Assembly: GCA_913055765.1 (NCBI GenBank)
Contig: CAJXKI010000005.1
Location: 1-36,849 of the forward strand
DNA: 36,849 bases
Direction: 5' to 3'
Origin: an uncultured Ectothiorhodospiraceae bacterium
Lineage (GTDB): Bacteria; Pseudomonadota; Gammaproteobacteria; Nitrococcales; Halorhodospiraceae
Shown here: piece by piece, positions 1 through 36,849 of the stretch
Numbering within the stretch: position 1 is the first letter of the stretch
Layout: each line of letters begins with the position of its first letter
Position numbers and translations under genes: made by a program
The notes under the pieces: generated by a model
Database searches by the model: none
Seen by the model: only the letters and a program-made list of their open reading frames with translations
What the model was told of the DNA's origin: nothing

Positions 1-192
1 GGACGGCGACTTCGTGCCCCTGACCAGCGTCGTCACGTGTGCCACGTCAGATGGGGTGAGAAGGCGAGATATGGCGGGCTTGAGTGGGATGAAGCGGGAT
101 AAGCCCGCTGTGTGCAGTGGGTTACGCGAGGTGCTGGTCTAGGTGCAGCGAACCGGCTTGCGCCACATGGCTGAGCGGCTACTCCGGCTCGC

Positions 193-214
193 GCCGCGTG
201 CTTTGATAGAGACT
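193..214 (+). repeat. Left end-proximal inverted repeat copy (putative transposase site)
   Basis: gccgcgtgctttgatagagact; 19/22 match to the reverse complement of 36721-36742. Confidence 0.6.
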
Positions 215-239
215 GGCCCCTCCCTCCTCTTGCCCCCCC

Positions 240-1025
240 CTACCGGGCTTCTTCTTCAGTGTCGCCGAGCTGGATGCCTGGGTAGAGGCGGTGGTACGCC
301 TCGTTGGCCACCTCCACTACCGGCTCCACGTCCTCCTCCTTCAGCTCCTCCAGGAGGTCTGCGCGTTGCTCGTACAGGCGCCAGAGCAGCGTGTAGACGT
401 TCTTGGTTAGCCACTGGCGGCGGGTGCTCTCGTCGGGACGGCCTTCCGTCTGTCGGGCGATGGGCCTTGCCAGGGCTGCAGACAGCCCCGGCAAGAACGG
501 AATCTCGCCGTGGTTCTCGCCCCTGTATTTGGGCTTGGGGTAGACGACCCCTGGGTCGACCTCCTGGATGAGGTCATAGAGCTCGCCCTCTGAGAGCGGG
601 TTGCCAGCAGGGTCTTGTGGCTGGACCTCGTCCACAAAGGCTTTGAGCCCCTTGTACAGGTTGCGGCCGCGGAAGTCCTCGGAGTAGTAGCGGTTGAACT
701 GGGCCACCAGCGCCACCTTCCAGTTGTCGCCTAGGACGGAAGGAGCCTTGTCCTCCGGTGCGCCCCCTGCCTCCCCGGTGGCGAGCCACTCAACAGATAC
801 GCCCGCGGCGTTTGCTATCGCAATAAGGTGGCGCCGGGAGGGGTCGCCCCCGCGGAAGTATCGCCTTATCCCGCTCTGCGATATGCCCGCCTGCCTTGCT
901 AGCGCTGTAGTGCTACCAGCGCGCTTGGCGCAGTAGTCCATTCGCGCTCTGAAGTCGCTTTCTGCTTCGTGTTCAGAAGTGGAAAGCACTCTTTCTTGTT
1001 CTGCCCGCCCTTTCTTCTTTTCCAT
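240..1025 (-). CDS. Phage C-type repressor, XRE/HTH family
   Basis: HTH-like segment TTALARQAGISQSGIRRYFRGGDPSRRHLIAIANAAGVSVEWLATG; minus strand at the left end, divergent from early genes as in Mu-like phages. Confidence 0.8.
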   Translation of the reverse strand: MEKKKGRAEQERVLSTSEHEAESDFRARMDYCAKRAGSTTALARQAGISQSGIRRYFRGGDPSRRHLIAIANAAGVSVEWLATGEAGGAPEDKAPSVLGDNWKVALVAQFNRYYSEDFRGRNLYKGLKAFVDEVQPQDPAGNPLSEGELYDLIQEVDPGVVYPKPKYRGENHGEIPFLPGLSAALARPIARQTEGRPDESTRRQWLTKNVYTLLWRLYEQRADLLEELKEEDVEPVVEVANEAYHRLYPGIQLGDTEEEAR

Positions 1026-1047
1026 AACTATCTGACTTTAAAGGTTA

Positions 1048-1127
1048 AGCTCTATAGAGGTAAGGCAGATCACTATGGCGCAACTAGAAAGCTCTAAAAG
1101 ACTTGACTCCCTTAGCTCTATAGGGCT
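1048..1127. promoter_or_regulatory. Repressor operator cluster and early promoter region
   Basis: Three AGCTCTA-type repeats: AGCTCTATAGAG 1048-1059, AGCTCTAAAAG 1090-1100, AGCTCTATAGGGCT 1114-1127. The third lies between a TTGACT (1103-1108) and TACTGT (1127-1132) promoter-like pair. Confidence 0.6.
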
Positions 1128-1139
1128 ACTGTTTGCGAC

Positions 1140-1433
1140 ATGACTACACAGCATAGCCCTAACAGCGCGACCGCGGCGGACTGGCACCGCGCCGACATTG
1201 TCGCCGCGCTCCGGAAGGCCGGCTGGTCGCTGCGCCGCCTAGCGACCCATCACGGGTACGCCTCGCCGAACACCCTCACCAATGCCTTGGCGCGCCCTTG
1301 GCCGAAGGGCGAGCGAATCATCGCTGAGGCCATCGGCGTGGATCCGGCCACGATCTGGCCGAGCCGGTATGGCGGCGAGGATACCCGGCCCGGGAGCCGG
1401 CCGTCATCGGGAGCGGAGCGCGAAATCGCGTGA
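1140..1433 (+). CDS. ner: Ner-like (Nlp family) DNA-binding regulator
   Basis: WHRADIVAALRKAGWSLRRLATHHGYASPNTLTNALARPWPKGERIIAEAIGVDPATIWPSRY is typical of Mu Ner; first rightward early gene. Confidence 0.85.
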   Translation: MTTQHSPNSATAADWHRADIVAALRKAGWSLRRLATHHGYASPNTLTNALARPWPKGERIIAEAIGVDPATIWPSRYGGEDTRPGSRPSSGAEREIA

Positions 1434-1553
1434 CACATAGCGCTTTTCGTTATTGCCGCCGCTGTTTCCACGCAGCGTAGACCCGCGCCGGCGGGCCGAA
1501 CAGGTGCAACAACGGCAGCGTGATTGGGCGCACTAGCAGATGAGGGAGTCCAG

Positions 1554-2039
1554 ATGAGCAGAAGACGCTGGAAGCCGCGGCAGCCGAATAGCCTCCAGGA
1601 GGCGATCCGGCTGTGCACCGACTACGCGCTGCACCGGTACAACCGCTCGATCGCGCAGATCGCGGACCTGATCGGGGTCTCCGAGTGGACAATCTACAAG
1701 TGGATCGCCGACGGCTCGATCCCGAGCCGACGCATCCGCCCGCTCGAGTTCGCCACTGGTGCTACCTACATCACCGGCTATCTCGCAGCTAGTGCCGGCA
1801 AGTTAACCGTAGACATCCCGTCGGGCGGGCGCGTCGGCCAGGAGGACCTGCTGGATCTGCAGTCGCGCTGCAACGACGCGGTGAATCTGCTCACGCAGTT
1901 CTACACCGGCTCCGCCAACGAGGAGGACGTCCTCGAGGGCGTCACCCAGGCAATGCGTGCGCTCGCCGGCCATCGCGAGAACGTACGCAAGTCGGACGCC
2001 CCCGGGCTCGGCCTGTTCGAGGGAAGCGGCGATGAGTGA
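1554..2039 (+). CDS. HTH-containing early phage protein
   Basis: SIAQIADLIGVSEWTIYKWIADGSIPSRRI HTH-like segment; lies between ner and the transposase gene; ATG 1554. Confidence 0.6.
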   Translation: MSRRRWKPRQPNSLQEAIRLCTDYALHRYNRSIAQIADLIGVSEWTIYKWIADGSIPSRRIRPLEFATGATYITGYLAASAGKLTVDIPSGGRVGQEDLLDLQSRCNDAVNLLTQFYTGSANEEDVLEGVTQAMRALAGHRENVRKSDAPGLGLFEGSGDE

Positions 2040-4230
2040 AGAGCGCTGGTATACCGCCTCGGAGTTGGCCGGATTGCCCGGCATGCCGGGAACCGTGCAG
2101 GGCGTGCGGCTTCGCGCCAAACAAGAGAAGTGGGTTTCTCGGAAGCGCGGAGGGCGTGGTGGCGGGTATGAGCATGCCGTAAGCAATCTCCCGGAGGAGA
2201 CCCGCTCCCACCTCGCCGCCCAGCACCTGCGCGAGGAGGCCTCCTCCGGCGACGAGGCCGCCCAGGCCGGCGCCGCGGCGGGGCGGCGACTGCAGATCCA
2301 GCGCGTCGTTGCGCAGACCGCTCGGCAGCACGCGCTCGAGAGCGGCGCCGCCCGCCTGGCCTCGCTGCAGGGGCGCGACCGGCGCCGCGCCGAGGCGCGG
2401 CTGGCGCTGCTCAGCCAGCTCGACCGCTACATCGCAAACGCCCGGCTCTCGACGAGCAAGGGCATCCAGGCCTTTGTCACCCGCTACAACGCCGGCGAGA
2501 TCGAGGCCCCGGGGTGGGTGCGCGACGAGATCCCCGACGTCTCGACCGCCTCGATCTACCGCTGGCGCCGGCGGCTCAACGAGCACGGTGCCGCCGAGCT
2601 CGCGGGGCGCTACGGCAACCGCCGCGGCTCCGGCGCCATCGACCGCCAAGACGAGCTGCGCCGCTTCGTCGAGTCGATGATCACGGAGCACGACGCTAGC
2701 CCGAAGCAGATCTGGCAAGCGATGCGCGCCCGCTACGCCGAGCGCAACGACATCCGGCTGCCGAGCCAGCGCTCGCTGCAGCGCTGGGTGAACCGGTGGC
2801 GCCGGCAGCACCAGGCGACCTATGAGGCCGCCCGCAACCCGGATGCGTGGAAGAGCCGCTACATGACGGCGTTCGGCTCGTACAGCGCCGGCGTCGAGCG
2901 GCTTAACGCCCTGTGGGAACTCGACTCGACGCCGGCGGACGTGATGCTCACCGACGGCCGCCACCACCTGATCGGCGCCATCGACGTCTACAGCCGCCGC
3001 GCCATGCTGCTGGTCACCCCCGTCTCCAAGGCGGAGGCGATCGGCACCCTGACCCGCCGGGCGATCATCGAGTGGGGCGTGCCGGAGACGGTCAAGACCG
3101 ACGAGGGCGCGGACTACACGAGCTACCAGTACGCCAGCGTCCTGCAAGCCCTCGGCGTCGAGCAGCGCACCTGCACGCCCTTCGCGCCCTGGGAGAAGCC
3201 GCACGTCGAGCGCTTCTTCCGGACCTTCCAGCACGATCTCGTCGAGCTGCTGCCCGGCTACGTCGGCCACGACGTCGCCGAGCGCCAGGCGCTCGAGGCG
3301 CGCTCGGCGTTCTCGGAGCGGCTGTTCAAGAAGGACGAGGCGGTCGAGGTGCGGATGAGCGCCGCCGAGCTCCAGGAGTTCTGCGACCGCTGGGTGCGCG
3401 ACGTCTACGAGCACAACCCCCACGAGGGGCTCGGCGGCCAGACGCCGTTCCAGGTCGCCGCCGCCAGCCGCGACACGGTGCGCACGATCAGCGACGAGCG
3501 CGCCCTCGACGTGCTGCTCGCCGAGGTCGGCGAGCGGACGGTGACGAAGAAAGGGGTCCGCATCGATCGCGGCCTCTACGTCCACCCGGATCTCGCCCTG
3601 CACGTCGGCGAGCGCGTCACTGTCCGGCGCGATCCGACCGACCTCGGGCGCATCTGGGTCTTCGGCGGCGCCGATAACGACTTCATCTGTGAGGCGGTGG
3701 ACCCGGAGGTCGTCGGCGTCGACCGCCAGGAGATCGCCGCCGAGGCCCGCCAGCGCCAGAAGGCGCGCACCCAGGAGGCCCGCCGGGAGCTGCGCCGCAG
3801 CGCGCGGCAGCAGAGCACCCGCGAGATCGCCCACGAGATCCTCGACAGCCGCGCCCGCGAGGCGGGCCGGGTGAGCGCCTTCCCGACGCCGAGCGAGACG
3901 CACACTACGCCGGAGATCGAGGCTGCCGGCCGCGCCGCCCGCACCGACGAGCCGCCGCAGCCGGAGGAGACCGAGCGCACCGCGGCGGCCGCGCGGCACG
4001 CCGCGGAGGTGGTCTCGCTCGATGCCCAGCGCACCGCCGAGCCGGACCCGGCGGAGATGAATAACGCGGAGCGCTACCGCTACTGGTGCGAGCTCGACCG
4101 GCGCCTGTCCGCCGGCGAGCCGATCTCGAGCGACGCCCGCGCGTTCTACGAGAGCTTCCGGAACTCGCCGACCTGGCGGGCGTTTCGGGAAATGGAGCAA
4201 GACCTGGCCATCGGCAGTGGCCAGGAGTAG
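2032..4230 (+). CDS. MuA-like DDE transposase
   Basis: N-terminal WYTASELAGLPGMPGT; catalytic core LWELDSTPAD...KTDEGADYTS...KPHVERFFRT (D,D,E); followed by a MuB homologue. Confidence 0.95.
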   Translation: MSEERWYTASELAGLPGMPGTVQGVRLRAKQEKWVSRKRGGRGGGYEHAVSNLPEETRSHLAAQHLREEASSGDEAAQAGAAAGRRLQIQRVVAQTARQHALESGAARLASLQGRDRRRAEARLALLSQLDRYIANARLSTSKGIQAFVTRYNAGEIEAPGWVRDEIPDVSTASIYRWRRRLNEHGAAELAGRYGNRRGSGAIDRQDELRRFVESMITEHDASPKQIWQAMRARYAERNDIRLPSQRSLQRWVNRWRRQHQATYEAARNPDAWKSRYMTAFGSYSAGVERLNALWELDSTPADVMLTDGRHHLIGAIDVYSRRAMLLVTPVSKAEAIGTLTRRAIIEWGVPETVKTDEGADYTSYQYASVLQALGVEQRTCTPFAPWEKPHVERFFRTFQHDLVELLPGYVGHDVAERQALEARSAFSERLFKKDEAVEVRMSAAELQEFCDRWVRDVYEHNPHEGLGGQTPFQVAAASRDTVRTISDERALDVLLAEVGERTVTKKGVRIDRGLYVHPDLALHVGERVTVRRDPTDLGRIWVFGGADNDFICEAVDPEVVGVDRQEIAAEARQRQKARTQEARRELRRSARQQSTREIAHEILDSRAREAGRVSAFPTPSETHTTPEIEAAGRAARTDEPPQPEETERTAAAARHAAEVVSLDAQRTAEPDPAEMNNAERYRYWCELDRRLSAGEPISSDARAFYESFRNSPTWRAFREMEQDLAIGSGQE

Positions 4231-4308
4231 GTGGCCCGCCGTTACCGCGGCGGGCCGGGTGGGCCGAAGGGCCCAGTTGAGGAAAAGCAACCACAACGAG
4301 GTGACAGT

Positions 4309-5049
4309 ATGACGCAAGCACCCTTTGAAGGCCAGTCCGGCACGGTCGCCCCGCTGGCGAACGTGGGCCTGTGCCACCAGGCGGTCCAGCAGGTGATGGA
4401 CCGCCCGGGCCACCTGCCCGGGATGATCACCTTCTACGGCCCCTCGGGCTACGGGAAGAGCACGGCGGCCGCCTACACCGCCAACAAGACCCGGGCCTAC
4501 TACATCCAGTGCATGAGCTCCTGGACCCGCAAGGCGCTGCTCCAGGCGGTGCTCCGCGAGATGGGGCTGACCCCGCACAAGACGCTCTACGAGATGACCG
4601 AGCAGATCGCCGAGCAGCTGGTGGTGACCGGCCGGCCGCTGATCATCGACGAGGTCGACCACATCGTCAGCAAGTCCGCGGTCGAGATCATCCGGGACCT
4701 CTACGAGGGCTCCAATGCCCCGATCCTGCTCATCGGCGAGGAGCGCCTGCCCCACCGTCTGCAGCAGTGGGAGCGCTTCCACAACCGCATGCTCGACTGG
4801 GTCGCCGCGCAGCCGGCCTCGATCGAGGATACCCGGCACCTGGCGCGGCTCTACGCCCCCGGGGTGACCATCGCCGAGGACCTGCTCGGCCGCATCCAGG
4901 AGGTCTCGCGGGGCTCGGTCCGCCGCGTCTGCGTGAACATCGAGCAGGTGCGCGCCGAGGCGCAGCAGCTCGGGCGCACCGAGATGGACCTGCAGGCCTG
5001 GGGCCGGCGGGAGCTGTTCTCCGGTGAGCCGCCGAAGCGGAGGGTCTGA
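4309..5049 (+). CDS. MuB-like AAA+ ATP-binding transposition protein
   Basis: Walker A GPSGYGKST, Walker B PLIIDEVDHI; directly downstream of the transposase. Confidence 0.93.
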   Translation: MTQAPFEGQSGTVAPLANVGLCHQAVQQVMDRPGHLPGMITFYGPSGYGKSTAAAYTANKTRAYYIQCMSSWTRKALLQAVLREMGLTPHKTLYEMTEQIAEQLVVTGRPLIIDEVDHIVSKSAVEIIRDLYEGSNAPILLIGEERLPHRLQQWERFHNRMLDWVAAQPASIEDTRHLARLYAPGVTIAEDLLGRIQEVSRGSVRRVCVNIEQVRAEAQQLGRTEMDLQAWGRRELFSGEPPKRRV

Positions 5050-5050
5050 G

Positions 5051-5653
5051 ATGGCGCGCAAGCCCGTCGATCAGCAAGGCAAGCACGACACCCGCGAGGC
5101 CGCCTGGGCGGCGATGCGCCGGCTCGGCGAGTTCACGCCGCCGCAGATCCGGCGCGAGACGCTGCTCGGCCGGGACACCGTGCGCGACTACATCGATGGC
5201 CTGGCCGCGGCCGGCTACATCGAGGAGACCGGCGAGACGGTCCACCAGCGCGGCGCTGCCTACTCGCGCGTCTACCGCGTGGTCCGCGACGCCGCCGAGG
5301 CGCCGCGGGTCCGCCGGGACGGCACGGCTGTCACCCAGGGGCTCGGGCGCGAGCAGATGTGGCGGACCATGCGCATCCTCGGCGAGTTCAGCGCCCGCGA
5401 CCTGGCGGTGACCGCCTCCACCGAGGAGGTGCTCATCGCCTACGCCGAGGCGCAGACCTACTGCCACTACCTGCACCGGGCCGGCTACCTGGCCGCCACC
5501 GACCCCGGCGGCCCGGGGCGCCCGGCGCGCTACCGCTTCCTGCGCACCCGCTACACGGGGCCGCAGCCGCCCCAGGTCCAGCGTGTGCGCCAGGTCTACG
5601 ACGCCAACCTGCGCGAGGTCGTCTGGCGCCAAGGAGGAGATAGCGATGAGTGA
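5051..5653 (+). CDS. Winged-helix-like early phage protein
   Basis: Two wHTH-like segments (AWAAMRRLGEFTPPQIRRETLLGRDTVRDYIDGLAAAGYIEE; MWRTMRILGEFSARDLAVTASTEEVLIAYAEAQTYCHYLHRAGYL). Confidence 0.55.
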   Translation: MARKPVDQQGKHDTREAAWAAMRRLGEFTPPQIRRETLLGRDTVRDYIDGLAAAGYIEETGETVHQRGAAYSRVYRVVRDAAEAPRVRRDGTAVTQGLGREQMWRTMRILGEFSARDLAVTASTEEVLIAYAEAQTYCHYLHRAGYLAATDPGGPGRPARYRFLRTRYTGPQPPQVQRVRQVYDANLREVVWRQGGDSDE

Positions 5654-5981
5654 CGCCGCCACCGAGCAGCCGGCCTGGCTGCGCGCGCTCGCCGAGCGCT
5701 GCCACGCCACCTCCCAGGCCCGGGCGGCCCGGGAGGTGGGCCTGAGCCCGAGCACGATCAACCAGGTGCTCAAGGGCACCTACCGGGGCAACTGGGAGCG
5801 CGTGCGCACGCGCATCGAGGGGGCGCTGCTGCACGTCGCCGTGCACTGCCCCGTACTCGGCGAGATCTCCTCGGCCGACTGCCTGGACTACCAGCGCCGC
5901 CCGTTCGTGGCGACCAACCCCCAGCGCGTGCGGCTCTACAAGGCCTGCCGCACCTGCCCGCACAACATCTCGGAGGGCTGA
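5646..5981 (+). CDS. HTH and Cys-motif early regulator, as seen in Mu-like phages
   Basis: QARAAREVGLSPSTINQVLKGTYRGNWERV plus HCPVLG...ACRTCPHN cysteines. Confidence 0.6.
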   Translation: MSDAATEQPAWLRALAERCHATSQARAAREVGLSPSTINQVLKGTYRGNWERVRTRIEGALLHVAVHCPVLGEISSADCLDYQRRPFVATNPQRVRLYKACRTCPHNISEG

Positions 5982-5984
5982 GCG

Positions 5985-6302
5985 ATGTGCACGACCTACA
6001 CCGATGAGTACCTCAACTACTACGCCGACCGCTACCTGGACCTCGGCCTGCGCTACTGCGGCATCAGCCTCGAGACGTACCTGCGCCAGCCCGAGGAGTG
6101 CGAGCGGCTGGTGCGCGAGGGGTGCGACCCGCTGATCATCAACCAGGCCTTGCGCCTGTCGCGCGACGTGGCGGCGGCCCGGCACATCGCGCCCGTCGAG
6201 AGCCTGCCCCGGCGCGGCGGCGTGCCGGTCGAGAAGCTGCGCCACCGCCGTCACCCCCGGCGCCACACCGCGGCGGCGAGCTTCAAGGGGGCCAAGGCAT
6301 GA
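5985..6302 (+). CDS. Hypothetical early protein
   Basis: Tightly packed ORF in the early operon. Confidence 0.5.
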   Translation: MCTTYTDEYLNYYADRYLDLGLRYCGISLETYLRQPEECERLVREGCDPLIINQALRLSRDVAAARHIAPVESLPRRGGVPVEKLRHRRHPRRHTAAASFKGAKA

Positions 6303-6574
6303 GCCGGCTGGTGACTCGCCGGTTCTTCCGGGCCTTCGACAGCGATCGCTACGGCCAGATCCTCGCCCTGCGCAAGCAGGGCGAGGACGGCCCGGAGCTG
6401 CAGGTGCTCTTTCGCCCGCCTGGCCTCGACGTCTGCACGGTCGGCTTTCAGTTCACCGATGACGCCGCCGGCGCCGAGAAGGCGGACCAGGCGCTGGGGT
6501 CGCTCACCCACGAGCAGGTCGAGGCCCTGCTCGCCGACGTCACCCAGGACGAGCTCTTTCAGGAGGACCGATGA
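6299..6574 (+). CDS. Hypothetical early protein
   Basis: ATG overlaps the upstream stop; packed in the operon. Confidence 0.5.
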   Translation: MSRLVTRRFFRAFDSDRYGQILALRKQGEDGPELQVLFRPPGLDVCTVGFQFTDDAAGAEKADQALGSLTHEQVEALLADVTQDELFQEDR

Positions 6575-7173
6575 TACCCGAAGGCTACATGGAGAACAGC
6601 GCCGGGCACCTGGTGCCGATCGACCAGGTGCGCGAGCAGGACATGATGCGCGACCAGCTCGCCCGCGACCTCGCCGAGCGCGCCGAGGCGCTCTCGGCGG
6701 AGCTGCAGGCGTTCAAGGAGCAGGCCCTGCACGACATCCAGGACCTGGTGCGCATCACCGCCGAGCGCTACGGCGTAACGATCGGCGGCGAGAAGGGCAA
6801 CGTGAGCGTGACGAGCTATGACGGCCGCTACAAGATCGAGCGGGCGACCGCCGAGCGGCTGGCATTCACGGAGGAGCTCCACGCCGCGAAGGACCTCATC
6901 GACCAGTGCATCGAGAAGTGGAGCGAGGGCGCTAACCCGCACCTGCGCTCGCTGGTGGATCGGGCCTTCAGGACCGACCGCCAGGGCAACCTGAAGACGC
7001 ACGCGGTCCTCGAGCTGCTGCGCCTCGAGATCGACGACGAGGACTGGAAGCAGGCGATGGCCGCGCTGCGTGACTCCATCCAGACCACGGGCACGGCCGT
7101 CTACGTCCGGGCCTACCGGCGCGACGAGAGCGGCCGCTACCAGGCGATCCCGCTCGACCTCGCGGCCGTGTGA
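6571..7173 (+). CDS. DUF3164-like early phage protein
   Basis: MIPEGYMENSAGHLVPIDQVREQDMMRDQLARDLAERAEAL resembles DUF3164 proteins common in Mu-like phages. Confidence 0.75.
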   Translation: MIPEGYMENSAGHLVPIDQVREQDMMRDQLARDLAERAEALSAELQAFKEQALHDIQDLVRITAERYGVTIGGEKGNVSVTSYDGRYKIERATAERLAFTEELHAAKDLIDQCIEKWSEGANPHLRSLVDRAFRTDRQGNLKTHAVLELLRLEIDDEDWKQAMAALRDSIQTTGTAVYVRAYRRDESGRYQAIPLDLAAV

Positions 7174-7256
7174 AGGCGAAACGCCCGGGGCGTCCCGGGC
7201 GTCGCCGGCGGTGGCGCCGCCGGCCTGATGAGCCAGCCACAAGGGAGGCCCTCGCC

Positions 7257-7661
7257 ATGAGCAAGGACCGGCGCGAGCGCGAGCTCGCCCAGATCCACAT
7301 CGCCGCCAAGGAGCTTTGCCTCGATCGTGACACCTACGAGGCCATGCTCGAGGCGCTGGCGGGGGTGCGCTCCGCCTCGGCACTGGACGCTGCGCAGCGC
7401 CGCCAGGTGCTCGAGCACCTGCGCTCGCGCGGCTGGCAGCCCCGGCGGCGCGGTCGCAGCCGAGCGGCCCCGGATCGCCGCGAGCTGGTCGCCAAGGTGC
7501 GCGCTCAGCTCGCCGCCGCCGGCCGGCCCGATGCCTATGCCGACGCCCTGGCGCGGCGGATGTTCGGCGTCGAGCGCTTCGAGTGGTGCCGCTCGCACCA
7601 GCTCCGCCGGCTGGTTGCCGCCCTGACCTACGACGCCCGCCGCCAGGGGCGGGAGCAGTGA
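7257..7661 (+). CDS. GemA-like regulatory protein (Mu gp16 / DUF1018)
   Basis: LAQIHIAAKELCLDRDTYEAMLEALAGVRSASALDAAQRRQVLEHLRSRGW. Confidence 0.85.
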   Translation: MSKDRRERELAQIHIAAKELCLDRDTYEAMLEALAGVRSASALDAAQRRQVLEHLRSRGWQPRRRGRSRAAPDRRELVAKVRAQLAAAGRPDAYADALARRMFGVERFEWCRSHQLRRLVAALTYDARRQGREQ

Positions 7662-7672
7662 AGGAGGTGCCT

Positions 7673-7930
7673 ATGCTGCCCGGCTACGCTGACGAGCTCT
7701 ACGGCAGCCGGGACGCTGCCGTGATGGCCATGGTCGAGGCGGCCGTGCTCGGCGATGGCCTGCACAGTGCCGCGGCGGTGGCGCAGATGCTCTACGAGCT
7801 GGACGACACCGTCGACTGGCTCCTGGGGCTCGCCGCGCTCCACGGTGATCGGTTCCAGCGCACGGCCCGCCGCCAGCACTGGCAGCAGGCGATCATCGAG
7901 ATGGCGTACCGCAAAGGGGTGTGGCCATGA
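7673..7930 (+). CDS. Hypothetical early protein
   Basis: Strong SD (aaggaggtg) before ATG 7673. Confidence 0.55.
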   Translation: MLPGYADELYGSRDAAVMAMVEAAVLGDGLHSAAAVAQMLYELDDTVDWLLGLAALHGDRFQRTARRQHWQQAIIEMAYRKGVWP

Positions 7931-8412
7931 AGTTCCGCTGCCCGGTCTGCCACGCAGAGGCCTCGCTCGAGGCGGTCTTCGAGGACGAGTCCGCCCGGGA
8001 GCTCATGGCGCTGCTCGGCGGGCTATCGCGTGACGTCTCGGCGCCGCTGGTCGCGTACCTCGGCCTGTGGCGCAGCCGCACCCGGGCACTGTCCTGGGAG
8101 CGGGCGCTGCGCATCGCTCGGGAGGCGCTCGCTGAGCACACGGACACGGCGCTGCTCGGCGCCGCGCTCTCCGAGACGGTCGAGGCGATCCGGCGCAAGC
8201 GCGAGGAGGGTGAGGACACCCGCCCGCTGCGCTCGCACCACTACCTGCGCCGTGTGCTCGAGAGCCTGGCGAGCCGCGGCACCGAGGCCGCGGCGCTGCC
8301 GGCGCAGCGCCCGGCGCCGGCGCCCGGCTCGCAGCCGAGGGGCTCGCAGGCCGGGGGCAGCCGCACTGCGCAGGCCTTGCAAGATCTGGAGGAGTGGCGC
8401 CATGGCGAGTGA
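7927..8412 (+). CDS. Zinc-ribbon-like early protein
   Basis: Starts MKFRCPVCHAEASLE; ATG 7927 overlaps the upstream stop. Confidence 0.5.
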   Translation: MKFRCPVCHAEASLEAVFEDESARELMALLGGLSRDVSAPLVAYLGLWRSRTRALSWERALRIAREALAEHTDTALLGAALSETVEAIRRKREEGEDTRPLRSHHYLRRVLESLASRGTEAAALPAQRPAPAPGSQPRGSQAGGSRTAQALQDLEEWRHGE

Positions 8413-8791
8413 GATCCCGAGCTGGTTCCGCTCGGTCGTCGGCGAGCAGATCCAGCGCCTGGTGGCGCTGGGGCTGGCAGGCGGCCCGGGATACGATACG
8501 ATAAAGCTCACGGCCCAGGCGTGGGCCGAGTCGCTCTGGAGCGCGCCGGTGCAGTGGGACGAGTCGCTCGACACGCCCCGGCTGCGCACCGCGTTCCAGG
8601 CGGTGGCGCGCAACGCCGAGCGCTGGCCGGCGCCGCGCCACGTGCTCGACGCGCTGCCGAGCCGGCCGCAGCCGCGCAAGCTGCCGCTGCCGGAGCCGAC
8701 GCCGGAGCAGATCGAGCGTAACCGCCGCTGGCTACAGGAGGAGCTCGAGCGTGCAGGATTGCGGTCGCCGCGGCGACGGGATCGTCAGTAG
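8402..8791 (+). CDS. Hypothetical early protein
   Basis: Overlaps upstream and downstream genes; ATG 8402. Confidence 0.5.
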   Translation: MASEIPSWFRSVVGEQIQRLVALGLAGGPGYDTIKLTAQAWAESLWSAPVQWDESLDTPRLRTAFQAVARNAERWPAPRHVLDALPSRPQPRKLPLPEPTPEQIERNRRWLQEELERAGLRSPRRRDRQ

Positions 8792-9149
8792 TCAGCTGCG
8801 AGGGATCGCCGAGGTCGTGGGGGCGCGCTCGGCGCTTCGGCTCGCCGAGCACTACGGCGGCCTGGAGGGCTGCTACGTCCCGCGCACGCCGCGGGCCGAG
8901 CACCCCTGGGCCAGGCTTATCGGCCTCGAGGCGTTCCGCCGGCTGTGCTGGCACTACGGCGGCGAGCGCATCGACATCCCGCGCAATGCCGCGGCGCGCT
9001 CAGTGAAGTCGCGCATCCTGCGGCTCAAGGGCGATGGCCTTTCGCATCGGCGCATCGCCGCGGACCTGGGCTGCACCGAGCGCTACGTCCGCATGATCGT
9101 CAACGCCGGCGCCGGCGTTGACGAGCGCCAGGGCGATCTCTTCGCCTGA
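8751..9149 (+). CDS. Mor/C-family transcription activator (late gene activator)
   Basis: LRLAEHYGGLEGCYVPR...GLEAFRRLCWHYGGERIDIPRN...LKGDGLSHRRIAADLGCTERYVRMIVN; last gene before the lysis/late block. Confidence 0.9.
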   Translation: MQDCGRRGDGIVSSQLRGIAEVVGARSALRLAEHYGGLEGCYVPRTPRAEHPWARLIGLEAFRRLCWHYGGERIDIPRNAAARSVKSRILRLKGDGLSHRRIAADLGCTERYVRMIVNAGAGVDERQGDLFA

Positions 9150-9170
9150 GTCTCTTCCCCTTTTTAGACA

Positions 9171-9217
9171 CCGGAATCCCTTCCGGGCGCCCTCGCGCCC
9201 GCCGCCGGCTGCACCAT
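9171..9217 (+). promoter_or_regulatory. Putative Mor/C-dependent late promoter (Plys-like)
   Basis: CCGGAATCCCTTCCGG palindrome 9171-9186 and GCACCAT 9211-9217; same layout as 15875 and 28344. Confidence 0.65.
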
Positions 9218-9245
9218 CGCTCCTAGAGCGAGCGAGGAGTGCAGC

Positions 9246-9692
9246 ATGCCCGACGAGCACCGTCCCCAGGACATCGACACCCTAGCGCGCACCGTCTACG
9301 GCGAGGCCCGCAGCGAGCCGCTGCAGGGCCAGATCGCCGTGGCGCATGTGGTGCTCAACCGCTATGCGCAGCCCGGCTGGTGGACCCGGCAACAGGGCGA
9401 CGGTGTGCCGGACGACACGATCGAGGCGGCGTGCCTCGACCCCTGGCAGTTCAGCTGCTGGAACGACGGGGATCCGAACCGCGCCAAGCTCGAGGCGGCC
9501 ACCTTGGCCGATCCGGCGTTGCGCCGCGCCATGGCTGTGGCGTGTGCGGCTGTCGAGGGTCTCGAGGGATTCGGTGATCCGACGGGCGGGGCCACGCACT
9601 ACCACGCCCGCTCGATCCGCCCCGATTGGGACTACGAGGCGCTGAGCGAGCCTGTAGCGATCGGGGCGCACCACTTCTACCGCAGACGCTAG
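9246..9692 (+). CDS. Cell-wall hydrolase, SleB/CwlJ type (endolysin)
   Basis: LARTVYGEARSEPLQGQIAVAHVVLNRY...GGATHYHARSIRPDW. Confidence 0.85.
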   Translation: MPDEHRPQDIDTLARTVYGEARSEPLQGQIAVAHVVLNRYAQPGWWTRQQGDGVPDDTIEAACLDPWQFSCWNDGDPNRAKLEAATLADPALRRAMAVACAAVEGLEGFGDPTGGATHYHARSIRPDWDYEALSEPVAIGAHHFYRRR

Positions 9693-9700
9693 GAGGGCCC

Positions 9701-9913
9701 ATGAAAGGGCAGAAGGCCTGGTATCGGAGCAAGACGGTCTGGGGCGGCATCATCGCGGTCGCCGCCGCCGTGGCAGGCGCTTTCGGCGTGGATATCGGCG
9801 CTGACGCGCAGACGCAGCTCGCCGAGTACGCCACTGCCATCGCCGGCGCCGTCGGCGGCGTCGTGGCCGTTATCGGTCGCGTGGTCGCCCAGGACGAGAT
9901 TTCCAAGGGCTAA
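9701..9913 (+). CDS. Holin-like membrane protein
   Basis: WYRSKTVWGGIIAVAAAVAGAFGVDI...AIAGAVGGVVAVIGRVVA; two hydrophobic segments in the lysis cassette. Confidence 0.65.
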   Translation: MKGQKAWYRSKTVWGGIIAVAAAVAGAFGVDIGADAQTQLAEYATAIAGAVGGVVAVIGRVVAQDEISKG

Positions 9914-10131
9914 TGACTACGGCGCTGATCACCGGGGCGGTCACGCTGGGTGCGGTCGGGGCGCTGGGGCTGGTGCTCTGGCTCTACGGCCGCGCCCAGC
10001 GGCGCCTCGGCGCCCAAGCGCGGCGCCGGGATCAGGCGCAGGAGGCGGCGGATGCGAAACGGCGGATGGAGCAGGTACGCCCCGGCAGCGAGCGCGGTAC
10101 TGCTGAGCGGCTGCGCGATGGGGACTACTAG
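9913..10131 (+). CDS. Possible inner-membrane spanin (Rz-like)
   Basis: N-terminal hydrophobic segment then a charged helix; contains the out-of-frame start of a lipoprotein ORF. Confidence 0.45.
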   Translation: MTTALITGAVTLGAVGALGLVLWLYGRAQRRLGAQARRRDQAQEAADAKRRMEQVRPGSERGTAERLRDGDY

Positions 10132-10342
10132 CGTGGTCACGCCAGAGCTCGAGGCGTACTCGGACTCGTTCCAGGCCAAGGCCGCGCAGGAGATGGCCGA
10201 GGACGGCCGCCGCCCCTGCGACCGCCAGCAGCCGCGCCCGCCCTGCTCGGCGCTCAAGCGCCTGGCTGTCGATTACGGCGTGATGCGCGAGCGCGTCCGC
10301 GCCGCCGGCAGCGAGGAGACCCTGAGCAGCCAGGAGGAGTGA
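10052..10342 (+). CDS. Possible outer-membrane spanin lipoprotein (Rz1-like)
   Basis: Signal and lipobox SAVLLSGC; overlaps 9913-10131 in another frame. Confidence 0.5.
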   Translation: MRNGGWSRYAPAASAVLLSGCAMGTTSVVTPELEAYSDSFQAKAAQEMAEDGRRPCDRQQPRPPCSALKRLAVDYGVMRERVRAAGSEETLSSQEE

Positions 10343-10345
10343 GCT

Positions 10346-10750
10346 GTGGGGCTCGGCACTGAAGAGTGGAAGGTCGTTATCGCCGGGCTGGCGCTGCTGT
10401 CGAACATCATCGCCATGACCGCTGGCGGCTACGCCTGGGCGGTGGCGCGGCGCCAGGCGCGCAAGAGCGAGGTCGATCAGGGCTTCGAGAAGGTGCACGG
10501 CCGTATCGACGAGGCGGGCCAGGCCCACGCGAACCTGCGCGAGCGCGTCTCGAGCATCGAGACGCACATCCGCCAGCTGCCGGATAACTCGACCGTCTCC
10601 GATCTGCACATCCTGGTCGAGCGCCTGCGCGGCGACGTGACCGGACTGAACAAGGAGCTCGAGGGCTTCAAGGAGCTCTCGAACGTCATGAACCGCCAGG
10701 TAGAGATGATGGACACCTACCTGCGCGAGGGCAGCCGCCACGGCGGCTAG
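10346..10750 (+). CDS. DUF2730-like phage protein
   Basis: N-terminal TM, coiled coil, GTG start; conserved place before the gp26/gp27 equivalents. Confidence 0.6.
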   Translation: MGLGTEEWKVVIAGLALLSNIIAMTAGGYAWAVARRQARKSEVDQGFEKVHGRIDEAGQAHANLRERVSSIETHIRQLPDNSTVSDLHILVERLRGDVTGLNKELEGFKELSNVMNRQVEMMDTYLREGSRHGG

Positions 10751-10763
10751 CCGAGGGGAGGGG

Positions 10764-11069
10764 TTGAGCGTGTCGGACTATCTGCAGCACATCGCCGAGC
10801 ACCGCCGGCTGGCCATCCTGCAGACGCTCTCCGGGGCGCCGGGGTACTCGGCCAACGAGCAGCTGCTCCGGGAGCTCGTGGACAGCTACGGGCTGCGCGC
10901 GACCCTCGACCAGGTGCGCGGCGACCTGACGTGGCTGAGCGAGCAGGGGGCGGTGAAGCTCACGGAGCTCGGCGGGCTGATGATCGCCGAGCTCACCGAA
11001 CGCGGCGCCGATCTGGCGGCCGGCCGCGCTAGCCAGCCCGGCGTGCGCCGCCCTGGGCCGGGCGCGTGA
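10764..11069 (+). CDS. Mu gp26-like wHTH protein
   Basis: EHRRLAILQTLSGAPGYSANEQLLRELVDSYGL...DLTWLSEQGAVKL. Confidence 0.7.
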   Translation: MSVSDYLQHIAEHRRLAILQTLSGAPGYSANEQLLRELVDSYGLRATLDQVRGDLTWLSEQGAVKLTELGGLMIAELTERGADLAAGRASQPGVRRPGPGA

Positions 11070-11072
11070 GCC

Positions 11073-11618
11073 ATGGCGCGCAAGTCGACGATCGAGCAGC
11101 TGCCGGAGTCGGTCCGCGAGCAGGTCCATCGGCTGATCCGCGAGGGGCGGACGGTCGACGAGATCACGGCCAAGCTCGACGAGCTCAACCAGGAGGTCTC
11201 GCGCTCGAGCGTCGGGCGCTACAAGCAGCGCTATGAGCGCCAGCTGGAGCGCTACCGCGAGGCGCAGAACGTGGCCGGGATCTGGGTCCAGGAGCTCGGC
11301 CAGGAGGAGGGCTCGGACGTCGGCCGGCTGCTCGCCGAGATGCTCAAGACCATCGCCTTTCGCACGATGGCGGACATGGGCGAGGACGAGGGCAACCCCG
11401 ACCCGCAGGATCTGAGCTTCCTGGCCCGGACGATCAAGGACCTCGAGCAGAGCGGCAAGATCAGCGCCGACCGGATCCTCAAGGTCCGTGAGCAGGTCGC
11501 CCGGGAGGAGCGCGAGAAGGCCGCCGATCAGGCCGTCGAGGCGGCCCGGGCCAGCGGCATGTCCGGGGAGAACGCCGAGGCTATCCGCGCCCAGATCCTC
11601 GGGGTGGAGCGCTCATGA
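11073..11618 (+). CDS. DUF3486-like small terminase (Mu gp27)
   Basis: RKSTIEQLPESVREQVHRLIREGRTVDEITAKLDEL...SRSSVGRYKQRYE. Confidence 0.85.
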   Translation: MARKSTIEQLPESVREQVHRLIREGRTVDEITAKLDELNQEVSRSSVGRYKQRYERQLERYREAQNVAGIWVQELGQEEGSDVGRLLAEMLKTIAFRTMADMGEDEGNPDPQDLSFLARTIKDLEQSGKISADRILKVREQVAREEREKAADQAVEAARASGMSGENAEAIRAQILGVERS

Positions 11619-13138
11619 GCGAGGCGCCGCACGTACTCCTGCCGTACCAGCAGAGCTGGATCGCCGACCAGGCGCCGGTCAAGATCGCCGAGAAGAGCCG
11701 GCGGATCGGGCTGACCTGGGCCGAGGCGGCCGATGACGTGCTGATCGCGGGCACCTCGAAGGCCTCCGGCGGCGACGACGTGTGGTATATCGGCTACAAC
11801 CAGGACATGGCGCGGGAGTTCATCGACACCTGCGCCGGCTGGGCGATCCAGTTCGCGCAAGCCTGCGAGGCGGTCGAGGAGACGCTGGTCGCCGACGAGG
11901 ACAGCGACATCCTCGCCTTCCGGATCCGCTTCGCCTCGGGCTACAAGATCACTGCCCTGTCCTCGCGGCCGTCCAACTTACGCGGCAAGCAGGGTGTGGT
12001 CGTGGTCGACGAGGCGGCGTTCCACCCCGATTTGAACGAGCTTTTGAAGGCCGCCTTCGCCCTGCTGATCTGGGGCGGGCGCGTGCGGATCATCTCGACG
12101 CACAACGGCGTCGATAACCCGTTCAACGAGCTCATCGAGCAGGTGCGCGCCGGGCGCAACAGCTACAGTCTGCACCGGACCACCTTCGATGAGGCGCTGA
12201 CGGAGGGGCTCTACCAGCGCATCTGCCTGGTCAAGGGCGAGACCTGGACGCCGGAGAAGGAGGCCGCCTGGACGCGCGAGATCCGGGCCTTCTACGGCGA
12301 CGCGGCGAGCGAGGAGCTCGACTGCATCCCGCGCGCCTCCGGCGGGCGCTGGCTACCGCGCGCCCTGATCGAGGCGCGTATGGCCGGCGAGGCGCCGGTG
12401 ATCCGCTGGACCTGCGAGGATGGCTTCGTCGACCAGGCCGACCACGTGCGCGCGGCCGACTGCCAGGACTGGCTGGACGCCAAGCTGCGCCCGCACCTGA
12501 ACCAGCTGACCAGCTACACCCGGACCTTCCTGGGCGAGGACTTCGGGCGCAGCGGCGACCTGACGGTGCTCTGGCCGCTGGTGCTCGAGGGCAACCTCGT
12601 TCGGCGCACCCCTTTCGTGATCGAGCTGCGCAACGTGCCGTTCACCCAGCAGGAGCAGATCGTGTTCTACCTGCTGAACCGGCTGCCGCGCTTCTCCTAC
12701 GGGGCCTTCGACGCGCGCGGTAACGGCCAGTTCCTGGCCGAGCGCGCGCGCCAGCGCTTCGGCGCGGCCGTGATCGAGGAGGTACAGCTCTCCGAGCCCT
12801 GGTATCGCGAGAACATGCCGCCGCTCAAGGCGGCTTTCGAGGACGCCATGATCTCGCTGCCGCGCGACAGCGACATCCTGGACGACTTCCGCGCCGTCGA
12901 GGTGATCAGGGGCGTGGCCCGGGTGCCCGATAGCGCGCGCACCAGCGGCCAGCACGGCCAGCGCCACGGCGACGCCGCCGTGGCGGCCGCGCTGGCCTAC
13001 TACGCCTCCCTGGCCGAGGGCGGCCCGATCGACGCGCTGACAGCCGATGCGCCGCGCGCCGGCTTCGGCGCCTTCGCGCCCGCCGGCACCGGGCTTGAGG
13101 CGCTGCCGGGCGCCGAGGACTTCGAGGAGTTCGTATGA
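11615..13138 (+). CDS. Large terminase subunit (Mu gp28-like)
   Basis: LPYQQSWIADQAPVKIAEKSRRIGLTWAEA; VVVDEAAFHPD; GEDFGRSGDLTVLWPL. Confidence 0.9.
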   Translation: MSEAPHVLLPYQQSWIADQAPVKIAEKSRRIGLTWAEAADDVLIAGTSKASGGDDVWYIGYNQDMAREFIDTCAGWAIQFAQACEAVEETLVADEDSDILAFRIRFASGYKITALSSRPSNLRGKQGVVVVDEAAFHPDLNELLKAAFALLIWGGRVRIISTHNGVDNPFNELIEQVRAGRNSYSLHRTTFDEALTEGLYQRICLVKGETWTPEKEAAWTREIRAFYGDAASEELDCIPRASGGRWLPRALIEARMAGEAPVIRWTCEDGFVDQADHVRAADCQDWLDAKLRPHLNQLTSYTRTFLGEDFGRSGDLTVLWPLVLEGNLVRRTPFVIELRNVPFTQQEQIVFYLLNRLPRFSYGAFDARGNGQFLAERARQRFGAAVIEEVQLSEPWYRENMPPLKAAFEDAMISLPRDSDILDDFRAVEVIRGVARVPDSARTSGQHGQRHGDAAVAAALAYYASLAEGGPIDALTADAPRAGFGAFAPAGTGLEALPGAEDFEEFV

Positions 13139-14595
13139 GCACCAAGCCGGTCTACGAGGAGATCGCCGCCGCCGGAGACGGCGAGGACGTGCTGGCGCCG
13201 CTGATCGGTGAGCTGCGCCAGCCGCGCGACGAGATCCTGCGCACCCGCGGCCGCGGGGATCTGGAGATCTACGAGCGGGTCAAGCGCGATGACCAGGTGC
13301 AGAGCTGCCTGCAGCAGCGCTTCAACGCCACCATCGCTTGCGAATGGGGGGTCGAGCCGGGCGGCCGCAAACAGCGCGATCGCAAGGCCGCGGACTTCCT
13401 GCGCGAGCAGCTGGCGCACATCCGCTTCGACAACGCCACGCGCAAGATGCTCAACGGCATCTGGTACGGCTACGGCGTCGCCGAGTGCCTCTGGGCGCCG
13501 GACGGCGGCAACGTGGTGCTCGACCAGCTGAAGGTGCGCCGTCCGGCGCGCTTCGGCTTTGATGTCGACGGGCGGCTGCGGCTGATCACCTACCGCGCCC
13601 CGCAGGGCGAGGTGATGCCCGAGCGCAAGTTCTGGACGTTCAGCTCGGGGGGCGACGACGATGACGACCTGTACGGCCGCGGGCTGGCCTACTGGTGCTA
13701 CTGGCCGGTCTGGCTCAAGCGCAACGGGCTGAAGTTCTGGTCGGTCTACATGGAGAAGTTCGCCGCGCCGACCGCCAAGGGCACAGTGCCGCGCGGGGCG
13801 AGCGACGAGGAGAAGCAGAAGCTGATGCAGGCCCTCAGGGCCATGACCTTCGACAGCGCCCTGGTGGTGCCGGACGGCACCCAGGCGGAGCTGCTGGGCG
13901 CGGCCCAGCGCTCGGGCGGCGACTACCAGCAGTTCTACCGCGAGATGAACGGCGCGATCTCCAAGGTCATCCTCTCGCAGACGATGACCACGGACAGCGG
14001 CTCCAGCCGCGCGCAGGCCGAGGTGCACCAGGATGTGAAGCTGGATGTCGTCCGCGCCGACGCGGACCTCGTCTGCGAGTCGTTCTCAGACCAGGTGGCG
14101 CGCTGGCTGATCGATTGGAACTACCCGGGGGCCGCCTACCCGCGGGTGTGGCGCGAGGTTAGCGAGCCCGAGGACCTCAAGGCCCGGGCCGACCGCGACA
14201 AGGTCATCTACGACATGGGCTACCGGCCCACTCAGGCGTACGTCGACGAGGTCTACGGGCAGGGCTTCGAGCCGCGCCAGGGGGCTGCCCGCGGCGGCGC
14301 TCAGCAGGCGGCCGGCGGCGCCGGGTTCGCCGAGCCGGAGCGCGCCGCCGAGCAGGAGCGCGACGAGCTCGCCGGGCAGCTCGAGGAGCTGACGCGCCCT
14401 TACACGGATGCTTGGCTGGAGGAGGTGCGCCAGGCGCTCGAGGCGAGCACCGATTTCAGCGAGGCCGTCCGGCGCCTCGAGGCCCTGCATCCGGGGCTCG
14501 ACGTCGCGGAGCTGGCGCGCACCATCGGCGACGGCCTGGCGGTGGCGAACCTGAGCGGGCGCAGCGACAGCGCGGACGATGCCGATGGCGCATGA
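13135..14595 (+). CDS. DUF935 portal protein (Mu gp29-like)
   Basis: YERVKRDDQVQSCLQQRFNATIACEWGVEPG...YGYGVAECLW. Confidence 0.9.
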   Translation: MSTKPVYEEIAAAGDGEDVLAPLIGELRQPRDEILRTRGRGDLEIYERVKRDDQVQSCLQQRFNATIACEWGVEPGGRKQRDRKAADFLREQLAHIRFDNATRKMLNGIWYGYGVAECLWAPDGGNVVLDQLKVRRPARFGFDVDGRLRLITYRAPQGEVMPERKFWTFSSGGDDDDDLYGRGLAYWCYWPVWLKRNGLKFWSVYMEKFAAPTAKGTVPRGASDEEKQKLMQALRAMTFDSALVVPDGTQAELLGAAQRSGGDYQQFYREMNGAISKVILSQTMTTDSGSSRAQAEVHQDVKLDVVRADADLVCESFSDQVARWLIDWNYPGAAYPRVWREVSEPEDLKARADRDKVIYDMGYRPTQAYVDEVYGQGFEPRQGAARGGAQQAAGGAGFAEPERAAEQERDELAGQLEELTRPYTDAWLEEVRQALEASTDFSEAVRRLEALHPGLDVAELARTIGDGLAVANLSGRSDSADDADGA

Positions 14596-15769
14596 GACCT
14601 TGGCCGAGGGGCAGCCCTTCCAGGAGGCTGTCGACTACTTCGCCGGCAAGCTGAACCTGCCCACCGAGCGCTGGACGGATATCCGCGAGGGCGAGCACGC
14701 CAAGGCGTTCGTCGTCGCCGGGGCGCAGAAGGCGGCGCTGCTCGCCGACTTCCGCAAGGCCGTCGACCGGGCGGTGCGCGACGGGGAGACCCTGGACAGC
14801 TTCCGGAAGCGCTTCGACGAGATCGTCGCCCGGCACGGCTGGAGCTACAAAGGCTCGCGCGGCTGGCGCTCGCGCACGATCTACCAGACCAACATCCGCC
14901 AGGCCTACAACGCCGGGCGCTGGCAGCAGGCCCAGCAGCTGCGCCAGAGCCACCCCTATCTGCGCTACGAGGCCATTGACGACGGGCGCACCCGCCCGGA
15001 GCACGAGGCCTGGGACGGGACCATCCTGCCGGCCGACGATCCGTGGTGGGACACCCACATGCCCATGAACGGCTGGGGGTGCCGGTGCTCGGCGCTGCCG
15101 ACCTCTGAGCGCGAGCTCGAGCGCCAGGGGCTGTCGGTCTCCGAGCGCCCGCCGGTGACGATGGAGAGCCGGCCGGTGAATACCGCCGCGGGCCCGGTCG
15201 ACTGGCCTACACCCCAGGGCATCGACGCCGGGTTCGGCTACAACGCGGGCCGCGCGGCCTACGGCTCGATCGACCAGCAGCAGGCGATGGCGGCCTGGGG
15301 CGAGAACGCGGAGCGCTGGGAGCGGCTGACCGGCGGCGACTGGCAGAGCGCGCAGCAGCCGCAGGCCCTGGCGGTCGATGATCCGCCTGCCCCGGCGCGC
15401 GCCGAGCTGCCGGCGGACCGGGCGGCCTACGCCCGCGAGATCCTCGGCGGCGAGGCGGCGCACGTCACCCTGCCCGACGGCAGCCAGGCGGTGCTGTCGG
15501 CCGACGCGCTGGCGAAGAACCTGGACGACGCCGCGCTGCGCCAGCTGCCCAGGCTCCAGGCGACGCTGGAAGACCCGCGGGAGGCCTGGCTCGCCTTCGA
15601 GAGGCACGCCGACACCGGCCAGGTCGAGCTGCGCCGCCGCCTGCTGCGCCACCACGGCGATACGGTGTTGACGGTGCAGCTTGGGCGCAACACCGTGGAG
15701 GCGGTGCACGCGGACTCGCCCGAGCAGGCCAACCGCCACCGCGTGGGCCATCTCACCCGCTCCCGCTGA
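14579..15769 (+). CDS. Mu gpF (gp30)-like head morphogenesis protein
   Basis: YQTNIRQAYNAGRWQQAQQLRQSHPYLRYEAIDDGRTRPEHEAWDG...HMPMNGWGCRCSA. Confidence 0.9.
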   Translation: MPMAHETLAEGQPFQEAVDYFAGKLNLPTERWTDIREGEHAKAFVVAGAQKAALLADFRKAVDRAVRDGETLDSFRKRFDEIVARHGWSYKGSRGWRSRTIYQTNIRQAYNAGRWQQAQQLRQSHPYLRYEAIDDGRTRPEHEAWDGTILPADDPWWDTHMPMNGWGCRCSALPTSERELERQGLSVSERPPVTMESRPVNTAAGPVDWPTPQGIDAGFGYNAGRAAYGSIDQQQAMAAWGENAERWERLTGGDWQSAQQPQALAVDDPPAPARAELPADRAAYAREILGGEAAHVTLPDGSQAVLSADALAKNLDDAALRQLPRLQATLEDPREAWLAFERHADTGQVELRRRLLRHHGDTVLTVQLGRNTVEAVHADSPEQANRHRVGHLTRSR

Positions 15770-15789
15770 GCGCTTCGCACAAGCCGCTG

Positions 15790-15835
15790 TAGCGGCGCTG
15801 GCTCGCCAGCAGTGCCCTACCCTTCAGCGCCGCTA
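15790..15835. repeat. 11-bp perfect inverted repeat, intergenic
   Basis: TAGCGGCGCTG 15790-15800 and CAGCGCCGCTA 15825-15835, with an inner GCTGG-CTCG-CCAGC hairpin 15797-15810. Confidence 0.7.
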
Positions 15836-15874
15836 TAACCCCATTTGAAGACCGTTTAACAGCCGCGAGAGCCA

Positions 15875-15921
15875 CCGGAAAGGGTTCCGGGCAGAGCCGC
15901 GGCCCCGCTCGCGCGCATCGT
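15875..15921 (+). promoter_or_regulatory. Putative Mor/C-dependent late promoter (PI-like)
   Basis: CCGGAAAGGGTTCCGG 15875-15890 and GCATCGT 15915-15921. Confidence 0.65.
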
Positions 15922-15952
15922 GGCCCCTGCGCACTCAGAACGTGGGGCTGCC

Positions 15953-17104
15953 ATGACACAGACGATCGAGATCTTCCGCGCCGGTCAGCACACCGCCATG
16001 AGCGGCGAGCAGATCGCCTTCACGGAGGGGGATCTGCAGGCCTCGGCGGCGGCGTACGACCCCTCTCTGCATGAGGCGCCCATCGTGGTCGGCCATCCCC
16101 GGCACGACGCGCCCGCCTACGGCTGGGTGAAGGGGCTCGCCGCCAGCGGCGCCAGCCTCCAGGCCCGGGCCGACCAGGTCGAGCCGCACTTCGCTGAGGC
16201 TGTTCGTGAGGGGCGCTACAAGAAGGTCAGCGCCTCTTTCTACAAGCCGACCTCCCCGAGCAATCCGAAGCCGGGCGCCTACTACCTGCGCCACGTCGGC
16301 TTCCTCGGCGCGCAGCCGCCGGCGGTGAAGGGGCTCGCGCCGGTCGAGCTCGCCGATGACGGCGACGAGGCGGTGACGATGGAGTTCGGTGACGTCTCGG
16401 GCTGGAAGCTGGGCGACCTCTTCCGGACGCTGCGCAACTGGCTCATCGAGCAGCACGGCACCGAGGCGGCCGATACGGCGCTGCCGGAGCACCTGGTCAC
16501 CGGCGTGCAGGAGGAGGCGGCTCAGGACGACGACGAGGGCCCGGCGACCTACGCCGAGCCGGGCCAGAGCGCACCAACCCAGGCCACGAAGGGGGCAACC
16601 GTGACGAAGAGCAGCCAGAGCCAGCCCGGGGGCGCCCCGGATCGCGAGGCCGAGATCGCGCGCCGGGAGCAGGAGATCCAGCGCCGGGAGGCCGAGTTCG
16701 CCGAGCGTGAGCGGCGCCAGCGCCACGAGGAGCGCGAGGCCCGCCTGGACAGCCTGGTCCAGGCCGGCCGGCCGCTGCCCTGCGACAAGGAGCGGCTGAT
16801 GGCCTTCATGGATGCGCTGGACAACCAGGAGGCGGTGCAGTTCGCCGAGGGGGAGACCCGGGATCCGAACAAGTTCTTCCTCGAGGAGGTGCTCGAGCGC
16901 CTGCCGCAGCAGGTGGATTACGCCGAGCGAGCCAAGTCCGCCGAGGAGGAGGCTGATGCCGGTGATGCCACCCAGCTCGCCCGCGAGGCGGTCGCCTACC
17001 AGGAGGAGCAGCGCCAGGCCGGCCTGGAGATCACCACCAGCCAGGCCGTCGCCGAGATCAGCAAGCGCAAGGGCAAGCCCGGGCAGGGCAAGGAGGGTAG
17101 CTAA
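15953..17104 (+). CDS. Phage protease/scaffold (Mu gpI-like)
   Basis: IEIFRAGQHTAMSGEQIAFTEGDLQASAAAYDPSLHEAPIVVGHPRHDAPAYGWVKGL; charged coiled-coil C-terminus. Confidence 0.9.
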   Translation: MTQTIEIFRAGQHTAMSGEQIAFTEGDLQASAAAYDPSLHEAPIVVGHPRHDAPAYGWVKGLAASGASLQARADQVEPHFAEAVREGRYKKVSASFYKPTSPSNPKPGAYYLRHVGFLGAQPPAVKGLAPVELADDGDEAVTMEFGDVSGWKLGDLFRTLRNWLIEQHGTEAADTALPEHLVTGVQEEAAQDDDEGPATYAEPGQSAPTQATKGATVTKSSQSQPGGAPDREAEIARREQEIQRREAEFAERERRQRHEEREARLDSLVQAGRPLPCDKERLMAFMDALDNQEAVQFAEGETRDPNKFFLEEVLERLPQQVDYAERAKSAEEEADAGDATQLAREAVAYQEEQRQAGLEITTSQAVAEISKRKGKPGQGKEGS

Positions 17105-17476
17105 ATGGGGATCCCTGGCCTGATCAGGGGCTACAAGGCCCCGTCCGCGGTCGCCGGCCGGCGCCTGGTGGCGCCGGATAGCGACGGCAACGTCCAGCAG
17201 GCGGCCTCGAGCACCGACGCCATCTTCGGCGTCAGCGATCTGGGTGCCGACGCGGGCCAGACCTGTGACGTCATCCACAGCGGCATCGCCGACGTCGAGT
17301 TCGGCGGCGCCGTCAACCCGGGCGATCCCGTCACGGCCGATGCCGACGGCAAGGCCGTCACGGCGGCGCCGGCCTCGGGCGTCAATGCCCGCGTCGGCGG
17401 GACCGCGATCCTCGGCGCCGTCGCCGGCGACATCCGCCCGGTACTCCTGAACCCCACGCAGATCCAGGGTGAGTAG
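17105..17476 (+). CDS. Capsid cement/decoration protein
   Basis: Small Gly/Ala-rich protein (FGVSDLGADAGQTCDVIHSGIADVEFGGAVNPGDPVTADADGKAV) between protease and capsid genes. Confidence 0.7.
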   Translation: MGIPGLIRGYKAPSAVAGRRLVAPDSDGNVQQAASSTDAIFGVSDLGADAGQTCDVIHSGIADVEFGGAVNPGDPVTADADGKAVTAAPASGVNARVGGTAILGAVAGDIRPVLLNPTQIQGE

Positions 17477-17478
17477 TC

Positions 17479-18402
17479 ATGGCGCGCTATCCATTCCCGC
17501 AAGACCCCGAGCTTACGGCGATCGCCATCGCCTACCAGAACGAGGCGATGGTCGCCGACAGCGTGCTCCCGCGCGTGCCGGTAGGCACCCGCGAGTTCCG
17601 CTGGCTGGCGTACAACCAGGCCGACGGCTTCACGCTGCCGGAGACCGCGGTCGGCCGCAAATCCCAGCCTAACCAGGTCGAGTTCGGCGCGAGCGAGCAG
17701 TCCGGGGCGGTCGACGATTACGGCCTGGACGACGCCATCCCGCAGGACGACATTGCCAACGCCCCGCAGGGCTACGACCCGCGAGGCCGAGCCGTCGAGG
17801 GGCTGACCAACCTGATCCTGCTCGACCGCGAGGTCCGGGTCGCCAACCACGTCTTCGATGCGGCGACCTATCCGTCCGGCAACAAGGAGAGCCTCGCCAG
17901 CGGCGACAAGTTCTCCGAGGATTCCGGCCAGCCGATCCAGGTGATCTCCGACGCGCTCGATACGCCGATCATGCGCCCGAACGTCATGGTGATCGGCCAG
18001 ACCGCCTGGACGGCGCTGCGCCAGCACCCGGCGATCGTCAAGGCCGCGCACCGCAACGCCGGCGACTCGGGCATGGCGGAGCGCCAGGCCGTCGCGGCGC
18101 TGTTCGAGCTCGATGAGGTCGTCGTCGGCCGAGGCTGGGTCAACACCGCCCGGCGCGGCCAGCCGGCGAACTTCCAGCGCGTCTGGGGCAATCACGTGGC
18201 CCTGATCCACCGCGACCGCACCGCCGACACCCAGCGCGGCGCCACGTTCGGCTACACCGCGCAGTTCGGCGACCGGGTGGCCGGCTCCTGGCAGGACCGC
18301 AATATCGGCCTGCGCGGCGGCCAGATGGTGCGCGCCGGCGAGAGCGTCGCGGAGATCGTCGCCGCCCCGGACCTGGGCTACTTCATCGAGAACGTCGCGT
18401 AG
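17479..18402 (+). CDS. Major capsid protein
   Basis: Position after protease and cement genes; PNVMVIGQTAWTALRQHPAIVKA...GYTAQFGDRVAGSW. Confidence 0.85.
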   Translation: MARYPFPQDPELTAIAIAYQNEAMVADSVLPRVPVGTREFRWLAYNQADGFTLPETAVGRKSQPNQVEFGASEQSGAVDDYGLDDAIPQDDIANAPQGYDPRGRAVEGLTNLILLDREVRVANHVFDAATYPSGNKESLASGDKFSEDSGQPIQVISDALDTPIMRPNVMVIGQTAWTALRQHPAIVKAAHRNAGDSGMAERQAVAALFELDEVVVGRGWVNTARRGQPANFQRVWGNHVALIHRDRTADTQRGATFGYTAQFGDRVAGSWQDRNIGLRGGQMVRAGESVAEIVAAPDLGYFIENVA

Positions 18403-18415
18403 GCGGAGGTCGACC

Positions 18416-18622
18416 ATGCCGAAGTACATCGTGCAGGAGGTCCCGGTGCGCTCTGGCGGCACGCTGCACCCGCCCGGCGCCGAGATCGAGCTCGCCGAGC
18501 GCGCCGCCGAGCCGCTCATCGCGCTCGGGCGCCTGGAGCCGGCCGGCAAGCCCGGCAAGTCCAGCGCCAAGGCGGGCGCGAGCAGCGGCTCGCAGGGCGG
18601 CGGCGAGTCCGGGCAGTCGTAG
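18416..18622 (+). CDS. Small head-associated protein
   Basis: MPKYIVQEVPVRSGGTLHPPGAEIELAERAAEPLIALGRLEPA. Confidence 0.6.
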   Translation: MPKYIVQEVPVRSGGTLHPPGAEIELAERAAEPLIALGRLEPAGKPGKSSAKAGASSGSQGGGESGQS

Positions 18623-18634
18623 GCGGAGGCGCTC

Positions 18635-19054
18635 GTGAGCTACGCCACCGTTGCTGAGTTCAAGGCCCGGGTCGATCAGCGCATCGCCACGCAGCTGGCC
18701 AGCGAGGACGGCCAGAGCGTCGATGACAGCGTCATCGAGCAGGCGCTCGACGACGCCGCCGGGGTGATCGACGGCTATCTGGCCAAGGTCGCCGCCGAGC
18801 ACCGCCCGGCGGATCGCGTGCTCGCGCCGTACGCGGTCGACATCGCGCTCTACCGCCTAGCCCGCCGGCGCCCCGGCCTGGACGTCGAGAACATCAAGGC
18901 CGGCCACGACGAGGCGGTGCGCTTCCTGGCCCGGGTCGCCGAGGGGCGGCTCTCGGGCACCGGCGGCGACGGCCTCTCCCCGGCCGGGGCCGGCAGCATC
19001 GCCGCCGGCGGCCCCGAGCCGGCCTTTACCCGCGAGACGCTCGAGGATCTGTGA
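18635..19054 (+). CDS. DUF1320 protein (Mu gp36-like)
   Basis: MSYATVAEFKARVDQRIATQLAS...LDDAAGVIDGYLAKV...YAVDIALYRL. Confidence 0.85.
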   Translation: MSYATVAEFKARVDQRIATQLASEDGQSVDDSVIEQALDDAAGVIDGYLAKVAAEHRPADRVLAPYAVDIALYRLARRRPGLDVENIKAGHDEAVRFLARVAEGRLSGTGGDGLSPAGAGSIAAGGPEPAFTRETLEDL

Positions 19055-19509
19055 TGCCGGTGAGCCTGGGTGTGCGCCTGCGCGACGACGGGCTCGACGA
19101 GCGACTCGCCGAGCTCGCCGGGCGGCTTGCGGATCGTGAGCCGGCGCTGGCCGAGATCGGCGGTGAGCTGCAGACCTCGACGCACCAGCGCTTTCGCGAG
19201 CAGCGCGGCCCGGACGGCGAGGCCTGGCCGGGACTGGCGGCGGCGACGCTGGGCCAGCGCAAGGGCGATCGGCGCCGGGCGAAGATCCTCCGGGATACCG
19301 GGGAGCTGTTCAACTCGATCAGCTTCCAGGCCACGGCCGACGAGGTCCATGTGGGCACCAACAAGGCCTACGCGCGGATCCACCAGCTCGGCGGCCAGGC
19401 GGGGCGCGCCAGCGCGGCCCGGATCCCGGCGCGGCCGTATCTGGGGGTCTCGGAGGCGGATCGCCAGACCGTGGCCGACATCCTGAGCCAGTACCTGGGA
19501 GGCCGCTGA
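19054..19509 (+). CDS. Phage virion morphogenesis protein (Mu gpG-like)
   Basis: ILRDTGELFNSISFQATADEVHVGTNKAYARIHQLGG...IPARPYLGVSE. Confidence 0.85.
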   Translation: MPVSLGVRLRDDGLDERLAELAGRLADREPALAEIGGELQTSTHQRFREQRGPDGEAWPGLAAATLGQRKGDRRRAKILRDTGELFNSISFQATADEVHVGTNKAYARIHQLGGQAGRASAARIPARPYLGVSEADRQTVADILSQYLGGR

Positions 19510-19510
19510 C

Positions 19511-20014
19511 ATGCCCTTTGTCGAGGAGATGGTCGACGCCGTTGTCGATCGCCTGGGCTCGCGCATCGCCGATCTCGAGGTCCGGGCGTTCCCGGACAAC
19601 CCGGAGGAGTACGACCTCTACCACCCGGTCGGCGCGGTGTTGGTCGCCTACGCCGGCTCGCCGCGCTACTCGGAGAGCCGCGATACGGGCGTGAACGTCC
19701 AGGACCGCGAGGTGCAGATCTCCTGCACCCTGCTGCTGCGCGAGCTCCGGGGCCCGCAGGGGGCGCACCGCTACCTGGATACGGTCCGCATCAGCCTCAA
19801 CGGCTTCCGGCTGCCGGGCGCCGGCGGCGGCTCGAAGCTGCGTCCGGTCCAGGAGCGCCTGGTGGATCACGACAGCGGCATCTGGCGCTTCGAGATGCGC
19901 TTCCAGGGCACGGTGCCCGAGGTCGAGGAGGAGCCGGAGGAGGCGCTGCCGCGGCTCGAGCGGATCACGCTCGAGGGCATCAACACCACCACGGAGGTCA
20001 CTGACGATGAGTAA
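19511..20014 (+). CDS. DUF1834 protein (Mu gp37-like)
   Basis: YHPVGAVLVAYAGSPRYSE...REVQISCTLLLREL. Confidence 0.75.
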   Translation: MPFVEEMVDAVVDRLGSRIADLEVRAFPDNPEEYDLYHPVGAVLVAYAGSPRYSESRDTGVNVQDREVQISCTLLLRELRGPQGAHRYLDTVRISLNGFRLPGAGGGSKLRPVQERLVDHDSGIWRFEMRFQGTVPEVEEEPEEALPRLERITLEGINTTTEVTDDE

Positions 20015-20243
20015 GCAGGCCCGCTTCACCTACAGCGGCCCGATCTCCGGCGCCACCCTGCGCCACCAGGGCGAGCGGCGCGAGGTCATGTTCCATCCCG
20101 GGCGCACCTACGAGCTCCCGGCCGATCACCCCTACGTGCAGCGCCTGGTCGCGCGCGGCTTCCTCACCAAGGTGAGCGGGCCCGCCAAGACCCGCGCCAG
20201 CACAGCTAGCACGACCCAGACCGGTAGCAAGGAGGAAAGCTAA
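20007..20243 (+). CDS. DUF2635-like protein
   Basis: MFHPGRTYELPADHPYVQRLVARGFL; immediately upstream of the sheath gene. Confidence 0.6.
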   Translation: MSKQARFTYSGPISGATLRHQGERREVMFHPGRTYELPADHPYVQRLVARGFLTKVSGPAKTRASTASTTQTGSKEES

Positions 20244-21706
20244 TGGCCGCCTCGTACCTCCACGGCGCCGAGACGATCGAGCTGCGCGGCGGCGTACGCC
20301 CGATCAACCCGGTCAAGACCGCCGTCATCGGCCTGGTCGGCACGGCGCCCACGCACCTGCTCGACGACGCCAACGCCACCCTGAACCAGCTCCAGCAGGT
20401 GCTCTCCGATGTCGACGCCGGCAAGTTCGGCGGTCCGCAGGTGCCGGGCTTCACCATCCCGCAGGCGCTGAACGCGATCTACGACCAGGGCAGCGGCACC
20501 GTGCTGATGGTCAACGTCTTCGACGAGACCACGCACAAGAGCTCGGTCAGCGACGAGGCCGTGACCCTCGACGACGAGGGCCAGGCGACGCTGGCCAACA
20601 GCACGCACGGCATCATCTCCGCGACCGTGAAGTCGAGCGACGGCTCGACCACGCACGTCGAGGGCACGGACTACACGCTCGACAAGCGCACCGGCACGAT
20701 CACCCGCCTGGACAGCGGCGCGATCACCGCCGGCGCCGAGCTGACGGTGGACTACGACCACCCGGATCTGTCGGTGATCGAGGGCAGCGACATCATCGGC
20801 ACGGTCGACAGCAGCGGCAACCGTACCGGCCTGCAGGCCTTCCTGAACAGCTTCAACCGCTTCGGGTTCTGGCCGAAGATCCTGATCGCGCCGGAATACT
20901 CCACCCAGGAGTCGGTGGCCGCCGAGCTCGAGGTGATCGCCGGCGAGAGCAACTGCCGGGGCGTCGCCCTGATCGACGCGCCCATCGGCACCACGCGCGA
21001 CGACGCGATCGCCGGGCGCGGCCCGGACGGGTCGATCAACTTCAACTTCTCCTCGGACCGGGTGGGGCTGTGCTTCCCGCACGTGGAGGCCTACGACGCC
21101 GCCACCGACAGCACCCGGCTGGAGCCCTACAGCCAGCGCCTGGCCGGCGTGATCGCGGCGACGGACCATGAGTACGGGTACTGGTACTCGCCGTCGAACA
21201 AGACCATCCAGGGCATCACCGGCGTCGAGCTGGACCTCTCGGCGATGATCAACAACCCGACCTCGGACGTGAACGCGCTCAACGAGGCGGGCATCATCAC
21301 CGTGTTCAACTCCTTCGGCTCGGGGCTGCGCACCTGGGGCAACCGCTCCAGCGCCTACCCGCGCTCGACCGGGCCGACGAACTTCCTCCAGACCCGGCGC
21401 ACGGCGGACATGGTCCACGAGAGCCTGGAGTACGCGATGCTCCAGTTCATCGATCTGCCGATCAACCAGGCGCTGATCGACGCGATCACCGAGAGCGCGA
21501 ACGGGTTCATCCGCACGCTGATCGGCCGCGGCGCGCTGCTGCCGGGCTCGAAGTGCGAGTGGCTGAAGGCGAACAACCCGGACACCGAGATCGCCAACGG
21601 CCACCTGACCTTCAACATCACGATGCTGCCGCCGCCGCCGGCGGAGCGCATCACCTTCGAGTCCTTCCTGGACGTCAACCTGCTGTCCAACCTGCAGACC
21701 GCCTAA
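20243..21706 (+). CDS. Contractile tail sheath protein (P2 FI-like)
   Basis: YLHGAETIELRGGVRPINPVKTAVIGLVGTAP; SGLRTWGNRSSAYP; C-terminal ITFESFLDVN. Confidence 0.93.
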   Translation: MAASYLHGAETIELRGGVRPINPVKTAVIGLVGTAPTHLLDDANATLNQLQQVLSDVDAGKFGGPQVPGFTIPQALNAIYDQGSGTVLMVNVFDETTHKSSVSDEAVTLDDEGQATLANSTHGIISATVKSSDGSTTHVEGTDYTLDKRTGTITRLDSGAITAGAELTVDYDHPDLSVIEGSDIIGTVDSSGNRTGLQAFLNSFNRFGFWPKILIAPEYSTQESVAAELEVIAGESNCRGVALIDAPIGTTRDDAIAGRGPDGSINFNFSSDRVGLCFPHVEAYDAATDSTRLEPYSQRLAGVIAATDHEYGYWYSPSNKTIQGITGVELDLSAMINNPTSDVNALNEAGIITVFNSFGSGLRTWGNRSSAYPRSTGPTNFLQTRRTADMVHESLEYAMLQFIDLPINQALIDAITESANGFIRTLIGRGALLPGSKCEWLKANNPDTEIANGHLTFNITMLPPPPAERITFESFLDVNLLSNLQTA

Positions 21707-21718
21707 GGGGAGCCCGTC

Positions 21719-22240
21719 ATGGCGATCCAAGTGAATAAGGTCTTCAACGCCAACGTCTACCTCGACGGGGATAAGTCGCTGGTCGGCCGGGCCAGCGAGG
21801 TCTCCCTGCCCGACCTCGAGATGAGCGTGAACGAGCACACCGGGCTCGGCATGGTCGGCTCGCTGGAGGTCCCGCAGGGGCTGAACGCGCTGACCATGAG
21901 CGTGAAGTGGAACGGCTTCTACGCCGAGCACCTGCGCGCCGGCGCCAACCCCTTCAGGAGCCGCTCGCTGCAGATCCGCGCCAGCGTCGAGACCTACGGC
22001 CCGGGCGGTCGCGTCGAGGAGAAGCCGGTGGTCTGGCTGGTGACGGCCTCCTGGAAGAAGGCCGGCCTCGGGACCCCGACGCCGAAGGAGGCCCTGGAGC
22101 TCGAGGACGAGCTGACCTGCAGCTACGTCAAGGTGACCCACGACGGCACCGACGTCATGGAGATCGATGTGCTCCAGAACATCTGGAACGTCGGCGGCGA
22201 GGACGTGCTCCAGGCCTGGCGCCAGAACCTGGGGGTGTAG
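21719..22240 (+). CDS. Tail tube protein (P2 FII-like)
   Basis: VNKVFNANVYLDGDKSLVGRASEVSLPDLEM...LTCSYVKVTHDGTDVMEIDVLQNIWNVGGEDVL. Confidence 0.92.
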   Translation: MAIQVNKVFNANVYLDGDKSLVGRASEVSLPDLEMSVNEHTGLGMVGSLEVPQGLNALTMSVKWNGFYAEHLRAGANPFRSRSLQIRASVETYGPGGRVEEKPVVWLVTASWKKAGLGTPTPKEALELEDELTCSYVKVTHDGTDVMEIDVLQNIWNVGGEDVLQAWRQNLGV

Positions 22241-22334
22241 CCGTGGGCCCGGCTCACGGCGCGCCGAGCAAGCGGGCGGGGGCCTGGGCGACCAGGCTCA
22301 CCGCCGGATGTCACCGATAGGAGAGCAGTAGGAA

Positions 22335-22640
22335 ATGGCTGAGCAGACGAGCAATCCCCGCAACACCGAGACCGGCCGGAGCATCGAGCTGCCCGACGGG
22401 CGGCAGGCGGTCGTCGCCGAGCCCCGCGGCGAGCACCTGGTCAAGGCCGGCCGGATGGTCGGCGCCAACGAGCCGATGCGGCTCATGATGGGGCTGGTGG
22501 CGGCGACAACCACCCTCGACGGCCAGGCGCTGACGATCGAGGACGTCGAGGCGCTGCCGCTGTGGGTGCTCAATCCGCTGATGCAGGAGGTCGGCGGGGG
22601 AAACGCGCCCTCATTACCCGGCAGCACATCGCTCAACTGA
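22335..22640 (+). CDS. Tail assembly chaperone (P2 gpE-like), zero-frame product
   Basis: IELPDGRQAVVAEPRGEHLVKAGRMVGANEPMRLMMGLVAATTTLDGQALTIEDVEALP between tube and tape measure genes. Confidence 0.85.
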   Translation: MAEQTSNPRNTETGRSIELPDGRQAVVAEPRGEHLVKAGRMVGANEPMRLMMGLVAATTTLDGQALTIEDVEALPLWVLNPLMQEVGGGNAPSLPGSTSLN

Positions 22641-22786
22641 AGGCCGAGGGCTACGCCTCGCACAGCGAGCTGATGGCGATGCGGTGGGCGGAGCTGGAGG
22701 CGGAGATGGCGGACTACGCCGACTACGTCGAGCGCAAGAACGAGGCGATGCGCTCGCAACAGCGCCAAGGGGCGGGGCAGGGTTAG
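22562..22786 (+). CDS. -1 frame extension of the tail chaperone (E+E'-like)
   Basis: Frame -1 to 22335-22640; GGGAAAC heptamer at 22598-22604 in phase as G GGA AAC. Confidence 0.75.
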   Translation: MGAQSADAGGRRGKRALITRQHIAQLKAEGYASHSELMAMRWAELEAEMADYADYVERKNEAMRSQQRQGAGQG

Positions 22787-22965
22787 CCCTGCCCCTCACG
22801 CTCCTTGCGGGCCTGCAGCTCCTCCCCTGCTTGCTGCCACCCCTGCTTCAGGCACTTTGCAGCGTAGAACACGAACCATACTGCGACGCCCACCAGTGCG
22901 AGCAGGAAAAGCAGGATCGCAATACCGGCACCGATGCCGAAGAAGATGAAGAACCAGGTGAGCAT
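22783..22965 (-). CDS. Small membrane protein, antisense in the tail operon (moron-like)
   Basis: MLTWFFIFFGIGAGIAILLFLLALVGVAVWFVFYAAKCLKQGWQQAGEEL; SD GGAGG on the minus strand 6 nt before the ATG. Confidence 0.6.
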   Translation of the reverse strand: MLTWFFIFFGIGAGIAILLFLLALVGVAVWFVFYAAKCLKQGWQQAGEELQARKEREGQG

Positions 22966-23027
22966 GACCGGCCTCCGATTCCGGCGATTGGGCCCGAGGT
23001 AGGGCCCGAGACTAGAGGGTAGGCGCG

Positions 23028-25739
23028 ATGCAGGACATGTTCAACCTGGCGGTGGTGCTCTCGGCGGTGGACCGGGCGACCGGCCCGATCCGCCAGGTCC
23101 AGCAGTCGCTCGGCGGGCTGGGCGAGCAGGCCGAGCGGGTGCGGCGCGTTGGCGAGCAGATGACCGTCGCCGGCGCGTTGTCGCAAGGCGCGGCCAGCCA
23201 GATGTCCGGCGCGCTGGGTCAGGTCGTCCGGCCGGCCATCGAGTTCGAGAGCCAGATGGCGGACGTGCGCAAGGTGGTGGACTTCTCCACCCCGGAGCAG
23301 TTCGCCGAGCTCGGCGCGGATATCCGCCAGCTGTCGACCGAGATCCCGGTCGCCGCCGGCGGGCTGGCGGAGATCGTGGCCGCCGCCGGGCAGTCGGGCG
23401 TGGCGCGCGATAACCTGACGGCCTTCGCCGAGGACGCGGCCAAGATGGCCACCGCCTTCGACATGACCGCCGGCGAGGCCGGTCAAGCGATGGCCTCGAT
23501 CCGTGCCGGGCTGGGCCTGACGCAGCAGGAGATGGTCGCCCTCGGCGACGTCACGAATCACCTCTCCAACAACCTGAATGCCGCCGCCGGCGAGGTCACC
23601 CAGGTGATCCAGCGCCAGGGCGCGGTGGCGGCGTCCGCCGGCCTGGCGGCCGAGGAGACGGCCGCGCTGTCGGCGGCCCTGCTGAACTCCGGGCAGTCCC
23701 CGGAGATCGCGGCGACGGCCCTGAAGAACCTGGTGGGCTCGCTCACTGCCGGCGAGGCCGCGACGAGCAAGCAGTCCCAGGCGCTCGAGCAGCTGGGCTT
23801 CTCTGCGCAGAACATGGCGCAGTTCATGCAGAACGACGCCCAGGCGGCCATCCAGCAGGTGTTCCAGGCCCTCGCGCAGCAGCCTGCCGAGAAGCAGGGA
23901 GCCCTCGCCAAGATGATCTTCGGCGAGGAGAGCAAGGGCGCGATCATGCCCCTGCTCACCAACATGGAGGAGCTCGACAAGGCGTTCCGCCTGGCGGGCG
24001 ATCAGAGCCGCTACGCCGGCTCGATGCAGGCCGAGTACGAGACGCGCTCGGAGACCACGGCGAACGCGCTGCAGCTGTTCACCAACCAGCTGGAGGATCT
24101 GCGGATCACGCTGGGCAGCTTCGTGCTCCCGGCGATGAACGACATGCTGCCGGTGCTACAGGGCATCGTGGAGGGCATCAAGGAGTTCGCCGAGGCGCAC
24201 CCGGGGCTTTTCCGGATCGCGCTCGGCTTCGCCGGCATCCTGGCGGCGGTGCTCGCGGTGGTCGCGCCGATCATGACCGTCGCCGGCGGCCTGACCTTGA
24301 TGGGCTCCTACGGGCTGCAGGGGGTGGGCTTGGTTGTCGGCGCCCTGCGAACGCTCGGCCCTCTGCTGCTCTCGACCGTTCAGTACACACGCACATTCGC
24401 CACCTCTTTCCTGGGATTTGCGGCCCGCAGCGCCCCGGCGGCGATCGCCAGCTTGGCTCGGCTAGGGATGAGCCTGGGCGCCACACTGATCCCGGCGCTC
24501 GGAACGGCGACGACGGTGGCCTGGGGGTTCGCTGCGGCGCTGCTGGCGAACCCGATCACCTGGGTCGTGGCAGCAGTGGTGGCCGCGGCCGGGCTGATCT
24601 ACGCCTTCTGGGGGCCGATCAGCGACTTCTTCAAAGGCCTTTGGAGCGACATTCGCGCGGGGTTTGAATCGGGCTTCCTGGAGGGCGTGGTGGCGGTCCT
24701 TCAGGCGCTCAACCCGGTCTCCTGGGTCGCGGACGGGCTGAACGCCCTGGTGCGCTACCTGTTCGGCGTGGACCTGGCCGCCGCTGGCCGATCGATGCTG
24801 GCATCGCTGTGGTCGGGGCTGGCCTCGGCCTGGTCGGGCGTGACGGGGTTCTTCCAGGCGCGCTGGGATGCGGTGGTCGCCGGTTTTGACGAGGGGCTGA
24901 TACAGGGGCTGGCCGCCCTGGCGCGGCAGATGAACCCGCTGCACTGGATCGCCCAGGCGCTGGATATCGACCTGTCGGCGTCCGGGCGCAAGCTGCTGAT
25001 GACCGTGGTCGACGGGATTCAGTCGGTGGCGATGGCGCCGGTGAACGCGGTCAAGGACGCGCTCGGCGCTGTGCGGGAGCTGCTGCCGTTCTCCGATGCC
25101 AAGAAGGGGCCGCTGTCGGACCTGACGGGCTCCGGGCAGCGGCTGCTGCAAACCCTGGGCGAGGGCGTGGCCGCGCAGGGGGCGACGCCGCTGGCGCGGC
25201 CGTTGAGCGCGGCGATGAGTGCGGCGATGGCAGGGGTCTCGCCGGCGGCCCTGGGCGCCCCGGCAGTGACGGCGCCCGAGCCCTCTGCCCCGGAGCCGCC
25301 GGCGGCAATCCAGGAGGTCCGCCCCCAGGTGCAGGCGCCGACACTGCCGGCGATCCCGGACGCGGTCCAGCGGGTGCGCCCCGCGGTGGAGCCGCCGCCG
25401 ATGCCGGCGGTGCCGGATGCTGTTCAGCGGATCCGCCGTCTCGCCGACCCGCTGCCCGGGCTCTCCGCCCCGGAGCCGCCGGTGACGCCGGCGCCGCGCA
25501 TTGCCCCGTTGCCGCAGCCCGCGGCCGCGCCCGGGGCCGCGGGCGCGGCCGGAGCGGGCGGCGAGCCCGTCAGCGTCACCGTCAACGTGTCGATCGATGC
25601 CGGCGCGGCCGCCGAGGGGGAAGGCGATCTGGCCGATCGGCTGGATGGCCTGCTGCGGGAGCGGGGGCGCGAGATTGCCGACCTGGTGGCCGAGCAGACT
25701 CGCCGCCGCGGACGGCGCAGCTACGAGGATGATCGGTGA
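23028..25739 (+). CDS. Tail tape measure protein
   Basis: 903 aa; FNLAVVLSAVDRATGPIRQVQQSLGGLGEQ; hydrophobic centre; position after the chaperones. Confidence 0.93.
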   Translation: MQDMFNLAVVLSAVDRATGPIRQVQQSLGGLGEQAERVRRVGEQMTVAGALSQGAASQMSGALGQVVRPAIEFESQMADVRKVVDFSTPEQFAELGADIRQLSTEIPVAAGGLAEIVAAAGQSGVARDNLTAFAEDAAKMATAFDMTAGEAGQAMASIRAGLGLTQQEMVALGDVTNHLSNNLNAAAGEVTQVIQRQGAVAASAGLAAEETAALSAALLNSGQSPEIAATALKNLVGSLTAGEAATSKQSQALEQLGFSAQNMAQFMQNDAQAAIQQVFQALAQQPAEKQGALAKMIFGEESKGAIMPLLTNMEELDKAFRLAGDQSRYAGSMQAEYETRSETTANALQLFTNQLEDLRITLGSFVLPAMNDMLPVLQGIVEGIKEFAEAHPGLFRIALGFAGILAAVLAVVAPIMTVAGGLTLMGSYGLQGVGLVVGALRTLGPLLLSTVQYTRTFATSFLGFAARSAPAAIASLARLGMSLGATLIPALGTATTVAWGFAAALLANPITWVVAAVVAAAGLIYAFWGPISDFFKGLWSDIRAGFESGFLEGVVAVLQALNPVSWVADGLNALVRYLFGVDLAAAGRSMLASLWSGLASAWSGVTGFFQARWDAVVAGFDEGLIQGLAALARQMNPLHWIAQALDIDLSASGRKLLMTVVDGIQSVAMAPVNAVKDALGAVRELLPFSDAKKGPLSDLTGSGQRLLQTLGEGVAAQGATPLARPLSAAMSAAMAGVSPAALGAPAVTAPEPSAPEPPAAIQEVRPQVQAPTLPAIPDAVQRVRPAVEPPPMPAVPDAVQRIRRLADPLPGLSAPEPPVTPAPRIAPLPQPAAAPGAAGAAGAGGEPVSVTVNVSIDAGAAAEGEGDLADRLDGLLRERGREIADLVAEQTRRRGRRSYEDDR

Positions 25740-26233
25740 TGTTCGTGAAGTTCGGCTCGATCCCGCTAGAGGTCCTGCGCGTCGACGGCCTGGAGCTCCG
25801 TGATACCTGGGCCTACAGCGAGCACGGCGCCATCGAGGGGGAGCCGCGGCTGCAGTTCCAGGGCAAGGGGCTGCGCCGCGCCACGGTCGATTTCAGGCTG
25901 CGCGCGGAGCACGGCGACCCGGAGGCGTTGCTCGACCAGCTGCGCCAGGCGGGGGATAGCGGCGAGGCGCGGCTGCTCCAGCGCGGTGACGGCCGCGAGC
26001 TCGGGCGGTTCGTGGTCACGGAGCTCAGCGATCAGCCCGGCTGGGCGCTCGCCGACGGCAAGCCGGTGGCCATCACCGCCAAGATGAAGCTCCGAGAGTA
26101 CGTCGGGCAGGCCTTCGCGCCCCGCGGCGAGGCCGCCGGTGCGGGCGACTCGCCACGGGCGCAGCGCGCCACGCAGAGCGGGGGCGGCGGCCGGCCTGAT
26201 GACGTCAGCTCCAGCGAGATCGTGAGGCGCTAG
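25736..26233 (+). CDS. P2 gpU-like tail protein
   Basis: FGSIPLEVLRVDGLELRDTWAYSEHGAIEGEPRLQFQGKGLRRATVDFRLRAEHGDPEALLDQLRQA. Confidence 0.85.
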   Translation: MMFVKFGSIPLEVLRVDGLELRDTWAYSEHGAIEGEPRLQFQGKGLRRATVDFRLRAEHGDPEALLDQLRQAGDSGEARLLQRGDGRELGRFVVTELSDQPGWALADGKPVAITAKMKLREYVGQAFAPRGEAAGAGDSPRAQRATQSGGGGRPDDVSSSEIVRR

Positions 26234-26458
26234 ATGGCCGACGAGCTGTACCTTGAGCACACCACGAGCGAGGGCGAGCGGTGGGATCAGCTCGCCTACC
26301 GCTACTACGGCGATCCGAACCGCTACGAGGAGATCATCCGGGCGAACCCGGACGTGCCGATCCGGCCACTCCTGCCCTCCGGCGTGCGCCTGCTGATCCC
26401 GGTCGCCGAGGCGACCGAGCGCCTGCCCGTCAACCAGCTGCCACCCTGGAAGCGGTAG
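26234..26458 (+). CDS. P2 gpX-like tail protein (LysM-like)
   Basis: HTTSEGERWDQLAYRYYGDPNRYEEIIRANPDVPIRPLLPSGVRLLIP. Confidence 0.88.
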   Translation: MADELYLEHTTSEGERWDQLAYRYYGDPNRYEEIIRANPDVPIRPLLPSGVRLLIPVAEATERLPVNQLPPWKR

Positions 26459-26461
26459 CCG

Positions 26462-27445
26462 ATGCGCGTGCCCACGCCAGCCTGGTCGCTCATCTACCAG
26501 GGCAAGAACATCACCCAAGATATCGCCGGTGACGTCATCTCGGTCACCTACACCGACAAGCTCCACGGCGAGAGCGACGACCTGGAGCTGGAGATTGAGG
26601 ACCGCGACGGTCGCTGGCGGGATGCCTGGTATCCGGGCAAGGGCGATACGATCGAGGCGACGATCGGCCTGGACCCGGGCGGCATGATGCCGGCCGGCAC
26701 CTTCAAGATCGACGAGATCTCGTTCCGCGGCGACGGCCGCGGCGATACGGTGACCATCCGTGCGCTGGCGGCCGCGATCACGCAGGAGCTGCGCACCCGG
26801 CGCTCCGAGTCGTACGAGGGCACGGACCTGGCCACCGTTATCGACCAGGTGGCCGCGCGCCACGAGCTCGAGGTCGTCGGACCTATCGACCCGGTGCCGC
26901 TGGAGCGTGTCAGCCAGGACGACGAGAGCGACCTGGCGTTCATCAAGCGCCTGGCGGAGACCTACGGCCACGCGGCCACGGTGCGCGGCGATCAGCTGGT
27001 CTTCCATCGGATGGAGGAGCTGCGCGCCGGCAACGCCGCGCTGGTGCTGTCGAGGCGGGAGCTGGCGCGCTACCAGCTGCAGGACCAGGGCCAGCGGATC
27101 TACCAGGCCGCCACGGTCAGCTACCAGGACCCGGAGACCAAGGAGCTGGTCGAGCACACCGTCGAGGCGCAGGGCGTGGCGAGTGGCGACACGCTCAAGC
27201 GCTATATCCGGGCGGAGAACCCGGCACAGGCCGAGAAGAAGGCGAAGGCGCTGCTCGACGAGCAGAACCGGCGCGAGGTGGCCGGCTCGCTAACGGTTGA
27301 CGGGCGCCCGCAGCTGGTCGCTGGGGTCAATATCGCGCTCGAGCAGATGGGCCGGCTCGGCGGCACGTACCTGATCACGGAGTCGACGCACAGCCAGGAC
27401 CGTAAGGGCGGCTACACAACGGAGCTGGAGGTGGAGCGTGTATAG
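26462..27445 (+). CDS. P2 gpD-like tail hub protein
   Basis: DVISVTYTDKLHGESDDLELEIEDRDGRW...DESDLAFIKRLAETYGHAATVRGDQLVF. Confidence 0.9.
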   Translation: MRVPTPAWSLIYQGKNITQDIAGDVISVTYTDKLHGESDDLELEIEDRDGRWRDAWYPGKGDTIEATIGLDPGGMMPAGTFKIDEISFRGDGRGDTVTIRALAAAITQELRTRRSESYEGTDLATVIDQVAARHELEVVGPIDPVPLERVSQDDESDLAFIKRLAETYGHAATVRGDQLVFHRMEELRAGNAALVLSRRELARYQLQDQGQRIYQAATVSYQDPETKELVEHTVEAQGVASGDTLKRYIRAENPAQAEKKAKALLDEQNRREVAGSLTVDGRPQLVAGVNIALEQMGRLGGTYLITESTHSQDRKGGYTTELEVERV

Positions 27446-28055
27446 GCTAGGCATCGTGACCCGCACCGATACTGCCCGCTGCCGGGTGAAGGTGCGCTTC
27501 CCGGCGCGCGACGACGTTGAGAGCTGGTGGCTCGACGTGCTGCAGCTCAAGACGCACCGGGACAAGGTGTATTGGGTGCCCGATGTGGGCGAGCACGTCG
27601 CGTGCTTCCTGGACGAGCACGGCGAGGACGGCGTGGTCGCGGGGGCGATCTACTCGCAGGCCGACCCGGCGCCGATCGACAGCCAGGACAAGCGCCACGT
27701 CCTGCACGACGACGGGACGATCGAGGAGTATGACCGTCGCTCCCATCGTTGGCTGCTGGACCTGACGCAGAGCCAGGGCACGGCGGTCGTGCGCAACGGC
27801 GCTGTCTCCGTCGTGGTGGGGCCTGAGGGGGTGACCGTCGATGCCGACGGGGACGTCGCCGTGACAGCTCAAGGGGACGTCACCGCCGACGCCGCGGGCT
27901 CGGTAGCGGTCACGGCGGGCACCGAGGCCACGGTAGACGCGCCGATGATCCGGCATAACAGCGGAACCGGCGTGGTCACCGGCGAGTGTATCTGCCACTT
28001 CACGGGCAAGCCGCACGGCGATATCTCATCCGTGGTGACGGCGGGTAAGGAGTAG
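27438..28055 (+). CDS. Baseplate assembly protein V (spike)
   Basis: RLGIVTRTDTARCRVKVRFPARDDVESWWLDVLQ; C-terminal repetitive strand region with CICHFTGKPHGDIS. Confidence 0.88.
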   Translation: MYRLGIVTRTDTARCRVKVRFPARDDVESWWLDVLQLKTHRDKVYWVPDVGEHVACFLDEHGEDGVVAGAIYSQADPAPIDSQDKRHVLHDDGTIEEYDRRSHRWLLDLTQSQGTAVVRNGAVSVVVGPEGVTVDADGDVAVTAQGDVTADAAGSVAVTAGTEATVDAPMIRHNSGTGVVTGECICHFTGKPHGDISSVVTAGKE

Positions 28056-28057
28056 CC

Positions 28058-28255
28058 GTGGCGCTCGATAAGCAGGTGCTGTCGTCGCTGATCGTCTCCG
28101 AGCTGGAGGCGAAGGGGTTCGTCGCCTCGGGGGACCACTCGTACGCCCAGGATCTGGCGGACGCTATCGCTGCAGCGGTGGTCGCTCACGTCCAGGCGTA
28201 TGCGGAGGTGACCGTCGACTCTGGCAGCTCGGCGGGGACGTACCCGGTCGAGTAG
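28058..28255 (+). CDS. Hypothetical baseplate-region protein
   Basis: 65-aa ORF starting 3 nt after gene V. Confidence 0.5.
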   Translation: MALDKQVLSSLIVSELEAKGFVASGDHSYAQDLADAIAAAVVAHVQAYAEVTVDSGSSAGTYPVE

Positions 28256-28343
28256 CGCTGGGCCGGGGGGTTGACGCTGCGCTTCGCCCTGGAGACGCTA
28301 GGCGCACCCCCCTCGCCCGCCTCCCTCTCCCTTCTGCATCACC

Positions 28344-28389
28344 CCGGAAGCCTTTCCGGCGAGAGCGTATCCGGCGCCGAGCGCACCCT
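28344..28389 (+). promoter_or_regulatory. Putative Mor/C-dependent late promoter (PP-like)
   Basis: CCGGAAGCCTTTCCGG 28344-28359 and GCACCCT 28383-28389. Confidence 0.65.
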
Positions 28390-28395
28390 GTGCGC

Positions 28396-28758
28396 ATGGC
28401 TCGGGATCTTCGCGACATCCGCGCGCTGCACTGGCAGCCCCGGCTCGCCGCTGACGGCGAAGTCGTCGAGGGGGTCGCCGACGTCGCGCAGGCGATCCGG
28501 ATCATCCTGACCACCCCCAAAGGCAGCGACCCGCACCGCCCCGAGTTCGGTTCTGACATCTGGCGGTACATCGACTGGCCGGTCACCGAAGTGCGCCCGC
28601 AGATCGTGCGCGAGGTGCGCGAGGCCATCTCGGCCTGGGAGCCGCGCGCCGAGGTCCTGTCGGTGTCGGTCGAGCCCGCCAACGGCCGTCTGTGGGTACG
28701 GGTGCGCTGGCGACTGGTCGATGCCCTCGATGAGCAAGTCACGGAGGTGGCAGCGTGA
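28396..28758 (+). CDS. GPW/gp25 family baseplate protein
   Basis: DIRALHWQPRLAADGEVVEGVADVAQAIRIILTTPKGSDPHRPEFGSDIW. Confidence 0.92.
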   Translation: MARDLRDIRALHWQPRLAADGEVVEGVADVAQAIRIILTTPKGSDPHRPEFGSDIWRYIDWPVTEVRPQIVREVREAISAWEPRAEVLSVSVEPANGRLWVRVRWRLVDALDEQVTEVAA

Positions 28759-29861
28759 ACGATCTGCCGCGCCCCGAGTTCGTCGAGCGGGATCCCGAGG
28801 CGATCACCCAGGAGCTCGTCAATCAGTACGAGCAGATGACGGGCAAGACCCTGCAGCCCGGCCAGTGGGAGCGGGTCTTTCTCGACGTCATCGCCTATCG
28901 TGACGCGCTGATCCGCCAGCAGGTGCAGCTTACCGGCGAGCAGAACCTGCTCGCCTACGCGCGCTTTCCGATGCTCGACCACCTGGGCGCATTCTACGGG
29001 GTCGAGCGCCTGCCGGCGCGGGCCGCCGTTACCGAGCTCCAGTTTACCTCGGCTGCTGAGCGCGCCGAGGATGTCGATGTCCCCAAGGGCACGCGGGTTC
29101 GCAGCAAGGACGGTAAGGTCGACTTCGCTACCGACCAGGCGCTCACCGTGCCCGCCGGCGGCGGCAGCGCGAGCGTTTCCGCGACGGCTGTGACGGCCGG
29201 CGACCTCGGTAATGGCTACCGCAGCGGCGAGCTGGACAAACTGGTCGACCCGGTCGACGGCATCGCCAGCGCCACCAACACGGCTGTGACCTTCGGCGGT
29301 GCGACCGAGGAAGGGGATGAGCGGCTGCGCGATCGTATCCAGGGGGCGCCAGAGCGGCTGACCGTGGCCGGCTCTTTTGGCGCCTATCGCTGGCACGCGA
29401 TCAGCGCGCACCAGGACGTCACCGACGCGAGCGTCATCAGTCCGTCCCCGGGGGTCGTGCAGGTCTGCATCCTGGTGAAGGACGGGCTGCCCTCGCAAGA
29501 CATGCTCGCCCTGGTCGAGAGCGCACTGTCGGACGAGCGTGTGCGCCCGCTCACAGACCAGGTCCAGGTCATCGCGCCCACCCGCATCGGGTACACGATC
29601 GACGCCACCCTGACGCTTTACAGCGACACGGACGTCGAGGCCGCCAAGGCGCGGGCCTTGGCGGCCGCAGAGGACTGGGCGGCGCGCGCCCGCGCGCGGC
29701 TCGGCCGAGATGTTGTTCCCAACCAGATCGTAGACGCCCTGATGTCGGGCGGGGTCTACGACGTCACACTCGCCAGTCCTGCTCGTCAGGCCCTGGCGCC
29801 CCATGAGTGGGCGGACTGCGACGGCGTCACCGTCAGTGTAAGCGGGGCGCCCGATGGATGA
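28755..29861 (+). CDS. Baseplate J-like protein
   Basis: LLAYARFPMLDHLGAFYGVERLPARAAVTELQF; downstream of gpW. Confidence 0.93.
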   Translation: MNDLPRPEFVERDPEAITQELVNQYEQMTGKTLQPGQWERVFLDVIAYRDALIRQQVQLTGEQNLLAYARFPMLDHLGAFYGVERLPARAAVTELQFTSAAERAEDVDVPKGTRVRSKDGKVDFATDQALTVPAGGGSASVSATAVTAGDLGNGYRSGELDKLVDPVDGIASATNTAVTFGGATEEGDERLRDRIQGAPERLTVAGSFGAYRWHAISAHQDVTDASVISPSPGVVQVCILVKDGLPSQDMLALVESALSDERVRPLTDQVQVIAPTRIGYTIDATLTLYSDTDVEAAKARALAAAEDWAARARARLGRDVVPNQIVDALMSGGVYDVTLASPARQALAPHEWADCDGVTVSVSGAPDG

Positions 29862-30900
29862 GCGGCTACTCCCCGACGGCATCCGCGACGAGCGTGCCGA
29901 GCGCCTTCTAGCGCTGCTCGACGCCTGGGACGAGATCCCGCTCGAGCGTGCGCTGGTCTACCGCGTATCCGAGGCCAGCCCGGACGCGCTGCGCCAGCTA
30001 GCCTGGCAGTTTCACGTCATGGGTGTTGAAGGCTGGGGGCTCGCGATCACGCGCGACCAGCGCGAGCGCCTGGTCTCTCGCGCCATGGAGCTGCACCGCT
30101 ATAAAGGCACGCCCTGGGCGGTGCGCCGTGCGCTCGAAGCGCTCGGGCTCGAGGCGGAGATCGTGGAGTGGTTCCAGGCCGGCGCCGACGATCTTGGGCC
30201 CTTCGAGTTCGCCCTGCGTGCGACGATCAGCGAGCCGATCGAGTCCGGCGTGTTGCTGAACGCGGATACCTCCGATCGGCTGCGGCCTACCATCGATGCC
30301 TTCAAGTCAGCGCGCTCACACCTGGTTTGGATCGCGTTCGCCGTGCGCCTCTCGGTGCCTATGCCGGCGCCGGAGCTAATCGGTAGCCGCCGGGTGCGGC
30401 GGCGCACGGGGCTCGGAGTGCCGATCCTGCCGACTTTCGATGCCTGGGCCCTGGACGGTGCCCGGCTCGACCAGCGCGCCCTAGAGCAGTTCCGGAAGGT
30501 GGCGGTGGTCACCACGGCGCCGGTACGCCTGGGGCGCGCGAGCACCCTGGACCAGGCCCTGCGTCTGGACGGGGACGGCCTGGCCGGCCTGGCCATGGAC
30601 CGCTGGATCCCCTACCGCGAAGACGGCCGCATTCCGCCCCTGGCCCGGCTGGGGGTCACGTCGGCGGCGCGCACCCGGGCGCCTGCCGGTGGTGCGGCCG
30701 CCGCGGCCCGGCCGACGGCGCGCTCGCGCTGGCTGGCGCCGGTGACCGCCGAGGCGGACCACCGCCCTGCCCTGACCACCCGCACGGCCGCGGCGCTGCG
30801 GCGGCCGGAGATCCGCGGCCTGGACCACATGCCCACCCTCGACGCGGCGCCGGTGGACGCCGCGCCCTTAGATATCCCGATGGAGGCCACCAATGCCTGA
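29854..30900 (+). CDS. Tail protein I family
   Basis: LLDAWDEIPLERALVYRVSEASPDALRQLAWQFHVMGVEGW...KGTPWAVRRALEALG. Confidence 0.88.
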   Translation: MDERLLPDGIRDERAERLLALLDAWDEIPLERALVYRVSEASPDALRQLAWQFHVMGVEGWGLAITRDQRERLVSRAMELHRYKGTPWAVRRALEALGLEAEIVEWFQAGADDLGPFEFALRATISEPIESGVLLNADTSDRLRPTIDAFKSARSHLVWIAFAVRLSVPMPAPELIGSRRVRRRTGLGVPILPTFDAWALDGARLDQRALEQFRKVAVVTTAPVRLGRASTLDQALRLDGDGLAGLAMDRWIPYREDGRIPPLARLGVTSAARTRAPAGGAAAAARPTARSRWLAPVTAEADHRPALTTRTAAALRRPEIRGLDHMPTLDAAPVDAAPLDIPMEATNA

Positions 30901-31303
30901 CACCTGGAAACAGGCCCGCGTGCTCGGGGCCTTTTACGACCGCTTGGCCGAGGGGGTCGCGGGCCAGACCGCTTGCCCGCAGATCGCGTCCTTCGGCGTC
31001 TGCTACGGCTGGATCGACACCAGCGGGGATATGCCGCAACCCGAGGAGCCGCCGTTCGATGCCGAGTCCCTGCCGGGGTCGCTCGTGCATACGGGGCTGG
31101 TGACGGCGGAGCCGTCGGGCAAGTCGGTGCTGGCGACGGCCGTGATCCCCGAGGGGGCGGTGGCGGAGCCGACGCAGGTGACCGCCATCGGGCTGTTCGA
31201 CCAGACCGACACGCTCGTGGCCGCGGTGAGCTTTCTTCCGGAGTGGATCACCCCGGACAAGCGCTACGAGCACCTGGTCCACATGACGTTCCCGGAGGAG
31301 TGA
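30893..31303 (+). CDS. Tail fibre/collar-associated protein
   Basis: Position after gpI; TAIGLFDQTDTLVAAVSFLPEWITPDKRYEHLVHMTF. Confidence 0.55.
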   Translation: MPDTWKQARVLGAFYDRLAEGVAGQTACPQIASFGVCYGWIDTSGDMPQPEEPPFDAESLPGSLVHTGLVTAEPSGKSVLATAVIPEGAVAEPTQVTAIGLFDQTDTLVAAVSFLPEWITPDKRYEHLVHMTFPEE

Positions 31304-31306
31304 TCG

Positions 31307-31861
31307 ATGGCGTTGACCGCCGATGTGCAGTGGCGTGAGCAGTACGCCAGCCACGCCCTGAACCGCAAGATGGCCGGCGTGGTAGAGGCCGGAGTGTATT
31401 GGGGCTACGAGGTGGTCCCGATCGGCGGCCTGCAGCTAGAGGTCGGCCTGGGCGAGAACCCCGACTACCCGGAGTCGGTTGCTGTCGTCGAGCGCGACGG
31501 CTACTCGCTGACGTGTCGGATGGATACCCAGGAGCTGATCGAGCTGCCGGAAGCAGGGATGACCTACGACATCGTGCTCGAGGCCAGCTACGTGCTCGGC
31601 CAGCAGACCGATGCTCGCCTTAAGGCCGTCACCAGCGCGGCGAGTCATCACGTGCGTCTAGCGCATGTCGACGTGCCTACTGATGCCACGGCTTTGACGG
31701 CCGACATGATCAGCTACGACAGCCGTGATACGGCCAACCCGGCGCTCAACGCGACCCGCATCCTGACCCAGATCACGCAGCTGACCACGTCCCTGATCGA
31801 TGCCCGCGACCGGCTGAACAACCTGGAAGCGTGGGCGGAGACCCAGGGCTACACGCCCTAG
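31307..31861 (+). CDS. Tail fibre-associated structural protein
   Basis: 184-aa ORF, packed in the tail operon; C-terminal coiled coil. Confidence 0.5.
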   Translation: MALTADVQWREQYASHALNRKMAGVVEAGVYWGYEVVPIGGLQLEVGLGENPDYPESVAVVERDGYSLTCRMDTQELIELPEAGMTYDIVLEASYVLGQQTDARLKAVTSAASHHVRLAHVDVPTDATALTADMISYDSRDTANPALNATRILTQITQLTTSLIDARDRLNNLEAWAETQGYTP

Positions 31862-31873
31862 AGGAGGCAAACG

Positions 31874-34711
31874 ATGGGCAAGATTTTGACTGAGGTCGCG
31901 GCCGCGCAGCAGGCCGTGGAGGAGCTTCGCCAGCGGGTGGATCTGCTGCTGACCGCCTATGGCGAGGACGCGATCGACGCCGACAAGATCCAGCAGGACA
32001 TCGAGCAGGCGACGCAAGACGCCATCGATTCGGTGCTCAGCGAGCTGAGCGGCCTGGATGTTTCCGATCTCAAGCTGCGCAGCGAGCTACAGCGCCAGCT
32101 CCTGGGGCTCCAGAACGCCTACGGCGAGCAGAAGTTCTTCTTCGAGTTCTTCGACCCGCTCTACGCCGCATCGGACCAGGTGAGCGTGAGCGGTGTGGAG
32201 ACGGTCGCCGGCGATAACAGCGTAGATATCAGCTCCACAGCGGACCTGGTGGTGGGCCGTGAGTACGTCATCGAGACGGACCAGGCGCAGGAGGTTGTCG
32301 AGGTGGCGGAGGTCCTCTCGGACACTCGCTTCACGACCACGACGGACCTGATGGCCACCCTGAGCGGCGCCACCCTGCGCCGGACCAACTGGTCCATCGG
32401 CGACGGCAAGGCCACGGCGGAGCCCGGCCAGGTCTACTACAGCCTGCCCTTGTCGCTGGGGCCGGGCGACACCGACAAGGCGGTGGTGGTGCGCCGGGGT
32501 AGCGCCGGGTCGGTGCGGCTGTACTACACCGATGCCCAGACCTCCGGCTGGGTCGAGGTGCCGTGGGAGTGGCGCCGCGACAGCGACACCGCCATGACGG
32601 ACCTGGGCCTGGTGGACGATAGCCAGGACACCGGGCGCGTGGATGTGGAGTTCCGTCTGCCCGCGCGCGGGACGTTCGAGCTGAAGCTGGTGGCCGAGGG
32701 CGACACGGTGACGGTGCAGCATATCGTGGGCATCGATCAGCCGACCCTCCTGGGCGGCGATCACCACCCGCCGGAGCAGCCCACCAACGATAACCCGGCC
32801 GACGGCGCCACGCAGATCGCGGAGACGCCCACCCTGGCGCTGGCGGACTACACCTCGCCCACGGATACCCCGCAGGCGGCATTGCAGGTGCAGGTGACCG
32901 ATACGCCGGGCGATTACAGCGCCCCCTTGCACGATAGCGGCACGGTCGCCGGCGGGCTCTCCTATCCGCTGCCGGAAGGGGTGCTCACCGAGGGCACGCA
33001 GTACGGCTGGCGGGCCCGGGTCCAGGACGATCAGGGTGCCTGGTCGGAGTGGTCGGCCGAGACCACCTTCGAGACGGATAGCGTGTGGGAGTTCGTGGAA
33101 GCGCCCACGAACCAGACCCCGGCCGCTGGCGCCACCGATATCCCCAGCCAGCCGACGCTGGCCGTCAGTGACTTTGCGGTGCAGGGCTTTGATCCGATCG
33201 ATCTGAACGATGGCAGCTCGGATCTATGGACGGAGAGCAGCGCCGTCGCCGGCGAGTATTACTACACCGGCACCGCGCTCGCGGCGGAGCCGAACCGCCT
33301 GTTGGCCAATGGCAGCGAGCTGACCCAAGGCACGCTGGGCAGCTTGAACGCCGGCGAGTGGGCCTGGGGCGACAACGACAGCATCGGGTCCGATACGGTC
33401 TACGTGAAGTTGTCGGCCGGTGATCCGGACACCCAGACCGCTGGCTACGTCCAGGCGGGGGAAAGCCACGTGGCGACGCAGTGGCAGCTGCGCGCCGCCA
33501 GCGGCAGCTACGATTCCCCGCTATGGGACAGCGGCGAGACCAGCACCGACCTGACGACCATCGTGGTGCCCGACGGCATCCTCTCCGACGGCCAGACCAC
33601 CTACTATTGGCGCGCCCGGTTCGAGGGGCAGCACATCGGTTGGTCGGAGTGGTCGGCGGAGACGAGCTTCACTACCAAGGAGCTGTTCGCTCAGATCATC
33701 GGCCTGGCGCTGGTCAGCAGCGGCGGCGGCGCCGGCAGCTGGCAGCGTGTGGACGCCGACGGCAACAACATCACCCCGGATACGAGCTACTTCGATAACC
33801 ATCCGGTGTTCGGCGCCATCAAGGATGTGGTGATCGACGGCCAGGATATGGTCGAGATCCCCAAGTTCTATTACCAGGTGGGCCAGGCCCCGGCGGGCTC
33901 GGATCAGGACGGCAACAAGGTGTTCTGGATATCCGACGTGGCCGCCACGGGCTACCAGCTGCACCCCGCGTTCATGGACGGCGGCTCCGAGGTGGCGCAG
34001 TTCTACGTCGGCAAGTACCAGGCGGTGGACGATCCCAATGCCTCGGGCAGCAAGGCAGCGTCGCTGCCGGGCTATAACCCGCTGGTCTCGATCGACTTCA
34101 CCACCTTCCAGAGCCGGTGCTCCGAGCGCAACACGGCCAGCGGCGTGGACGGGTTCATGCTGTGGTCCATGTACCAGCGCTCCGCGATCCTCATGCTCAT
34201 GATGATCGAGATCGGCGGCGCCGACGGGCAGAGCCTGATCGGGCAGGGCCGTGTGAATCAGGGCAGCGCGGCCAATGTGGACGCCACCGACGTGGCCGAG
34301 GCCACCTACCGCGGCATCGTTGGCCTGTGGGGCAACGTTCGGCAATGGTTGGACGGCATGGAGCTGGATGGCAGCCATGTGGTGAGCGTCTGGGACCAGC
34401 AGGGCAACCAGACCTGGGTGGCCACCGGTGTCACCACCGCCAGCACCGACGGCTGGCCCACGGCCATGCACGAGGAGTCCGGCACGGACTACGATCTGGC
34501 GCCGCTGATGCTCCCCAGCGCCACCGACGGGACCGAGTCCAACGGGACCTACGGCGACTATCTGTGGGCCAGCGACAGCAGCGAGATCAACATCCCCAAC
34601 CACGGCGGCAACTGGCGCAACGGCTCCCCGGCGGGGCCCTTCTGTCTGGGCTGCCACTACGTGGCCTCGTACTCCAACAGTTACGTCGGCGGCCGCCTCG
34701 CAAAGGTGTGA
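31874..34711 (+). CDS. Tail fibre with C-type-lectin-like C-terminus; DGR target protein
   Basis: Two Ig/FN3-like repeats (WSEWSAET); C-terminal GLWGNVRQWLDGMEL...GGNWRNGSPAGPFCLGCHYVASYSNSYVGGRLAKV matches the TR translation. Confidence 0.92.
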   Translation: MGKILTEVAAAQQAVEELRQRVDLLLTAYGEDAIDADKIQQDIEQATQDAIDSVLSELSGLDVSDLKLRSELQRQLLGLQNAYGEQKFFFEFFDPLYAASDQVSVSGVETVAGDNSVDISSTADLVVGREYVIETDQAQEVVEVAEVLSDTRFTTTTDLMATLSGATLRRTNWSIGDGKATAEPGQVYYSLPLSLGPGDTDKAVVVRRGSAGSVRLYYTDAQTSGWVEVPWEWRRDSDTAMTDLGLVDDSQDTGRVDVEFRLPARGTFELKLVAEGDTVTVQHIVGIDQPTLLGGDHHPPEQPTNDNPADGATQIAETPTLALADYTSPTDTPQAALQVQVTDTPGDYSAPLHDSGTVAGGLSYPLPEGVLTEGTQYGWRARVQDDQGAWSEWSAETTFETDSVWEFVEAPTNQTPAAGATDIPSQPTLAVSDFAVQGFDPIDLNDGSSDLWTESSAVAGEYYYTGTALAAEPNRLLANGSELTQGTLGSLNAGEWAWGDNDSIGSDTVYVKLSAGDPDTQTAGYVQAGESHVATQWQLRAASGSYDSPLWDSGETSTDLTTIVVPDGILSDGQTTYYWRARFEGQHIGWSEWSAETSFTTKELFAQIIGLALVSSGGGAGSWQRVDADGNNITPDTSYFDNHPVFGAIKDVVIDGQDMVEIPKFYYQVGQAPAGSDQDGNKVFWISDVAATGYQLHPAFMDGGSEVAQFYVGKYQAVDDPNASGSKAASLPGYNPLVSIDFTTFQSRCSERNTASGVDGFMLWSMYQRSAILMLMMIEIGGADGQSLIGQGRVNQGSAANVDATDVAEATYRGIVGLWGNVRQWLDGMELDGSHVVSVWDQQGNQTWVATGVTTASTDGWPTAMHEESGTDYDLAPLMLPSATDGTESNGTYGDYLWASDSSEINIPNHGGNWRNGSPAGPFCLGCHYVASYSNSYVGGRLAKV
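34602..34703 (+). repeat. DGR variable repeat (VR)
   Basis: 92/102 identical to the TR at 35431-35532; 9 of 10 differences at TR adenines. Confidence 0.96.
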
Positions 34712-34738
34712 CGGCAACCTGAAACCTGGCGTTCTGGT

Positions 34739-34760
34739 GGGCCGCGCGATAGCGCGGCCC
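34739..34760 (+). other. DGR target hairpin/cruciform downstream of the VR
   Basis: GGGCCGCGC-GATA-GCGCGGCCC, perfect 9-bp stem with GATA tetraloop, 35 nt after the VR. Confidence 0.75.
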
Positions 34761-34780
34761 CCTAATCAGGAGCAAAAGCG

Positions 34781-35065
34781 ATGAAGATCGGCAATCAGAT
34801 TCAGTGGGGCAAGATCAAGAGCCTGGGGCTTCCGGCCATGGACCGGAGCGTTCCCGCCTCCGAGTATCGGCAGGACGTGAAGGTCTACAAGGTTCCCAAG
34901 GATGTGGACGCGGGGCGCTACTACGTGGGCGCCACGCCGGCTAACGCGGTGGAGCAGCGGCCGCCCAGCCGGGTGCGGGAGACGGACCTGCTGTGCCATT
35001 ACGTGCTACAGCCGGACGGCGAGGCGCGGCTGGTGTACGCCCGCGACGAGGTGCGGGCAGCGTAG
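34781..35065 (+). CDS. Small unknown DGR-cassette protein
   Basis: 94 aa between fibre and avd; SD-like caggagc; no family recognised. Confidence 0.65.
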   Translation: MKIGNQIQWGKIKSLGLPAMDRSVPASEYRQDVKVYKVPKDVDAGRYYVGATPANAVEQRPPSRVRETDLLCHYVLQPDGEARLVYARDEVRAA

Positions 35066-35067
35066 CC

Positions 35068-35421
35068 GTGGCCAGCACGCTCGACGGCCTGAAGATCCTG
35101 GCCAAGCTGGAGGAGCTGCACGCATACAGCCACCAGGCGGCCATGCACTTTCCGAAGTATGAGCGGCACGTGCTGTGCGCGGATATCCGCCACCGCTGCC
35201 AGACCATGCTCCACCTGGCCGTCCGGGCGGCGAAGAAGTACCACAAGAAGACCACCTTGCAGGACCTCGATATCGAGGTGGAGATGCTGCGCTCCCTGGT
35301 GCGCCAGGCGCACCGGCTGCGCTACATCAACGACCACCGCTATGAGGTCTGGTCCCGCCACATCGACGAGGTGGGGCGGATGGTGGGTGGCTGGATTCAG
35401 TCCAGCAAGAGCACAGGGTGA
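35068..35421 (+). CDS. avd: DGR accessory variability determinant (Avd-like, four-helix bundle)
   Basis: 117 aa from GTG; FPKYERHVLCADIRHRCQTMLHLAVRAAKKYHKKTTLQDLDIEVEMLRSLVRQAHRLRYINDHRYEVWSRHIDEVGRMVGGWI; adjacent to TR and RT. Confidence 0.9.
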   Translation: MASTLDGLKILAKLEELHAYSHQAAMHFPKYERHVLCADIRHRCQTMLHLAVRAAKKYHKKTTLQDLDIEVEMLRSLVRQAHRLRYINDHRYEVWSRHIDEVGRMVGGWIQSSKSTG

Positions 35422-35430
35422 TGGCCTGTT

Positions 35431-35532
35431 ACGGCGGCAACTGGAGCAACGGCTCCCAGGCGGGGCCCTTCTGTCTGAACTGCAACAACGTGGCCTCGAA
35501 CTCCAACAGCAACATCGGCGGCCGCCTCGCAA
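35431..35532 (+). repeat. DGR template repeat (TR)
   Basis: Homologous to the VR, with AAC codons where the VR has GGC, CAC or TAC; between avd and RT. Confidence 0.96.
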
Positions 35533-35687
35533 GAGGGATTGGCCAGAAGGCGCTTGCCCACGGGCGGCGTCCAGCGCCCTCATCTTGGGGCCGTCATCCT
35601 CGCCTCCATGAGGCGAAAGATAGACCCGGGGCCGCGGCGAGTAGCACGCGCGAAAGTGGCGGCCTCCCATATTCCGAAGGGGGAACG

Positions 35688-36722
35688 GTGCCGAAGACGG
35701 TGAAGAATCTGTGGTCGCATGTGGCCACCTTCCAGAATTTGCACGCGGCCTGGCTGGAGGCGCGTAAGGGCAAGCGCTACACCGGCCCTTGCATGCAGTT
35801 CGGCTGGGGGCTGGAGGGCCGGTTGCTTGAGCTGGAGAGTCGGCTCAATGCGGGCACGTGGCGGCCGTCGCCGCCCTACGAGTTCGGCATCGTTGACCCC
35901 AAGCCTCGGCGTATCCAGGCGCCGCCCTTTGCGGACCGGGTGGTGCACCACGCCTTGGTGCGGCAGATCGAACCCTGCTTCGAGCGCCGGTTCATCGCGG
36001 ACAGCTACGCTTGCCGGGCCGGCAAAGGCAGCCACGCCGCGGTGGAGCGACTCCAGGGGTTCCTCCGGCACGGGCAGGGGCGCTGGGGCGACCCCTGGGT
36101 GCTGAAGGCGGATGTGCGCCGGTACTTCCCGTCTATTCAGCACGCCCGTTTGATGCGCGCAATCGGGCGGGAGATCGGCGACCGGCGGGTGGTAGCGCTG
36201 GCGGAGCGGATCATCCGCGGCTACGGCCATGAGGACGGCGTCGGCTTGCCCATCGGCGCTCTCACTAGCCAGCTGTTCGCCAACGTGTACCTCGACCAGC
36301 TCGACCACTACGTGAAGGACCAGCTTGGGGTGAAGCTCTACGTCCGCTACATGGACGACTTCGTGATCGTCGGCCCCAGCAAGGCGGCGCTCTGGGAGGT
36401 CCACGATGCCATTGCGGACTACCTGGAGCAGGATCTGGGCCTTCAGCTCAACCACAAGACCGACGTGTTCCCGGCCCGGCACGGGGTAGACTTCTGCGGC
36501 TACCGTACCTGGACCACCCACCGCCTGCCCCGCAAGCGGACGGTGAAGCGAGCTCGCCGCCGCTTCCGCCGCCTAGCCAGGCTGTACCGAGAAGGGGAGG
36601 TCGACCTTGAGGATATCCGGCCGCAGGTGACCAGCTTCATCGGCTACATGCAGAGGTGCGACGGGAGGCGCACCTTGGAGGGAGTGCTGGGAGATCTCGT
36701 GCTGACGAGATCCTCTTCGTAG
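35688..36722 (+). CDS. DGR reverse transcriptase
   Basis: KADVRRYFPSI, GLPIGALTSQLFANVYLDQLDHYV (DGR-type IGxxxSQ), YVRYMDDFVIVG; GTG 35688 preceded by GGGGGA SD. Confidence 0.93.
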   Translation: MPKTVKNLWSHVATFQNLHAAWLEARKGKRYTGPCMQFGWGLEGRLLELESRLNAGTWRPSPPYEFGIVDPKPRRIQAPPFADRVVHHALVRQIEPCFERRFIADSYACRAGKGSHAAVERLQGFLRHGQGRWGDPWVLKADVRRYFPSIQHARLMRAIGREIGDRRVVALAERIIRGYGHEDGVGLPIGALTSQLFANVYLDQLDHYVKDQLGVKLYVRYMDDFVIVGPSKAALWEVHDAIADYLEQDLGLQLNHKTDVFPARHGVDFCGYRTWTTHRLPRKRTVKRARRRFRRLARLYREGEVDLEDIRPQVTSFIGYMQRCDGRRTLEGVLGDLVLTRSSS

Positions 36723-36742
36723 TCGCTATCAAACCATGCGGC
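36721..36742 (-). repeat. Right end-proximal inverted repeat copy (putative transposase site)
   Basis: Reverse complement gccgcatggtttgatagcgact. Confidence 0.6.
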
Positions 36743-36774
36743 GCTGCGATGCAATCCGTTTGGCGCGTTACAGC

Positions 36775-36849
36775 TCTCCAGGTCGATGAGGCGCGGCCGC
36801 TCCGGGTCCCCCGCCTCGAGGATGAAGTTGCGGGGGGCCGGGTCGGCGT
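36775..36849 (-). CDS. Possible partial host gene, kinase-like fragment
   Basis: Minus strand reads ...ADPAPRNFILEAGDPERPRLIDLES, resembling the NFIL...LIDLE motif of LPS/aminoglycoside-type kinases; runs off the window. Confidence 0.3.

Follow-up and report, generated by a model that had tools for sequence, protein, structure and literature searches.

The window analysed here is the entire contig CAJXKI010000005.1 (36,849 bp) of an uncultured Ectothiorhodospiraceae bacterium, and it carries, as the last module of a phage, what is almost certainly a diversity-generating retroelement (DGR) of the BPP-1 type. A sequence-only reading had proposed this identity, and the reverse transcriptase (RT), accessory variability determinant (Avd), template repeat (TR), variable repeat (VR) and target gene were all found. 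The parts placed by that reading at 34602–36722 stood, but the span was too short: the target gene starts outside it, at 31874. Positions are those of the window.

1957–4230, + strand: MuA-type transposase (phrog_310, E 1e-122; Mu-transpos_C)
4231–5049, + strand: MuB-type DNA transposition protein (phrog_296, E 6e-66)
31874–34711, + strand: target gene, putative tail receptor (945 aa), a tail-fibre protein ending in the VR
34602–34703, + strand: VR, approximately codons 910–944 of the target gene
34739–34760, + strand: hairpin/cruciform GGGCCGCGC-GATA-GCGCGGCCC, 35 nt past the VR
34781–35065, + strand: 94-aa protein, conserved in the closest DGRs, matching no family
35068–35421, + strand: avd (bAvd PF22296, NF033474, phrog_3206)
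35431–35532, + strand: TR, with 23 adenines, the same in sister phage L114
35688–36722, + strand: DGR reverse transcriptase, 344 aa, intact (phrog_1423, RVT_1)
36771–36772, no strand: approximate right phage end (..GCGTTACA), beyond which L114 diverges

The direct repeats are 102 bp each and 90% identical; their coordinates, lengths and ten differences were reproduced exactly as first read. Nine TR adenines (35445, 35458, 35478, 35479, 35484, 35487, 35499, 35511 and 35514) are replaced in the VR by C, C, G, G, C, T, T, T and G, respectively. The tenth difference, a C-to-T change at TR 35510, is synonymous and, not being at an adenine, is a point counted against the DGR explanation. With 23 adenines among the 102 TR bases, nine of ten differences would fall on adenines by chance with P = 3e-6 (hypergeometric). 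Identity between the repeats breaks off sharply at both borders, and their GC-rich 3' end is identical. A search of the same genome with the TR for a second VR returned only the TR itself and the known VR.

The VR lies at the 3' end of a gene whose product matched a tail protein profile (phrog_5302, E 7e-35) and contains Ig-like domains (match to Ig_Rha78A_N), fitting the phage tail-fibre targets with Ig-like domains beside the VR domain described by Roux et al. (PMC8144416). A profile of its C-terminal 330 aa matched 5vf4, TaqVP (E 1e-55), a DGR variable protein whose structure is solved and shows a C-type lectin fold (PMC6328139). The AF2 model of these residues had a pLDDT of 94, and its top solved matches by Foldseek were the DGR variable proteins TaqVP, TvpA and Mtd; the domain is thus modelled as a C-type-lectin fold homologous to these three. 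Ten codons are altered at TR adenines in the window VR or that of L114, giving rise to zero stop codons.

Profile searches, which the sequence-only reading had suggested as a check, placed both enzyme and accessory protein above curated cut-offs. Avd, lying next to the TR as first read, scored 111 bits against NCBIfam DivGenRetAVD (NF033474, cut-off 80) and 98 bits against Pfam bAvd (PF22296, cut-off 40). The RT scored 66.9 bits against RVT_1 (cut-off 29.6), matched phrog_1423 at E 3.5e-130, and was 38.8% identical to BPP-1 brt over 81%; its frame is open without stops, and the IGALTSQ and YMDD motifs noted earlier are both present. For the RT, GTG 35688 is the probable start codon, because the open frame from 35418 passes through the TR. 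Among solved structures, the nearest relative was the "reverse transcriptase" of the 8ub7 series (E 3e-58), which we take to be that of the BPP-1 DGR. The genome bin contains a second RT (G000:C72:346-912, L001), which was absent among the matches to the DGR RT of the window.

The 94-aa gene between target and avd was also present in relatives L035, L114, L115, L116, L119 and L161. The protein matched nothing in family searches (NCBIfam, Pfam and PHROG profiles) and had no solved relative; its AF2 model was of low confidence (pLDDT 68) and obtained no structural match by Foldseek (best E 0.5). In L119, one TR is accompanied by two VRs (8397–8496 and 15296–15395) that flank the RT and each belong to a separate target gene; the second of these targets is followed by a 93-aa gene, which was considered as a homologue of the 94-aa gene and rejected, as it was not similar.

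Just after the target stop codon stands a perfect 9-bp GC stem with a GATA loop, which fits GRNA. Guo et al. (2011) showed that BPP-1 homing requires such a hairpin, and phage DGR hairpins have GC-rich stems of 7–10 bp, GRNA loops and a distance of 4–34 bp (PMC3240598); the 35 nt in the window is, by our own counting, one base beyond this range. Since stem and GRNA loop match those of Guo et al., the window carries the known DGR target recognition element. When 116 distinct VRs from the window and its relatives were scanned for tetraloop hairpins (stem of at least 6 bp, no more than 100 nt after the repeat), one was found after 56, with a GRNA loop in 47; tetraloop hairpins followed 14 TRs, with GRNA in none. 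The alternative that the window hairpin is a terminator was rejected; no T run lies behind it and it was absent from the terminator scan list.

MuA, MuB, a CI-type repressor encoded on the opposite strand, a Mu portal, MuF, and sheath, tube and tape measure genes together identify the carrier, as judged from gene content, as a Mu-like phage with a contractile tail. The sheath, tube and baseplate families are P2-like, as are the hub and baseplate genes D, V, W, J and I, in accord with the P2-type tail first proposed. The RT stop codon lies about 50 bp before the right phage end at approximately 36772. The earlier description as a Mu-like prophage held for the phage type; as to integration, the phage is a candidate prophage, and the contig ends 77 bp past its right end. 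Beyond the phage, flanks of about 51 and 77 bp remain, which share no 5-bp match; the left end is approximate, and the flanks perhaps derive from different insertions or from packaged host DNA. Because the window is a whole contig with short flanks and no 5-bp duplication, the host is assigned by binning only, supported by a relative in Ectothiorhodospira mobilis. The phage also contains a perfect 28-bp palindrome (TCGTCAACGCCGGCGCCGGCGTTGACGA, 9097–9124), and a MuF-like head protein (14579–15769) with a C-terminal PBECR2 nuclease-like domain.

IMG/VR contig 3300027580_000247 (L114) is a nearly identical sister of the same phage. Across the right-end 11,085 bp the two differed at 20 positions (mismatches at 36773 and 36775, beyond the phage end, being excluded), and 13 of these fell inside the 102-bp VR (binomial P 2e-22), 12 of them on TR adenines (P 1e-8), so that the bias whose absence would have spoken against a DGR was found among relatives. 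The TR was identical. The window and L114 VRs each differ from it at nine adenines, with sites shared only in part and a union of 14 of the 23. Elsewhere, 3,649 bp were without any difference and a further 19,991 bp aligned at 100% (identity as printed). Of the seven differences outside the VR, one is at 33308 and six cluster at 31026–31249 in a 136-aa gene before the fibre genes; this cluster could be a small recombined patch or an assembly variant. Other near-identical pairs of relatives repeated the VR-focused pattern, the best being L036/L118, with 18 differences in 3,859 bp, all in the VR and 17 at TR adenines; in the E. mobilis relative, all 15 differences between TR and VR were on TR adenines. 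The VR of this phage has turned over recently in an otherwise nearly unchanged genome. Because it changed at TR adenines while the TR stayed identical and the rest of the phage nearly so in L114, the comparison indicates recent mutagenic homing in this lineage and bears out the earlier description of the system as active or recently active.

From one genome, recent change is indistinguishable from old, and the element might be an old, now silent DGR with an intact-looking RT and VR differences that are ancient and fixed; otherwise near-identical copies with the same TR, different VRs and nine adenine changes each make this very unlikely. Alternatively, the VR differences between window and L114 could have arisen by recombination with other phages instead of by mutagenic homing, and the six clustered differences at 31026–31249 could be such a recombined patch. 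Recombination would, however, also change other bases and the flanks, whereas the VR differences are on TR adenines except one and end at the repeat boundary, and the same pattern recurs in independent pairs of relatives; we regard this origin as exceedingly improbable. That the RT is part of a group II intron, a retron or a defence system, with the repeat incidental, is scarcely conceivable. The best named NCBIfam model was indeed a group II intron RT, at 137.7 bits (cut-off 300), but the phrog_1423 match, the Avd neighbour and the finding that 124 of 164 sequences scanned around related RTs contain repeat pairs with an adenine bias speak for a DGR enzyme, and neither intron domains around the RT nor relatives without TR/VR pairs were seen.

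The BPP-1 DGR (mtd/avd/TR/brt) has the gene order target-avd-TR-RT. The window element shares this order, the adenine-specific VR change, the GRNA hairpin after the VR and a CLec target, but differs in its Mu-like transposable carrier, in its hairpin 35 nt from the VR (that of BPP-1 being close), in the extra 94-aa gene between target and avd, and in a longer target with Ig-like domains. DGRs on transposable phages are already published, and the window element is a further case; it is not of a new kind, since both the Bacteroides hankyphage and Chromohalobacter phage YPCBV-1 have been described. The latter (PMC9769972, OP380511) is also Mu-like and ends on the right with an FGE/SUMF1-type gene, avd and RT, but its RT is just 34.5% identical to that of the window and no 94-aa gene is annotated. 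The hankyphage (PMC6199706, PMC12135933) is likewise transposable, diversifies a tail fibre through an active DGR and occurs in near-identical copies having the same TR and different VRs; its host belongs to a different phylum, its repeats are 117 bp and its target exceeds 2,200 residues. The Thermus aquaticus DGR, carried by a prophage, provides the nearest solved target protein (TaqVP, PMC6328139, PDB 5VF4), which is single-domain, whereas the window domain ends a 945-aa fibre protein.

Closer relatives were IMG/VR 643348571_000002 (L116) and 3300042281_000566 (L115), which bear MuA, an RT at 61%, the same gene order, the 94-aa gene at 47% and the GRNA hairpin, but match the window at about 70–78% DNA identity in matching stretches. 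The L116 host is presumably Thioalkalivibrio sulfidophilus HL-EbGr7. A phage DGR of that strain is included in Fig. 5 of Guo et al. (PMC3240598). Among 47 virus records encoding a related RT, ten had MuA; in all ten, transposase and RT lie near opposite contig ends, at least 28 kb apart, and in L141 and L165 they are on opposite strands. In the records of BalMu-1 and Vibrio phage ZX4290, too, a related RT is located close to the right end. In L048, L049, L051 and L144, avd occurs twice and a TR/VR pair precedes the RT by about 2 kb; these are possible tandem DGRs.

In E. mobilis (NZ_NRSK01000003.1, L035), a receptor-plus-DGR module at 4372–11020 is 84% identical in DNA to about 6.6 kb of the window, from approximately 30,057 (inside gpI) to 36,677 (RT end). 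It sits between gpI and sheath in the order V-J-I-[fibres-target-94 aa-Avd-TR-RT]-sheath-tube-tape-D, and the 94-aa gene travels within it; V-J-I followed by sheath-tube-tape-D is the P2 gene order. The V, J, sheath, tape measure and D proteins of L035 are about 30–47% identical to those of the window. The same contig also has a MuA-like gene about 11 kb upstream of the module, and the E. mobilis carrier may therefore be a mosaic. Because 84% identical DNA lies inside a P2-order phage, the module appears to move as a unit, and this one pair is most simply read as a joint transfer of receptor and DGR between phage backbones. We tentatively suggest, at somewhat less than an even chance, that receptor gene, 94-aa gene and DGR are a self-contained host-range module swapped whole between gene orders (Mu here, P2 in E. 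mobilis), with edges inside gpI and at the RT stop codon, and that the module includes the 94-aa protein as an undescribed component, e.g., a receptor chaperone or cap.

By homology to known DGRs, RT and Avd would copy TR RNA into cDNA with errors at adenines, and this cDNA would replace the VR at the 3' terminus of the putative tail receptor gene; the GC-rich 3' end in which TR and VR are identical and the hairpin just past the stop codon would direct this step. The C-type-lectin tip of the receptor would thus vary among phages of one lineage, and it is proposed that the phage can therefore bind changed or new host surfaces. The near-identical phages described here, which share an unchanged template and differ chiefly at the diversified tip of the receptor, represent a clean natural experiment. 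The DGR and its target apparently travel together between two phage gene orders, and the gain and loss of DGRs by phages is therefore testable in this group.
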